Shown piece after piece: positions 1 through 64,000 of a stretch of DNA of 64,000 nt (position 1 is the first letter of the stretch; each line of letters starts with the position of its first letter). This DNA comes from Flavobacterium beibuense (GTDB taxonomy: Bacteria > Bacteroidota > Bacteroidia > Flavobacteriales > Flavobacteriaceae). The stretch covers positions 1 through 64,000 of the forward strand of contig NZ_JUIW01000009.1 of assembly GCF_004151245.1 (NCBI RefSeq). Reading direction: 5' to 3'. A program made the translations under genes and the position numbers. The notes under the pieces are model-generated. The model did not search any database and had not been told where the DNA came from. It saw only the letters and a program-made list of their open reading frames with translations.

Positions 1-1220
1 CAGTACCTACAAATGTGGTAACTATTACTGTAAATGCTATACCGGCAGAAGGAACTATTGGTTCAGACCAGACAATTTGTAACGGAGCTACTCCGGCAAC
101 TTTAACAGGTAATGTTATAGCCGGCACAGGTGTAACCTATCGTTGGGAATCTTCACCAAATGGAATATCAGGTTGGGCGGCAACAGGAGGTACGGGTAAT
201 AACTATTCACCAGGTACATTAACAGCTACAACGTATTATCGCAGGATAACAAGAATAACCTCGGGGGGTGTTACTTGTGAATCAGTACCTACAAATGTGG
301 TAACCATTACTGTAAATGCTATACCGGCAGAAGGAAGTATTGGTTCATCTCAGACAATATGCAACGGAGCCACTCCGGCAACTTTAACAGGTAATGTTAT
401 AGCCGGTACAGGTGTGGCCTATCGTTGGGAATCTTCTGCAAACGGAATATCAGGTTGGGCGGCAACAGGTGGTACGGGTAATAACTATTCGCCTGGTGCA
501 TTAACAGCCACGACTTATTACCGTAGGATAACGAGGGTAACATCAGGAGGTGTTACTTGTGAATCAGTACCTACAAATGTGGTAACTATTACTGTAAATG
601 CTATACCGGCAGAAGGAACTATTGGTTCATCTCAGACGATATGTAACGGAGATACTCCGGCAATGCTTATCGGCACAGCTGTATTAGGTACAGGAACAAT
701 AACTTATCGTTGGGAGTCTTCTGCAAACGGAACTTCAGGTTGGGCGGCAACAGGTGGTACGGGTAATAACTATTCACCTGGTGCATTAACAGAGACGACT
801 TACTATCGCAGGATAACGATAATTACATCCGGAGGAGCTACTTGTGAATCGGTACCAACAAATGTGGTAACCATTACTGTAAATGCACTTGTTACCGAAG
901 GAAGTATAGGTTCAGGTCAAACAATATGTCACGGTGCTATCCCAGCCCTGCTAACATCCACTACGGCAGGTGCAGGTACAGGAACTGTAACTTATCGTTG
1001 GGAGTCATCTCCAAACGGAAGTTCATGGACAACTGTTTCGGGAGCTACAGGAGCTACATACCAACCCGCTGCATTATATGAAACAACCTATTACCGCAGG
1101 ATTACCATAGCTACCTCAGGTGTAAGCTGTGAATCTCCTGCTAGTAATACAGTTACAGTAACTATAAAGAACTGTAACCTTATTACAAATCCTATGATTT
1201 ATCAAAGGGTGAGTAACTAG
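1..1220 (+). CDS. Repeat adhesin, C-terminal part (5' end outside window)
   Basis: The reading frame is open from base 3 and already lies inside a repeat, so the real start is upstream of the window. The visible protein is about four copies of a ~95-residue Ig-like repeat (period about 285 bp), each with a Cys pair (QTICNG and VTCES), an RWESS strand and a YYRRIT strand. This is the usual stalk design of long secreted adhesins of gliding Bacteroidota. The C-terminus ends in NPMIYQRVSN with no recognisable type IX sorting domain, which is odd because the next gene, 31 bp downstream, has one. It is followed by PorP/SprF and PorE-like genes, so a surface-adhesin role is inferred from context. 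The ligand is unknown. Confidence 0.75.
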   Translation, partial: VPTNVVTITVNAIPAEGTIGSDQTICNGATPATLTGNVIAGTGVTYRWESSPNGISGWAATGGTGNNYSPGTLTATTYYRRITRITSGGVTCESVPTNVVTITVNAIPAEGSIGSSQTICNGATPATLTGNVIAGTGVAYRWESSANGISGWAATGGTGNNYSPGALTATTYYRRITRVTSGGVTCESVPTNVVTITVNAIPAEGTIGSSQTICNGDTPAMLIGTAVLGTGTITYRWESSANGTSGWAATGGTGNNYSPGALTETTYYRRITIITSGGATCESVPTNVVTITVNALVTEGSIGSGQTICHGAIPALLTSTTAGAGTGTVTYRWESSPNGSSWTTVSGATGATYQPAALYETTYYRRITIATSGVSCESPASNTVTVTIKNCNLITNPMIYQRVSN

Positions 1221-1251
1221 AACAGATAAACCCCACTTAAACTGTTTTAAA

Positions 1252-2499
1252 ATGGAAAACATGAAAAAATTAAAAATTACATACCTGTTCCTGCTTTTTT
1301 CAGGAGTGGTAGCTGCCCAGTCAGGGCAAACCGTAAACGAAGGCATACTATATGTAAGCCCGGGAACACTCGTGTCTGTTGAATCGGATTTTGACAACAA
1401 AGGCATGGGCGAGTATGAAAATAATGGAGAAGTTTTGCTTAAAGGCAACTTTAATAATGACGGTATTACAAGCTTTAATCCTGCTTTAGGCGGATATACA
1501 AGGTTTGAAGGATATACTCAGCAGAATATAACCGGCAGCATACCGGCTGACTTTTACAACGTTTTGTTTCGCAACCCAAATCCGCAGCCCGCTTTTCGTT
1601 TGTATGGGGATATTTCGATTAGCGGCAATGCCGATTTTTATCAGGGAATAGTTCAGGATGATATATTTGGGGGAATAATCATATTTGAAGACGAAGCAAC
1701 TCATACCAATACAAGTGATGAAAGTTTTGTTGACGGCTATGCTGTAAAGAATGGCACAACCGACTTTTCATTCCCTATTGGAGACGGCCAATACTACAGG
1801 TATGCTGCTATTTCTGCTCCTGATGATCAGTCATCAGCATTTACAGGTAAGTATTATTTTGAAGATTCCAATGTGCTTTATCCTCATGAAAACAGGGCAC
1901 AGGAAATCGAGATTATAGATAATAGAGAGTACTGGACTATAGATAAGACAGGAGGGGAGGCAGATGTAATGATAACCCTTAGCTGGGATGAATTTACCAC
2001 AACACCATCTGAACTTTTAGTAGAATCAACAGAAGCTATACGTGTTGTGCGTTGGGATACCGAAACAGGCATGTGGGTAGATGAAGGCGGCGTGCAGGAT
2101 ATGTTTGCCAAAACCGTAACTACGCCTGTACACGTTTCAGGATACGGGGTATTTACTTTAGGAAGATTGAGAAAAGGTTATTTACCAACAGAAGATATAG
2201 TTATTTATAACGGTTTAACTCCTGACGGAGATGGTAAAAATGATTATTTCTATATAGAAGGGATAACAAATCATCCGGGTAATACGGTACAGATATACAA
2301 CCGCTGGGGTATAAAAGTGTATGAGACAGCCGAATACGACAGTAACGGAAATGTTTTTACAGGCGTGTCTGCAGGTAGGGCTACACTTTCCCAAAGGGAC
2401 AGGCTTCCTGCAGGTACTTACTTTTATGTAATACAGTATCCGCACAGGGGCACAACTATTAAGAAATCAGGTTATTTATATATAAGCAGTGCAGATTAA
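1252..2499 (+). CDS. Secreted protein with T9SS type B (gliding motility-associated) C-terminal domain
   Basis: A 415-residue protein with an N-terminal signal peptide (MKKLKITYLFLLF, ending near AAQS). An internal ATG at 1261 may be the true start, as it places the Lys pair at the N-terminus. The middle is beta-rich with no family I can name. The last ~95 residues form a type B sorting domain: YNGLTPDGDGKNDYF, then IYNRWGIKVYE, then LPAGTYFYVIQY and a final GYLYI strand. In F. johnsoniae, type B domains (SprB) need a PorP/SprF-like partner for secretion, and such a gene follows directly here. It probably works with the preceding adhesin as one surface system. Confidence 0.85.
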   Translation: MENMKKLKITYLFLLFSGVVAAQSGQTVNEGILYVSPGTLVSVESDFDNKGMGEYENNGEVLLKGNFNNDGITSFNPALGGYTRFEGYTQQNITGSIPADFYNVLFRNPNPQPAFRLYGDISISGNADFYQGIVQDDIFGGIIIFEDEATHTNTSDESFVDGYAVKNGTTDFSFPIGDGQYYRYAAISAPDDQSSAFTGKYYFEDSNVLYPHENRAQEIEIIDNREYWTIDKTGGEADVMITLSWDEFTTTPSELLVESTEAIRVVRWDTETGMWVDEGGVQDMFAKTVTTPVHVSGYGVFTLGRLRKGYLPTEDIVIYNGLTPDGDGKNDYFYIEGITNHPGNTVQIYNRWGIKVYETAEYDSNGNVFTGVSAGRATLSQRDRLPAGTYFYVIQYPHRGTTIKKSGYLYISSAD

Positions 2500-2500
2500 G

Positions 2501-3445
2501 ATGAAGAAGGAAATAAACAAGATGAGAAAGATGTCTGCAAAAAGAATTGTAGCAGTATTTGCACTTATGGCTTGCAGCCTGGCAAATGCACAACAGGATC
2601 CGCAGTATACACAGTATATGTATAATACTATACAGGTTAATCCTGCCTATGCGGGGTCCAGAGGAAAAACAAGCATATTTGGTATATACCGTGCACAATG
2701 GGTAGGACTTGAAGGAGCTCCGACAACTGCAGCAGCTTCGGTAAATGCACCCGTAGGAAATAAGCTGGGGTTGGGATTGTCATTTGTTAATGACAGGATT
2801 GGCCCTATGGACGATAATGCCATATCAGTAGACTTTTCATATACTATTGATGTGTCTTATAACTATCAGCTGGCTTTTGGTTTAAAGGGGACGGCAGATT
2901 TACTGAATATAGATTTTACAAAGCTTAATATTTATAATCCGGATGATCCTGGATTCCAAAATAATGTAGATAACCAGTTTTCACCAAATTTTGGTGCCGG
3001 TGTATTCCTTTATTCTGATAATACTTATTTCGGGGTATCGGTGCCTGATTTTTTGGAAACAAAACATTATGAGCATAATACCACATCGGTAGCTAAAGAC
3101 AGGATGCACTATTATTTTATAGGTGGCCATGTGTTTGATCTTACATACAACCTTAAGTTTAAGCCGGCCGCTATGGTAAAGGCAACAAAAGGTTCTCCGC
3201 TACAGGCAGATGTTTCGGCAAACTTCCTGTATGATGAAAAGCTTACACTAGGTATGGCCTATAGATGGGATGCCGCTTTGAGTGCCTTAGTGGGCTTTCA
3301 GGTAACTAAAGATGTTTTTGTTGGGTATACCTATGATATGGAAACAACAAGATTAGCAGAGTATAACTCAGGATCACATGAAATCTACCTGCGTTTTGAG
3401 TTGGTTAAGAAAAATGAAAAAGTAGAAAACCCACGATTCTTTTAA
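2501..3445 (+). CDS. PorP/SprF family type IX secretion membrane protein
   Basis: Family hallmarks follow the signal peptide: QQDPQYTQYMYN, NPAYAGSRG and a QWVGLEGAPTT block, then regular amphipathic strands of an outer-membrane barrel and a closing EIYLRFEL strand. About 314 residues is normal for the family. A GTG at 2489 overlaps the upstream gene. ATG 2501, 1 bp after the upstream stop, or ATG 2522 (MRKMSAKRIVAVF) is the likelier start. SprF-type proteins assist secretion or surface retention of type B cargo, and here the cargo gene is directly upstream. It has a paralogue at 33601-34533 in the second cassette. Confidence 0.92.
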   Translation: MKKEINKMRKMSAKRIVAVFALMACSLANAQQDPQYTQYMYNTIQVNPAYAGSRGKTSIFGIYRAQWVGLEGAPTTAAASVNAPVGNKLGLGLSFVNDRIGPMDDNAISVDFSYTIDVSYNYQLAFGLKGTADLLNIDFTKLNIYNPDDPGFQNNVDNQFSPNFGAGVFLYSDNTYFGVSVPDFLETKHYEHNTTSVAKDRMHYYFIGGHVFDLTYNLKFKPAAMVKATKGSPLQADVSANFLYDEKLTLGMAYRWDAALSALVGFQVTKDVFVGYTYDMETTRLAEYNSGSHEIYLRFELVKKNEKVENPRFF

Positions 3446-3453
3446 ACAGTACG

Positions 3454-5337
3454 ATGAGGATATTAAAATATACAGGATTACTATTTATACTGTTGCTTAG
3501 TTGTTTTCAGGCTACTGCACAAAGACAGGAAATGAAAAAGGCTAAGATTCAGTTTGATAATTATGCCTATAGTGATGCTTTAGAAATTTACCTTGAGGTG
3601 GCAAACACGGGTTACAGGTCTATAGAACTGTATGAACAAATAGGGGATGCCTATTATTTTAAAGGAGAGCTTGATTATGCTTATCAGTGGTATAATAAAC
3701 TGTTTAACCTTCATAAGGAGGTAGAACCCGAATATTACTACCGTTATGCTCAAACATTAAAGTTTGTGGGTAATGCAGATGAGGCTGATAAGATGATGAA
3801 TAAGTTCTCTGAACTTAATTCGGATGATCTTAGGACTAAAATGTTTTTGGATAATAAGGATTATCGTAAACAGATTGAAGAGAATTCCGGCAGGTATGAA
3901 ATAAAGCCAATGGAAGTAAACTCTAACTTTTCTGATTATGGGTCTGCATTTTATAAAGATAAAATTGTTTTTGCCTCATCCAGAGATACAATTAATAATA
4001 AGAAGAAACGTGGACGTGTTGACCGATGGACAAATGAAGGATTTACAGGCTTATATGTAACTCCTGCAAAGGAAGATGACAGCCTTGCAGGTAAAGTGGA
4101 GAAGTTTTCGTTAAACCTTGATACCAAGTATCATGAGTCGACTCCTGTGTTTACTAAAGACGGAAACACGGTTTACTTTACACGTAACAACTATAATAAC
4201 GGAAAAGTAAAGAAAGACGATCATAACGGGATATTGCTTAAAATATACAGGGCAACATTTAATGGTACCGAATGGACCGATGTAACGGAACTGTCTTTTA
4301 ACAGTAATGATTACAGTTGTGCACACCCTGCATTAAGCGCAGATGAAAGGACACTTTATTTTGCCTCAAATATGCCGGGAACCTACGGTAGGTCTGATAT
4401 ATACAGGGTGAGTATTAACGGGAACGGCAATTTTGGAATGGCAGAAAATTTAGGGCCAGGCATTAATACCGAAGGCAGGGAGAGTTTCCCTTTTGTCTCG
4501 GATACAGATGATCTTTATTTTGCATCTGAGGGGCATCCCGGACTCGGCGGACTGGATATTTTTGTGAGTAAGATGGAACCTGACGGTAATTATATTAAAG
4601 CATATAATGTAGGCAGGCCTATAAATAGTGAAAGGGATGATTTTGGACTAATATATAATGCAGTTGAATCCCAAGGTTTTTTTACCACTAACAGAAAAGG
4701 CAACGATGATATATACAGGTTTAAAGAAATTGAAGAATTTGCCTACGAGTGTAAAGAGAAACTGGAAGGTATATTAAGAGAAGAAGGAACTGGAAGGGTG
4801 CTAGCCAATACTAAAGTGTTAGTTATTGATGAGAAGAAAAAAGTGACTCAGGAAGCAGTTACGGATATTGACGGAAACTACTCTTTTGAGGTGGATTGTG
4901 GTAAGCAATATATTGTGAAGGCAGACAGGGCTGAGGAAGCTCTTGCGCAGAACGAAGTAAAGAAAGGTTCCGATTTAGGTAAGGTGTTTAATATACAATA
5001 CATCTACTTTGATTTAGGTAAATATGAAATTAAACCGGAAGCTGCAAAAGACCTTGATAAGCTGGTTGCTTATATGAAGCAAAATCCGAATATGAAGTTG
5101 GATGTAAGGACACATACCGACTCCCGGGCATCACATAAGTACAATCAGGTACTTTCTGATAAGAGGGCAAATTCCATTATTGCCTATATAATTGATCATG
5201 GTGTGGAAGCATACCGTGTAGGAGGTAGGGGATATGGAGAAACTCAATTATTAAGCAAATGTCCTGATGGTGTAATATGTAGTGAGGAGCAGCACAGGCT
5301 AAACCGCAGGTGTGAATTTATAATAACTGAAATGTAA
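3454..5337 (+). CDS. PorE-like OmpA family protein (TPR, beta-propeller, OmpA)
   Basis: A 627-residue protein with a signal peptide (cleavage near ATAQ). It has TPR-like helices (about 25-140), WD40/PD40-type propeller blades (about 150-430; repeated HPALSADERTLYFAS and FPFVSDTDDLYFAS strands), a small carboxypeptidase-regulatory-like beta domain (about 440-500), and a C-terminal OmpA domain (about 515-627) with the peptidoglycan-binding THTDSR motif and a closing NRRCEF. This domain order is that described for PorE of the type IX secretion system. It starts 8 bp after the PorP/SprF gene and probably shares its mRNA. A peptidoglycan anchor for the partner barrel is inferred. It is a paralogue of 34545-36488. 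Confidence 0.88.
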   Translation: MRILKYTGLLFILLLSCFQATAQRQEMKKAKIQFDNYAYSDALEIYLEVANTGYRSIELYEQIGDAYYFKGELDYAYQWYNKLFNLHKEVEPEYYYRYAQTLKFVGNADEADKMMNKFSELNSDDLRTKMFLDNKDYRKQIEENSGRYEIKPMEVNSNFSDYGSAFYKDKIVFASSRDTINNKKKRGRVDRWTNEGFTGLYVTPAKEDDSLAGKVEKFSLNLDTKYHESTPVFTKDGNTVYFTRNNYNNGKVKKDDHNGILLKIYRATFNGTEWTDVTELSFNSNDYSCAHPALSADERTLYFASNMPGTYGRSDIYRVSINGNGNFGMAENLGPGINTEGRESFPFVSDTDDLYFASEGHPGLGGLDIFVSKMEPDGNYIKAYNVGRPINSERDDFGLIYNAVESQGFFTTNRKGNDDIYRFKEIEEFAYECKEKLEGILREEGTGRVLANTKVLVIDEKKKVTQEAVTDIDGNYSFEVDCGKQYIVKADRAEEALAQNEVKKGSDLGKVFNIQYIYFDLGKYEIKPEAAKDLDKLVAYMKQNPNMKLDVRTHTDSRASHKYNQVLSDKRANSIIAYIIDHGVEAYRVGGRGYGETQLLSKCPDGVICSEEQHRLNRRCEFIITEM

Positions 5338-5356
5338 AACTGGAGAACAGCAGCAT

Positions 5357-5664
5357 AAATAGTTTTTTGTGGGGATAAACTCTTATGCTGTCTGTAACTT
5401 CAGTAAAAATAAAAGCACGGCTTTTAAGTTTCATAGTGGGGAAGCTTAAAAAACAACCGTTTGCTTTCGATAATTAGGTGTTCGGTTAATTGGTTTTGGT
5501 AAACAGAATTAAGTTTTATTGTGGGGATAGACTTTAACCTGTAAAAACAATTTAGAATACACAATTATCAAAAGGAGTGCAATAGTATTTTTTAGTTTTA
5601 ATAGTGGGGATAAACTTCTATACTAAAGCCTCCTTAGGGCCTTGTGAAAACAGGGCCCTTTTTT
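5357..5664 (+). ncRNA. Candidate structured RNA / 3' UTR: four GUGGGGA-loop hairpins plus terminator
   Basis: Four copies of AGTTTY-N2..4-GTGGGGA(T)ARACT lie at 5361-5381, 5426-5447, 5511-5534 and 5594-5617. In each copy the flanks can pair (AGTTT with AAACT) and present GUGGGGA in the loop. Copies 2 and 3 replace an A-U pair with a G-U pair, so pairing is kept. The array ends in the strong terminator at 5637-5664. It follows the PorE-like gene by 20 bp with no clear promoter, so it is either a 3' UTR or a small RNA made from it. Repeated GGA loops recall CsrA-sponge RNAs, but no CsrA is known here. The function is unknown. Confidence 0.35.
5637..5664 (+). terminator. Rho-independent terminator of the first adhesin cassette
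   Basis: A nine-pair stem GGGCCTTGT / ACAGGGCCC (one G-U pair) closes a GAAA tetraloop and is followed by six T. It ends transcription running from the adhesin cassette through the hairpin array. Confidence 0.9.
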
Positions 5665-5751
5665 ATTTATAATGTAAGGTGAGAGAGCCAAATATAATTT
5701 TTTTTAATTAATTGGTATGTTAAGTTTTTAAAATCCAGTTTTTTAATAAAT

Positions 5752-5780
5752 AAAAAGGCAGTCAAAAGACTGCCTTTTTA
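5752..5780 (-). terminator. Rho-independent terminator after thx (works on both strands)
   Basis: GGCAGTC-aaaa-GACTGCC is flanked by A5 on one side and T5 on the other, just beyond the Thx stop codon on the minus strand. Confidence 0.85.
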
Positions 5781-5783
5781 TAA

Positions 5784-5900
5784 TTACTTCTTAGAGGTTT
5801 CAGTTTCGCCTGATTTAGCTTTTTTTTCTTTTGGGCGCCTTACTCCATAAGATCCACGCCAAATTTTACCTCTTTTAGTTTTGATGTCTCCTTTTCCCAT
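5784..5900 (-). CDS. 30S ribosomal protein Thx (bTHX)
   Basis: A 38-residue, very basic protein that begins [20 protein letters not shown] and then RRPKEKK. This matches the Thx family (small peptide stabilising the head of the 30S subunit, widespread in Bacteroidota), which typically starts MGKGDxKTxRGKIxxGxYG. The tail (residues 28-38) is acidic/polar. It lies 49 bp downstream of the P-type ATPase in the same direction. A perfect 10-bp inverted repeat and a TAAATTTG box sit just upstream, suggesting its own promoter. A terminator follows the stop. Confidence 0.93.
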
Positions 5901-5908
5901 AAAAGTTA

Positions 5909-5937
5909 AAATTTGAAGTTAGTATTGCTTCAAATTT
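5909..5937 (-). promoter_or_regulatory. Inverted repeat overlapping the putative thx -7 box
   Basis: AAATTTGAAG and CTTCAAATTT form perfect 10-bp arms around a 9-nt spacer. Read on the minus strand, TAAATTTG (5938-5931), a match to the Bacteroidota -7 element, lies inside the upstream arm. The arm nearest the gene ends 8 bp before the start codon. It could be an operator or a leader hairpin. Confidence 0.5.
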
Positions 5938-5949
5938 ACAAAAACTCAT

Positions 5950-8463
5950 TTAAATGCCGGGTCCGGTATTTTTTAATCGCTTTATCCACTTTACAATTTC
6001 AAACCATATAACCGAGATGAATCCGGCAAGTATGCTTAGCCCAAGTAAAGAAATTGAAGGTGTACTGAATTCAAAAAACTTAACCAACGGATCGACATAC
6101 AGTAGTAAAGAGGTTAACAGGATTGTTATGCCTATTATTAAAGGAATAAGTCTGTTTTTATAGGTAAACGATTTGATAACCGAATAATAAAAAGAACGGT
6201 TAACCAAGGTTAAGAATACGTTTGCCGATATAAGCGTAACAAAAACAAGAGTACGTACATGCGATTCAGTAAGGTCAAAGGAAACAGCATAAAGATAAAT
6301 TCCTAATGTTCCTGCCGTTATGGCTAACCCCTGAATTATACTGGTGGTAAGCTCTCCTATATTAAAAAATGTAGAGGTAAACGGCCTTGGCTTTTGGTTC
6401 ATGGTGTTTTTTTCCATAGGTTCATTTTCATAAATAATAGAGCATGTTGGTCCCATAATAAGTTCAAGGAATATTACATGTACAGGAGAAAAAATGTTAG
6501 GATAAACCCAGCCCAATACTAATGGTACAGATACCGTAAGTATAATAGGTATATGAATGGAAATAATGTACTGAATGGCCTTTTTAAGATTGGTATATAT
6601 TTTTCTGCCCATACCAATGGCATCAACCATTTTGGCAAGATCATCATCAGGTAAAATAAGCGAAGCAGCTTCTTTAGCAATTTCGGTTCCTTTTTTACCC
6701 ATAGCAATACCAATGTGCGATGCTTTTAGTGCAGGTCCGTCATTAACACCGTCACCGGTCATCGCCACTACCTGATTACAGGCTTTAAGTGCATTGATTA
6801 TTTTGAGTTTGGCCTCAGGGAACATACGGGTAAAAATAGCTGTATGCATTACCTTTTCCTTTAACTCTTCGTCAGAGAGATGCATTAATTCCTCTCCGCT
6901 AAGGGTTTTGTCATAATCCTTAAAGCCTATCTGTTTGGCAATGGCTGCGGTTGTAAGGGCATTGTCTCCGGTAACAATTTTTATATCAATGCCGGCATTG
7001 TAAAATGCATTGAAAACGTCATTAATGTTTTTCTTCGGAGGGTCGTAAAAAGCAACTATGCCATCAAAGGTAAAGTTTAGATCCTGCTGATTTTTAGGGA
7101 AATCATTTCCGCTGAATTCCGTATGGCCCACACCTAAAACCCTAAAACCATCCTTTGCCAGATTTGATATGGTTTCGTTAACTGCTGCAATCTCACCTTC
7201 TGATAAGCCTGATACCTTCATCATAGCTTCGGGAGCACCTTTTGCGGCTATTACCCTGTTACCGTTAGTGTCTTCAAAAATATGAGTCATCATTGGTGGT
7301 TTGCCACCCAGCGGATATTCATGAATCATTTTGAAATTCGGCCTTATGTCATTATCCGTTAAGTCAGCATAGGCCTTATGTAGTGCAACTTCCATAGGGT
7401 CGAAAGGAATAGGTTCGCTGGCCCACATGGCATAAGTAATCAATTCGTTTTCTTTTTCAGAAAGATTGTTTTCAGGATTTGATATGAATAATGAAGGAAA
7501 AGCTGCGACACGGGCTAGGGTCATTTTATTTTCGGTAATGGTTCCCGTTTTGTCGGTACATATTACTGTAGCGCTGCCTAACGTTTCTACAGTTTTCATC
7601 TGCTTTACTATAATGTCCATTTTCATGAGCCTCCAGGCGCCTAATGCCATAAATGTAGTAAAGGCAACAGGAATTTCTTCGGGAAGTATACTCATGGCAA
7701 GTGTGAGTGACTTTAAAAGGCTGTCGATAAAATTGCCGGAGTTTATGTAATTAAATACCCATACCGCTACAAAAACAACAGCTCCCAGTATTACCATCTT
7801 TTTTACAAAGTTGGCAATCTGTTTTTCAAGGGGTGTCTTTTCAGTGCTGATATCTTCAAGACTTTGGCCTATTTGCCCCAGTTTTGTAGATTTTCCTATG
7901 GCAGTAACCTTAACTACCGCCAGTCCTGTAGTTACTATGGTTCCGCTGTAAACAATATTATCTTCTTTGTTTTCGTCTTTGGAGACAGGAAATGATTCTC
8001 CTGTAATAACCGATTCGTTAACCGAAAAATCATTGGCCTGCACTATGGTTCCGTCAGCGGGTATGGCAGAACCTTCCTCAACAATCATGAGGTCATCAAT
8101 AACAAGATCTTCGTTGTTAATGGTTTGTTCTTCCCCGTTTCTTATCACCTTGCAGTGAGGACGGGTATAATCCTTAAGTTTTTCAAGAGCATTCCTGCTT
8201 CGGGATTCCTGGTATAGTGAAATGGTAGCTACCAGCAGTATGGAAGCTGCCATAAAAATACCGTCACCAATATCGCCGCTTATAAAGTAAATGGATGCAG
8301 CTACAAGCAATAAAATAATCATGGGCTCCTTGACAAGGTCTTTGAGCGCCATGATTATTTTATTTTCTTTTTTAAATTGTATTGAATTACTGCCGTGGCT
8401 TTCTCTGGATTGTTGCACCTCTTGGGAGGTTAATCCTTTTAGGCCAAAGTACTTTTGCTCCAT
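5950..8463 (-). CDS. Cation-translocating P-type ATPase (P2-like)
   Basis: An 837-residue ion pump of the inner membrane that couples ATP hydrolysis to cation transport. Visible landmarks are the actuator TGES (154-157), the phosphorylation site DKTGT (Asp304), the hinge TGDGVND near residue 570, and about eight to ten membrane segments including an N-terminal pair (about 45-85) and a C-terminal cluster. The N-terminus (LTSQEVQQSR..GSN) is the cation-ATPase N domain. The fourth membrane segment reads PEEIP (261-265) where SERCA-type pumps have PEGLP. The ion is therefore not certain: Ca2+-like by overall layout, but Mg2+, Mn2+ or another cation is possible. Its own promoter candidate is at 8482-8509. 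Confidence 0.85.
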   Translation of the reverse strand: MEQKYFGLKGLTSQEVQQSRESHGSNSIQFKKENKIIMALKDLVKEPMIILLLVAASIYFISGDIGDGIFMAASILLVATISLYQESRSRNALEKLKDYTRPHCKVIRNGEEQTINNEDLVIDDLMIVEEGSAIPADGTIVQANDFSVNESVITGESFPVSKDENKEDNIVYSGTIVTTGLAVVKVTAIGKSTKLGQIGQSLEDISTEKTPLEKQIANFVKKMVILGAVVFVAVWVFNYINSGNFIDSLLKSLTLAMSILPEEIPVAFTTFMALGAWRLMKMDIIVKQMKTVETLGSATVICTDKTGTITENKMTLARVAAFPSLFISNPENNLSEKENELITYAMWASEPIPFDPMEVALHKAYADLTDNDIRPNFKMIHEYPLGGKPPMMTHIFEDTNGNRVIAAKGAPEAMMKVSGLSEGEIAAVNETISNLAKDGFRVLGVGHTEFSGNDFPKNQQDLNFTFDGIVAFYDPPKKNINDVFNAFYNAGIDIKIVTGDNALTTAAIAKQIGFKDYDKTLSGEELMHLSDEELKEKVMHTAIFTRMFPEAKLKIINALKACNQVVAMTGDGVNDGPALKASHIGIAMGKKGTEIAKEAASLILPDDDLAKMVDAIGMGRKIYTNLKKAIQYIISIHIPIILTVSVPLVLGWVYPNIFSPVHVIFLELIMGPTCSIIYENEPMEKNTMNQKPRPFTSTFFNIGELTTSIIQGLAITAGTLGIYLYAVSFDLTESHVRTLVFVTLISANVFLTLVNRSFYYSVIKSFTYKNRLIPLIIGITILLTSLLLYVDPLVKFFEFSTPSISLLGLSILAGFISVIWFEIVKWIKRLKNTGPGI

Positions 8464-8481
8464 AAAAAAGTATTAGTGTAG

Positions 8482-8509
8482 TAAATATACTAAACTTCCA
8501 GGGTCGCAA
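8482..8509 (-). promoter_or_regulatory. Putative promoter of the P-type ATPase gene
   Basis: On the minus strand a TTG (8509-8507) is followed after 17 nt by TATATTTA (8489-8482). This resembles the Bacteroidota -33/-7 pair (TTG and TAnnTTTG), with A for the final G. The start codon lies 18 bp downstream. Confidence 0.45.
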
Positions 8510-8518
8510 TGTTAATCT

Positions 8519-9145
8519 TTAGGTAATTCTGTAGATATCGGCAATACCTTTTGTAATGGCTTGAAAATCAATTTTAAGATCTACAAGATTACCGGTTCTT
8601 AAGTCGAATATCCAGCCATGAACTGTAAGATTACGGTTGTTTACTGCACGCTGAACTTCAGCCGTTTTAATTACGTTAATACATTGTTCCTGTACATTAA
8701 GTTCAACTAGTCTGTCGTAGCGCTTGTCTTCATCTTCAATCGAATTAAGTTCTGCTTTATGCAGGCGGTAAACATCACGTACATTACGCAGCCATGGGTT
8801 AAGTATACCTAAATCTGCCGATTCCATTGCAGCTTTTACACCACCACAGTTATAGTGTCCGCAAACTACAATGTGGTTAACCTTTAAAAAGTCTACCGCA
8901 TAGTTAATAACTGACATTACATTCAAATCGGTATTGGGTACCATGTTTGCAATGTTACGGTGTACAAAAACATCTCCCGGTTCAAGTCCCATGATTTCTT
9001 CGGCAGTTACACGGCTGTCGGCACAACCTATGTATAGAATTTCTGGTGATTGCCCTTTCGCAAGGCTGTCAAAATAAGACGGATTGCTTTTAATCTGTTT
9101 GGTAATCCATTCCTTATTGTTCTCAAAAACTTTTTTAATATCCAT
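8519..9145 (-). CDS. Beta-class carbonic anhydrase
   Basis: A 208-residue cytosolic zinc enzyme interconverting CO2 and bicarbonate. The zinc ligands of the beta class are present: Cys41 and Asp43 in CADSR (with Arg45), then His97 and Cys100 in HYNCGG. The length is normal for the family. A single-gene unit is likely: the mutB terminator lies upstream (9188-9213), and a TATCTTTA box (9174-9167, minus strand) could be its -7 element. It may supply bicarbonate to carboxylases, since the adjacent mutase genes belong to propionate metabolism, but that link is only positional. Confidence 0.95.
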   Translation of the reverse strand: MDIKKVFENNKEWITKQIKSNPSYFDSLAKGQSPEILYIGCADSRVTAEEIMGLEPGDVFVHRNIANMVPNTDLNVMSVINYAVDFLKVNHIVVCGHYNCGGVKAAMESADLGILNPWLRNVRDVYRLHKAELNSIEDEDKRYDRLVELNVQEQCINVIKTAEVQRAVNNRNLTVHGWIFDLRTGNLVDLKIDFQAITKGIADIYRIT

Positions 9146-9187
9146 TATTAGTATAGTTTATTACTTTAAAGATACTTAGTTGCATAA

Positions 9188-9213
9188 AAAAGCTCCGTTA
9201 TTAAACGGAGCTT
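9188..9213 (-). terminator. Rho-independent terminator after mutB
   Basis: AAAGCTCCGTT-atta-AACGGAGCTTT. On the minus strand the stem is followed by a run of T, just beyond the methylmalonyl-CoA mutase stop. Confidence 0.85.
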
Positions 9214-9219
9214 TAACTC

Positions 9220-11352
9220 TTATTCAAAGCCCTTAATTAATACTTCAAGTATTTTAATGGCTGCTTCACTAATTTTTGTTCCCGGCCCGAATACCGCTAC
9301 AGCACCCGCATCAAAAAGATATTCATAGTCCTGAGCCGGTATAACACCACCCACAATTACCATGATATCTTCACGGCCATATTTTTTAAGCTCTTCAATA
9401 ACCTGTGGGACTAATGTTTTGTGTCCCGCAGCGAGTGAGGATACACCTAAAATATGTACGTCGTTCTCCACAGCCTGTTTTGCTGCTTCGGCAGGTGTCT
9501 GGAAAAGAGGCCCGATATCCACGTCAAAGCCAACATCGGCATATCCTGTAGCTACTACTTTAGCACCACGGTCATGACCGTCCTGACCCATTTTTGCAAT
9601 CATTATCCTTGGACGACGGCCTTCCAACTTAGCAAATTCATCTGCCAGCTGTTTTGCTTTTTCAAAGCTTTCGTCATTTTTTATCTCTTTGCTGTACACT
9701 CCGCTAAATGATTTGATTTGTGCTTTATATCTTCCGTAAATCGATTCCAATGCATCACTAATCTCACCCAGAGTAGCCCTGTTTCGGGCTGCATCAACGG
9801 CAAGTTCTAACAGGTTGCCCTGTCCAGATTTTGCTGATGAGGTAAGTTTTTCAAGGCATTCGGCAACTTTTTGGTTATCGCGGGTTGCCTTGATATTGTT
9901 AAGTCTTTCTATTTGCTGGCGGCGTACAGTTTGGTTGTCTACCTCAAGAATATGAAGCGGATCTTCCTTCTCCAGTCTGTATTTGTTTACACCAACAATT
10001 ATATCCTGTCCGCTGTCAATTCTAGCCTGTTTTCGGGCAGCAGCTTCTTCAATACGAAGTTTTGGTATACCTGCCTCAATAGCTTTGGTCATACCACCCA
10101 GTTCTTCCACCTCCTGGATAAGAGCCCATGCTTTTTCGGCAATTTCAGCAGTAAGGCTTTCTACATAATAGCTTCCTGCCCACGGGTCTACCGTTTTGGT
10201 AATTTTGGTTTCTTCCTGTAGAAATATCTGTGTGTTACGTGCAATACGTGCCGAGAAATCGGTTGGTAAGGCAATAGCCTCATCCAGGGCGTTTGTATGT
10301 AGCGATTGTGTTCCTCCAAAGGCTGCCGCCGCAGCTTCAATAGCAGTACGGGCCACATTGTTAAACGGATCCTGCTCTGTTAAGCTCCATCCGCTGGTTT
10401 GGCAGTGTGTACGTAATGCCAGTGATTTTTCACTTTGCGGGTCGAACTGTTTAAGCAGTTTTGCCCATAACATACGTCCTGCACGCATTTTTGCAATTTC
10501 CATAAAATGATTCATTCCTATCGCCCAAAAGAACGAAAGGCGGGGAGCAAAATCATCTATTTTCATTCCTGCCGCAAGCCCGGTACGAATGTATTCTAAA
10601 CCATCCGCAAGGGTGTATGCCAGCTCAATATCGGCAGTAGCTCCGGCTTCCTGCATGTGGTAGCCCGAAATACTGATAGAGTTGAACTTTGGCATTTTTT
10701 TACTGGTATATTCAAAAATATCAGCAATAATTTTCATGGAAGGAGCAGGAGGGTAAATATATGTATTTCTAACCATGAACTCCTTAAGAATATCATTTTG
10801 TATGGTTCCCGAAAGCTGCTCCGGTTTTACACCCTGTTCTTCGGCAGCAACAATATAAAATGCCATTACCGGAAGCACAGCCCCGTTCATAGTCATTGAA
10901 ACCGACATTTCTCCTAACGGAATCTGATCGAAAAGAATTTTCATATCCTCAACACTGTCTATAGCCACACCGGCTTTACCTACATCACCCACTACGCGTT
11001 CATGATCACTGTCATAACCGCGGTGTGTGGCAAGGTCAAACGCTACAGAAAGTCCTTTTTGTCCCGCAGCAAGATTACGACGGTAAAAAGCATTGCTTTC
11101 TTCGGCAGTAGAGAAACCTGCATATTGCCTGATTGTCCAAGGACGGCGAACGTACATAGTTGCATACGGCCCGCGAAGGTTAGGCGCAAATCCGGCTCCG
11201 AAACCTAAATGCTCAAGGTTTTCAATGTCCTCTTTGTTGTATGTTTCTTTTACTTCAACACCTTCGGCAGTAACAAAGTTATCTTCTTTGCTGTTCGCTA
11301 ATGGCTTGGTGTTGTTAGTGTTTAACTGTATATGTTGTATGTTTTTTCTCAT
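9220..11352 (-). CDS. mutB: Methylmalonyl-CoA mutase large (catalytic) subunit
   Basis: About 710 residues from the chosen start ([11 protein letters not shown]), which lies 7 bp after the mutA stop. A longer reading frame to 11433 would overlap mutA and is not needed. It converts methylmalonyl-CoA to succinyl-CoA with adenosylcobalamin. The N-terminal TIM barrel contains the substrate-binding segment ([19 protein letters not shown]), and the C-terminal cobalamin domain has the DxHxxG base-off motif in [10 protein letters not shown] and then a GGVIP loop. It forms a heterodimer with the product of the preceding gene. Confidence 0.95.
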
Positions 11353-11359
11353 GTTACCG

Positions 11360-12742
11360 TTATTCTGCACCTGCATTAGTCTTTTCTTCTTCCAGTCGTA
11401 GCTGCTCTGTTTTTTCGGCAAGGCGCTTTTCAATAATAGGAATGATAAGTGTTTTTCTCGGGTTAGATTTTACAAACGGATAAAGTTCCAGTTCATGGTT
11501 CATTTTATCATGTTTGTTGGGGTACTTATTAGTACCTAATAAAATCTCTTTACCGCCATCAAAAAGCTCCTGCTCTTTGGTTGCACTTTCCTGTATTTTA
11601 CGCTGTATGGTTCCTTCTTTAAGTTGTGTAAGGAAACCACCATTAGCTTCTATATCCTTGAATAATGCAAGTCCTTTTTCGGTCAGTTGTTGTGTAAGTT
11701 CCTCTATATAATAAGCCCCGTCTGCAGGGTTATTTACCTTATCAAAGTAGCTTTCATATTTTAGGACTAGAAGCTGGTTACGCGATATCCTGTCGCCAAA
11801 CTCATTGTCCTTGTGGTAAATTGCATCATACGCCAGGTTAGACACCGCATCGGCACCTCCCAGTATTGCACTCATACATTCGGTAGTTGTACGCAGCATG
11901 TTTACATTGTAGTCATAAAGCGTTTTGTTACGTCTAGTAGGAGAAGCAATAATGTGGCATTCAAAATTATGATCATACTCTTTTGCCAAAAGACCGAAAA
12001 GGAGTCTTAAAGCGCGAAGTTTTGCGATTTCAAAGAAGTAATTTGTACCCACTGCTACCTGTAATACAACAGGTTTGTTTATGGTGGCTATTCGATTAAA
12101 ATATTCATTGGCATGAGCCAATGTATAGGCAATCTGCTGAACGATATTAGCTCCTGCATTTTGGTAAAGGCTACTGTCTATGCTTAAGAAATGAATATTA
12201 GAGCAGGCAATCGCTATAGTATTTAAAGATTCAAAATCTTTGTCAAGATTGGTATACCAGTTGCCGTCTTTTGTCAATTGACCAATAGGGTCCAGTTGAA
12301 CAAAAAACACTGCATTTTTAGCTTTGGCTATGGCATCCAGTTTTTTTACGAAATCGATTGAAAGAAAATTCAAATTGAAGTAAACCGGAGTGCTTTCCAA
12401 AGGAAGTGTATTCAGTAGTTTTTCAACATCTGTATCTTCGTTAGGAATAGTAAAGCGAATTGCTTCGGCACCACGTTTTAATGTTTCGTTAGCACGAAAT
12501 ACAGATTTATCTATATCGTGTACAAAAATATTCTGGCAAATTTTAAATTGAGAGGTGTGGGTAGTTACCTGTAAAGGTTCTTTAAATTCATCAATATGGT
12601 AAAAAGGTTTTACCTTAATTCCTTCAGGACTTTCCCAAATAAGAGTTTCGTTATAATCGGCTCCCTTCAGTTCATACTGTATCTGTTGTTTCCATTGTTT
12701 GGAAGATACAGGTTCAAATTCATTAAATAAATTTTCGCTCAT
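11360..12742 (-). CDS. mutA: Methylmalonyl-CoA mutase small subunit
   Basis: About 460 residues starting [17 protein letters not shown]. An ATG 54 bp further upstream would overlap the FtsB-like gene and is disfavoured. It is homologous to the mutase barrel ([15 protein letters not shown]-like start, then [11 protein letters not shown] and GANKYPN-type motifs) but lacks the C-terminal DxHxxG cobalamin-binding domain, as expected for the non-catalytic subunit. It is followed after 7 bp by mutB and preceded by the FtsB-like gene after 10 bp, so it lies within an operon. Confidence 0.93.
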
Positions 12743-12752
12743 GCGTACCATT

Positions 12753-13103
12753 TTAAAGAGATTTAGTGTCCTCATCGGGAGGCACGCCATCTTCAAATTC
12801 TATGATATATATATCCTCGTTTTCACGCTTCATGTAATATTTTTCACGTGCATATTTTTCGGTCTGATCCGGATTGTTAAGGTGCTTTATACTAATGCTG
12901 TCCTTTTTTATTTCCTCTTTGTAATATTCCTTGTTTTCCTCCAGCTCTTTTATCTCCTTATCCAGTATCCTGTGTTCAAAAAAAGAATAATTGTCCAGAA
13001 AGAACCACCATACAGTAGCTAAAATAGCAACAAGTACATACCTGTTTCCCAGTATTTTGAGAAAAGGATAGCGCTCTGTTAATTTGCTGAATGGTTTTTT
13101 CAT
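12753..13103 (-). CDS. FtsB/DivIC-type septum formation initiator family protein
   Basis: A 116-residue bitopic protein: a basic cytoplasmic N-terminus, one membrane helix (about 24-38, VLVAILATVWWFFL), a coiled coil (about 50-80, rich in Glu/Lys), and the family's conserved end (NPDQTEKYAREKYYMKRENE). This is the FtsB/DivIC layout, whose members act in the divisome with FtsL and FtsQ. It sits between udk and mutA, an arrangement with no obvious functional logic. Its acidic C-terminal tail ends only 10 bp before mutA. Confidence 0.88.
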   Translation of the reverse strand: MKKPFSKLTERYPFLKILGNRYVLVAILATVWWFFLDNYSFFEHRILDKEIKELEENKEYYKEEIKKDSISIKHLNNPDQTEKYAREKYYMKRENEDIYIIEFEDGVPPDEDTKSL

Positions 13104-13167
13104 TACAGGAGTATAATTTACTTTACAAAGTAATGGTTTTTTTCGGACTTATGCAGGCTTAAAGTGC

Positions 13168-13776
13168 TTAAAGTATCCTTTGGTTAATAACAGTCCTTAC
13201 CACATCTATTGCTACTGTATTATACCTGTCATGAGGTATAATAATATCAGCAAACGCTTTTGTAGGTTCAATAAACTGCTCGTGCATGGGTTTTAGCGTG
13301 GTTTGATAACGGTTAAGCACTTCGTTCATATCACGGCCGCGCTCTGCAATGTCACGCCTTAGTCTTCTTATCAGCCTCTCGTCAGAATCGGCATGAACAA
13401 ATATCTTGATGTCAAAAAGCTCCCTTAGCTCAGGATTAGAAAGTATGAGTATGCCTTCTACAATCATAACCTTTCTTGGGTGGGTTACTATAGTATCTCC
13501 TGTGCGGTTATGGGTAACAAAAGAATAAATCGGTTGTTCAATAGTTTTCCCCTCCTTAAGTGCTTTTAAATGTTGGGTTAACAATTCAAAATCAATAGAG
13601 CGGGGATGGTCAAAGTTAATTTTAGTCCTTTCGTCATAACTCAGGTTTGTAGTTTCCTTATAATAAGAATCCTGAGATATAATGCCCACTTCGGTAAGCG
13701 GAAGTTCATTCATTAACTGATGTACCACGGTTGTTTTTCCGCTTCCGGTACCTCCTGCAATTCCAATTACTAGCAT
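13168..13776 (-). CDS. udk: Uridine kinase
   Basis: A 202-residue cytosolic kinase that phosphorylates uridine and cytidine in pyrimidine salvage. The Walker A loop GGTGSGKT is at residues 8-15, followed by the DSYY segment, the NFDHP motif and the RDIAERG lid region typical of the family. It is the first gene of the minus-strand run udk - ftsB-like - mutA - mutB, with a 64-bp gap to the second gene. A TATTTTTG -7 box is visible upstream on the minus strand (13810-13803). Confidence 0.95.
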   Translation of the reverse strand: MLVIGIAGGTGSGKTTVVHQLMNELPLTEVGIISQDSYYKETTNLSYDERTKINFDHPRSIDFELLTQHLKALKEGKTIEQPIYSFVTHNRTGDTIVTHPRKVMIVEGILILSNPELRELFDIKIFVHADSDERLIRRLRRDIAERGRDMNEVLNRYQTTLKPMHEQFIEPTKAFADIIIPHDRYNTVAIDVVRTVINQRIL

Positions 13777-13875
13777 AAGAAATCCGTTATCCTGTGTTTT
13801 TGCAAAAATAACAAAATAAGGTAGTTGTTTTAGATTTGAAAATGTTTTTTAGATTAAAAGCAGGTTAAATAATGC

Positions 13876-13883
13876 TATATTTG
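13876..13883 (+). promoter_or_regulatory. -7 promoter element before the GH13-like gene
   Basis: TATATTTG is an exact match to TAnnTTTG and lies 16 bp before the start codon. No clear TTG sits at the usual upstream distance, so only the -7 element is claimed. Confidence 0.4.
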
Positions 13884-13899
13884 AAACAAAACTTATGTT

Positions 13900-15348
13900 A
13901 TGCTAAGAAAAATATTTTTAATGTCCTGCCTGTTTTTTGTGGTAGGGGCCTCAGCACAAAAGGAAGTTATCTATCAGGTATTTCAGCGCAGTTTTTTTGA
14001 TAGTAATGGCGATGGAACAGGTGACTTTAAAGGTATTCAGCAAAAAATGGATTATCTGCAAATGCTGGGTGTTAATGCGATAATGCTGTCTCCGGTCTAT
14101 CAGTCGGATGTTATTAATAATCTTTATGCTACAGACTGGAATGAGACTGATAATGCTTATGGGAGTTTAAACGAGTACAGGTCTTTAGTGCAGGAAGCAC
14201 ATAGGAGGAAGATGAAAGTATATCAGGATCTAGACCTAAGGTATGTTACTGATAAACATGAATGGTATACAGATAAAACCAAGTATAAAGATTATCTTCT
14301 TTTAAAAGACAATGCTAATAAAGAATACACTAATGCTAACCGTGAGGAGGCTCAGGCCATTGCTATTAACCTTAAGAAAGGAGAGGTTAGGGGAGAGATA
14401 GTAAAAATGCTTCAATACTGGATTAATCCTGATGGCAGTTCCTCTTATTACAGCGGTGTTGATGGTTTTAGGTTCAGTAATGTGTCTGACACTTTTGGTG
14501 GTCAGAGCAACTTGCTTAGGGAGTTTTGGGTTCCCGTTATTAAGGGAATAAGGGATACAAAGGCAGATTTACTTATAATGGCTTCACCAGCTGATGATAA
14601 ATATAATAATGACGATTTTTATAATGTAGGCTTTGATGCTGTATTTGACAGAAAACTTAGAGAAGGAATAGTTTCTTTTGATAAGAAAAAGCTTGAGAAT
14701 GCTATAGCGACAACGATACTTAACGTTCCCGAAAATAAAACTCAGATGGTTTTTGTAAGCGGTTATGATGTGGGTAGGTTTGCCAATCCGGAAAATTATA
14801 ATTCGGATCAGCTTAAGGCTTTGGCAGCGCTTAATTTATTTTTAGGGGGTAAACCTGTTATCTATTATGGTGAGGAATTAGGTACTCCTTCTATTGATGA
14901 GGTGAAAGGCATGGAACGAATTATTTGGAGCAGGGGAGATAGTATAGTTTCTAACACACAATGGTATATGCCTTTTATGAAGGCTGATGGTAAATTATAT
15001 GAAGCCAGGCCCGTTACTGAACAAATAAAGGATAAACAGTCTTTGTGGAGTTTTTATAAACAGTTATTACAGTTAAAAAATCATCCTGCACTTACTGAAG
15101 GACAGTATGTTTCTATGAGAAACGAAAATGAGCACGCTATTTCTTTTTTAAGGGTGTCTAAAGTAGAGAAATTACTTTTTGTTATTAATCTTTCAGATGA
15201 AGAACAAAGAATATATCTTAATCCGGATATTATTATAAAGTTTAACAACAGCAGAATGCTGTTAGGTGAAAAAGAATGGAATTTTTTGAGAGGAGGAAGA
15301 GCCACAACGCTGCCTCCTTATGGTGTTGCGGTATGGCAACTTCTGTAA
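13900..15348 (+). CDS. GH13 alpha-amylase-fold protein, probably catalytically inactive
   Basis: A 482-residue exported protein with a signal peptide of about 19 residues (cleavage near ASAQ). It keeps the alpha-amylase barrel: VIYQVFQRSFFDSNGDG, GDFKGIQQKMDYL, and IYYGEELG near 324. The catalytic positions are lost. The nucleophile site after DGFR (188-191) is Ser193 instead of Asp. The acid/base segment reads LLIMASPAD instead of a VGE-type motif. Region I has RY (114-115) for NH, and the last motif has YD (289-290) for HD. A starch-binding, regulatory or structural role is more likely than hydrolysis. It is a single gene with no SusC/SusD neighbours. Confidence 0.8.
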   Translation: MLRKIFLMSCLFFVVGASAQKEVIYQVFQRSFFDSNGDGTGDFKGIQQKMDYLQMLGVNAIMLSPVYQSDVINNLYATDWNETDNAYGSLNEYRSLVQEAHRRKMKVYQDLDLRYVTDKHEWYTDKTKYKDYLLLKDNANKEYTNANREEAQAIAINLKKGEVRGEIVKMLQYWINPDGSSSYYSGVDGFRFSNVSDTFGGQSNLLREFWVPVIKGIRDTKADLLIMASPADDKYNNDDFYNVGFDAVFDRKLREGIVSFDKKKLENAIATTILNVPENKTQMVFVSGYDVGRFANPENYNSDQLKALAALNLFLGGKPVIYYGEELGTPSIDEVKGMERIIWSRGDSIVSNTQWYMPFMKADGKLYEARPVTEQIKDKQSLWSFYKQLLQLKNHPALTEGQYVSMRNENEHAISFLRVSKVEKLLFVINLSDEEQRIYLNPDIIIKFNNSRMLLGEKEWNFLRGGRATTLPPYGVAVWQLL

Positions 15349-15370
15349 AAGTTTTTAAATAACTCTAAAT

Positions 15371-15398
15371 AAAAAAGCCTCCTTAAGGAGGCTTTTTA
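15371..15398 (+). terminator. Bidirectional terminator between convergent genes
   Basis: AAAAAAGCCTCC directly faces GGAGGCTTTTTA, with T runs on both strands. It serves both the GH13-like gene (+) and the P-loop gene (-). Confidence 0.85.
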
Positions 15399-15407
15399 AG
15401 TAATTTT

Positions 15408-15881
15408 CTAGATGTTATGCAGTGTTATAGCTGTAATGTATGAAACTCTTTTATTCCATTCTTCAGTTAAGCTATACTGATTAGAAGGGATTCTCCATAT
15501 TTTAGTTTCATAAATACATTTACCATAGTTTTCTAATTCTTTTGCTGTAGAATAATCTTTTAGTTTTTCTAACCCCCTTACAGCAATAATCGCTAAATGA
15601 GGTTTGATGTTTAAGCCCATTACTGAGTCCATGATGTGTGTTATTCTTTTGCGCTGTTCCGTAGGGCAGTTAGAAACCATCAGGATGTTTTTCTTTTTTA
15701 CAGTAACTAAATAAGTACCCTCATTAATGTTTGCAGAAGGAGGTAATGGCTCCATAAATGTTCTGCCGGTTTCGTGAAAGTACAATCTGCGGATAGATTC
15801 GGGCTTTAATTTTTTGCAGATTGCATTAATTGTTCCAGCTTTTCCAGAGCTTCTGGACCCTTTGATAATAATGTACTTCAT
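15408..15881 (-). CDS. Small P-loop-like protein of unknown function
   Basis: A 157-residue soluble protein that I do not recognise. It opens with a hydrophobic strand and a Walker A-like loop, KYIIIKGSRSSGKAGTI. The GxxxxGK core is present (residues 8-14), but the next residue is Ala where P-loop NTPases have Ser or Thr. A second strand (KNILMVSNCP) and a third (PHLAIIAVRG) fit an alpha/beta nucleotide-binding fold. No Walker B acid pair is obvious. The gene stands alone between the GH13-like gene and the response regulator. Confidence 0.6.
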   Translation of the reverse strand: MKYIIIKGSRSSGKAGTINAICKKLKPESIRRLYFHETGRTFMEPLPPSANINEGTYLVTVKKKNILMVSNCPTEQRKRITHIMDSVMGLNIKPHLAIIAVRGLEKLKDYSTAKELENYGKCIYETKIWRIPSNQYSLTEEWNKRVSYITAITLHNI

Positions 15882-16268
15882 AGTGGAGATTGTTTTGGTG
15901 ATTACATGATAAAGTACAGAGGCTATTTTCGGTCAATACTGATGCAGCCGTATTTAAGAAAGGGAGTGTGATTTGGATAGCTCCGGTTTCTTTAAAATAC
16001 GTAATAGGATTTCTAAAATAGATTTGCATAGTAAAATAACTTTAATAAATGTTTAAAAAACACCCGCCTCCGGCTGATTCTCTTTTTGGGTCGTTTAATG
16101 AGAAAAAGTGGATTCGATTTTATTAATCGTTGTAATAGTGTTACTTTTTTTTGTTAAAAAGTAATTCTTTTATGTTATTTAATTCCTTCAAACTTACTAT
16201 ATACGTAAATAATTGCCTTACGGTTTTCCATAACTATAGCAAGTTGAACATTAGATTTTAATTTATTA
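15882..16268. other. Gene-poor interval
   Basis: This 387-bp stretch is upstream of the P-loop gene and downstream of the response regulator. One 67-codon minus-strand frame (15826-16029) overlaps the P-loop gene start and shows no recognisable features. No terminator, tRNA or repeat was seen. Confidence 0.5.
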
Positions 16269-16943
16269 TTAAATAATCCCCATATCCTTTGCTATAGAGA
16301 TAAGATGTATAGTGTTTTTAGCCTTGAAAAATATTTTCAGCTTATTTATTCTTTTTTCTATACTACTTATACTCGAAGGGGTTTTTCCCTCTTTTTTTAA
16401 TAAATAGCTTATTTCATCCTGTGTTAATCCTTTAGAGAGATTTTTTATTAAATCGATATCATACTGTTCTATTTCAAAGAACAGATCTTCTTTTAAAAGC
16501 TGATTTAATTTTGGCGAAATATAAGTGCTCTTTTTTTGGGACTTAGATATGGTATCTATGGCTTCTATAAGCTCTTGAGTACTTTCCCTTCCTTTTATTA
16601 TATAAGCATCTATTTTATAATCTTCAAACAGTGATTTTACTTTATAGGGCCTGTCTTCAATAGTGTATACAATTACACCAATATCAGATTGTTCGGCTTT
16701 TATAGTTTTTATTAACTCTTCTCCCGATGCTATTTTAGATTCTCGATGATCTTCAGTAAAAGATAAGTCAGTAATAATTAAATCATACGGCTCTTTTTCG
16801 AAGATGGCTTTTTTAATTTTTAGAAAAGCTTCATCACAATATTTTGTGCTACGGACATCGGCATTGTATTTTTCCTTCAGGGCAGTTGTAAGTCCCAGGT
16901 TAATACTGTCTATATCTTCTGTTATAAGGATTTTTTTAAACAT
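16269..16943 (-). CDS. Response regulator, receiver plus LuxR-type HTH
   Basis: 224 residues. The receiver domain spans about 1-125 with the acidic pair Glu9/Asp10, the phospho-acceptor Asp59 in LIITDL, a Thr near 94 and Lys117. The C-terminal part (about 160-224) contains a helix-turn-helix (LSKGLTQDEISYLL..SSIEKRINKLK) of the LuxR/NarL kind with the flavobacterial ending HLISIAKDMGII. It starts 6 bp after the histidine kinase stop, so the two are an operon and most likely a cognate pair. The target genes are unknown. Confidence 0.9.
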   Translation of the reverse strand: MFKKILITEDIDSINLGLTTALKEKYNADVRSTKYCDEAFLKIKKAIFEKEPYDLIITDLSFTEDHRESKIASGEELIKTIKAEQSDIGVIVYTIEDRPYKVKSLFEDYKIDAYIIKGRESTQELIEAIDTISKSQKKSTYISPKLNQLLKEDLFFEIEQYDIDLIKNLSKGLTQDEISYLLKKEGKTPSSISSIEKRINKLKIFFKAKNTIHLISIAKDMGII

Positions 16944-16949
16944 ATGAGG

Positions 16950-17795
16950 TTATGCGGGATAGGTTAATGTGAGGTGGAGTCCTTTTCCCGGCTTAGGCTC
17001 AAAAATAACCTTACCGTTTATAGAAACCATACGGTTTTCCACATTTAAGAGTCCGTTTTTTGAAGTAATAGGACTTATTTGCATCCCTATTCCGTTATCC
17101 GAATAACTAATGCATATTTTACCTCTTTTCAGTTTAAAGTTAATAACCACTAAAGTTGCATTGCTGTGCTTTTTCATATTTACCATGATTTCCTGCAATG
17201 CTCTGTAAACAGCAATCTTTTTAGTCTCACTTATTTTATTCCAGTCTATCTTATCTACATCTTTTATTATAATGTTTACATCGGTAGCCTGATATTCGCT
17301 AAGCATTAGTTTTAACTGGCTTTTATATCCTGTTCCGGTATCTATATTATTTATCTCCCTGGAAATATTTCTACTCTTGCTATAAACGATTTCCAGGTTT
17401 GTTAAAAGCCTCTCTTTATTGTGGATTTCACTAAGATTATTATAGGATGCATGGCACATTACGTTGTAAATCTCATTAGCAATTTCATCATGAACCCTTT
17501 TTGCTATGCGTACTTCGGTGTCGTAGTTGGTAAGTATTTTTTGTTTTTTTAGTTTGATTTTTACCAGCCTGTGTGCTACACATAAGGCTGCGATAACTAT
17601 GAGGGTACATATGATAAAAAGTGTAGCCTCCGGATGCTCAAAGACGGATCCTTTAACTGTAAAACCAAGCTCTTTTTGCGTTATAAAATTTTGAAAAATG
17701 GCAAAAGGATGCCTTAGGGTAAAATTACCCATTAAATGATTTGTGGTAAGGCGCAAGACAACCTCGCGGGTTGTCTCAAAAGAAAGCATAATCAT
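16950..17795 (-). CDS. Sensor histidine kinase (HisKA_3/NarX-like)
   Basis: A 281-residue inner-membrane kinase. One membrane helix (about 57-75) is followed by a coiled stretch, the phospho-acceptor His102 in RVHDEIANEIYN (HisKA_3 type) and a C-terminal ATPase domain with the N box ALQEIMVNMKKHS and G-box SYSDNGIGM. The N-terminal ~55 residues contain no recognisable sensor domain, so the signal may be sensed in the membrane or come from another protein. Start candidates are at 17795, 17789 and 17732. It pairs with the response regulator 6 bp downstream. Confidence 0.88.
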   Translation of the reverse strand: MIMLSFETTREVVLRLTTNHLMGNFTLRHPFAIFQNFITQKELGFTVKGSVFEHPEATLFIICTLIVIAALCVAHRLVKIKLKKQKILTNYDTEVRIAKRVHDEIANEIYNVMCHASYNNLSEIHNKERLLTNLEIVYSKSRNISREINNIDTGTGYKSQLKLMLSEYQATDVNIIIKDVDKIDWNKISETKKIAVYRALQEIMVNMKKHSNATLVVINFKLKRGKICISYSDNGIGMQISPITSKNGLLNVENRMVSINGKVIFEPKPGKGLHLTLTYPA

Positions 17796-17902
17796 CTATA
17801 TGACTGAATTAAAAATTAACTAATGGCTAAGGTCAGATGCCATTTTATTAATCTTCCCTGTTTACAGGATTATTACAGTGATTTTAGCTAGTTTGTAATA
17901 AA

Positions 17903-19492
17903 TCAATCAAATTCAGATGTAAAGAACAGCTTAACTGTCGGATATTTTTGTTGCGTCATTTGAATAGAAAAATCAGAGTCGGCTAAAAATACCAGTTGCC
18001 CGTATTTATCTTTTGCCAGAAACTTCTGTTTTATCCTTTTAAACTCAGCAAATTCTTCATTTTTAGAATCTTCCGGCTTAACCCAGCATGCTTTAAAAGC
18101 CGGGAAATTTTCGTAAGAACATTTAGCACCATATTCGTGCTCAAGCCTGTACTGGATAACTTCGTACTGAAGCGCTCCTACAGTACCTATTACCTTACGG
18201 TTGTTCATCTCCAGGGTAAACAGCTGGGCAACACCTTCGTCCATTAACTGGTCAATACCTTTTTCAAGCTGTTTGGCTTTCATTGGGTCAGCATTGTTAA
18301 TGTACCTGAAGTGTTCAGGTGAAAAGCTTGGTATTCCCTTAAAGCTCATTGTTTCACCTTCAGTAAGTGTATCCCCAATTTTAAAATTACCTGTGTCATG
18401 AAGACCAACGATATCGCCTGGGTAAGAAATATCAACAATCTCTTTCTTTTCGGCAAAAAATGCGTTTGGACTCGAGAACTTAAGGTTTTTATTTAACCTT
18501 ACGTGAAGGTACGGTTTATTTCTTTCAAATGTACCGGATACTATTTTTATAAACGCAAGCCTGTCCCTGTGTTTAGGGTCCATGTTGGCATGTATTTTAA
18601 ATACAAATCCCGAGAATTTCGTTTCGTCAGGTTTTACGGTTCTGGTATCTGAGTCTTTTGGTCTTGGTGATGGGGCTATTTGAATAAAGCAGTCAAGAAG
18701 TTCCCTAACACCAAAATTATTTAACGCCGAACCAAAGAATACAGGCTGAAGTTTTCCTTCAAGATAAGCCTGTCTGTCAAATGATGGGTAAACCTCATCA
18801 ATAAGTTCAAGCTCTTCCCGTAGTCTTTCAGCAGGTTTTTCTCCTATTATTTTTTCAAGCTCAGGGTTGTTTATGTCAGAAAAAGCAATGGTCTCTTCAA
18901 TATTTTTTCTGCTGTCACCGCTAAAAAGATTTATGTTCTTTTCCCAGATATTGTAAATACCCTGAAAATCATACCCCATCCCAATAGGGAAACTAAGCGG
19001 AGTAACTGTTAATCCCAGTTTTTGTTCCACTTCGTCCATAAGGTCAAAAGCATCTTTACCTTCACGGTCAAGTTTATTGATAAACACCAGCATAGGAATG
19101 TTTCTCATTCGGCAAACCTCAACAAGTTTTTCGGTTTGCTCCTCAACACCTTTTGCTACGTCTATAACAACAATAACGCTATCTACAGCTGTAAGTGTTC
19201 TAAAGGTATCTTCGGCAAAATCCTTGTGACCCGGTGTATCAAGGATATTGATTTTTTTATCCTGATAATTAAAAGCAAGTACCGATGTAGCGACAGAGAT
19301 ACCTCTTTGTCTTTCAATCTCCATAAAGTCGCTGGTTGCGCCTTTTTTAATCTTGTTACTTTTTACAGCACCGGCTTCCTGAATTGCTCCTCCAAAAAGA
19401 AGAAGTTTCTCAGTTAATGTGGTTTTACCGGCATCTGGGTGTGATATAATACCGAATGTTCTCCTTTTCTCTATCTCTGTATTAAAGCTCAT
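17903..19492 (-). CDS. prfC: Peptide chain release factor 3
   Basis: A 529-residue translational GTPase that recycles RF1/RF2 from the ribosome. G1 is SHPDAGKTT, the switch I region reads DFMEIERQRGISV, G3 is DTPGHKDF, and G4 is NKLDREG (FINKLDREGKDAFD). The C-terminal domains carry the RF3-typical FFAEKKEIVDISYPGDIVGL and QLGALQYEVIQYRLEHEYG-like segments (here GTVGALQYEVIQYRLEHEYG). The length matches E. coli RF3 (529). A TATTTTTG -7 box is seen upstream on the minus strand (19539-19532). Confidence 0.96.
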   Translation of the reverse strand: MSFNTEIEKRRTFGIISHPDAGKTTLTEKLLLFGGAIQEAGAVKSNKIKKGATSDFMEIERQRGISVATSVLAFNYQDKKINILDTPGHKDFAEDTFRTLTAVDSVIVVIDVAKGVEEQTEKLVEVCRMRNIPMLVFINKLDREGKDAFDLMDEVEQKLGLTVTPLSFPIGMGYDFQGIYNIWEKNINLFSGDSRKNIEETIAFSDINNPELEKIIGEKPAERLREELELIDEVYPSFDRQAYLEGKLQPVFFGSALNNFGVRELLDCFIQIAPSPRPKDSDTRTVKPDETKFSGFVFKIHANMDPKHRDRLAFIKIVSGTFERNKPYLHVRLNKNLKFSSPNAFFAEKKEIVDISYPGDIVGLHDTGNFKIGDTLTEGETMSFKGIPSFSPEHFRYINNADPMKAKQLEKGIDQLMDEGVAQLFTLEMNNRKVIGTVGALQYEVIQYRLEHEYGAKCSYENFPAFKACWVKPEDSKNEEFAEFKRIKQKFLAKDKYGQLVFLADSDFSIQMTQQKYPTVKLFFTSEFD

Positions 19493-19572
19493 TATCTTTT
19501 TACCTCTGTTACTTTATCTAAATTCTATTTGCAAAAATAACTTTTATAAGCAATAAAACATGGTAAATCGCT

Positions 19573-19615
19573 ATGCAGTTCGTCGATAAAATCATGCGGT
19601 TCGTCGATACTTTTG
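19573..19615 (+). promoter_or_regulatory. Direct-repeat operator (LytTR-like) plus -7 box before the surface-protein locus
   Basis: ATGCAGTTCGTCGATA (19573-19588) and ATGCGGTTCGTCGATA (19594-19609) differ at one of 16 bases and start exactly 21 bp apart, two helical turns. The second overlaps TACTTTTG (19608-19615), a match to the TAnnTTTG -7 element. No TTG is seen at -33. This is the layout of an activator-dependent promoter, and direct repeats two turns apart are typical of LytTR-family regulators. It is about 90 bp upstream of the 19707 gene and could also affect prfC on the other strand. Confidence 0.5.
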
Positions 19616-19706
19616 CGATATTGGTAATACATCTTTACTGTTACTGAGAATGTGGGTAATTTAATGTCAGTTTTTAGGAAAATTGTTGAATTAATACTAA
19701 TATTTT

Positions 19707-22157
19707 ATGATATTGAAAATTACCCCAAACCGATTAAAAACCCTCATATTTCTTGCTTTTTTTGCGTTTTTGCCGCTTTTACAATTGCAGGCGCAAACGA
19801 GGGTTTACGCTAATTCGGCTACAGTTTCCAATGCGGCCCATATAGATAATGCAACCAATGCTTATGATAGTAACCTTACAACGTTTGCCAATGTTAGGGC
19901 AAATTCAGGAGTTGCTCTGGGTGTAGGTGCGTATAACGGATATATTGAATTGCAGTTTCCTTCAACATTACCTGCAAATACCATTTCTTATGTAAAAATT
20001 GAAACGGAAGACGATTTATTAAACTCTTTATTAGGAGGAAGTTTAGGAGAACTATTGGCAGATGTGCTGGGTGTAGTTTTAACAGGAAGTCAGGAATTTA
20101 CTGTACAGGCAAAGAATAATACCACAATTGTTTTGCAGGGAGACAGTCAGGATGCCGGAGAGTTTGCTACAGACAGGATGAGGATAGTAGTTGATGATGC
20201 CGGAGATTTTTATGTAATGATAACCCCTGATCAGGCTTATAACAGGATCAGGATTACTAACAGGACAGGTGGTTCATTATTAGGTCTGGGTACGGTAAAA
20301 AATCTGTCGGTTTATGATGCCTATTATGTAACGGCTCCTGCAAATTGCGGTCAGCCGGTATTTACTTCATTCAGTGCATCAGGGTTAAACCTTGATCTTA
20401 TAGATTTAGGTACTAATGGTGTGCAAAATCCAGAAAATGCAATTGATGCCGATCCGGATAATTTTTCGACACTTAGCTTTGGGGTTTTAGGCGTTGCAGG
20501 TGCTATAGAGCAAACCGTATACTTTGAAGGATCTTCTCTGTCTACAGATGAGTTTACCCTAAGAATGAGGCTTACCGGAACAATATTAGATTTAAATCTT
20601 GCTAATAATATAAATGTAAGGTCTTATAATGGTGCTACCCTTGTACAGGATGTAACGTTATCTACACTGTTAAGCTTAAATCTTTTAAATTTAAATGGCG
20701 GTGAAATTACATCTATTCCTTTAACTCCGGGAGCGCCAGTAGACAGGATAACTTTAGAGTTTGAATCGTTTGTGGGATTATCGGTGTCACAAAATCTTGA
20801 CTTTTTTGGTATAACCAGAACTGCTGCTCAACCTGAAATTACAGATGTAGATACTCAGGATGCCAGAGGCTGTGAGGGAGGTACAGTAGATTTATATGCT
20901 GATACAGATCCTGCTAACGAACTTAGATGGTATGATGCCGAAGAAGACGGTAACCTTTTAGCAACCGTAGCTGCAGGTGATCCTTTTACAACACCTACAC
21001 TTACTGCAGATGTAACGTATTATGTAGCTGTAGCAAGAATAGGCTGCACTGAGGAATCGTTAAGGGTAGCAGTAGATGTTACTGTAACCAGTGTAGCTAC
21101 TCCTAGTGGTACAGCGACTCAGGAGTTTTGTGCTTACGGAGGATTTACAGTGAGCGATATAGCTGTTAATGAAAGTAATGTTGTTTTCTATGATCAGGCA
21201 ACCGGAGGTGCACAATTTTTAGATACCGATGCATTAACCGATGCTACAGTATATTATGCGGCTCAGGTAGATGCATTAACAAATTGTGAAAGCGTAACAA
21301 GATTTGCAATAACAGTAAACTTAAATGATTTGTGTGATGTTACCCTTAACGTTAAAGTGTTATTACAGGGAGCATTATATAACTCAACACCTGGTGTGAT
21401 GAGAGATAATTTAAGAACTCAGGGTCTGATTCCGTTAAACCAACCCTACAGCAGTGCGCTTAATTCAAGATTTACTCAGGTAAATGGCGGAGGTACAGAA
21501 ACAACTACAAATACTGTACTTAATGCAAATTCAGGAACAAACGATGCTATTGTTGACTGGATTTTTATAGAGATAAGAGATGCGGCAAACTCTCAAACAG
21601 TTTTCAAAACAGTATCGGCACTTTTACAGCGTGACGGAGATGTGATTGCATCAGACGGAAGCTCCCTGCGAGTTACCGGATTACCTGAAACGTTCTACAT
21701 AGCTGTAAAACACAGAAATCATTTTGGAGCTATGGGCAGCCAGTTATTAACCGTACTAAATGGTGAAGTAGCCCTAGACTTTACAACAATAGATACCGCC
21801 GATTTATTTAGCCTTAGCGGATTTACAGGAGCAAACGCCATGGTTACTGTAAGCGGTGTAAAGGCATTATACGCAGGTAATGCAAACTATGATAATAAAG
21901 TAAAATATGACGGCGCCGCAAACGACAGGCAGGTTCTTGCCGGCCAGGTGCTTTCTCACCCTTCAAACACTAATCAGGTACTAAACTTTTCCAGTGCAAC
22001 CGGATATTATTCGGGAGATGTGAATATGGACGGAAAAGTATTGTATGACGGCGCAAGTAATGAAAGGCTGATAATACAGAATATAGTTATAACCTACCCA
22101 TTAAATACCAGCGGACTGAACAATTATAATGGAATGGTAGAGCAAATACCACAATAA
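19707..22157 (+). CDS. Secreted multidomain protein with dockerin-like C-terminal domain
   Basis: An 816-residue exported protein with a signal peptide (cleavage near LQAQ). Residues about 28-390 hold two discoidin-like beta domains (HIDNATNAYDSNLTTFA and PENAIDADPDNFSTL). About 395-545 are two Ig-like domains with the Cys/WYD pattern. The last ~270 residues form a domain shared with the next gene: LNVKVLLQGAL, a VDWIFIEIRDAA strand, ALLQRDGD, FYIAVKHRNHFGAM, and two Ca2+-loop-like segments (NANYDNKVKYDGAANDR and DVNMDGKVLYDGASNER). No canonical T9SS sorting domain is visible, so the export route to the surface is uncertain. It is probably an adhesin or matrix component. Confidence 0.8.
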   Translation: MILKITPNRLKTLIFLAFFAFLPLLQLQAQTRVYANSATVSNAAHIDNATNAYDSNLTTFANVRANSGVALGVGAYNGYIELQFPSTLPANTISYVKIETEDDLLNSLLGGSLGELLADVLGVVLTGSQEFTVQAKNNTTIVLQGDSQDAGEFATDRMRIVVDDAGDFYVMITPDQAYNRIRITNRTGGSLLGLGTVKNLSVYDAYYVTAPANCGQPVFTSFSASGLNLDLIDLGTNGVQNPENAIDADPDNFSTLSFGVLGVAGAIEQTVYFEGSSLSTDEFTLRMRLTGTILDLNLANNINVRSYNGATLVQDVTLSTLLSLNLLNLNGGEITSIPLTPGAPVDRITLEFESFVGLSVSQNLDFFGITRTAAQPEITDVDTQDARGCEGGTVDLYADTDPANELRWYDAEEDGNLLATVAAGDPFTTPTLTADVTYYVAVARIGCTEESLRVAVDVTVTSVATPSGTATQEFCAYGGFTVSDIAVNESNVVFYDQATGGAQFLDTDALTDATVYYAAQVDALTNCESVTRFAITVNLNDLCDVTLNVKVLLQGALYNSTPGVMRDNLRTQGLIPLNQPYSSALNSRFTQVNGGGTETTTNTVLNANSGTNDAIVDWIFIEIRDAANSQTVFKTVSALLQRDGDVIASDGSSLRVTGLPETFYIAVKHRNHFGAMGSQLLTVLNGEVALDFTTIDTADLFSLSGFTGANAMVTVSGVKALYAGNANYDNKVKYDGAANDRQVLAGQVLSHPSNTNQVLNFSSATGYYSGDVNMDGKVLYDGASNERLIIQNIVITYPLNTSGLNNYNGMVEQIPQ

Positions 22158-22219
22158 AAACTGACAATCGGCTTATGCCTTTCAAAGTCTTTTATTACCT
22201 AACCACTATAATAAAGCCT

Positions 22220-25200
22220 ATGAAAAGTTTTATCCTAAAAATAACATTACTAATAACAATGCTATTAAGTACTACATATTTCTATGGACAGAGTGTTGAG
22301 TTTACTATAAAATTCGACACGGCTAGCTGTAGCTATGAAGTATATGCAACATCAGATACTACTGGTGATATTTTTGTGGCAGGAGGAAGCCAGATTTCAA
22401 TAGTGCTTCCTGCAGCTGTTGGTAACAGCAGCCTTACAGTAACTTCTTCATCATCATTATCATGGGTAGATAATTCACAGGTATACGTACCTGCGGCAGA
22501 CACATCAAGTGATTTTCATTCAATAGCAACAAACGGAGGTTTACTAAATTTTGTTGCTACAGAGGAACTGCTGATTTTTACTTTTGAGTTACCGGGCAGT
22601 GCCTGTTGTGCACCCGGAGTGAGGTTGTTTGAAAATGGCAGTGACCCTGACTCTACAGCATCAGGGATGCTGGGAGGGGACTTTAACAGCTATTTTGGTG
22701 ATGCCTTCACTTTTGTTGATTACTATAGCGGAAACTACGATAATACAACCAGTGTAGATCCCCCTACAGGAAATGCTACTCAGGATTTTTGTGAAATAGA
22801 CAATCCTACAGTGGCAGATTTGGTTACCAACGAGGAAGATGTTGTATGGTATGATGCCGCCAGTGGCGGCACTGCCTACAGCAGTACTGATGCTTTAACT
22901 GATGGAACTACTTATTATGGAGCGTTAGAACCGGGAACATGTGAAAGTTCTTCAAGATTTGGTGTAACGGTTACTATAAATGATGTTGTAACCCCAACCG
23001 GAGATGCCACTCAGGGCTTTTGTTTGGTTGATAGTCCTAAAGTAAGCGATATCATTGTTTCAGGAGGTACAATAACCTGGTATAGCGCTGCTACCGGAGG
23101 TAGTGTTGTAGCCGGTACAACTGCTTTAACCGACGGTACTACTTATTATGCTTCAATTACAGATGGTGTAAACGGATGTGAAAGTTCAGTAAGATTAGCA
23201 GTAACAGTTACCATAAACGATGCTGATACTCCAACAGGAGATGCTACACAGGAGTTTTGTGCCATAGATAATCCAACAGTTTCAGATTTAAATGTAAACG
23301 AAAGCAATGTAACCTGGTATAATGCTGCCACAGGAGGTAGTATTGTAACGGCAGGTACGGCACTAACAACCGCAACAACATATTACGGGTCGTTAACAGA
23401 TGGTGTTTCAGGTTGTTCCAGTGCTGTACGATTTGCAGTTACAGTAACTATAAATGATGCAGCAACTCCTACAGGAGATGCAGTACAGGAATTTTGTGAA
23501 ATAGATAATCCAACTGTAGCAAGTTTAATTGTTAATGAGGGAGGCGTAAGCTGGTATGCTACCGCTACCGGAGGTAGTACCCTTGCTACAAATGTTGCTC
23601 TTGCAGATGGTTCTACTTACTATGGTTCACTTACCGACGGAGTTTCGGGATGTGCCAGTTCAAGCCGTTTTGCAGTTACAGTAACTATAAACGATCCGGG
23701 TACTCCAACGGGAGATACTACCCAGGAGTTTTGTGCTATAAATAATCCTACAGTTGCAAATCTTACTGCTTCAGGAGGTACAATAACATGGTATGCTGCC
23801 GCTACCGGAGGTAGTGTCCTTACAGGAGGAACTGCTCTTACAGACGGTACTACTTATTATGCTTCAATAACCAGTGGGGGTTGTGCCAGTGCAAACCGGT
23901 TAGCAGTAGCAGTAACCATAAATGATGCTGCGACTCCAACCGGAGATGCCTCTCAAAGTTTTTGTACTGCCGATAGTCCTACAGTAGCAGATCTTGTTAC
24001 AAATGAAGCTGGGGTTACGTGGTATACAGCGGCTACAGGGGGCAGTACAATTGCCGGGGGTGCAGCTTTAACGGATGGTACTACTTACTATGGGTCATTA
24101 ACAGATGGCGTTTCAGGTTGTGCAAGTTCAGCAAGATTTGCTGTAACTGTAGCCGTAGGTAATGCACCTACACCAACAACAAGTGACGCCACACAGGATT
24201 TTTGTGCGGTAGATAATCCAACTATAGCAGATTTAGCAACAAACGAATCGGATGTTATTTGGTATAATGCAGCTACAGGAGGTACAGCATACAGTGATAC
24301 TGATTCCCTTACTGACGGAACTACTTACTATGGAGGTCTTGTTGTAGGCAGCTGTATTAGTGCAACCCGTTTAGCGGTAACAGTTAATATAGATGATGCT
24401 GCCACACCGGGTGGGGCAACAACTCAAAACTTTTGTGCTATAAATAATCCTACGGTAGCCAATTTATCTGCTACAGGAGGCACAATAACATGGTATAATG
24501 CTTCTACAGGAGGTAGTGTGGTATCATCAGGCACAGCATTAGTAGATGGCACTATATACTATGCCTCAATTACTGATGGCGTTTCAGGATGTGAAAGTTC
24601 TGTAAGGCTTGCGGTAACTGCTAATATAGATGACGCCGCTACACCAGGAGGAGATACTGAACAGACTTTTTGTGCTATAGATAGTCCTAAAGTTAGCAAT
24701 CTGGTTGCAACAGGAGGTACTGTTACATGGTACACGGCAGCTACAGGAGGCAGTTCTATAGCTGGTAGTACAGCTCTGGTGAATGGTTCTACTTATTACG
24801 GATCTTTAACCGATGGGGGTTCAGGATGTGCCAGTTCAGTTAGGTTAGCGGTCACGGTAACCGTAAACGATGCTGCAACCCCTACAGGAGATGCTGCTCA
24901 GACTTTTTGTGCAATAGACAGTCCCGCAGTTGCTGATTTGACAGCTTCTGGCGGTACTGTTACCTGGTATACAGCAGCTACCGGAGGTAGTGTAGTTACC
25001 GGAGGTACAGCCTTAGTTGATGGTACAACTTATTATGGTTCATTAACACAAAATAGCTGTGAAAGTTCAGTAAGACTGGCAGTAACAGTAACCATAAACA
25101 ACGCTTCGGCACCTACCACTGTTGATGATACTCAGGAGTTTTGTGGGTATGATAATCCTACACTTAGCGATATTCAGATAAATGAAAGCAATATAACATG

Positions 25201-26182
25201 GTATGCAGCCTCTTCAGGAGGTTCTGCATTATCGACAGGTACAGCTTTGGTAAACAATACAACCTATTATGCTTCTTATACAGACGGAGTTACAGGTTGT
25301 GAGAGTACTTCAAGACTTCCTGTAATGGTAACACTTACCACATCATGCGATATTGCACTTAATATAAAAGTAATGCTACAGGGTGCCTTATCAGCAACAT
25401 CAGACGGATTGATGCGTGATGATTTAAGGACGGCAGGATTAATCCCTACAAATCAGCCCTACAACAGTGCATTGAATACAAGATTTACTCATGTAAATAA
25501 TGCAGGAAATGAAACAACAAACAGTACAGTTTTAGATGCTAACGATGGTACAGGTGATGCAATTGTAGACTGGATATTTGTAGAAATAAGAGATGCTGCA
25601 GATGAGACAACCATACTTGAAACACATTCGGCATTATTACAGCGTGACGGTGATATAGTTGATTCTGCAACGGGAGGCGCATTCAAGTTAACTTCCATGC
25701 CGGAAACATTTTATGTTTCGGTAAAACACAGAAACCATTTTGGGGCCATGACATCAAGTCCGGTAACGGCTTCAATGGGGTCGGCCACTGTAGACTTTAC
25801 AGCCTTTATAGATGCACAGATATATCATTTGCCTTCAAGCCCTGACAATGTGGCTATGAATAATATAAACATAACAGGCTATGTAGGCAGGGCACTTTAT
25901 GCCGGTAATGCCAACTACGATACAAAAATAAAATATGACGGTGTAAATAACGACAGACAAACAATGGGAAGCCAGGTGCTTTCTCATGTGAGTAATACAG
26001 GTCAGGTATTAAATTACGAAGCTGTTGGCTACCTGTCGGGAGATATAAATATGGATGGAAAAATAAAATATGATGGTATCAATAATGAAAGGCAGGTAAT
26101 GCAAAATTCAGTATTAACATACCCTTTAAATACAAGTCTTTTAAACAACTACAATAATATGATAGAGCAGATCCCCCAATAA
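22220..26182 (+). CDS. Secreted protein with 11 Ig-like repeats and dockerin-like C-terminal domain
   Basis: 1320 residues from ATG 22220 (MKSFILKITLLITMLL, a signal peptide). A longer frame to 22175 adds a poor N-terminus. Residues about 20-180 form a beta domain also found twice in the next protein (YEVYATSDTTGD, AGGSQISIVLPA, MLGGDF). About 181-1042 are eleven ~78-residue Ig-like repeats (TPTGDATQEFC, TWYxAATGGS, [22 protein letters not shown]). About 1043-1320 is the domain shared with the 19707 protein, with two dockerin-like loops and the same QIPQ end. The gene is 62 bp after its neighbour and probably co-transcribed. It is a likely surface stalk protein. Confidence 0.82.
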   Translation: MKSFILKITLLITMLLSTTYFYGQSVEFTIKFDTASCSYEVYATSDTTGDIFVAGGSQISIVLPAAVGNSSLTVTSSSSLSWVDNSQVYVPAADTSSDFHSIATNGGLLNFVATEELLIFTFELPGSACCAPGVRLFENGSDPDSTASGMLGGDFNSYFGDAFTFVDYYSGNYDNTTSVDPPTGNATQDFCEIDNPTVADLVTNEEDVVWYDAASGGTAYSSTDALTDGTTYYGALEPGTCESSSRFGVTVTINDVVTPTGDATQGFCLVDSPKVSDIIVSGGTITWYSAATGGSVVAGTTALTDGTTYYASITDGVNGCESSVRLAVTVTINDADTPTGDATQEFCAIDNPTVSDLNVNESNVTWYNAATGGSIVTAGTALTTATTYYGSLTDGVSGCSSAVRFAVTVTINDAATPTGDAVQEFCEIDNPTVASLIVNEGGVSWYATATGGSTLATNVALADGSTYYGSLTDGVSGCASSSRFAVTVTINDPGTPTGDTTQEFCAINNPTVANLTASGGTITWYAAATGGSVLTGGTALTDGTTYYASITSGGCASANRLAVAVTINDAATPTGDASQSFCTADSPTVADLVTNEAGVTWYTAATGGSTIAGGAALTDGTTYYGSLTDGVSGCASSARFAVTVAVGNAPTPTTSDATQDFCAVDNPTIADLATNESDVIWYNAATGGTAYSDTDSLTDGTTYYGGLVVGSCISATRLAVTVNIDDAATPGGATTQNFCAINNPTVANLSATGGTITWYNASTGGSVVSSGTALVDGTIYYASITDGVSGCESSVRLAVTANIDDAATPGGDTEQTFCAIDSPKVSNLVATGGTVTWYTAATGGSSIAGSTALVNGSTYYGSLTDGGSGCASSVRLAVTVTVNDAATPTGDAAQTFCAIDSPAVADLTASGGTVTWYTAATGGSVVTGGTALVDGTTYYGSLTQNSCESSVRLAVTVTINNASAPTTVDDTQEFCGYDNPTLSDIQINESNITWYAASSGGSALSTGTALVNNTTYYASYTDGVTGCESTSRLPVMVTLTTSCDIALNIKVMLQGALSATSDGLMRDDLRTAGLIPTNQPYNSALNTRFTHVNNAGNETTNSTVLDANDGTGDAIVDWIFVEIRDAADETTILETHSALLQRDGDIVDSATGGAFKLTSMPETFYVSVKHRNHFGAMTSSPVTASMGSATVDFTAFIDAQIYHLPSSPDNVAMNNINITGYVGRALYAGNANYDTKIKYDGVNNDRQTMGSQVLSHVSNTGQVLNYEAVGYLSGDINMDGKIKYDGINNERQVMQNSVLTYPLNTSLLNNYNNMIEQIPQ

Positions 26183-26246
26183 AATGGAGTACTGGGAGTA
26201 GCACACCATTTTTACAAAATTATTTTTAATTATATACTGATAGCGT

Positions 26247-29200
26247 ATGAGAAGTTTTCTACTTAAAATATTATTGCTCGTAACATTGTTGTTTTCCGCA
26301 CAACAAATGTATTCGCAGCAAATAGACCTTACCCTGAAATATGTTTCGGCAACGAACACGTATGAAGTGTATGCAAGGCCTGATTTTACCCAGAATAATT
26401 TCTTTCTGGCAGGCGGTAGTCAGATAACAGTTGTCCTTCCGGCTTCTGTTACTGATGGTGCACTTGCAATAACAACTGTTGCCGGGGGGCCATGGTCTGA
26501 CAACTCACAGGTGTATGCACCCGGAGCAGCTTCTGAAAAAGATTTTCATGGTATCGCCACAAACGGTTCTAATATAAATCTAGTTGACGGAGATGAGCTG
26601 TTGCTTTTCCGTTTTACTTTAGCCGCAGGCTGTGTAAACGATGTGCGTATCTATAATAATTCAGCAGATCCGGGTCCTTCCGATACGGGAATGAACGGAG
26701 CTGATTTTGGCAATTACATGGGTAATGTTTTTGATCTTCAGGATTATTATGGCGTAAACTACAATAATTCAGGTACATCATGCGGAGTGGTGGACAATGA
26801 TGGAGACGGTGTTGCCGAGGGTACAGACCCCGATGACAATGACCCGTGTGTGCCAAATGCCAATTTTGCTACCTGTGATCAGGATGGTGACGGATTAAAT
26901 AATTCGGAAGAAGCTTTAATAGGTACTAATCCTACAAATCCTGATACAGATGGCGATGGAATAAATGACGGTGATGAGGTTATAGGGGGAAGCAACCCCT
27001 TAGATTCTTGTAGTCCTGTACCAACGGGAGGTTGCCCGACGGATGCTGACGGAGACGGTTCTCCTGCAGGTACCGATCCTGATGATAATAATCCGTGTGT
27101 ACCTGATAATACAGCAGGTGCCTGTGATCAGGATGGTGACGGACTTAACAATACTCAGGAAGCCATATATGGTACAGACCCAACAAACCCTGATACAGAT
27201 GGAGACGGTATTAATGACGGTAGTGAGATAACAAATGGTACCGATCCGCTCAGTGCCTGTAGCCCAAATTTAAATAATCCTCTTTGTGATAGGGATAATG
27301 ATGGTCTAACCAATGCTGAGGAAGCCTTGATTGGAACAAATCCTACGTTAGCAGATACAGACGGAGATGGTTTGTTAGATGGTGATGAGGTTACAAATAC
27401 AACAGATCCTCTAAACCCTTGTGACCCTAATGTGGGAGCAGGGCCTTGTGATCAGGATGGGGATGGCCTTACTAATAGCGAAGAGAGCGCTTTAGGAACT
27501 AACCCTACAAATCCGGATACTGATGGTGACGGAATTAATGATGGTGATGAGGTTACTGGTGGAAGCAATCCGCTAAACCCTTGTGACCCTAACCCTACCA
27601 GCCCTGCCTGTACGGTAGATCCTATGATAGACTTTACTGTAAGATTTGATCCTGCCACATGTACTTATGAAGTATATGCTTTGCCTAACTTCTCGACAAG
27701 CGACTTCTTTATATCGGCAGGTAGCCAGATTTCGGTTGTGTTACCAGCCTCTGTAGATAATCAGGCCCTAGTGGTAACTTCGGTTAACGGAGGTGTATGG
27801 CTGGATGCTTCGCAGGTATATGCACCTGCTGCCGATACGGCAAATGATTATCACGCTATAGCAACAGATGGTTCTGCGTTTGATTTTGTAGCAGGTAACG
27901 AACTGCTGTTATTTACATTTGTGTTACCTAATACTACCTGTTGTGCAGACGGAGTAAGATTATTTAATAATGATACCGATCCGCAGTCTACAGATTCTGG
28001 TATGTTAGGAGGAGACTTCAACAATTATGTTGCCGATGTATTTGTTATGGACGACTACTATAACGACAACTACGATAATACAGGTTTAATATGTGATCCG
28101 TGTTTAATTAATCCGGTAGCAACACCTACTACAACAAATGCTACACAACTGTTTTGTGTAGTAGATATGCCTACATTGGCCGATATTCAAGTAAATGAAG
28201 CCAATATCAGATGGTATGATGCAGCAACAGGAGGAAATCTTCTTCCGGACACTACACTACTTACAGATGGTACAATATATTATGCAGTCCAGTTCGAAAC
28301 AGTGAATAACTGCGAAAGTGAAAACAGGCTCGCAATTACAGTAACTGTAGGTGATGCAGCAACACCAACTACTACGAATGCTACTCAGGATTTCTGCGTG
28401 GTTGACGGTCCTACGGTAGCCGATATTCAGGTAAATGAAGCTGGAGTGATTTGGTATGATGCCGCAACAGGCGGTAATGTGGTTGCAGCTACTATAGCAC
28501 TTGTAGACGGTTCTGTTTACTATGCGGTATTAACTGACCCTGTTACGGGATGTGAAAGTTCTGTAAGATTGGCTGTTACTGTAAATGTAAGCAATGCTCC
28601 AACACCAACGACAACAGATACTACTCAGGACTTCTGTTTAGTGGATGGATCTACGGTAGCCGATATTCAGGTGAATGAAACCGGAGTGATTTGGTATGAT
28701 GCTGCTACGGGAGGAAGTGTTGTAGCTAACGGCGCTTCTTTAGTAGACGGAATGATTTACTATGCAAGTTTAACCAATGCTGTTACAGGATGTGAAAGTT
28801 CATTAAGATTAGCCGTAACAGTAAATGTAAATGATGCGGCTACACCAACAACTAATGATGTGACTCAGGACTTCTGTTTAGTTGATATGCCAACAGTAGC
28901 CGATATTCAGGTAAATGAAACCGGAGTGATTTGGTATACGTCTGCTACAGGAGGAACAGCTTTATCTGCGTCAACAGCTCTTGCAGACGGAATTTATTAT
29001 GGAAGCCAAATCGATGCGATTAACGGATGCGAAAGTTCAGTGAGGTTAGCAGTAACAGTAACAGTAAACGATGCAGCTACACCTACTACTACCGATACGA
29101 CTCAGGATTTCTGTCAGGTTGATATGCCAACAGTTGCCGATATTCAGGTTAACGAAGCCGGAGTATTATGGTATACTTCAGCAACAGGTGGAACAGCTTT

Positions 29201-32200
29201 ATCGGCATCAACAGCCCTTACAAACGGAATATATTATGGAAGCCTAACCGATGCGGTTAGCGGATGTGAAAGCTCAGTAAGGTTAGCGGTAACAGTAATA
29301 GTAAATGATGCTGCTACGCCAACTACAATAGACGCTACTCAGGATTTCTGTCAGGTTGATATGCCAACAGTTGCTGATATTCAGGTAAATGAAGCAGGTG
29401 TTGTATGGTATGATGCCGCTACAGATGGAAATATAGTTGCCAATACAACAGCCCTTGCAAACGGAATATACTATGCAAGTCTAACCGATGCAGTAAACGG
29501 GTGTGAAAGCTCAGTAAGGTTAGCGGTAACAGTAACAGTAAATGATGCTGCTACACCTACTACTACCGATACTACTCAGGACTTCTGCCAGGTTGATATG
29601 CCAACAGTAGCCGATATCCAGGTGAATGAAACTGGTGTTGTATGGTATGATGCTGCTACAAACGGTAATATGATAGCCAATACAGCAGCCTTAGCAAACG
29701 GAATATACTATGCCAGTCTAACCGATGCAGTAAACGGGTGTGAAAGTTCAGTGAGGTTAGCCGTAACAGTAACAGTAAACGATGCGGCTACACCTACTAC
29801 TACCGATACTACTCAGGACTTCTGTCAGGTTGATATGCCAACAGTTGCCGATATTCAGGTAAATGAAACCGGAGTAGTGTGGTATGATGCTGCTACAGAT
29901 GGTAATATGATTGCCAGTACAGCAGCTTTAGCAAACGGAATATACTATACCAGTCTAACCGATGCAGTTAATGGGTGTGAAAGTTCTGTGAGACTAGCGG
30001 TAACAGTAACAATAAATGATGCTGCTACACCAACCACTACAGATGCAACTCAGGACTTCTGTCAGGTTGATATGCCAACAGTTGCCGATATTCAGGTAAA
30101 TGAAACCGGAGTAGTATGGTATGATGCTGCTACAAATGGTAATATGATAGCCAATACAGCAGCCTTAGCAAACGGAATATACTATGGTAGTCTAACCGAT
30201 GCAGTTAACGGTTGTGAAAGCTCAGTGAGGTTAGCTGTAACCGTGACAGTAAATGATGCAGCCACACCAACTACTACTGATACTACTCAGGACTTCTGTG
30301 TGGTTGATATGCCAACAGTTGCCGATATTCAGGTTAATGAAGCAGGGGTTGTTTGGTATGATGCTGCAACAGGCGGAAATACGGTAGCCAATACTACTGC
30401 GTTGGCAGACGGAACTTATTATGCAAGCCTGACCGATGCGGTTAGCGGATGTGAAAGTTCTGTGAGACTAGCGGTAACAGTAACAATAAATGATGCTGCT
30501 ACACCAACTACTACCGATACTACTCAGGATTTCTGTCAGGTTGATATGCCGACAGTTGCCGATATTCAGGTTAATGAAACCGGGGTGGCATGGTATGATG
30601 CTGCAACAGGCGGAAACCTGATAGCCAATACGGCAGCCCTTACTAACGGAACGGTTTATTATGCAAGCCTGATCGACGCGATTAACGGATGTGAGAGCTC
30701 AGTAAGGTTAGCGGTAACAGTTAACGTAAACGATGCTGCTACGCCAACTACTACCGATACTACTCAGGATTTCTGTCAGGTTGATATTCCGACAGTTGCC
30801 GATATTCAGGTTAATGAAACCGGAGTTGTTTGGTATGATGCTGCAACAGGCGGAAATACGGTAGCCAATACTACTGCGTTGGCAGACGGAACTTATTATG
30901 CAAGCCTGACCGATGCGGTTAGCGGATGTGAAAGTTCGGTAAGGTTAGCAGTTACAGTTAATGTAGATGATGCTGCTACACCGACGACAAATGATACAAC
31001 GCAAAACTTCTGTGTGGTGGATGCACCAACAGTTAATGATATTCAGGTTAATGAAACCGGAGTTGTTTGGTACGATGCTCCAACCGGAGGGACAGTGGTC
31101 GCAAATACAACTGCTTTAGTAAACGGCATAACTTACTATGGTAGCCTGACCGACCCTGTTTCTGGTTGTGAGAGTTCAGTGAGACTGGCAGTAACAATTA
31201 CTGTTGAAGATGCTGCTACGCCAACAACTACAGATACTACTCAGGATTTCTGTGCAGTTGAATTGCCAACTGTTGGCGATATTCAGGTAAATGAAACCGG
31301 AGTAACATGGTACGATGCTGCAACAGGTGGTACAGCTATAGCCGATACAACACTACTAACAGATGGTACTACCTATTATGCAAGCCTTGCAAATGCTAAC
31401 GGATGTGAAAGTTCTGTAAGGTTAGCGGTAACAGTAACTGTTAATACAGGAATGACACCTACAACTACAGATACTACACAAACGTTCTGTACAGCGGATA
31501 ACCCTACTGTGGATGATATTCAGGTTAACCAAACCGGAATAATATTCTACAACGCAGCAGTAGGAGGTACAGCTATCGCAGCAGGTACACCGCTTGTAGA
31601 TAGTATGATATACCACGCTTCATATACAGATCCTCTTACAGGGTGTGAGAGCTTAGTGAGGCTGGCTATTACGGTTACATTAAGTAATGGTACTACACCA
31701 ACAACCCCTAATAGTAATCAGACATTCTGTTCGGTTGACATGCCAACAGTTGCTGATATTCAGGTAAATGAAACCGGGGTTATTTGGTACACTGCGGCAA
31801 GCGGAGGGACACAGGTGCTGGATACTGCTGCCCTTGTTAACGGAATGACATATTACGCAAGTATAACAGATGCTAACGGATGTGAAAGTTCTGTAAGGTT
31901 AGCGGTAACAGTAACGGTTGACAGTGGTACTACGCCAACAACTAATGATACCACTCAAACGTTCTGTGCAATTGATATGCCTACTGTAGCCGATATTCAG
32001 GTTAACGAACCTAACGTTACCTGGTACGATGCCGCAACCGGAGGAAACGTAGTTGCTCCTGGAACAGCTCTTGTGTCCGGAAACACTTATTATGCTTCTG
32101 TACAATCTATAGCAGGATGTGAGAGCAGTGTTCGTCTTGCAGTAACAGTAACGATTGATAGTGGTACAACCCCAACTACTACAGATACTACTCAGGACTT

Positions 32201-33530
32201 CTGTGCGGTTGACATGCCTACAATAGCAGATATACAGGTGTCACCTGTGGGAACTATATTCTATGCAGTGCCAACAGGAGGTGCACCACTGGATCCTTCT
32301 ACTGCCTTAATAAATGGTATGACCTATTATGCCGCCTTTGTTAATGCAAATGGTTGTGAGAATATAGACAGGTTGGAAATAACAGTTAATGTAAATAATG
32401 GTATTACTCCAACTACTAATGATACTACTCAGGATTTCTGTGCGGTTGATATGCCAACAGTTGCCGATTTACAGGCTAACCAGGCTGGTGTGGTATGGTA
32501 CTCTTCTTCAACAGGGGGAACACCACTGCCAACAGATACTCCGTTAACCGATGGAGGTGTTTATTACGCTTCAATTATAAACGGAGGATGTGAAAGTCTT
32601 GTAAGGTTAGCTGTAACGGTTAATATATTTGGTACAGCAGAAGCGACAATAACCAACCCTGACCCTAGGACATGTTATGGTGCCGAAATGGTTTATACTA
32701 CCGAAGCAGGTAATACAGATTATGTTTGGACAGTAACAGGAGGAGTAATTGTGGAAGGCGGTACAGCTACAGATAATACGGCTGCAGTTATCTGGACATC
32801 AATAGGTGCCGGTAATATATCAGTTTCTTATACAGACCCTAACGGATGTGCCGGAACAGTAGAAGGTTCACTGGATGTTAATGTGGTGAGTTGTTCGGAT
32901 TTATCAATCACAAAATCTGTTAACAATTTTAATCCGCTTATAGGTGAAAATGTTATTTTTACGATTACAGTAACTAATGATGGAGAAAGCACATTTACTG
33001 ATCTTGAGGTTAGTGAACAGCTGCCGGACGGTTATGAATTTGTAGATTATACTGTAACAGAAGGTACATATGATGAGGTTTCAGGTATATGGGTAATACC
33101 ACAACTTGATCCGGGAGAATCGGCAGTATTACAGATTGTAACTCAGGTGCTGTTTGGAGGAGATTATTTAAATGTGGCCTTTATTATAGGATCAAACCCA
33201 ATAGATAGTCTGCTGGATAATAATGAGGCTTCAGCTTTCGTAGAGCCATCATGTTTAACAGTCTACAATGAGTTTACGCCAAACGGTGACGGACTTAATG
33301 ATACCTTCAGGATTGATTGTATTGAATTCTACCCTGATAATAAACTGGAAGTGTTTAACAGATTCGGATCATCTGTATACAAAACGTCAGGTTATCAAAA
33401 CGATTGGGACGGAACTGCAAATGTTGACGGAACTGTTAGAAGAGGAGAGAAACTTCCTGTAGGTACTTACTACTACGTACTGGAGGTAGACGGTAAGGTT
33501 AAAACAGGCTGGTTGTATATAATGAGATAA
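26247..33530 (+). CDS. Giant SprB-like adhesin with T9SS type B sorting domain
   Basis: 2427 residues. A signal peptide ([16 protein letters not shown]) is followed by the beta domain shared with the previous protein (about 24-180), acidic thrombospondin type 3-like Ca2+ repeats (about 182-452, [12 protein letters not shown] and [12 protein letters not shown] units), a second copy of the beta domain (about 458-615), nineteen ~79-residue Ig-like repeats (about 625-2130; [18 protein letters not shown], WYDAATGG), a PKD-like domain, a DUF11 domain (about 2218-2332), and a type B sorting domain (about 2335-2427: [39 protein letters not shown]). Its PorP/SprF partner follows 70 bp downstream. An extended cell-surface adhesin used in attachment or gliding is inferred. 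Confidence 0.9.
28120..32640 (+). repeat. 19 tandem ~238-bp coding repeats
   Basis: These tandem units inside the giant adhesin encode Ig-like domains. Units 5-12 are the most alike at DNA level. A 113-bp segment at 30348-30460 recurs exactly at 30825-30937, two units away, indicating recent duplication or gene conversion. The first and last units are more divergent. Confidence 0.9.
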
Positions 33531-33545
33531 ATAATGGTTTAGATA

Positions 33546-33570
33546 AGAGTGGCAGTTATGCTGCCACTCT
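33546..33570 (+). promoter_or_regulatory. Intercistronic hairpin between adhesin and PorP/SprF genes
   Basis: AGAGTGGCAG and CTGCCACTCT form a perfect 10-bp stem around TTATG. It is followed by AAACTATC rather than a T run, so it is not a classic terminator. It may protect or process the mRNA, or lower read-through into the helper genes 30 bp downstream. Confidence 0.6.
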
Positions 33571-33600
33571 AAACTATCAAATAACAAAATATATTTAAGT

Positions 33601-34533
33601 ATGAAAATCACACCAAAATTTATAAAAAGATATATCCTGACAGGGTTGCTTTTTACTGCATTTGCAGTAACAGCACAACAGGATCCTCAATACACCCAGT
33701 ATATGTATAACACGCTTACAGTTAATCCGGCTTATACGGGTACTGTAGGTCACCTTGAAGGAATACTGCAACATCGTTCGCAATGGGTAGGTCTTGACGG
33801 GGCACCAACTACACAGGCGTTCAGTATACATTCTCCAATTGCTAACGAAAGAATGGGACTGGGGTTAAGTGTAGTTAATGATAAACTAGGGCCTTCTCAG
33901 GAGTTTTTTGCCAATGCTAACTTTGCATATATAATTCCGGTAGGATATGATGCTAACCTTTCATTTGGTTTAAAGGCTGGTGTAAGGGTTATGGATATAG
34001 ACTGGTCTAAAGGTATTTATTATCAGGATGGCGACCCTTTGCTTAACAGTAACATAAATAATAAGCTTACTCCCACAATAGGGGCAGGTATTTATTACTA
34101 TACAGACAGGATGTATGCGGGTGTTTCTGTGCCAAGCTTTATCCGTTCTGATTATTATGATGATGTTCAGGAGTCTACAGTTTCAGACAGGCTGCACTAT
34201 TATATTATGGGAGGCTATGTGTTTGATTTATCTGATAATTTGAAATTTAAACCTGCTGTTTTAGGTAAAGTAGTATCGGGTGCGCCGGTAACTGTAGACC
34301 TTTCGGCTAACTTTTTAGTGTATGAAAGGTTAACTTTAGGTGCTTCATACCGTTGGGACGATTCGGTTAGTGCCTTAGCAGGGTTCCCGATAACGAGAGG
34401 TGTTTTTGCAGGATATTCTTATGATTATACTGTGACAAATCTTAATAAGTACAATAACGGTACTCATGAAGTTATTTTACGATTTGAACTTCTGCCTCCT
34501 AATCAACGTGTTAAATCTCCAAGATTCTTCTAA
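33601..34533 (+). CDS. PorP/SprF family type IX secretion membrane protein
   Basis: 310 residues. A signal peptide (cleavage near VTAQ) is followed by the family signature QQDPQYTQYMYN, NPAYTG and QWVGLDGAPTTQ, a beta-barrel body and a terminal EVILRFEL strand. It is the paralogue of 2501-3445, with the same PRFF C-terminus. It stands directly behind a type B cargo gene and in front of a PorE-like gene, which fits a dedicated secretion/anchoring partner for the 2427-residue adhesin. Confidence 0.93.
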   Translation: MKITPKFIKRYILTGLLFTAFAVTAQQDPQYTQYMYNTLTVNPAYTGTVGHLEGILQHRSQWVGLDGAPTTQAFSIHSPIANERMGLGLSVVNDKLGPSQEFFANANFAYIIPVGYDANLSFGLKAGVRVMDIDWSKGIYYQDGDPLLNSNINNKLTPTIGAGIYYYTDRMYAGVSVPSFIRSDYYDDVQESTVSDRLHYYIMGGYVFDLSDNLKFKPAVLGKVVSGAPVTVDLSANFLVYERLTLGASYRWDDSVSALAGFPITRGVFAGYSYDYTVTNLNKYNNGTHEVILRFELLPPNQRVKSPRFF

Positions 34534-34544
34534 AAAATATAATT

Positions 34545-36488
34545 ATGATGAGAAAATTATTTTTATTCAGCTTATTATTTTGCATAGCATCAGGTTTTGC
34601 CCAAAACAGGCAGCTTAAAAAAGCAGATCGCCTTTTTGAAGACCTTGCCTATGTAGAAGCGGCAAAAGCCTATGAGGAATATCTTGAGAAAGAACCAGCC
34701 CCCTCTACGCAAACAGTAATGCATGTTGCCGATGCTTATTATTTTACGGGTAATAACAGCAGTGCCTTAAGATGGTATACTAAACTCAATACCATTTTAG
34801 CCGATAATATGGATGATACCTATTTTAACAGGTATATACAAACCCTGAGGGCTGCCGAAGATTATAAAAAAGCCGACGAACTTTTAAAGAAACGCCTGGA
34901 TAATAAGGGAGATCAGGTTTTGATTAAAAGATTTATAGATCAGCGAAAATATCTTGATAGTATTAATGCCGAACCGTCTAACTACACGGTTACGAATTTG
35001 GCATCCAATAGTGATAAAGCCGATTTTGGAACGGCATTTTATGGTAACCAGATTGTTTTTTCTTCAAGCAGGGATACCACAAAAATAGGAGGTAAGATAT
35101 ACTCATGGAACGACCAGCCTTATCTGGAGCTGTATGTGGCTGACAGAAATGCTGAGGACGGCTCGCTGTTTAGCGCTAAAAAGTTTTTGCCTAAAGAACA
35201 GTCACAATATCATAATGCTACTATAGCCTTTATGCCCGACCTGAAAACGGTATATTATTCTGCCAATGTTGTAAAGCCTAACGACAAACTTATTACTGAT
35301 AAAAGTGGTACAGGAAACTTTGAAATTATAAAAGGCGTTATTGAAGGTGAGAAATTTTCTAAAACTGAAAAGCTACCTTTTGACAGCAAAGACTATTCGG
35401 TTGGGCATCCGGCTATAAGTGCTGATGGCAAATGGCTCTATTTTGTGTCTGACATGCCCGGAGGTTATGGAGATACAGATATTTATGTAGCTCAGATTTT
35501 TGACGACGGTAAATTAGGAGATCCTAAAAACCTTGGTGATAAGATAAATACTTCGGGCAGGGAAATGTTTCCTTTTATAAACGACAGTGTGCTTTATTTT
35601 TCTTCTGACGGACATTACGGATTAGGTGGACTGGATGTTTTTGAAAGCAAACTTACCGGAAGACTGGAGTTTAGTGAGCCTAAAAATCTTGGAAAACCTG
35701 TAAACAGTAATGTAGACGATTTTGCTTACATCATTGATAAAGAGAAAAAGTACGGATATTTCTCCTCAAGCCGTAAAGGAGGTAAGGGAGACGATGATAT
35801 ATACTATTTTACAAGACAGGAGCCACCTTGCAAACAACTGGTATCGGGTAAGGTAACCAATGCTAAATTCAATGTTCCTATAAACCAGGCAGACATAAAA
35901 GTGTATGACGAGTTTGGGGATGTAGTAAACTCGGCAAAAACAAAAGAAGACGGAACTTATGTTGTTGAGGTTCAGTGTAATTCTAAAATTAAAGTAGAAG
36001 CTTCTAAACCAAACCATACAAAAGCAGAGAAGGAATTGCAAACAGATAAAAAACATGATTTTGAGACCAAAGACGTAAATTTTGAGCTTAATAACTATGA
36101 TGATTTGGTTAAGAAAGAAGGAGATGTGGAAAAAGTAGCTATCAATCCTATTTACTTTGATTATGATAAATGGGATATTACTCCACAGGCTGCAGAAGAG
36201 CTTGATAAGGTGGTGTATATTATGAAAAACTTCCCTGCTATTGTAATCAAGATTGAATCGCATACCGACTCAAGAGGTAAAGATGCTTATAATATAACGC
36301 TTTCTGAAAACAGGGCGCAGTCTACTTATAGGTATATCCTGGAGCATGGTATAGATGCATCAAGAATAGAAAGTGTTAAAGGTTACGGAGAAACGCAGTT
36401 AAAAAACAAATGCAGTAATGGTGTGCCGTGTACCGAAGAAGAACACGCATTAAACAGAAGGTCAGATTTTATTATAGTGAAGAAGTGA
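34545..36488 (+). CDS. PorE-like OmpA family protein (TPR, beta-propeller, OmpA)
   Basis: 647 residues with a signal peptide (MRKLFLFSLLFCIASGFAQ; ATG 34548 is an alternative start). Order: TPR-like helices (about 20-130), propeller blades (about 150-425; HPAISADGKWLYFVS, MFPFINDSVLYFSS), a carboxypeptidase-regulatory-like domain (about 430-500) and an OmpA domain (about 530-647) with SHTDSRGK and NRRSDF. The layout matches the first-cassette paralogue at 3454-5337 and PorE. It starts 11 bp after the PorP/SprF stop. A terminator follows at 36522-36549. It probably ties the partner barrel to peptidoglycan. Confidence 0.9.
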   Translation: MMRKLFLFSLLFCIASGFAQNRQLKKADRLFEDLAYVEAAKAYEEYLEKEPAPSTQTVMHVADAYYFTGNNSSALRWYTKLNTILADNMDDTYFNRYIQTLRAAEDYKKADELLKKRLDNKGDQVLIKRFIDQRKYLDSINAEPSNYTVTNLASNSDKADFGTAFYGNQIVFSSSRDTTKIGGKIYSWNDQPYLELYVADRNAEDGSLFSAKKFLPKEQSQYHNATIAFMPDLKTVYYSANVVKPNDKLITDKSGTGNFEIIKGVIEGEKFSKTEKLPFDSKDYSVGHPAISADGKWLYFVSDMPGGYGDTDIYVAQIFDDGKLGDPKNLGDKINTSGREMFPFINDSVLYFSSDGHYGLGGLDVFESKLTGRLEFSEPKNLGKPVNSNVDDFAYIIDKEKKYGYFSSSRKGGKGDDDIYYFTRQEPPCKQLVSGKVTNAKFNVPINQADIKVYDEFGDVVNSAKTKEDGTYVVEVQCNSKIKVEASKPNHTKAEKELQTDKKHDFETKDVNFELNNYDDLVKKEGDVEKVAINPIYFDYDKWDITPQAAEELDKVVYIMKNFPAIVIKIESHTDSRGKDAYNITLSENRAQSTYRYILEHGIDASRIESVKGYGETQLKNKCSNGVPCTEEEHALNRRSDFIIVKK

Positions 36489-36521
36489 TTTTAGCTTAAG
36501 TTGTTTAAGTTGATTTTGATG

Positions 36522-36549
36522 GCAGGGCACCCCACAAGGGTGCCCTTGC
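36522..36549 (+). terminator. Hairpin terminator closing the second adhesin locus
   Basis: The 8-bp stem GGGCACCC / GGGTGCCC has a CACAA loop and an extended outer GCA/TGC pairing. The T run after it is weak (TTGCTGTATTT). Confidence 0.65.
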
Positions 36550-36591
36550 TGTATTTATTAAGTATAATGTTTGCTATTAACACAAATAATG

Positions 36592-36621
36592 TTGTTTAAT
36601 CTTTGCGAATTGTTATTTTTG
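36592..36621 (+). promoter_or_regulatory. Putative promoter of the PpiC/SurA operon
   Basis: TTG (36592-36594), 19 nt, then TATTTTTG (36614-36621). Both elements and the spacing match the Bacteroidota TTG / TAnnTTTG promoter. The first start codon is about 85 bp downstream. Confidence 0.6.
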
Positions 36622-36706
36622 TTGGTTGCAAAAAAGCAGGTAATATAATTTTTTATAATACCCTGCGTTTACTTAACCGTATTATAGCGTTACAAATAAT
36701 TTGATA

Positions 36707-38683
36707 ATGAAATTAAAAAAGGTTCTATTAGGAGTTGCTCTTTGCGCATCTTCACTTTCTTTTTCACAAAAAACACAAAAAGAAGTATTATTTACAGTTA
36801 ACGACAATCCATATTATACAGACGAATTCATTAGGGTATACAAGAAAAACCTTGATTTGGTAAAAGATGATTCTCAAAAGGATCTTGATAACTATATTGA
36901 TCTTTTTATAGGATATAAGTTAAAGGTAAATAAGGCTTACGAGTTAGGGCTTCAGGATAATAAAAAGTATCAGATGGAGCTTAAAAATTACCGCACTCAG
37001 CTTTCTAAAAATTACTTAATAGACAGGGAAGTTACAGATGAGTTGGTAAAAGAAGCTTATGATCGTATGCAGAAAGAAATAAAGGCATCCCATATTTTAT
37101 TTCAGATAGATGAGAATGCTTTACCTGCAGACACATTAAAGCTTTATCAAAAAGTAATGGATATAAGGAAAAAGGCATTGGCAGGAGAAGATTTTGGTAA
37201 GTTAGCCTTAAAGTATTCTGAAGATTCTTCGGTTACTGAAAATAAAGGTGAGTTAGGGTACTTTTCTGCTTTAAGAATGGTTTATCCTTTTGAAACCGGA
37301 GCATACAATACTCCTAAAGGACAAATTTCTATGCCAATAAGAACCCGATTTGGTTATCACCTTATTAAAGTAGAAGATGTTAGGCCATACAGGGGAGAAG
37401 TTACAGTAGCTCATATTATGATAGCTAAGCCAAAAGATACTCTTAATGCTGCAGAGATGGCTAAAGTAAAAACCCGTGTTGAGGAGATTTACCAGAAATT
37501 AAAGCAGGGTGAAGATTTTGCAGAACTGGCAAAACAATTTTCTCAGGATGCCTATACTAATGGTAAAGGAGGAGTTTTAGATAAATTCAGTTCAGGGACT
37601 TTAGCTTCTGTAAAATTTGAGGATAAGGCTTTTTTATTAAAGAAAGCGGGAGATTATACTAAGCCTTTTGAAACAAAATTTGGATGGCATATAGTAAAAC
37701 TTATTGAAAAGCATCCGCTAAAGAGCTTTGATGAAATGAAAAGCGATATTGAAGCAAGGGTAGCAAAAGACGACCGTTCTACTGTAATAGCTGCTGCTAT
37801 GACAGAAAAGCTTAAAAAACAATATCCTTTAGTTACAGATAAAGCAATGTATGCTAAAGCTAAGGCAGCTGTAAACGATGATTTTTATACTGTAAAATGG
37901 ATGCTTCCTAAAAGTGCTGATGCTTATAATACTACCTTGCTTACAATTAATAATGATAAAAAGTATACTGCCTGGGATTTTCTTGAATATGTAAACTCTC
38001 AGCAAAAAAGCGGTATTACTGCAAAACCGGTTTCAAGACTGGTAGAGATATTGTATGATAAATTCAGTTCAGACAAACTGAAGGCTTATTATGATGCTCA
38101 CTTAGAAGAAGAGTTTCCTGACTTTGCTGCTGTTATGCAGGAGTACAGAGATGGCTTACTTCTTTTTGACTTGATGGAGAAAGAAATTTGGGAGAAAGCT
38201 AAAAACGATACTGTTGGGCTTCAAAATTATTATCACGCACATATAAAAGATTATCAGTGGGGTGACAGGGTAGATGCAGAAATATACTCTTCTACTGATA
38301 AAAGTGTTGTGGAGCAGGCAAGAAAGTATCTTAAAAAGAATAAAGATGCCGCTTACATTAAAGGTGAACTAAACACTAAGGATAAAGTTAGTGTAATAGA
38401 AAAATCGGGTGTTTTTCCTCAGGACAGCAAAGCGCTTCCTCAAATGGATAAATGGAAAACAGGAGTAAGCGACATCATTAATGAAGGTAATTACTATTAT
38501 GTATTAAAAGTAAACAAAGTATTGCCTGTAACAGCTAAAACTCTTGACGAGTGCAAAGGGCGCGTTGTTAACGATTATCAGCAGTACTTAGAGAGTACCT
38601 GGATTGATAATCTTGAAAAAGAGTTTACTGTTAAGGTAAATCAGGATGTTTTTGCTAAAGTTAAAAAACAGCTTAACCAGTAA
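36707..38683 (+). CDS. Periplasmic peptidyl-prolyl isomerase, PpiC/SurA type with two parvulin domains
   Basis: About 658 residues starting MKLKKVLLGVALCASSLSFSQ (signal peptide). The upstream TTG at 36701 is not needed. Two parvulin-type domains are visible: about 118-225 (IKASHILFQID ... GELGYFSALRMVYPFE ... TRFGYHLIKV) and about 228-335 (VAHIMIAKP ... FGWHIVKLIE). A long C-terminal region of unclear fold follows. Such proteins fold outer-membrane barrel proteins in the periplasm. It is the first of three overlapping genes with related roles. Confidence 0.9.
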   Translation: MKLKKVLLGVALCASSLSFSQKTQKEVLFTVNDNPYYTDEFIRVYKKNLDLVKDDSQKDLDNYIDLFIGYKLKVNKAYELGLQDNKKYQMELKNYRTQLSKNYLIDREVTDELVKEAYDRMQKEIKASHILFQIDENALPADTLKLYQKVMDIRKKALAGEDFGKLALKYSEDSSVTENKGELGYFSALRMVYPFETGAYNTPKGQISMPIRTRFGYHLIKVEDVRPYRGEVTVAHIMIAKPKDTLNAAEMAKVKTRVEEIYQKLKQGEDFAELAKQFSQDAYTNGKGGVLDKFSSGTLASVKFEDKAFLLKKAGDYTKPFETKFGWHIVKLIEKHPLKSFDEMKSDIEARVAKDDRSTVIAAAMTEKLKKQYPLVTDKAMYAKAKAAVNDDFYTVKWMLPKSADAYNTTLLTINNDKKYTAWDFLEYVNSQQKSGITAKPVSRLVEILYDKFSSDKLKAYYDAHLEEEFPDFAAVMQEYRDGLLLFDLMEKEIWEKAKNDTVGLQNYYHAHIKDYQWGDRVDAEIYSSTDKSVVEQARKYLKKNKDAAYIKGELNTKDKVSVIEKSGVFPQDSKALPQMDKWKTGVSDIINEGNYYYVLKVNKVLPVTAKTLDECKGRVVNDYQQYLESTWIDNLEKEFTVKVNQDVFAKVKKQLNQ

Positions 38684-39537
38684 TGATTAAAAAAACGGTA
38701 CTGTTTTTATTTACTGTGGTGGCATTTGCTTCATGCGATTATTTTAAAAAAGAAGCCAAGCCGCATGCAGTAGCAAGGGTTAACGACTCCTATTTATATG
38801 AAGAGGAGATAAGAAACCTTGTGCCTGAAGGTACTTCTAAAGAAGACAGTTTAGCAATAGTAAAAAGCTATATAGACAGGTGGGCTACACAAAAATTACT
38901 TTATGATGCAGCCGAACTTAATCTTAGCGGAGATAAACAGGAGACTTATAACGAGTTGGTAAGGCAGTATAAAATTGACCTGTACACAAAGGGATATGTA
39001 GAAGAAATAGTTAAGCAGAGTATTGATACGGCAGTTTCTGAAGAGGAGTTAAAGACTTATTATGAAGCTAATAAGGTAAACTTCAGGACTACGGGTACTT
39101 TGGTTAAACTAAAATATATACACCTGCAAAAAGATCACCCTAAATTTGCTTCTGTAAGAGACAAATTTGTAAGTGGCAAAAAGGCAGATATTAAAGCGCT
39201 TAGTGATATAGCTATTCAGTTTAAGAGTTATGCCTTTAATGATACTACCTGGGTAGATATGAATCAGGTATACAGGAAACTACCTTTTATTACTCCCGAT
39301 AACAGGGATAAATATATAAGTACGGGTGTTTCTTATCAGTACCCTGATTCTACAGATGTTTATCTGGTAAAGGTGTCGAAGGTTTTAGACAGGAATGAAA
39401 TATCGCCTTTTGAATATATTAAGCCAACTTTAGAACAGCTTATAATAAACGGAAGGAAGTTTGAGTTAATTAAAAAGATCGAAAAAGATATAACGGATGA
39501 TGCGATTAAAAATAGAGACTATGAAATTTATAAATAA
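38683..39537 (+). CDS. Lipoprotein, SurA/PpiC-related periplasmic folding factor
   Basis: 284 residues with a lipoprotein signal peptide ending in the lipobox FASC (Cys19), so it is probably outer-membrane anchored. The N-terminal helical region resembles the SurA N-domain (VARVNDSYLYEEEIRNL). The part corresponding to a parvulin domain (about 150-250) is divergent. The start codon shares one base with the preceding stop (TAATG), indicating translational coupling. The stop lies 17 bp inside the next gene. Confidence 0.8.
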   Translation: MIKKTVLFLFTVVAFASCDYFKKEAKPHAVARVNDSYLYEEEIRNLVPEGTSKEDSLAIVKSYIDRWATQKLLYDAAELNLSGDKQETYNELVRQYKIDLYTKGYVEEIVKQSIDTAVSEEELKTYYEANKVNFRTTGTLVKLKYIHLQKDHPKFASVRDKFVSGKKADIKALSDIAIQFKSYAFNDTTWVDMNQVYRKLPFITPDNRDKYISTGVSYQYPDSTDVYLVKVSKVLDRNEISPFEYIKPTLEQLIINGRKFELIKKIEKDITDDAIKNRDYEIYK

Positions 39538-40933
39538 CAGGTTTGCTTTATTACTGGCTTTAAACTGTATGTTATTTGGGAGTGTTAATGCTCAGGAAAT
39601 AATTAAAGAAGAAGTTGTTCAGGATACAGTTAAACCTGCGCCTAAAAAAGGCAGGTTAAAAGTAGATGGTGTTGTGGCTGTTGTAGGAGATTTTGTGGTT
39701 TTGGATTCTGATATCGATTTGATGTATAAAGAGCTTGAGGCTGAAAAGGTAAATACTAAAGATATTACACGTTGTGAACTGTTAGGAAAGCTTATGGAAG
39801 ACAAACTGTATGCACACCAGGCAATACAGGATAGTATTATTGTAAGTGATGCAGAGGTTAACGAAAGAATGCAGCAGCAGATAGATTTTTTTGTTGAGCG
39901 ATTAGGTTCTGCAGATAAAATGGTAGAATATTTCAAGAAAAAAGATCTGTCATCATTTAAGGATGAGCTTTTTGAGATGATAAAAAATCAGAAACTTACC
40001 GAACAGATGCAGAAAAAAGTAATTGATGAAGTAGAAATTACCCCGGAAGAAGTGAGAATATTCTTCTCTAAATTTGGAGAGGAAGACAGGCCTTTCTTTG
40101 GGGCGGAAATGGAGATAGCACAAATTGTTGTAAAACCGGTGATTTCTGAAGAAGAGAAACAAAAAGTAATAGACAGGCTTAATCAGATTAAGAAGGATGT
40201 TGAAAACGGAGACAGCTTTTATAGTAAAGCAGTATTATATTCGGAAGACCCGGGATCTAGTTCTTCAGGAGGTTTTTACAAAATGACAAGAAAGACTCCG
40301 TTTGTAAAAGAATTTAAGGATGTAGCCTTTAGCCTTGAAGAAGGGGAGATATCAGATCCGGTTGAGACTGAATTTGGTTACCACCTTATCTATGTAGAGA
40401 AAATAAGAGGACAGGAACTTGATGTAAGGCATATATTAATGAAGCCCAAAGTATCTAAGCAGGCAGAAACAGACGCTAAAAATAAAATTGAACATATACG
40501 TCAGCGTATTCTTTCAGGAGAGATATCCTTTGCCGATGCAGCAAGATCTGAGTCGGATGAAAAGGAAACAAGAAACAGCGGAGGTCTTTTAATGAATCCA
40601 AGAACTCTTGAAACACGCTTTGAGCTGACTAACCTGCCATCTGAAATCTACACGAAAGTGTATGAACTTAAAGATGGGGAGATAACTGAACCTTTTAGGG
40701 AAAATGACCCAAGAGCAGGTATTTCATATAAAATCATGTCAGTTGCTAACCGTTATCCGGAACATAAGGCAAGCTACTCTGATGATTACCTTAAAATTAA
40801 AGATCTTGCCCTGAAAGAAAAGCAGATTCTTGAAATTAAAAAATGGTCGGAAGAAAAGATAAAAGAAACCTATGTTAAAATTGCAGAGGAGTATCAAAGC
40901 TGCCAGTTTACTAATAACTGGATGAAAAAATAA
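39521..40933 (+). CDS. SurA-like periplasmic chaperone/peptidyl-prolyl isomerase
   Basis: 470 residues from MKFINNRFALLLALNCMLF (signal peptide, cleavage near NAQ). An upstream ATG would lengthen the overlap. A SurA N-terminal domain (VDGVVAVVGDFVVLDSDID, about 50-170) is followed by two parvulin domains (about 195-300, ending TEFGYHLIYVEKI, and about 305-410, starting VRHILMKP). This architecture is that of SurA, the main chaperone for outer-membrane proteins. It is encoded directly after two related folding factors. Confidence 0.9.
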   Translation: MKFINNRFALLLALNCMLFGSVNAQEIIKEEVVQDTVKPAPKKGRLKVDGVVAVVGDFVVLDSDIDLMYKELEAEKVNTKDITRCELLGKLMEDKLYAHQAIQDSIIVSDAEVNERMQQQIDFFVERLGSADKMVEYFKKKDLSSFKDELFEMIKNQKLTEQMQKKVIDEVEITPEEVRIFFSKFGEEDRPFFGAEMEIAQIVVKPVISEEEKQKVIDRLNQIKKDVENGDSFYSKAVLYSEDPGSSSSGGFYKMTRKTPFVKEFKDVAFSLEEGEISDPVETEFGYHLIYVEKIRGQELDVRHILMKPKVSKQAETDAKNKIEHIRQRILSGEISFADAARSESDEKETRNSGGLLMNPRTLETRFELTNLPSEIYTKVYELKDGEITEPFRENDPRAGISYKIMSVANRYPEHKASYSDDYLKIKDLALKEKQILEIKKWSEEKIKETYVKIAEEYQSCQFTNNWMKK

Positions 40934-41033
40934 TCATAAGGTATTTCCTGTATTTTTAGGTTAGCACTAAAAATATTTTTAAGTTTGGAGTTACGGATTG
41001 TCCCTAATTAAAACTTTAATCCATTAACCATTT

Positions 41034-41987
41034 ATGTCAGACGTAGCAGCGATACAGGATTTAGTGCAGAAACAAGCGGCACTGAAAAAAGAAATTGCAA
41101 AAATAATTGTAGGTCAGGAAGAAGTAGTAAATCAAATTGTACTTAGCATTTTTGCCGGAGGACATGCGCTTCTTGTAGGAGTACCAGGGCTGGCTAAAAC
41201 ATTAATGGTTAATACAATTTCTCAGGCATTAGGGCTTGATTTTAAACGTATACAGTTTACACCCGATTTGATGCCTTCTGATATATTAGGTAGTGAGATA
41301 CTCGATGAGAACAGACAGTTTAAGTTTATAAAGGGACCTGTCTTCTCTAATATTATTTTAGCGGATGAGATAAACCGTACACCACCTAAAACACAGGCAG
41401 CGCTACTGGAAGCAATGCAGGAAAAGGCAGTTACTATTGCCGGGCACCATCATAAACTTTCGCTTCCTTATTTTGTACTTGCTACACAAAACCCTATTGA
41501 GCAGGAGGGAACTTATCCTCTTCCTGAAGCGCAGTTGGACCGTTTTATGTTTGCAATAAAGCTAGACTATCCTACTTTTGAAGAGGAGGTTCAGGTGGTG
41601 AAAAGTACAACTGCAGATACTACACAAACAATAAACCCTTTATTTACGGCTAATGAAATATTAGAGTTTCAGCATCTTATCAGGAGAATTCCTGTTGCTG
41701 ATAATGTAATTGAATATGCAGTTAAACTGGTAAGTAAAACAAGGCCGGATAATGTGTATGCTGATGATTATGTTAAAAACTATCTGGATTGGGGTGCAGG
41801 GCCAAGGGCTTCTCAAAATCTTATTTTGGCAGCAAAAACACATTCTGCACTAAACGGTAAATATTCACCGGATATTGAAGATGTTCAGGCAGTTGCTACA
41901 GGAATATTAAGGCATAGGATTATAAAGAATTATAAGGCTGACGCCGAAGGGATTACCGAAGAAATGATAATTAAAAAGCTGTTTTAA
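41034..41987 (+). CDS. MoxR family AAA+ ATPase
   Basis: 317 residues. Walker A is GVPGLAKT, Walker B is ILADEINR, and sensor 1 lies in VLATQNPIEQEGTYPLPEAQLDRF, the classic MoxR signature. MoxR proteins act as chaperones, often for von Willebrand factor A proteins encoded beside them. No such gene follows here. A TAAGTTTG -7 box is at 40980-40987. The last codons and the stop lie inside a terminator hairpin. Confidence 0.93.
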   Translation: MSDVAAIQDLVQKQAALKKEIAKIIVGQEEVVNQIVLSIFAGGHALLVGVPGLAKTLMVNTISQALGLDFKRIQFTPDLMPSDILGSEILDENRQFKFIKGPVFSNIILADEINRTPPKTQAALLEAMQEKAVTIAGHHHKLSLPYFVLATQNPIEQEGTYPLPEAQLDRFMFAIKLDYPTFEEEVQVVKSTTADTTQTINPLFTANEILEFQHLIRRIPVADNVIEYAVKLVSKTRPDNVYADDYVKNYLDWGAGPRASQNLILAAKTHSALNGKYSPDIEDVQAVATGILRHRIIKNYKADAEGITEEMIIKKLF

Positions 41988-41999
41988 ACAGCTTTTTTT
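41973..41999 (+). terminator. Terminator overlapping the MoxR stop codon
   Basis: AAAAAGCTG-ttttaaa-CAGCTTTTTTT. The TAA stop codon is in the loop, and a T run follows the stem. Confidence 0.85.
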
Positions 42000-42139
42000 A
42001 TTTATGACTTGTTTTTGTGAGAAATTCTTTAAACTCACTCAATTGTTATTAAATTGTTAATAAAAAGTGAATACTTTTTAACAATGTTCAGGTAAAAGTT
42101 TCGTTTTATATTATATATTTACACTGCATCTGTATAAAT

Positions 42140-42508
42140 ATGAAAAAATTACTTGAAACAATCCCTGAGTTCTATTATATAGGACTGGGAGCCTTTACGA
42201 TTATTAATGATTATTATACAAACGGGTATAATAATTATTTAGCTCTCTTAATTACCTGGTTAATTTTCCTACAGGTTTTCTACAAACATAAATTGTTAGG
42301 ACTTTTATATGGTAATGTGCTGACTTTATTTTCGGTTTATATGCTGTTGAATGCGTTTTCTGGTTATAGGGAATCAGGTTCTTCCACACAGCTTATTTTT
42401 AATGTTATTGTATTTGGAGCAGGCTTTTTAATGGCTGTCGCAATGGTTTATAAATATGCCGTTGCAGAATCCAGATATAATGAGAACGAGCTTACCATAA
42501 CTTATTAA
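42140..42508 (+). CDS. Small integral membrane protein of unknown function
   Basis: 122 residues with about four hydrophobic segments (about 12-25, 33-48, 52-72, 82-103), so it is probably an inner-membrane protein. No family is recognised. It is a single-gene unit, preceded by a TATATTTA box (about 42113-42120) and followed by a strong terminator. Confidence 0.65.
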   Translation: MKKLLETIPEFYYIGLGAFTIINDYYTNGYNNYLALLITWLIFLQVFYKHKLLGLLYGNVLTLFSVYMLLNAFSGYRESGSSTQLIFNVIVFGAGFLMAVAMVYKYAVAESRYNENELTITY

Positions 42509-42530
42509 TTAAGTTTAATTTAAATGATAT

Positions 42531-42567
42531 AAAAGCTATTTCTGTATATCAGGAATGGCTTTTTTTT
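42531..42567 (+). terminator. Rho-independent terminator
   Basis: AAAAGCTATTTCTG pairs with CAGGAATGGCTTTT over 14 bp (two G-U pairs) around TATAT, followed by a T run. Confidence 0.85.
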
Positions 42568-42791
42568 ATTTTATAAGGTGCTTTTTTTTCAAATTAGCAA
42601 TATAGAGTGAAAAAATTAAGAATTCCTAAATATTTGGGTTAACTTCTTAATTTTATTGTGATATCTGTATTATAATAGAATGTTTATAAATAATTATTCT
42701 CAGAAATTAAAGAATCAATAAAAATTTTTTAATTGATAGAAGAATCAGTAAATTTACACACTTTTTACAAACGAACATTAATATACTTATT

Positions 42792-45056
42792 ATGGCTTTT
42801 GATATTGAAATGATCAAAAAGGTGTATGAGAACATGGCAGAGCGTGTTGATAAAGCGCGTGAGCTTGTAGGTCGTCCTCTTACACTTTCTGAAAAGATTT
42901 TATATTCCCACCTGTGGGAAGGTGTGCCTTCACAGGCTTTTACAAGAGGTAAAGACTATGTGGATTTTGCTCCGGACAGGGTAGCTTGTCAGGATGCTAC
43001 AGCTCAAATGGCTTTATTACAGTTTATGCATGCAGGAAAAAGTAAAGTTGCTGTTCCTACTACTGTACACTGTGATCACCTTATCCAGGCAAAAATTGAT
43101 GCAAAAACCGACTTAAAACGTGCTAAAGAGCAAAGTAATGAGGTTTTTGATTTCCTTTCTTCTATCTCAAACAAATATGGTATTGGTTTCTGGAAACCGG
43201 GTGCAGGTATTATTCACCAGGTAGTTTTAGAAAACTATGCTTTCCCAGGAGGTATGATGATTGGTACTGACTCTCACACGGTAAATGCAGGTGGTTTAGG
43301 TATGCTTGCAATTGGTGTGGGTGGTGCTGATGCCGTAGATGTAATGTCAGGTATGGCATGGGAGCTTAAATTCCCTAAATTAATTGGTGTTAAGTTAACC
43401 GGTAAATTATCAGGTTGGACTGCACCTAAAGACGTAATCCTTAAAGTTGCCGGAATCCTTACTGTAAAAGGTGGTACCGGTGCTGTAATAGAATATTTTG
43501 GTGAAGGTGCAAAAGCAATGTCTTGTACTGGTAAAGGTACTATCTGTAACATGGGTGCAGAGGTAGGTGCTACTACTTCTACATTTGGTTATGATGAGTC
43601 TATGGACCGTTACCTAAGAGCTACAAACAGAGCTGATGTTGCTGACGCAGCTAAATCTGTTGCTAAATACCTTACTGCTGATGATGAGGTTTATGCTAAC
43701 CCGGAGCAGTACTTTGATCAGGTAATTGAAATTAACCTTTCGGAGCTTGAGCCACACTTAAATGGTCCTTTCACTCCGGATTTAGCTACTCCTATCTCTA
43801 AAATGAGAGAAGAGGCTGTTAAGAATGACTGGCCTTTACAGGTGCAGGTAGGACTTATCGGTTCATGTACTAACTCTTCTTACGAAGATATTTCACGTTC
43901 TGCTTCTCTTGCAAAACAGGTTGCTGATAAAAAGCTTAAGACTAAAGCTAAATTCACGATCACTCCTGGTTCTGAAGTGGTACGTTATACTATAGAACGC
44001 GATGGTTTTATCGATACTTTTGATAAGATTGGTGCTACAGTATTTGCTAATGCCTGCGGACCATGTATTGGTATGTGGGATCGTGAAGGTGCTGAAAAAG
44101 AAGAAAGAAATACTATCGTTCACTCGTTTAACAGAAACTTCTCTAAACGTGCCGATGGTAACCCTAATACATTAGCTTTCGTTGGATCTCCTGAGCTTGT
44201 AACAGCTCTTGCTATTGCAGGTGATTTAGGATTTAACCCGCTTACTGATAAACTTATCAATGAGGATGGTGAAGAAGTAATGCTTGACGAGCCAACAGGA
44301 AACGAACTTCCTCCAAAAGGATTTGATGCTGAAGATCCTGGGTATCAGGCTCCGGCAGTAGACGGTTCTAAAGTTCAGGTTGTTGTTAGTCCTGAGTCTG
44401 AGCGTCTTCAGCTTTTAGCTCCTTTCACTCCTTGGGATGGTGAGAATATTATAGGTGCAAAACTGCTTATTAAAGCGTTTGGAAAATGTACTACAGATCA
44501 CATCTCTATGGCTGGTCCTTGGTTACGTTTCCGTGGTCACCTTGATAATATTTCTAACAACATGTTAATTGGTGCTGTAAACGCTTTCAATATGAAAACA
44601 AATTCAGTGAAAAACGAATTAACAGGTGAGTATGATGCAGTTCCTGCTGTACAACGTGATTACAAAGCTGCAGGTGTTCCTTCTGTTGTTGTGGGTGACC
44701 ATAACTACGGTGAAGGTTCTTCTCGTGAGCATGCTGCAATGGAGCCAAGACACCTTGGTGTAAGAGCAGTACTTGTAAAATCGTTTGCACGTATTCACGA
44801 AACAAACCTTAAAAAACAAGGTATGCTTGCGTTAACTTTTGCTAACGAAGCAGATTATGATAAAATCCAGGAGGGTGATACTTTCAACTTTGTTGACCTT
44901 AAAGAGTTTGCTCCTAACAAGCAACTTACTTTAGAAGTTATTCACAAAGATGGATCTAAAGATGTAATCATGGCTAACCACTCATACAACGAAGGTCAAA
45001 TTGGCTGGTTTGTAGCTGGTTCTGCTCTAAACCTTATCGCTGCGGCTAACGCATAA
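42792..45056 (+). CDS. Aconitate hydratase (mitochondrial type)
   Basis: 754 residues. It isomerises citrate to isocitrate in the TCA cycle using a [4Fe-4S] cluster. Cluster ligands are the Cys in [10 protein letters not shown] and the two Cys in ACGPCIG. DSHT ([10 protein letters not shown]) and the swivel-domain motif [15 protein letters not shown] are present. The length and sequence resemble mitochondrial aconitase rather than AcnB or the ~890-residue AcnA. The 283 bp upstream are AT-rich with no clear -33 element. A terminator follows. Confidence 0.96.
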
Positions 45057-45083
45057 TTAAGGTAAAGAAATAGTAATAATAGA

Positions 45084-45111
45084 AACTCCCGGCTTGTCCG
45101 GGAGTTTTTTT
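45084..45111 (+). terminator. Rho-independent terminator after aconitase
   Basis: AACTCCCGG-cttgt-CCGGGAGTT, followed by a T run. Confidence 0.9.
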
Positions 45112-45155
45112 ATGCTTTCTGGTTTTGTTATAACTATTGATTCATAAAAGGCATA

Positions 45156-45184
45156 AAAAAAACCGGCCTTTTGGGCCGGCTTTT
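45156..45184 (-). terminator. Rho-independent terminator after GAPDH
   Basis: AAAACCGGCC-tttt-GGGCCGGCTTTT. On the minus strand the stem is followed by a T run. Confidence 0.85.
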
Positions 45185-45215
45185 CCAGTTGCGTTTCCGC
45201 AGCTGTCCGCATCTA

Positions 45216-46664
45216 TTAATAATAAGTGTACCTCCTTACTTTGGCGATGTATTTAGCCAGGCGTATTACCTGGTGGCTGTAACCGTATTCGTTATCATAC
45301 CATACATATAATACAATGTTCTTACCATCTGCAGAAACGATTGTAGCGTTGCTGTCATAAATTGAAGGAGCAGATGTTCCAACAATATCAGACGATACAA
45401 GTTCATTGTTTAAAGAATATTTAATTTGCTCTACAAGTTCACCTTCAAGAGCGTAATGTTTCATGATGTTGTTTATTTCCTCAACAGAAGTTTCTTTGTT
45501 TACTTCAAGGTTAAGTACTACAAGTGATCCGTTTGGAACCGGTACACGAATAGCGTTTGAAGTAAGTTTACCTGCTAATGAAGGAAGTGCTTTTGCAACT
45601 GCACTGCCTGCACCTGTTTCTGTAATAACCATATTAAGGGCAGCAGCTCTGCCACGACGGTATTTCTTGTGCATGTTATCCACAAGATTTTGGTCGTTAG
45701 TGTAAGCGTGAATAGTTTCTAAGTGGCCTTTTACTACTCCTAAAGTATCTTCTACGGCTTTTAGGATAGGGGTAATGGCATTAGTTGTACAAGAAGCCGC
45801 AGAATAAATATCTACTTCTTCAGGATTATATTCATTATGGTTTACACCGTAAACAATGTTTGGTACACCTTTACCGGGAGCTGTTAATAAAACTTTCTCA
45901 ACACCGTTAGACGATAAGTGACGTCTTAAAGCCTCCTCGTTAGTAAATGCTCCGGTATTGTCTATTAAAAGGGCGTTTTCAATTCCGTATTTAGTGTAAT
46001 CAATATCTTCAGGAGCGTTTGCAGTTATCATGTGAACGGTAGTTCCGTTAATGATAAGTGCGTTGTTTTCTGCGTCAGCTGTAACAGATCCCTGGAAATC
46101 TCCGTGGATAGAGTCGCATCTTAAAAGAGATGCTCTTTTCTCTAAAAGAACAGCGTCATTTTTATCGCGGGTAACAATAGCTCTTAAACGTAGCTGGTTA
46201 CCTTTGCCTATTTTAGACATCATTTCGCGGGCAAGTAAACGTCCTATGCGTCCAAAACCATAAAGAACAACATCTTTAGGTTGTATGTTTTTACTTTGTC
46301 TGGCGTCTTTTAACTTGTCTACAACAAAAGCTGTAGCGTCGTTGTATTTGTCATCTTCAAGGTGGTACTCATAAGTAAGCTTACCTATGTCAATACGCGA
46401 TGGTGGTAAATCCAATGACTGTATTGCACGCGCTATCTCTACCGAATCAAAAACATTTATTGGTTTCTGTACAAACTCACCAGCATATTCATGCAGGTTA
46501 ATGATATCGCTAACGTTTCTGTCGATAAGTTGATTTCTGAATAAAACAAGCTCAATCGACTTGTCGTACCACAGGTCGCTAACGATTTTAATGAATTCTA
46601 CACCTGCCCTGCGTCTGTCAGCCTGGAAGGAGAGTTCCTTTTCATATAAAACATTATTGTTCAT
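45216..46664 (-). CDS. Glyceraldehyde-3-phosphate dehydrogenase, long form
   Basis: 482 residues, about 150 longer than ordinary GAPDH. The extra N-terminal ~125 residues are predominantly helical with no recognised domain. The NAD-binding GFGRIGRL follows at about 135, the catalytic Cys in SAASCTTNAITP near 292, and the family end WYDNEYGYSHQVIRL. It interconverts glyceraldehyde-3-phosphate and 1,3-bisphosphoglycerate. Long GAPDH variants of this kind occur in Bacteroidota; whether it works in glycolysis or gluconeogenesis cannot be read from the sequence. Confidence 0.92.
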   Translation of the reverse strand: MNNNVLYEKELSFQADRRRAGVEFIKIVSDLWYDKSIELVLFRNQLIDRNVSDIINLHEYAGEFVQKPINVFDSVEIARAIQSLDLPPSRIDIGKLTYEYHLEDDKYNDATAFVVDKLKDARQSKNIQPKDVVLYGFGRIGRLLAREMMSKIGKGNQLRLRAIVTRDKNDAVLLEKRASLLRCDSIHGDFQGSVTADAENNALIINGTTVHMITANAPEDIDYTKYGIENALLIDNTGAFTNEEALRRHLSSNGVEKVLLTAPGKGVPNIVYGVNHNEYNPEEVDIYSAASCTTNAITPILKAVEDTLGVVKGHLETIHAYTNDQNLVDNMHKKYRRGRAAALNMVITETGAGSAVAKALPSLAGKLTSNAIRVPVPNGSLVVLNLEVNKETSVEEINNIMKHYALEGELVEQIKYSLNNELVSSDIVGTSAPSIYDSNATIVSADGKNIVLYVWYDNEYGYSHQVIRLAKYIAKVRRYTYY

Positions 46665-47009
46665 GAAGATAGAAAATATTTAGTGTGTTATTTGTTTGCA
46701 AAAATATATATTTCAAACGTTTTCGTAAAAATTTTTTTCAATGTTTTTTACTTATTTTTAAAATATCACTAATGAAGTTAAAACAATGATGATAATTAAA
46801 TATATAATAGAGGAGTGTAAACTATTGTTATAGAATTCCTGTGTTTTGATGTTTTTGTGTTAAGGTAAAGTTATGTGTTGTGAAATTTTTATTGATTTTT
46901 TCTCTTAATATGTAATCTGAATACTTTAACTGTTTTAAAATGAGTGTTTTATAGTGTTTTTTGTTAAAAAAAATATTAACTTTAACGCTTAATGCTAAAA
47001 AAAGATATT
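46665..47009. other. AT-rich intergenic region with divergent promoters
   Basis: 345 bp between GAPDH (-) and the type A cargo gene (+). TATTTTTG on the minus strand (46706-46699) and TAACTTTA on the plus strand (46977-46984) are -7 candidates. Neither has a well-spaced TTG. No small gene was seen. Confidence 0.45.
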
Positions 47010-49076
47010 ATGAAAACACGCCTACCTTTATTTTTGTATGGCTTTTTATTTGTGCTGTTAACGTTCTTTTCTCAAAAGACTTATGCACAAATCAATTACT
47101 ACGAAGGTTTTGAAAATTTTGATTACGAATGGAGTGATTCAGATTTTGATTACGACTGGTTTCCCTGTTCAGGAGGATATTCATGGACAGGTAATTTTTA
47201 TGTTTATGACGGTGAGGATGTCTATACGGCAGAGACTATTTCGCCTTCTGTAGGAACATCCACCGGGGGAGAAACTACATTGACATATAGCTATAGCCTG
47301 CTTGACTGGGATACAGAAGAGGCTATGCCAAACTCTCCTTCATGGGGTAATTTTACTGTACAGTATAGTTCTTCTGCAACAGGACCATGGACATTATTGG
47401 AAACAGTATCTCCGTCCAATCACGTTGTATCTGATGACTGTGCACAAAGAACAGTGACTTTTACTCCGCCTGCAGGAGAAGTTTATTTAAGGTTTTTTGC
47501 TACACCGGGTCCTGTGCCGGGTCCTGATGGTTTTATAGATGTGCTTCTTAATATTGATGAAGTGTTTGTTGTAGAAAGCTTAGGAGACTGTATAGGTACA
47601 CCTGCTGCCTCAAATACGGTTTCATCTACGGTATTTGCATGTAATACAGAAACTATTAATTTATCCTTATCGGATGAGTACAATTATTCAGGTTTAAGCT
47701 TTCAGTGGCAATCTTCTGATGACGGAGTAGAATATACTGATGTTGCCACCGGAGGGGAAGCAAAGACATATAGTACAACACAAACGGCTAACACATGGTA
47801 TCAGGCTGTTGTAACTTGTAATGCAAGTGGAGAGTCGGTTACCAGTACACCTATTGAAGTGGTTTCGAGTGGACTTGCCTGTAATTGTGATATTGACTTT
47901 GACGGAGCTGTTGAGCCGATAACACTAGTAAATTTTGCAGGTATTAACAATGTTACCTCTGCAGAAGTGGACGGAACTCCGGGAGTAGAAAATTTTGCTT
48001 CCCTTACGCCGGGAGAAGTAGTGCCTGGGCAAACTTATACCATTATCTTAGAGGGTAATACCGATGGTGATTATGAAAATTATTTTACTGTATTTATTGA
48101 CTTTAACCAAAATGGTGATTTTGGTGATGAAGGGGAAAGCTTTGAAGCCGGTTTTGTTTCAGATTCAGATGGTGAGGATGGCCAGCAGGCAACAGCTTCT
48201 ATAACTATTCCGGTTGACGCCATGACGGGTGTTACCTATATGAGGGTTCTTAAATTATTTGATGCTTATGCTGATGACCCATGTTCAAGTGATGCAGGAG
48301 AAGGGTATGGACAGGCAGAGGATTATCTTTTAAATATATTATGTGAAACTCAGGCACCTGACGCAGATGCTAATCAGACATTATGCTCAGGCTCTGTAGT
48401 TGCAGATTTAATGGCTGAAGGAGATGTTGTTATTTGGTATAATGATGAAGAAGGGGGAGAGGCACTAGCCGATACCGATGTTCTTGCGGAAGGTATTTAT
48501 TATGCGGCACAAATGCCTGATGGCGGTTGCGAAAGTGCGTTAAGAACAGCTGTAGCTGTTACGTTAACTGTTGTTCCGCCACCTACAGGTGATGCAGAAC
48601 AGGAATTTGATAATGATCCGGATATGCTGGATTATCCTACTGTAAGCGAAATTGAAGTGGAAATTCTGGAAGGTGCTACTGTAAACTGGTACGAATCTGA
48701 AGAGGATGCTTTAGCAGGAGAAAATGCTCTTTCGGGAGATACACAAATTATGGCTGATGGTACTTATTATATAACACAAACTATAGATGGGTGTGAGAGT
48801 GTTCCGTTCATGGTAGGTGTATTGTTAGGAAATGAAGATTTTGCGTTTGGCTCTTTTAAATATTATCCAAACCCTGTAGATAATATGTTATACATGTCTT
48901 ACACCAGTACTATAACGAATATTGAAGTTTACAATTTGGTTGGACAGCAGATTATAGCGAAAAATTATGCTGTAAATGATGTTCAGTTAGATATGTCAGG
49001 CTTATCAGCCGGTACTTATTTGGTTAAGGTTATTACGGGTGATGCTACGAAAACTATAAAAATTGCTAAAAAGTAA
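47010..49076 (+). CDS. Secreted GEVED-domain protein with T9SS type A sorting domain
   Basis: 688 residues from MKTRLPLFLYGFLFVLLTF (signal peptide, cleavage near YAQ). ATG 46992 is an alternative start. A jellyroll-like N-terminal domain (about 25-195) precedes an Ig-like domain (about 205-300) and a GEVED domain (about 325-445; FTVFIDFNQNGDFGDEGE ... AEDYLLNI). Two Ig-like segments follow with the WY-x-ATGG-like pattern. The end is a type A sorting domain (FKYYPNPVDNMLYMS, IEVYNLVGQQI, LSAGTYLVKV). It is exported by T9SS and probably surface-attached. Function unknown, possibly adhesion. Confidence 0.87.
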   Translation: MKTRLPLFLYGFLFVLLTFFSQKTYAQINYYEGFENFDYEWSDSDFDYDWFPCSGGYSWTGNFYVYDGEDVYTAETISPSVGTSTGGETTLTYSYSLLDWDTEEAMPNSPSWGNFTVQYSSSATGPWTLLETVSPSNHVVSDDCAQRTVTFTPPAGEVYLRFFATPGPVPGPDGFIDVLLNIDEVFVVESLGDCIGTPAASNTVSSTVFACNTETINLSLSDEYNYSGLSFQWQSSDDGVEYTDVATGGEAKTYSTTQTANTWYQAVVTCNASGESVTSTPIEVVSSGLACNCDIDFDGAVEPITLVNFAGINNVTSAEVDGTPGVENFASLTPGEVVPGQTYTIILEGNTDGDYENYFTVFIDFNQNGDFGDEGESFEAGFVSDSDGEDGQQATASITIPVDAMTGVTYMRVLKLFDAYADDPCSSDAGEGYGQAEDYLLNILCETQAPDADANQTLCSGSVVADLMAEGDVVIWYNDEEGGEALADTDVLAEGIYYAAQMPDGGCESALRTAVAVTLTVVPPPTGDAEQEFDNDPDMLDYPTVSEIEVEILEGATVNWYESEEDALAGENALSGDTQIMADGTYYITQTIDGCESVPFMVGVLLGNEDFAFGSFKYYPNPVDNMLYMSYTSTITNIEVYNLVGQQIIAKNYAVNDVQLDMSGLSAGTYLVKVITGDATKTIKIAKK

Positions 49077-49102
49077 AAAGAAAATTAATTATTGTTAAGG
49101 GA

Positions 49103-49130
49103 AAAAAGGGACGCTTATGCGTCCCTTTTT
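49103..49130 (+). terminator. Bidirectional terminator between convergent T9SS cargo genes
   Basis: AAAAAGGGACGC-ttat-GCGTCCCTTTTT, with T runs on both strands. Confidence 0.9.
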
Positions 49131-49151
49131 GTTTTTTAAGTATATCTATTG

Positions 49152-51179
49152 TTACTGTTTAATAAACTTAAAGGACTTGTCTTTTCCTTCGCTGTTTATT
49201 TTTATAATATAAATACCCTGGCTAAATGCAGATGTGTTTATTCCTGTATTGTTGTTTAGGCTGGTATTTCCGTTAGCCACAACCTGTCCAAGATTGTTGT
49301 AAATTGTATAAGATACATTGCCTGTAAGCTTCGAGCTTATATATAAAGCATCATTAACCGGATTAGGATAAATGGACAGTCCTTGTAGAGTATATTCATC
49401 AATGCCCATTTCAACAGGCTTACTAAAGCTTACTTTATCGCCAAAACCATAATCACCGTTGGTAACAAGAGTTGTATTGTCATCTGTAATAAGACTGTAA
49501 TAACCATCGCCTGAGAAGCAACAGATGCCATCACCAAATTCATCTTTTATAGTGAAGGTGTAACATTCATTGCTTTCAACTTCAAAAACTTCTGTAATTA
49601 ATGGAGGCATTGCCTCTTCTTCATCTTCATAAGGACCACCCGAATATAAAATCTCCCCTGTACTGTTTTTAAAGCTCCAGGTAACTTCGCTTCCCCATGC
49701 ATCATTTTGCAGGTTAAGCGTTATTGTTTCAGTGTCATAAATAAAGCCCTCTGCATAAGCAAAACTTCTTTGTTTAGCATCATTAAATTCGTAGTTGTCG
49801 GTAATACTGTTTACGCTTATTATATCGGCATAAAAAATGTGGTCACCGGCAGAAGCCGTTAGATTACTAATAATAATTGTTTCAAAAGCATTAGTTTCAA
49901 GGCTTCCGCTCCAGTTGTATATTTGTGTGTCACCATTATCAATTCTGTAGTTAATTACAGCCTGAGTTATGGTCTCACTGCCAATATTGGTTAGTGTTAG
50001 CTGAGTGTTGAAATTTTGAGAACAACCGGTGTCGATATCCTCAATAAATAATGAACCGTCATATTCTACACCTTCAGGAGCGATACAGCCGTTTGAGTTG
50101 GCAAGAGACATCCTTCTCGGAGAGTTTTCAAGCACTGTCATTACTCTTTCTTTCTGGTCGTTGGTAAAAATGTTTTTACATTCGTCCAGTGTATAGTCCA
50201 TATGATTTTCTATCATATCAACCTTAGTGTCTTCAGTACAGGTGTCAGCTTCATTACAGGAAAAATGAAGACCTACAACAGGAGGAGTATCATCGCAATA
50301 ATCAGTTGCAAAACAACTATTGTCGTCACCCCAAATATGGCGAAGCCCAAAGAAATGTCCTATTTCATGCGAAGCACTTCGGCCTTTGTCACGACCAAAG
50401 GAATAGGTTCCTTCAGGGTAGATATCTTCAGATCCTATACCATAGTAAGCAAGTACCACGCCGTCAATTTCTGCAGTTCCTTCTGAACCTGCCAAGCCAG
50501 GTAAGCCTGATGCCTGAGGGAAATAGGCATAACCGCCTACACCTTCCATTTCTCCGCCCATTTTACATACCCATATGTTAAGGTATCTTTCAGGGTCCCA
50601 TTGGGTTTCAGCTTTAAGTATACCATCAATAGCTTCAAAGGAATTCCAGCTGGACCTGCCTAAATCAATATGTTCTATACCTGATGTAGGGCTGCCGCCC
50701 GGGTCTCTTTGTGCCAGACAGAATTCTATCTCAAGGTCAGCTCCGTCAGGATGGTCGTTAAAGCCGGGAGTACCTGCCAGTCTTCTGAAATCCTCATTTA
50801 ATACCTGTATCTGAGAAATGGCCTGTTCATCGGTAATGTTTTCATCAACCCCTATCGGGTCGCCATTATGAATAATGTGTATCACTACAGGTATGGTAAT
50901 GACTTCGTTAGTGGTTTTTAACTGAAACCTGTTTTTTCTTTCTTCAATTTTAGCAGCCATCCAGTTTTCAAATTCCTGTATGGTTTGCCTTTCCGGATAT
51001 TTTGCATCCAGATAGCTGTCATATTCTGTACTGACACATGGGGTATACCCATTATTGTCGGCGGGAAGGGTTTTCCCAAAATATGCAATCTGCTTTTCTT
51101 TTTTTGAATGTTGTGCAGTAGCTTGAGTAAAGCAAAACATTGTAGTAAGAAATGATAACAAAGTAATTGTACGTTTCAT
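49152..51179 (-). CDS. M43 (pappalysin-type) zinc metalloprotease with T9SS type A sorting domain
   Basis: 675 residues. A signal peptide (cleavage near ATAQ) is followed by a propeptide region and the catalytic domain (about 90-350). The metzincin zinc site HEIGHFFGLRH has ligands His271, His275 and His281 with Glu272 as base. The Met-turn is NHMDY near 337. Beta domains follow (about 370-580). The C-terminal ~80 residues are a type A sorting domain (LSIYPNPVNDALYIS, YTIYNNLGQVV, FSQGIYIIKI). It is a secreted protease whose substrate is unknown. An inverted repeat overlaps its promoter (51186-51208). Confidence 0.93.
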   Translation of the reverse strand: MKRTITLLSFLTTMFCFTQATAQHSKKEKQIAYFGKTLPADNNGYTPCVSTEYDSYLDAKYPERQTIQEFENWMAAKIEERKNRFQLKTTNEVITIPVVIHIIHNGDPIGVDENITDEQAISQIQVLNEDFRRLAGTPGFNDHPDGADLEIEFCLAQRDPGGSPTSGIEHIDLGRSSWNSFEAIDGILKAETQWDPERYLNIWVCKMGGEMEGVGGYAYFPQASGLPGLAGSEGTAEIDGVVLAYYGIGSEDIYPEGTYSFGRDKGRSASHEIGHFFGLRHIWGDDNSCFATDYCDDTPPVVGLHFSCNEADTCTEDTKVDMIENHMDYTLDECKNIFTNDQKERVMTVLENSPRRMSLANSNGCIAPEGVEYDGSLFIEDIDTGCSQNFNTQLTLTNIGSETITQAVINYRIDNGDTQIYNWSGSLETNAFETIIISNLTASAGDHIFYADIISVNSITDNYEFNDAKQRSFAYAEGFIYDTETITLNLQNDAWGSEVTWSFKNSTGEILYSGGPYEDEEEAMPPLITEVFEVESNECYTFTIKDEFGDGICCFSGDGYYSLITDDNTTLVTNGDYGFGDKVSFSKPVEMGIDEYTLQGLSIYPNPVNDALYISSKLTGNVSYTIYNNLGQVVANGNTSLNNNTGINTSAFSQGIYIIKINSEGKDKSFKFIKQ

Positions 51180-51185
51180 ATAATA

Positions 51186-51215
51186 GTCTGTATAGTAGTT
51201 GTACAGACAAAAATA
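51186..51215 (-). promoter_or_regulatory. Promoter -7 box with inverted repeat before the M43 protease gene
   Basis: On the minus strand TATTTTTG (51215-51208) precedes the gene by about 30 bp. GTCTGTA (51186-51192) and TACAGAC (51202-51208) are perfect 7-bp arms with a 9-bp spacer, adjoining the -7 box. No TTG is seen at -33. A repressor or activator site, or a leader hairpin, is possible. Confidence 0.4.
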
Positions 51216-51274
51216 GCAGAAGTATACTTTACTTTTTGATAATCATTGCTTTTTTGTGTTAAAATAGGTAGGGA

Positions 51275-51640
51275 TTAAAAATTATGACGGGTAATTTTTT
51301 TTGATTTATTAGAGGAAATAAAACCCACTGCTGCATACAACAATGAAGCAATAAAAAAAGCATAAGGTACAGTATGGACTCCTTCAAGGTGAATGATGTA
51401 TGAAATTAGCAGCAGGGCAGGAGTCTCTATATAATAACAGGCGGTACGGGCTTCTTTTGGTTTTACCCTAAGTTTTCTCCAAAACAGATTAAGAAGCATG
51501 ACTAATAACCCCAAAGAAATTAATATTACTGCAGGGAAATATATTGTTTTGGCAAGCTGATCAAAACCTTTTAATAATAGTATTACCGAAGTAAGTATGT
51601 GAAGTAATATTTCCAGTCTCCTGATAACTTTTTTCTTCAT
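51275..51640 (-). CDS. Small integral membrane protein of unknown function
   Basis: 121 residues from ATG 51640 (MKKKVIRRLEILLH). The frame extends to a TTG at 51658. It has four hydrophobic segments (about 9-25, 31-52, 67-84, 91-108) with a basic loop between the second and third, and a basic C-terminus. No family is recognised. It is a single-gene unit between two exported proteases, with no evidence for a link to either. Confidence 0.65.
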   Translation of the reverse strand: MKKKVIRRLEILLHILTSVILLLKGFDQLAKTIYFPAVILISLGLLVMLLNLFWRKLRVKPKEARTACYYIETPALLLISYIIHLEGVHTVPYAFFIASLLYAAVGFISSNKSKKITRHNF

Positions 51641-51713
51641 TAGTATAGTTTGCGCCAAAATTACCTCAGGAAGTATTTATTTTAGGTTACGGCAGTGTTG
51701 TGTTTAGATGAAT

Positions 51714-51742
51714 AAAAAAAGCCCCTGCAAAATGCAGAGGCC
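51714..51742 (-). terminator. Rho-independent terminator after the HtrA/Deg gene
   Basis: GCCCCTGCA-aaa-TGCAGAGGC (one mismatch). On the minus strand a T7 run follows. Confidence 0.8.
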
Positions 51743-51769
51743 CAACAACGTTATAAATAAGGGATCAAT

Positions 51770-53152
51770 TTAAATTAGGAATCGTACAATTTCCCCGTTT
51801 TGGGTAACCATTTCAACACGAAGCCTTTGATTAGGCTTTCTGTTACTAAGTAGTTTAGAAACCGTATCCACATCTTTAGCCTTAACGTTACCTATGCTAA
51901 GTATAATACCATCTTTTAATTCGTCATAATATGGCATCAGACTTTCATCATTAATCTCGGTAACCTTAACACCAAAATTGATATTGAATTTCTTTTTGTC
52001 GCTACTGGTTACGTCTTGTAGTTCGAGACCATTATATTTAAAGGTGTTTATCTCGTTTTTATATAATTTAACCGGTAAATTAACCAGTTCTCCGTCACGA
52101 TGTACACCTACTTTAACCACATCATTAGGTCTTTTGGTTGCAATTGCGTTATTTAGGTCGGCAAAGCTATTAATGGTCCTGCCATCGATATCAACAATAA
52201 TATCTCCTTTTTTAAGGCCTGCTTTTTCGGCTCCCGATCCTTTTACAATATCATTAATATAGAATCCTTGTGTTTCGCTTACGCCTAATTCTTTTGAGGC
52301 ATAGCTGTTTAGTTCGCTGCCTTTTACACCAAGTACACCACGTTGTACGTTACCATACTCCATAATGTCTTCAATAATTTTTCTTGTAATGTTTGAAGGT
52401 ACAGCAAACGAATATCCTACATAAGAACCGGTCATAGAAGTAATCATAGTATTAATACCAATTAGTTCACCTCTTATGTTTACCAGTGCACCTCCGCTGT
52501 TACCAGGGTTTACAGCTGCATCTGTCTGAATAAATGACTGAATGCCGTCGTTACTCAGGTTACGTGCCTTAGCTGATACAATACCGGCAGTAACCGTAGA
52601 GTTTAGGTTATAGGGGTTGCCTACTGCAAGTACCCATTCGCCTACTTTAATATCGTCTGAATTACCAAATGTGGCATACGGAAGTTTCTCATCTGTCTCT
52701 ATCTTAAGTAAGGCAATATCCATGTTAGAGTCGGTACCCACTAATTTGGCCTTGTACGACTTGTTATTGTTTAAGGTAACTTCTAGCTCGCTGGCATTTT
52801 GTACAACGTGATTATTGGTTACTATATATCCGTCTTCGGTAATAATTACACCCGATCCCGTACCTACCTGAGGTTGCGGTTCGCTCTGGCCATAGCCAAA
52901 GAAAAAGTTATTCGGGACAGATCTGTATGAAACATTTGTTACGTGAACAACCGCATGTACAGCCTTATCGGCAGCGGCTGTAAAATCTCCCGTTTCGGGA
53001 AGGTAGCTTACATTTTTAGCGTAAACAGCTTGTGAAGGAGCTACGGATAATGACGATGCGTTTGCATTGTCATCAAAAACCAGTTTATAAGCTCCTAAGG
53101 TAGTGGCGCCACTTAAGAGAGCCACAAGGAATAAACCTGAAATTCTTTTCAT
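51770..53152 (-). CDS. HtrA/Deg family periplasmic serine protease
   Basis: 460 residues from MKRISGLFLVALLSG (signal peptide or N-terminal anchor); the frame extends to a TTG at 53161. The trypsin-like domain (about 60-250) carries the triad His115 (TNNHVV), Asp145 (NMDIALLK) and Ser219 (NPGNSGG). A PDZ domain spans about 260-355 (GFYINDIVKGSGAEKAGLKKGDIIVDIDG), with a shorter, divergent second PDZ at about 375-460. It degrades or refolds misfolded envelope proteins, fitting the nearby folding and secretion genes. No sigma-E-type control site was identified. Confidence 0.94.
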   Translation of the reverse strand: MKRISGLFLVALLSGATTLGAYKLVFDDNANASSLSVAPSQAVYAKNVSYLPETGDFTAAADKAVHAVVHVTNVSYRSVPNNFFFGYGQSEPQPQVGTGSGVIITEDGYIVTNNHVVQNASELEVTLNNNKSYKAKLVGTDSNMDIALLKIETDEKLPYATFGNSDDIKVGEWVLAVGNPYNLNSTVTAGIVSAKARNLSNDGIQSFIQTDAAVNPGNSGGALVNIRGELIGINTMITSMTGSYVGYSFAVPSNITRKIIEDIMEYGNVQRGVLGVKGSELNSYASKELGVSETQGFYINDIVKGSGAEKAGLKKGDIIVDIDGRTINSFADLNNAIATKRPNDVVKVGVHRDGELVNLPVKLYKNEINTFKYNGLELQDVTSSDKKKFNINFGVKVTEINDESLMPYYDELKDGIILSIGNVKAKDVDTVSKLLSNRKPNQRLRVEMVTQNGEIVRFLI

Positions 53153-53241
53153 AATCCTCAACAGTTTTTAAAATTTTAATGGTAAAAAGTTATAAAATAA
53201 TATAAGCGATAGCGTTCATTTCCAGTTGTCGTTAATATTCG

Positions 53242-53249
53242 TACTTTTG
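53242..53249 (+). promoter_or_regulatory. -7 promoter element before dapF
   Basis: TACTTTTG matches TAnnTTTG and is 18 bp upstream of the dapF start. The nearest upstream TTG (53226-53228) is closer than usual. Confidence 0.35.
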
Positions 53250-53267
53250 CCTAAATACCTGTATAAA

Positions 53268-54050
53268 ATGCAATACACCTTTTACAAATACCAGGGTACG
53301 GGAAACGATTTTGTGATGATCGATAACCGCAAGGATATATTTCCCAAAAATGATACCAAACTTGTTGCACAGCTGTGTGACCGAAAATTTGGCATTGGTG
53401 CTGATGGGCTAATACTATTAGAAAACGATAATAATGCCGATTTTCGTATGGTATATTATAATTCTGACGGGAATGAAAGTTCAATGTGCGGTAATGGAGG
53501 CAGATGCCTCGTGGCTTTTGCCAAGATGCTTGGTGTAATTGATGATGAAACTAACTTTATAGCTACCGATGGTCCACATTATGCAACCGTGGATGATGAA
53601 GGTATTGTTTCACTGCAAATGAAGGATGTAAACAGCGTATCGGTATATGAGCATTATGTTTTTCTTGATACAGGTTCTCCTCACCATGTTGAGATAGTGG
53701 AAGAACTTGATAAATTTAATGTAAAAGGTATAGGCGCTTCTATACGTTATAGTGATTTATATGGCGAGAAAGGTTCTAATATCAATTTTGTGAGCCCTGA
53801 AGAAGAAGATACTTTTGCCGTACGTACTTATGAGCGTGGTGTAGAAGATGAAACCCTTTCCTGTGGCACGGGAGTTACTGCTGTGGCCATAGCAATGAAA
53901 GTTTTGGGGAAAACCCATGCTAATGAAGTAAGGCTAAATACACAGGGAGGTGAACTTAAGGTTTCGTTTAAGCAAAATGATAAACGATTTACAGATGTAT
54001 TTTTAACCGGTCCGGCAACGTTTGTGTTTAAAGGCGAGGTAGAATGGTAA
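53268..54050 (+). CDS. dapF: Diaminopimelate epimerase
   Basis: 260 residues from ATG 53268 (MQYTFYKYQGTGNDF). The frame extends upstream without family similarity. It interconverts LL- and meso-diaminopimelate for lysine and peptidoglycan synthesis, using two cysteines as acid/base: Cys74 in SSMCGNGGRC and Cys199 in LSCGTGVTA, both present. The gene overlaps the next one by 7 bp, so dapF-GNAT-mltG form an operon. Confidence 0.97.
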   Translation: MQYTFYKYQGTGNDFVMIDNRKDIFPKNDTKLVAQLCDRKFGIGADGLILLENDNNADFRMVYYNSDGNESSMCGNGGRCLVAFAKMLGVIDDETNFIATDGPHYATVDDEGIVSLQMKDVNSVSVYEHYVFLDTGSPHHVEIVEELDKFNVKGIGASIRYSDLYGEKGSNINFVSPEEEDTFAVRTYERGVEDETLSCGTGVTAVAIAMKVLGKTHANEVRLNTQGGELKVSFKQNDKRFTDVFLTGPATFVFKGEVEW

Positions 54051-54577
54051 CACTACAGGGAAATACTATATTTTTAAGAGCTCTTGAACCGGAGGATCTT
54101 GAGTTTATATATAGTATTGAAAATAATGAGGAAATTTGGGAAATAAGCAATACCCAAACACCTTACAGCCGTTTTCTAATCCGTCAGTATCTTGAAAATG
54201 CACATCAGGATATTTATGAGGCAAAACAACTAAGACTTGCCATTTGTGAAAAAGATGGTTTTACTGCCTTAGGATTAATTGATCTTTTTGACTTTGATCC
54301 TGTAAACCAAAGGGCAGGAATAGGCATAATAATCCGTAATGAGGAGCACAGAAACAAAGGTGTTGGGAAAGAAGCTTTAGGGCTTTTAATTGACTATGCA
54401 TTCCAGAGATTGCAGCTTCATCAGCTTTATGCAAATATTGATACAGGCAACGTAGCAAGTATCACACTTTTTACTAATTTTGGCTTCGAGCAAATAGGGG
54501 TTAAAAAAGACTGGAACAGAGTTGATAACCAGTATAAAGACGAAGCCCTGTATCAGTTAATACACAAACAAAAATAA
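54044..54577 (+). CDS. GNAT family N-acetyltransferase (RimJ/RimL-like)
   Basis: 177 residues. The acetyl-CoA-binding core is RNEEHRNKGVGKEAL (the R/QxxGxG/A motif), followed by LYANIDTGNVASITLFTNFGF, the typical end of the GNAT fold. The N-terminus (FLRALEPEDLEFIY) is of the RimJ/RimL or SpeG kind. The substrate cannot be predicted. It starts inside dapF, overlapping by 7 bp, and ends 5 bp before mltG. Envelope context suggests but does not prove a cell-wall role. Confidence 0.88.
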   Translation: MVTLQGNTIFLRALEPEDLEFIYSIENNEEIWEISNTQTPYSRFLIRQYLENAHQDIYEAKQLRLAICEKDGFTALGLIDLFDFDPVNQRAGIGIIIRNEEHRNKGVGKEALGLLIDYAFQRLQLHQLYANIDTGNVASITLFTNFGFEQIGVKKDWNRVDNQYKDEALYQLIHKQK

Positions 54578-54582
54578 GCAAA

Positions 54583-55620
54583 TTGAAACTTAGAAAAATT
54601 ATAGGGATATTTTCTCTAGTGGTTATTACCGCAGCCAGTATATATGGCTATAAAATTTATAAAGATATTTTTTCTCCTAATACAGCATTTGCTGATAGTA
54701 AAGTAGCTATCTACATACCTACCGGTTCTTTGTATGCCGATGTAGAGCAGATTGTAAAGCCCTATGTTGAAAACATGGATCGTTTTAGGATGGTAGCTGA
54801 AAAGAAGTCGTATGTAAGGAATGTAAAGGCGGGTAAATTTGTGTTTAAAAAAGGCATGAACAGTAATGATATTATTAACTCTCTCAGACAACCTGTTCCA
54901 GTCAATCTTTCATTTAATAATCAGGAAACATTTCCTAAGACTATTGGAAGAATAGCAGAGCAGATTGAGCCGGACAGTCTTGCATTATATACCGCCTTTA
55001 CTGACAAACAATTTATGGAAGAAAACGGGTTTAATGAGGATAATATACTGAGCATATTTATACCTAATACCTACGAGTTCTTTTGGGATGTTAGCCCTAA
55101 TAAGTTCCGTGAAAGAATGGCTAAAGAATACAGGAAGTTTTGGAATGAGGAAAGAGTTGTAAAAGCTGAGGCTTTGGGCTTAACTCCGCTACAGGTAATG
55201 GCACTTGCTTCTATTGTCCACAAAGAAACCGTTAAGGCAGACGAAAGACCAAGAGTGGCCGGTGTATACCTTAACAGGATTAAAAAGGGTATGAAGCTGG
55301 AAGCCGACCCAACTGTTATTTATGCTGTTAAAAAGCAATCAGGCGATTATGACCAGGTAATTAAAAGGGTGTATTTTAAACACCTTGAAGTAGATTCTCC
55401 TTACAACACCTACATGTATGAAGGAATTCCTCCGGGGCCAATAGCTATGCCCGATATTTCTGCTATAGATGCGGTATTAAATCCGGAACAGCATAATTAC
55501 ATTTACTTTTGTGCCAGTGTAACTAACTTTGGTTATCATGAGTTTGCAGTTACCGCTGCACAGCATGCCGTAAACAGACAAAAATATGTTGCCTGGGTAA
55601 ACAAAATGGGAATAAAATAG
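54583..55620 (+). CDS. mltG: Endolytic murein transglycosylase MltG
   Basis: 345 residues. One N-terminal membrane helix (about 5-23) is followed by a LysM-like subdomain and the YceG/MltG catalytic domain with the acid Glu215 in SIVHKETVKADERPRVAGVY, then LEADPTVIYA and TYMYEGIPPGPIAMP. It cuts nascent glycan strands during peptidoglycan synthesis. The start is TTG (54583), because no in-frame ATG precedes the membrane helix. It is the last gene of the dapF operon, followed by a terminator. Confidence 0.94.
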   Translation: MKLRKIIGIFSLVVITAASIYGYKIYKDIFSPNTAFADSKVAIYIPTGSLYADVEQIVKPYVENMDRFRMVAEKKSYVRNVKAGKFVFKKGMNSNDIINSLRQPVPVNLSFNNQETFPKTIGRIAEQIEPDSLALYTAFTDKQFMEENGFNEDNILSIFIPNTYEFFWDVSPNKFRERMAKEYRKFWNEERVVKAEALGLTPLQVMALASIVHKETVKADERPRVAGVYLNRIKKGMKLEADPTVIYAVKKQSGDYDQVIKRVYFKHLEVDSPYNTYMYEGIPPGPIAMPDISAIDAVLNPEQHNYIYFCASVTNFGYHEFAVTAAQHAVNRQKYVAWVNKMGIK

Positions 55621-55647
55621 TTAAGAAATTGACCTTTTAAAATATAA

Positions 55648-55686
55648 AACCCCGAAAATGTTCAAACGTTTTCGGGGTTAATTTTT
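55648..55686 (+). terminator. Rho-independent terminator after mltG
   Basis: A 13-bp stem (AACCCCGAAAATG with CGTTTTCGGGGTT, one G-U) with loop TTCAAA and tail AATTTTT. Confidence 0.88.
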
Positions 55687-55828
55687 AGTTAAAACACAGA
55701 TATGAACACTTGATGTTGACAAAATTTTAAGTTTCAGGGAGAGCCCTTTGTTTACAGTGTTTACAGAAAATTCTTTGGTTTTTTGAATGAGTAAATTAGT
55801 GTTAAAAATATATTTAAAAGTTAATTTA

Positions 55829-55862
55829 TTGTAAATCAATCAAATAATTTTAGTTATCTTTG
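55829..55862 (+). promoter_or_regulatory. Putative promoter of the lysozyme-like gene
   Basis: TTG (55829-55831), 23 nt, TATCTTTG (55855-55862): a good match to the Bacteroidota promoter. The start codon is 48 bp downstream. Confidence 0.55.
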
Positions 55863-55910
55863 CCATCGAGAAATTTCACATGGGTGACAGACAGTGAGAA
55901 ATCAGTGTTT

Positions 55911-56561
55911 ATGATAAAAAAATGGAGTTATTTTTTAGGGTTATCCCTTTTCATTGCAATTGTAAGTTCAGGATTTAAAACTAACGATGCAAAACAGTTT
56001 GGCAGAATAGAAGGTTTTCACCTTTCAGAAGATGAGATTACAAACTATACAGTGCCAACGATTGACGAAACTGCTAAAACCAGTTATAACTTTCCTTTTA
56101 CCGGGAAGTCGTACATTGGCTTTAAACAGGCGATAGCCATAAAAGAATCTCAGGGGCTTTATAAACTGGTAAATCCTTATGGTTACATGGGTAAATACCA
56201 GTTTGGGAAGAGTACTTTAAGAGCTATAGGTATTAAGGATACTAAAGAGTTTTTAAACAATCCTAAGTTACAGGAAAGAGCTTTTAAAGCTTTACTTTCT
56301 AAAAACAAATGGGAACTAAGAAAAGAAATTAAGCGTTACGAAGGTAAAACCATTAATGGGATTAAAATTACCGAATCAGGACTATTGGCTGCAGCCCACC
56401 TTGGTGGAGCAGGATCAGTTAAAAAATTCCTTAGAAGTAACGGTACAGAAGGGTTTAAAGACGGTTTTGGAACTTCATTAAGAAGCTACATAAAAAGGTT
56501 TGGAGGTTATGACACCTCAAACATTATCGCAAACCCTAATGCTAAAGTAAAACTGGATTAA
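55911..56561 (+). CDS. Exported lysozyme-like (lytic transglycosylase-related) protein
   Basis: 216 residues from ATG 55911 (MIKKWSYFLGLSLFIAIVSS, signal peptide or anchor). The frame extends upstream to 55860, but that would overlap the promoter. The central segment FKQAIAIKESQGLYKLVNPYGYMGKYQFG resembles the catalytic helix of goose-type/SLT lysozymes, with Glu in KES the likely acid. The C-terminal half (GLLAAAHLGGAGSVKKFL) also fits that fold. It probably acts on peptidoglycan. It is downstream of mltG but has its own promoter and terminator. Confidence 0.72.
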   Translation: MIKKWSYFLGLSLFIAIVSSGFKTNDAKQFGRIEGFHLSEDEITNYTVPTIDETAKTSYNFPFTGKSYIGFKQAIAIKESQGLYKLVNPYGYMGKYQFGKSTLRAIGIKDTKEFLNNPKLQERAFKALLSKNKWELRKEIKRYEGKTINGIKITESGLLAAAHLGGAGSVKKFLRSNGTEGFKDGFGTSLRSYIKRFGGYDTSNIIANPNAKVKLD

Positions 56562-56570
56562 ATATTTTAT

Positions 56571-56999
56571 TTAACCTGCACAAAGCTCTGAATTATCAGA
56601 GCTTTTTTTTTGCAACTGAGTAATCAGTTCTCTCGTTTTAATAAGCTTGTTGCCCTGCTCATTAAGCATAGAGTTTATCTTGTTAATAACTCTTCTGTTA
56701 TTACATCTTCTTATTTTTAATAACAGATTTTTAGAAAGATTTTTAGAAAATTCCTTCTTCATTTCATGCAAATACTCGCCACAACTAACACCCGGCATAA
56801 TAGGCTGATCTATGGCATCATGGCTAAGTATGTAGTCACTAAGCATATCCTGAACTTTAAGAAACATATTCTGAGTCTTACGGTACTTAGTAAGCAATTC
56901 CAATCTTTCCTCTCTATACATAGGTATTTTATTTATTATGTATATGAGAAAAATCATTAGGAGCAGTGCTCCTGCTACTATTTCAAGTGGGGTATTCAT
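56571..56999 (-). CDS. Membrane-anchored helical protein of unknown function
   Basis: 142 residues. One N-terminal membrane helix (about 6-24, EIVAGALLLMIFLIYIIN) is followed by a charged, helical cytoplasmic or periplasmic part that may form a coiled coil (about 30-60 and 110-135). No family is recognised. Its last ten or so codons are formed by the terminator hairpin of the convergent gene (56582-56611). Confidence 0.6.
   Translation of the reverse strand: MNTPLEIVAGALLLMIFLIYIINKIPMYREERLELLTKYRKTQNMFLKVQDMLSDYILSHDAIDQPIMPGVSCGEYLHEMKKEFSKNLSKNLLLKIRRCNNRRVINKINSMLNEQGNKLIKTRELITQLQKKSSDNSELCAG
56582..56611 (+). terminator. Rho-independent terminator inside the 3' end of the convergent gene
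   Basis: AAAGCTCTGA-atta-TCAGAGCTTT followed by T6, ending the lysozyme-like gene. The same bases encode the C-terminus of the minus-strand membrane protein. Confidence 0.85.
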
Positions 57000-57211
57000 A
57001 TAACTTACTGGTTAGCAATGGCTAATGTAGTAAAAAGTAAGGTGTTAAAAAAAATATAACATTTAAAATTTAAATATCTTTTTAATTATTAAAGTTTATT
57101 TAATTATTGTCAGGTTTTTATATTTGTTGTTTACAATATGATAATGGGTAGTAAAGATTAAATTTATCTATATTAGCCGATTCTAAAAAATGGACTTTAT
57201 TATAAATTTTA

Positions 57212-58357
57212 ATGAAATATTTTGATGTTGTTATTATAGGTAGTGGTCCTGCAGGAGCTGCTGCTGCTTTTAAGTTGGCTGAAAAAGGAATTTCCGTAGC
57301 TATAATAGAAAAAGAGACTTTGCCGCGTTATAAAACCTGTGGAGGGGGCTTTGTATATAGAGGAGTGAAAATGCTGCCATTTGATATTACTGAAGTTGCT
57401 GAACGTGAGTTTTATAAAGTAGATACTTTAATAGGTAAAGATTTTCATTTTATTACTGAGCGTGACCAACCTGTTATTACTATGGTGATGCGTGATACCT
57501 TTGACAGCTTTTTGGTTAAAAAAGTTACTGAAAAAGGGGGAACCGTTATTGATAATTGTAAGTTAACCGGACTTACTTCAGAAGGAGAAAATGTAGTGTT
57601 ATCTACAACTCATGAAGAAATAAAAACCCGTTTTGTAATTGCAGCAGATGGTGCTTTGAGTCCAACTGCAAAAATGGCGGGCTGGGAAAAGGAAACCAGG
57701 CATTTAATTCCTGCATTAGAATATGAAGTTGAAGTTTCTGAAGCAGATTTTGAAAGGCTTTCAAAATCAGTTCGTTTTGATATAGATGCCATTCCGGGTG
57801 GTTATGCGTGGAATTTTCCTAAAAAGAACCATTTATCCATAGGTGTTGCTTCGGGTAAAAGAACAAAAATTAATCTAAAACAATATTATCAGGAGTATTT
57901 ATCAAATACATTAAAGATTGATAATGTAATAAGTGAAGTTCAGCATGGTTTTCAGATTCCGGTGACACCCCGAACCGATGGCTTTGTAAAAAATAATGTT
58001 TTCTTAGTGGGAGATGCTGCAGGATTTGCAGATCCGGTAACAGCTGAAGGTATATCAAATTCTATTTACAGTGGTATGCTTGTTGCCGATGCTATCGCGG
58101 AGAGTGATCTTGATGTTAAGAAGGCCGAACTTATTTATATGGATAAACTGGAAGAAAAATTACTGCCAGAAATAAAAACAGGGATATTACTCTCTAAGTT
58201 TTTATACGATCAGCCTAAAATAAGGAACCTTTTTATGAAAAAATACGGACAAGGGGCTTTTGAAGCAATGACTGATGTTTTTATGGGAAAAAGATCTTAC
58301 CCTGCTGATATAATGAAGACTTTAAAACGCAGAGCGAAAGAGTTGCTTTTTTCATAA
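57212..58357 (+). CDS. FAD-dependent oxidoreductase, geranylgeranyl reductase family
   Basis: 381 residues. The N-terminal Rossmann motif VVIIGSGPAGAAAA and an E-ending strand (VAIIEKE) bind FAD; TCGGGFVYRG and the second FAD motif VFLVGDAAGFADPVTAEGI follow. This is the geranylgeranyl reductase-like group of flavoproteins that reduce isoprenoid or lipid double bonds. The exact substrate is unknown; a role in quinone or carotenoid/lipid tailoring is only a possibility. A TATATTTG -7 box is at 57119-57126. A hairpin terminator follows. Confidence 0.88.
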   Translation: MKYFDVVIIGSGPAGAAAAFKLAEKGISVAIIEKETLPRYKTCGGGFVYRGVKMLPFDITEVAEREFYKVDTLIGKDFHFITERDQPVITMVMRDTFDSFLVKKVTEKGGTVIDNCKLTGLTSEGENVVLSTTHEEIKTRFVIAADGALSPTAKMAGWEKETRHLIPALEYEVEVSEADFERLSKSVRFDIDAIPGGYAWNFPKKNHLSIGVASGKRTKINLKQYYQEYLSNTLKIDNVISEVQHGFQIPVTPRTDGFVKNNVFLVGDAAGFADPVTAEGISNSIYSGMLVADAIAESDLDVKKAELIYMDKLEEKLLPEIKTGILLSKFLYDQPKIRNLFMKKYGQGAFEAMTDVFMGKRSYPADIMKTLKRRAKELLFS

Positions 58358-58396
58358 ACAGGCCCTTTATATCCTATAAAAGTAATAAATTGCAGT

Positions 58397-58440
58397 AACC
58401 ATTATTTATAGATGCTATAAGTAGTGGTTATTTTACTTTT
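58397..58440 (+). terminator. Hairpin terminator before the DUF389 gene
   Basis: AACCATTATTTATAG pairs with CTATAAGTAGTGGTT over 15 bp (two G-U pairs) with an ATG loop and the tail ATTTTACTTTT. Confidence 0.65.
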
Positions 58441-58460
58441 ACAACAATCAATTTTAATAG

Positions 58461-59777
58461 ATGAGAAGAATAGCGGCTATTTTAAATCTTCATGAAGGTG
58501 AGGATAATAGGGAAAAAATCCTTGAAAATGTAAAAAAGAACATTGAGTTTAAAGGAGCAAACTTATGGGTACTTGCCTGTGCTATAATTATAGCTTCTGT
58601 TGGGCTTAATGTTAACTCAACAGCAGTGGTAATTGGTGCGATGTTAATTTCTCCTTTAATGGGGCCTATTGTTGGAGCAGGTTTTGCTTTAGGGGTGTAT
58701 GATTTTAACCTTCTTAAAAGGTCACTTAAAAACCTTCTTAATGCTACGGCTGTAGGGCTTATCTTCTCAACAATATATTTTTTAATTACACCTTTTAAAG
58801 ATGTCCAGTCAGAATTATTAGCGAGAACAGCACCTACTATATATGATATAATTATTGCGTTTTCAGGTGGTCTTGTAGGGGTTATTGCAGTAACCAGGGT
58901 AGAGAAGGGGAATCCTATTCCGGGTGTGGCAATTGCAACGGCTTTAATGCCTCCGCTGTGTACTGCGGGTTATGGTATAGCTACTTTTGAATGGTCTTAT
59001 TTTTTAGGAGCTTTTTATCTTTATTGTATTAATTGTGTTTTTATAGGTATAGCCACGTTTGCTATTATAAAATACCTTAAATACGCTCCTAAAAAACAGG
59101 TTGATGAAAGGCAGCAAAAGCGTGTTAAGATGATAATATCAATGCTTACGTTTGCCATGCTTTTACCGGCATCCTATCTGGCATATTCATTATACAGGGA
59201 ACAACAGTTTAAAAAAACAGTTAATAATTTTATTGATAATGAGTTTACAGACAGGGGATATACTGTAGTGTATCAAAAAACCAGTTTTAATACTGCTCCT
59301 AAAAGACTTGAGCTTGCTTTTCTTACAAAACGTTTTGAAAAGAATGAAATTTCCCAGCTGCAGGAAAGGATGGATAATAACGAATACCTTAAAGGAACAC
59401 GGCTTATAATAAGACAGGATAGTACAGATAGGTTTAATGCGCTTAAAGGTGATATCCTAAAGCAAATAAAAAGTACAGAGAACGAGGTAAGTCAAAAGGA
59501 TTTAAGGATAGTGCAGCTTGAAAAACAAATTGCAGCCAATACTTTTGATAATAAGAAGTTTTTAAAAGAAGCCAAATCACTGTTTCCAAAGATAAAGTCA
59601 TTCTCGGTATCACATCATGACCTTGCAACCGGTAAAGACAGTATAGTGGGTGTTACGGCTGTACTGTATGAAACACCTACCCCTGAAGATCTTTCTGACG
59701 AGGAAAAGACAAGGCTTAAGAGTTGGCTGAATGAACGGTTATCAGTAAGTAATGTTGAGATATTCAGGAAGAAGTAA
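58461..59777 (+). CDS. DUF389 family membrane protein
   Basis: 438 residues. About six membrane segments lie in the first 250 residues with the family block NVNSTAVVIGAMLISPLMGPIVG and then PIPGVAIATALMPPLCTAGYGIA. The C-terminal ~200 residues are soluble, include a coiled-coil stretch (about 340-375), and end in a small alpha/beta domain. The transport or sensing function of DUF389 proteins is not established. It is convergent with nhaA. Confidence 0.88.
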   Translation: MRRIAAILNLHEGEDNREKILENVKKNIEFKGANLWVLACAIIIASVGLNVNSTAVVIGAMLISPLMGPIVGAGFALGVYDFNLLKRSLKNLLNATAVGLIFSTIYFLITPFKDVQSELLARTAPTIYDIIIAFSGGLVGVIAVTRVEKGNPIPGVAIATALMPPLCTAGYGIATFEWSYFLGAFYLYCINCVFIGIATFAIIKYLKYAPKKQVDERQQKRVKMIISMLTFAMLLPASYLAYSLYREQQFKKTVNNFIDNEFTDRGYTVVYQKTSFNTAPKRLELAFLTKRFEKNEISQLQERMDNNEYLKGTRLIIRQDSTDRFNALKGDILKQIKSTENEVSQKDLRIVQLEKQIAANTFDNKKFLKEAKSLFPKIKSFSVSHHDLATGKDSIVGVTAVLYETPTPEDLSDEEKTRLKSWLNERLSVSNVEIFRKK

Positions 59778-59782
59778 TAAAT

Positions 59783-59813
59783 AAAAAAGAGAGGCTTAAA
59801 CCTCTCTTTTTTT
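59783..59813 (+). terminator. Bidirectional terminator between DUF389 gene and nhaA
   Basis: AAAAAGAGAGG-cttaaa-CCTCTCTTTTTTT with T runs on both strands; it overlaps the nhaA stop codon. Confidence 0.85.
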
Positions 59814-61014
59814 ATGCTTCAGCTAACGCTTCTTTTTTCTTCTTTTTCTTTTTGTTGTACAGGCTTAACCAGGTAAAGCCACATACACCCGATAGTACTG
59901 AGGCTACCAGAACGGCAAACTTAGCTTCGGTTTGTAAATCTACACTTGTTTTAAACGATAACAGTGCGATGAAAATTGACATGGTAAAACCAATACCTCC
60001 CAGCATGCCTAATCCTACTACGTGAGTCCAGGTCGTATTTTTAGGCAGTTCTGCTATTTTAAGCTTAACCGAAAGGAACGACATGACAAATATACCAATT
60101 GGTTTGCCTAAGAATAAGCCTAATACAATACCTAACCCTAAGTTGCTTGCCAATCCTTCAACCATACCATCAACAAAAGTAATGTTGGTATTTGCTATGG
60201 CAAATATAGGCATGATGATAAAGTTTACCGGTTTAGTTAATGCATGCTCCAGTTTTTCAAGCGGAGACTCGCTATCATCCGGAGTTGTTGGTAACGTTAA
60301 TGCTGTAAGTACACCTGCAATAGTAGCGTGAATACCTGAATGGTGAATTAAATACCATATTATAGCACCAGGTATTAGATAGAATAACAGGTTTTTAAGT
60401 CGTAGCCTGTTAAATATAATTAATATAATCATTATACCACCTGCATACATAAGGTACTCTAAATTCAGGTTTGAGGTATAGAATATGGCAATAACAAGAA
60501 TTGCCATTAAATCGTCTACAATAGCAAGTGCTGCAAGGAATATTTTAAGTCCTGTAGGAACTTTGTCTCCAAGTAGCGAAACAATACCTAAAGCAAAGGC
60601 AATATCGGTAGCCATAGGAATACCCCATCCGTGTACGGTAGGTGTTCCGGCATTAAATAGCGAATAAATTGTTGCAGGAACCAAAACCCCGCCTATAGCA
60701 GCCAAAACAGGAAGGGAGGCATGTCGAAGTGATGAAAGTTCACCTTCTACGATTTCCCTTTTTATTTCAAGTCCTACTAATAGGAAAAACACAGCCATAA
60801 GGCCGTCGTTAATCCAGTTGATAACTGAAAATTCCAAGTGTACTGCTTCGTTGTGGAATCCTACTTTTTGCTCAAGGAAGTGTTCAAACCCCCATGCCAT
60901 TTCGGTATTAGCGATAATAAGTGAGAGTGCCACACAAATTAGGAGGACTACGCCTCCTCCTGATGAAGAATTAAAAAATTCTTTAAATGTCTTTAGGTTA
61001 ATGAGTTTTGCCAT
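59812..61014 (-). CDS. nhaA: Na+/H+ antiporter NhaA
   Basis: 400 residues from ATG 61014 (MAKLINLKTFKEFFNS); an upstream in-frame start at 61035 is less likely. A twelve-helix inner-membrane antiporter that exchanges sodium for protons. Key residues are Asp137 in MATDIAFALG and the Asp167-Asp168 pair in AIVDDLMAIL, matching Asp133 and Asp163/164 of E. coli NhaA. The C-terminus is a Lys-rich cytoplasmic tail (KKKKKKKE). Confidence 0.96.
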   Translation of the reverse strand: MAKLINLKTFKEFFNSSSGGGVVLLICVALSLIIANTEMAWGFEHFLEQKVGFHNEAVHLEFSVINWINDGLMAVFFLLVGLEIKREIVEGELSSLRHASLPVLAAIGGVLVPATIYSLFNAGTPTVHGWGIPMATDIAFALGIVSLLGDKVPTGLKIFLAALAIVDDLMAILVIAIFYTSNLNLEYLMYAGGIMIILIIFNRLRLKNLLFYLIPGAIIWYLIHHSGIHATIAGVLTALTLPTTPDDSESPLEKLEHALTKPVNFIIMPIFAIANTNITFVDGMVEGLASNLGLGIVLGLFLGKPIGIFVMSFLSVKLKIAELPKNTTWTHVVGLGMLGGIGFTMSIFIALLSFKTSVDLQTEAKFAVLVASVLSGVCGFTWLSLYNKKKKKKKEALAEA

Positions 61015-61157
61015 ATTGCAAAAATACAAAATCATTAAAATTTGTAATATGATTTTAATGGCTTAAAAACCAATATTAACATATTTTAACAGGAATAGTT
61101 TTTAATTGGTTTTTTAAAGGGTTATCTTGCGTTTTTATTAATTTTAAACAAAAAAGA

Positions 61158-61622
61158 ATGATAAAAATTCAAAAATATCATCCAAATGAACCTTTAACTA
61201 ATGAAATGCAGAAGGAAGTTGTTAACTTTTTATATAAAAGTTTAGAACAATATGGCGATCCTGCGGATGATATTAATAAAGCTGTTAATTATGCTTTGAA
61301 TAAAAATGAAGAGGAAAACAAAACCACAGGAGGACTTGTACTTACTGCAAGGCTGGAAGATAATAACCAAGTTGTAGGTGCTGTGGTAATTAACGAAACC
61401 GGAATGGGGGGTTACATACCTGAAAACATACTGGTTTATATAGCTACTGATCCTAACCAAAGAGGGAAAGGTATAGGTAAAAAACTGATGCAGGAAGCCC
61501 TGGAGTCTGCTAACGGAGATGTGGCGTTGCATGTAGAGCCGGATAATCCTGCCAAAGGACTTTATGAACATCTTGGATTTACAAATAAATACCTTGAAAT
61601 GAGGTATAAAAAAACAAGCTAA
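61158..61622 (+). CDS. GNAT family N-acetyltransferase
   Basis: 154 residues. The acetyl-CoA site is PNQRGKGIGKKLMQEA, followed by LHVEPDNPAKGLYEHLGF, the usual GNAT ending. The substrate is unknown. Its stop and the next start share a base (TAATG), so the pair is translationally coupled. This suggests it acylates an amino acid or amine related to the racemase-like enzyme's substrate. Confidence 0.88.
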   Translation: MIKIQKYHPNEPLTNEMQKEVVNFLYKSLEQYGDPADDINKAVNYALNKNEEENKTTGGLVLTARLEDNNQVVGAVVINETGMGGYIPENILVYIATDPNQRGKGIGKKLMQEALESANGDVALHVEPDNPAKGLYEHLGFTNKYLEMRYKKTS

Positions 61623-62692
61623 TGGCTTTTATAACACTAGATACAAAAAAACTTAAAACAAACTTTAATTACTTAAATTCCTTTTTTAAAGAGCATAATA
61701 TATACTGGTCTGTAGTGACAAAAATTCTGTGTGGTAATAAAGAGTACCTTACAGAGCTTTTAAAAATGGGCATTAGCCAATATTCTGACTCCAGAATCAG
61801 TAATCTTAAAACCATTAAGGCTATTGATAAAAATGTTGAGACCATTTATATAAAGCCACCAGCTAAAGGAGCAATTAATGATGTAATTAAATATGCCGAT
61901 ATCAGTATGAATACTGATTTCAGGACTATCGAAATGCTTTCCAAAGAAGCCCAAAAGCAGGGAGTGATCCACAAAATTATTATTATGATTGATTTGGGTG
62001 AGCTTCGTGAAGGTGTGATGCGTGAGGATTTTGTTGATTTCTATTCGCGTGTTTTTCAAATGAAAAATATAGAAATTATTGGCTTAGGGACAAATCTTTC
62101 CTGTCTTTACGGTGTGCTTCCTAATAATGATAAGCTAATCCAGCTTAGTTTGTATAAGCAATTGGTAGAGGCTAAATTCAATGTGAAAATACCTTTTATT
62201 TCAGGCGGTTCATCTGTCACAATACCTTTAGTTCAACAGGGTTTAATACCTGTAGGTATTAATCATTTCAGGGTAGGTGAAACCCTTTTTATGGGTACCG
62301 ATGTGTACAATAGTGAAAAGTTCGAACATATGGAGAATGATATTTTTAAACTATATGCCGAGATTATTGAGCTTTATGAAAAACCTATAGTGCCAACAGG
62401 TGAAATGGGGACAAACCTTGAAGGTACGAGCTTTGATTTTGATGAAAGCGACCACGGTAAAACCACCATTAGGGCTATTATTGATATTGGCCTGTTGGAT
62501 ATAGATATGAAACACCTTGATGCTACAGATGCCGAAATTAAATATGCAGGAGCAACATCGGATATGGTTGTTCTGGATCTAGGTGAAAACCCTAAGCAAT
62601 ATAAGGTAGGCGATTTAATAGAGTTCACTATGGATTATATGGGTATAGTGCGTATAATGAACTCTAAGTATATTGAAAAGCGTACCGTTTAA
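61622..62692 (+). CDS. Alanine racemase-like PLP enzyme (alanine/ornithine racemase family)
   Basis: 356 residues. A fold type III PLP barrel with the Schiff-base Lys34 in VVTKILCGN, an IDLGELREGV strand, and the phosphate-binding SGGSS loop. The C-terminal beta domain carries DIGLLDID and VGDLIEF. It resembles the group annotated as alanine/ornithine racemases rather than the canonical Alr, which is longer and has a different second catalytic Tyr region. The substrate is uncertain. It is coupled to the preceding GNAT gene and convergent with the SulP gene (4-bp overlap). Confidence 0.85.
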   Translation: MAFITLDTKKLKTNFNYLNSFFKEHNIYWSVVTKILCGNKEYLTELLKMGISQYSDSRISNLKTIKAIDKNVETIYIKPPAKGAINDVIKYADISMNTDFRTIEMLSKEAQKQGVIHKIIIMIDLGELREGVMREDFVDFYSRVFQMKNIEIIGLGTNLSCLYGVLPNNDKLIQLSLYKQLVEAKFNVKIPFISGGSSVTIPLVQQGLIPVGINHFRVGETLFMGTDVYNSEKFEHMENDIFKLYAEIIELYEKPIVPTGEMGTNLEGTSFDFDESDHGKTTIRAIIDIGLLDIDMKHLDATDAEIKYAGATSDMVVLDLGENPKQYKVGDLIEFTMDYMGIVRIMNSKYIEKRTV

Positions 62693-64000
62693 TTGTGAAT
62701 ATTGGTCACTACTTTATAAGTAGGATCTTCCATTATATTAACATCAATAACAGCTTCTGCATTTTTAAGTAACCTTATGCAGTCGTCGCTAAGATGTCTC
62801 AGGTGGACCATTTTACCTGCCTCGTGGTATTTTTTGGTAATTGAATTTAGAGCTTCAATAGCCGACATGTCTGCTACGCGACTTTCCTTAAAGTCTATTA
62901 TAACCTCATTAGGATCTGAATCTACATTAAATTTCTCTGCAAATACAGTAGTTGATCCAAAGAATAACGGACCGTAAATTTCATAATGCTTAACACCGTT
63001 ATCATCTATATAGTGCCTTGCGCGTATGCGCTTGGCGCTTTCCCATGCAAATACCAATGCCGATATTATAACACCTATCAATACGGCAAGTGCTAAGTTT
63101 TTCATGAAAATGGTAATAAATGCTACCAGTATACCGGTAATAATATCTGACTTGGGCATTTTATTTATAATCCTGAAGCTTGCCCATTCAAAAGTGCCTA
63201 TTGCAACCATAATCATTACTCCGGTTAAAGCTGCCATTGGCAGTTTACCGATTACAGGTGCACCTACCAATATTATTAGCAAGATAGTTAGCGAAGCTAT
63301 TATACCTGATAACCTTGCTCTTGATCCGGCAGATAGGTTAACCAGTGTTTGTGCAATCATTGGGCAGCCACCCATTCCAAAAAAGAATCCGTTAGCAATG
63401 TTGGCACCTCCCTGTGCTAAACATTCCCTGTTGCTGTTTCCTCTTGTTTTCGTTATCTCGTCTACAAGGTTTAAGGTTAATAGTCCTTCTGTAAGCCCTA
63501 CTGCTGCCATGATTAGTGAATAAGGAAATATTATTTTAAGGGTTTCAAGTGTGAAAGGTATTTCCGGAATATGGAAAGGAGGAAAACCTCCCTCTACAGA
63601 AGCGATATCTTCTACTGTTTTAGTGTTTATATTAAATAGTAAAACTACCCCAAATACTACCATGATAGCAACTAGGGAAGCAGGGACAGCTTTCGTTATT
63701 TTAGGAAAAATCATTACTATTCCTATGGTTAAGGCTACAAGTCCGCCCATAATGTAAAGCGGTGTTCCGTTTAGCCAACTCTCTCCGTTTTTAAACTGCT
63801 CCAGTTGAGACATAAAAATAATTACTGCCAGTCCGTTTACAAAACCATACATTACAGGTTGTGGTACAAGCCTGATGAACTTACCAAGTTTGAATAATCC
63901 TACCAAAATCTGGAAGACCCCGGCTAATGCCACTGCGCCAAAAACATATTCTATACCGTGCGACTGCATTAGGGCGATAAGTACAACTACAGTAGCACCT
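62689..64000 (-). CDS. SulP family anion transporter with STAS domain (5' end outside window)
   Basis: At least 436 residues are visible; the frame stays open to the window edge, with GATVVVLIALMQSHGIEYVF read across it, so the N-terminal membrane part is missing. The SulP core runs to about 300, with hydrophobic segments and the motif GGCPMIAQTLVNLSAGSRARLSG. The cytoplasmic STAS domain follows (about 330-426, EVIIDFKESRVADMSAIEAL). SulP proteins carry sulfate, bicarbonate or dicarboxylates; the ion here cannot be told. Confidence 0.92.
   Translation of the reverse strand, partial: GATVVVLIALMQSHGIEYVFGAVALAGVFQILVGLFKLGKFIRLVPQPVMYGFVNGLAVIIFMSQLEQFKNGESWLNGTPLYIMGGLVALTIGIVMIFPKITKAVPASLVAIMVVFGVVLLFNINTKTVEDIASVEGGFPPFHIPEIPFTLETLKIIFPYSLIMAAVGLTEGLLTLNLVDEITKTRGNSNRECLAQGGANIANGFFFGMGGCPMIAQTLVNLSAGSRARLSGIIASLTILLIILVGAPVIGKLPMAALTGVMIMVAIGTFEWASFRIINKMPKSDIITGILVAFITIFMKNLALAVLIGVIISALVFAWESAKRIRARHYIDDNGVKHYEIYGPLFFGSTTVFAEKFNVDSDPNEVIIDFKESRVADMSAIEALNSITKKYHEAGKMVHLRHLSDDCIRLLKNAEAVIDVNIMEDPTYKVVTNIHN

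Follow-up and report, generated by a model that had tools for sequence, protein, structure and literature searches.

A 64-kb stretch of a Flavobacterium genome (the window; the genome is labelled G000) carries an array of four hairpin arms behind a T9SS-type gene cluster, and it is likely that this array forms part of a trans-acting antisense RNA, encoded in the 3'UTR of the cluster, that represses the translation of two-component genes. The array, its conservation, its predicted structure, its complementarity to other genes, and the position and orientation of the complementary sites are read directly from the genomes. Each of the four arms would display the seed 5'-GUGGGGAU-3' (GUGGGGA in arm 2), which could pair with its complement where translation begins on at least four two-component mRNAs, namely those for a GAF histidine kinase, a LuxR/GerE response regulator, a multi-PAS hybrid kinase and a REC-Hpt protein. 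A start region paired in this way would probably be closed to ribosomes, giving less target protein when the cluster is transcribed. We infer, together with the sign, strength and processing of this regulation, that a stable RNA is produced, that it pairs with and represses its targets in the cell, and that it is freed from the mRNA as a small RNA.

The cluster upstream of the array encodes a repeat-rich protein, followed by PorP/SprF (2489..3445, + strand) and a PorE-like PD40/OmpA protein (3454..5337, + strand). The porE-like stop codon (5335-5337, +) is followed directly by the array RNA (5338..5664, +), and no ORF of at least 60 aa is present between this stop codon and a convergent P-type ATPase gene (5950-8463, - strand). 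A second terminator hairpin (5750-5781) and a 38-aa ORF (5784-5900, - strand), the product of which we take to resemble the small ribosomal protein bTHX, lie downstream of the array. The Bacteroidota promoter consensus is TTTG-N16-22-TAnnTTTG, and no match to it occurs in 4901-5700. Given this result, and the fact that arm 1 starts at the stop codon, the simplest source of the RNA would be the mRNA of the adhesin/PorP-SprF/PorE cluster itself, processed or not. The conserved, structured stretch runs from the porE stop codon to the terminator, in support of the "regulatory 3'UTR" that was one of two functions suggested in the original prediction.

GTGGGGA is found at positions 5369, 5436, 5521 and 5604 (+ strand), at the intervals of 67, 85 and 83 bp given in that prediction, and these are its only copies in the window when both strands are counted. 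The heptamer by itself is not rare, with 4.38 copies expected per window; the longer pattern AGTTTN{3,6}GTGGGGA is observed four times versus a shuffle mean of 0.06, and four copies were reached in 0 of 100 shuffles. The predicted fold of the 327-nt region 5338-5664 (-98.7 kcal/mol, z -5.8, equalled by 0 of 100 shuffles) consists of four long arms, each carrying the motif at its tip, followed by the terminator. These arms occupy 5339-5635 on the + strand, beginning directly after the porE stop: arm 1 spans 5339..5404 (seed 5369-5375), arm 2 spans 5412..5467 (seed 5436-5442, 3' arm AAGCTT), arm 3 spans 5469..5569 (seed 5521-5527) within a 20-nt inverted repeat (5464-5483/5555-5574), and arm 4 spans 5572..5635 (seed 5604-5610). 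An intrinsic terminator hairpin (5636..5659, +) and a T run complete the structure. The array of four AGUUU…GUGGGGA hairpins between the porE-like stop (5337) and the terminator (5636-5659) is therefore real, and the short stem originally described does exist, although it makes up only the end of an imperfect stem that is longer. Similarly, the proposed ARACT 3' arm holds generally but not for copy 2, which reads GTGGGGA-AGCTT and yet still pairs with AAGTTT. Arm 3 is taken from the fold of the whole array RNA and is not the minimum fold of a short piece taken by itself; arm 4 has a competing fold in the short piece, and also in F. beibuense and F. rakeshii. In the window RNA, the heptamer is unpaired with a mean probability of 0.70-0.88, its last G and A often being paired in the predictions. 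The heptamer is less exposed in the other clade, the unpaired probability of arm 4 being 0.30 in both F. beibuense and F. rakeshii and that of the partly hidden arm 2 seed being 0.45 in F. rakeshii, and keeping all four loops open in these two species costs 7.5-7.7 kcal/mol. Two loci of the window's own genome (L318 and L323) have short, terminator-like hairpins that read ATCCCCAC…GGGGAT and are followed by a T run.

Arrays are present in four species, these being G000, a second member of the same genus (G153), F. beibuense (G024, locus L038) and F. rakeshii (G421, locus L039), which are close relatives that form two pairs. The array of G024 is 73% identical to that of the window. All 16 GUGGGGA loops are intact across the four species, as anticipated for an invariant loop, while the stems and the terminator diverge; the GNRA cap claimed for the terminator is not conserved, its loop being different in G153, F. 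beibuense and F. rakeshii. Compensatory change in the stems, which had also been proposed, is borne out in part, in that the layout is kept but formal covariation is limited: RNAalifold analysis of the four sequences, with an alignment that is imperfect around arms 2 to 4, gives 72 pairs of which only seven show two-sided compensation. Nevertheless, the RNA of each species takes the same general layout when folded singly, and this agreement among models is better structural evidence than the RNAalifold covariation.

When 398 Flavobacterium genomes were searched under strict filters with a sequence-only model (R1), clustered strong matches were seen only in G000, G024 and G153 among the matches listed, and matches of E 0.012 or weaker were seen in at least 229 further genomes; other genomes may possibly have clusters that are weaker or fell outside the list. 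Inspection of 27 of these weak loci (L044-L070) revealed GTGGGGA near the match in 26 cases and an array in none. Only one locus (L055) has two copies of GTGGGGA, and these are within a 424-codon frame. At three others, in genomes G177, G335 and G416 (L049, L054 and L061; no array), the single motif has an identical context, TCTATTTTGATTGTGGGGAAACT. Searching 60 relatives by pattern returned matches that are mostly scattered and at about the control level, and cross-species matches located inside frames of 1003 aa and 511 aa were set aside as coding. The array does not follow every PorE-like gene, a point that the original prediction had raised for checking. PorE homologues matched at E <= 1e-180 in 81 of the 398 genomes, and 30 loci were taken, three of which had too little flank; an array is present in three of the 27 checkable flanks, all from array species, and the other 24 have no GTGGGG within 340 nt downstream.

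The link to two-component genes is provided by the lone good R1 match in G000 and G153, which lies between two tandem genes for GAF histidine kinases. Read on the mRNA strand, this match is the loop complement GGAGUUUAUCCCCACACAAAAAACUC, which belongs to the second kinase's leader and can itself fold as a hairpin. The corresponding leader in F. beibuense and F. rakeshii reads AUUCCCAC, so that pairing is kept via G·U. The loop complement AU[C/U]CCC[A/G]C precedes four two-component genes in 4/4 species, the first base of the complementary 8-mer being 12-35 nt from the ATG in these four main families, and departures from AUCCCCAC (C to U, A to G) retain pairing as G·U wobbles. We listed every TATYCCCAC site in the four genomes, left out the array sites and classified the 121 that remained (30 in G000, 26 in G024, 31 in G153 and 34 in G421). 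Under a strict rule, by which a leader site must lie outside frames of at least 120 aa on either strand and have the ATG of a frame of at least 100 aa within 45 nt, 17 of the 121 are leader sites in the pairing orientation (three in G000, five in G024, four in G153 and five in G421), none is a leader site in the opposite orientation, and 104 are not leaders. Two leader calls made under a looser rule (L150 and L246) were dropped because they are located inside longer frames.

These 17 sites belong to six gene families. The GAF histidine kinase and the REC-GerE LuxR-type response regulator have the complement in the leader in all four species. TATYCCCAC precedes the multi-PAS hybrid kinase in three species, with AUCCCCGC replacing it in G000, and it precedes the gene directly downstream, encoding the REC-Hpt protein, in two species, AUCCCCAC being present there in all four. 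An outer-membrane barrel and a metallophosphoesterase (two of the four species each) are weaker candidates and, like an FAA hydrolase found in the window's genome, are possible targets on the basis of their leader sequences. In a second search, exact AUCCCCAC was sought 4-34 nt before an ATG in G000 and G024, yielding 46 rows (29 and 17, respectively), several per site and three of them from the reverse strand of the array. Eight of these are true leaders, six of which belong to two-component genes: those of the GAF kinase, LuxR regulator, REC-Hpt protein and FAA hydrolase in G000, and those of the LuxR regulator, PAS kinase, REC-Hpt protein and barrel in G024, where one row (C61:116709) was judged from the earlier site classification. 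A 1006-aa, sensor-kinase-like frame with a histidine-kinase match (L289, 2554-5574, - strand) converges with the LuxR-regulator gene.

The same sites might instead be DNA elements, with TATCCCCAC acting as a transcription-factor operator at two-component promoters and the array holding spare copies. The leader sites do lie near start codons, a position that promoters with short 5'UTRs share, but an operator would not account for an orientation bias of 17 to 0, for substitutions that are compatible with G·U pairing, or for array copies that are placed downstream of genes at the tips of conserved RNA arms. In addition, the REC-Hpt site lies inside an operon, in the gap of 42-52 nt that separates this gene from the hybrid kinase, and this location argues for RNA rather than promoter DNA. 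We therefore regard the operator explanation as very unlikely.

In G000 and G024, the best-arm duplexes with these four families have predicted energies of -16.6 to -27.6 kcal/mol, the GAF kinase duplex being the strongest and that of REC-Hpt the weakest. Pairing to the REC-Hpt leader is only modestly stronger than that to shuffled leaders (z -2.1 and -2.4), the shuffles preserving base composition only. The GAF-kinase leader may offer a further mode of contact, because its complement lies in a hairpin loop of its own with the same stem letters, and a loop-loop kiss could form and spread to approximately 14 bp. This arrangement lends some support to a different outcome of pairing, in which the targets are activated, or in which target mRNAs titrate the array so that the operon mRNA is the regulated party, since the leader hairpin that holds the GAF-kinase site lies ahead of the start region and opening it could act either way. 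Against this, 4 nt separate the end of the REC-Hpt site from the ATG, and pairing at such a place should block initiation; we consider activation or titration improbable compared to repression of translation.

Several observations define how the target signal is to be read. The share of sites in leaders is 13/53 for exact TATCCCCAC versus 4/68 for the one-wobble form TATTCCCAC, with a p value of 0.007 that pools related genomes and so overstates independence. TATYCCCAC is not enriched genome-wide (33 sites vs 48 for the reversed pattern in G000), and the signal thus lies in where the sites fall and not in how many there are. The binomial values use a chance rate of 1.8% for leaders, an estimate that takes 40 nt per leader and about 3,300 genes, a gene number that is itself estimated rather than counted. 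Because the array species are close relatives, sharing of sites is explicable by descent alone, and across these four species, in which the seed is invariant, there is no two-sided co-variation of seed and target. TATYCCCAC is absent from the 110 nt before LuxR-regulator homologues in array-less genomes (0/27, loci being obtained for 27 of 31 genomes) and from the 110 nt before GAF-kinase homologues in such genomes (0/5). These missing sites would fit a functional array/target pair. Among genomes in which no array was seen, G156 has AUCCCCGC before its LuxR-regulator homologue (L269), and G141 has CCCCAC about 39 nt before its GAF-kinase homologue (L127).

Conserved complementarity to four gene families in 4/4 species is what is generally expected of a trans-acting base-pairing sRNA. 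Four exposed, identical seeds that are complementary to sites before start codons constitute a redundant-seed antisense layout, perhaps implying a four-seed hub in which the 3'UTR sets the GAF kinase, the hybrid kinase with REC-Hpt, and the LuxR regulator together, at least one contact being of the kissing type, so that the surface machinery dampens a sensory phosphorelay. We give this fuller scheme about an even chance of being correct. The probable effect of the RNA is lower production of a set of environmental sensors; if so, expression of the T9SS/adhesin cluster would be tied to two-component signalling via its own 3'UTR. To our knowledge, the base-pairing RNAs characterized in flavobacteria are few. 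The single locus described here yields an RNA, a seed, and a short, conserved list of targets in one functional class, and the proposal is therefore testable with a few reporter fusions.

Comparison with known RNAs bears on the other function raised in the original prediction, namely that the GGGGA loops titrate a CsrA-like or other RNA-binding protein. In CsrB and RsmZ RNAs, which bind CsrA, hairpins with GGA loops recur. The array has repeated GGA hairpin loops and a terminator, as such a sponge would, but CsrA (PF02599) is above the cut-off in none of 40 genomes, the window's own included, with one match below it (G051), and Rfam CsrB gives no match over the hairpins. The presence of conserved, one-orientation loop complements at two-component start regions also argues against titration, because a protein sponge does not predict complementarity of this kind. 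A protein sponge is therefore very unlikely, although a helper RNA-binding protein (for example, of the RRM type) might possibly act alongside pairing. More generally, Rfam gives no matches at gathering thresholds in the 64-kb window; permissive settings give 32 sub-gathering matches in 5300-5800, mostly over terminators and none credible. Among the matches listed in a search of open-licence PMC titles and abstracts, none describes the array RNA.

The array is not a member of the αr14, CcsR, FopS or CsrB families, each of which shares some of its features. Excerpts of the report on CcsR1-4 of Rhodobacter sphaeroides describe four RNAs that lie downstream of a protein gene, are co-transcribed and are closed at the 3' end by a Rho-independent terminator (PMC10253847). 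On that description, the array is similar in having four units behind a protein gene and a terminal terminator, and differs in that CcsR1-4 are four processed sRNAs behind a DUF1127 gene, the gene upstream of the array encoding a PD40/OmpA protein. The CcsR1-4 seed reportedly differs from that of the array, and the host is a different one. FopS of Bacteroides thetaiotaomicron, according to the excerpted text, is encoded by 14 separate genes that provide redundant copies of one seed and block translation near start codons, each RNA having an unpaired seed at its 5' end and a single terminator hairpin and the targets being SusC-like transporters (PMC11697453). The array appears to share with FopS a Bacteroidota host, seed redundancy and start-codon sites, whereas it carries its seeds at the tips of four hairpins and not on a single-stranded 5' end. 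Rfp18 of Flavobacterium psychrophilum is presented in the portion of its report available as a structured RNA, widely conserved in the genus and linked to metalloproteases, with a third stem-loop predicted to pair with several mRNAs (PMC9723704); compared by description only, both it and the array are structured flavobacterial RNAs with predicted multi-mRNA pairing. By analogy, the nearest known kind is NfeR1/αr14 of alpha-rhizobia, for which the excerpted report describes three hairpins with an identical unpaired motif, differing stems and redundant seeds, and silencing of the two-component ntrB mRNA at its translation-initiation region (PMC10746234). As far as this description goes, NfeR1/αr14 has the anti-Shine-Dalgarno seed CCUCCUCCC, which is not present in the array sequence, where GUGGGGAU is found instead, and the array further differs in its four arms, its Bacteroidota host, its location in a T9SS-cluster 3'UTR and the lack of detected homology. 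The likeness lies in several hairpins that present one shared unpaired motif on diverged stems, the motif being partly hidden here in arm 4 of two species. If our reading is correct, the rhizobial design of many hairpins with one seed would extend to Bacteroidota, where the seed is unrelated and is not an anti-Shine-Dalgarno.
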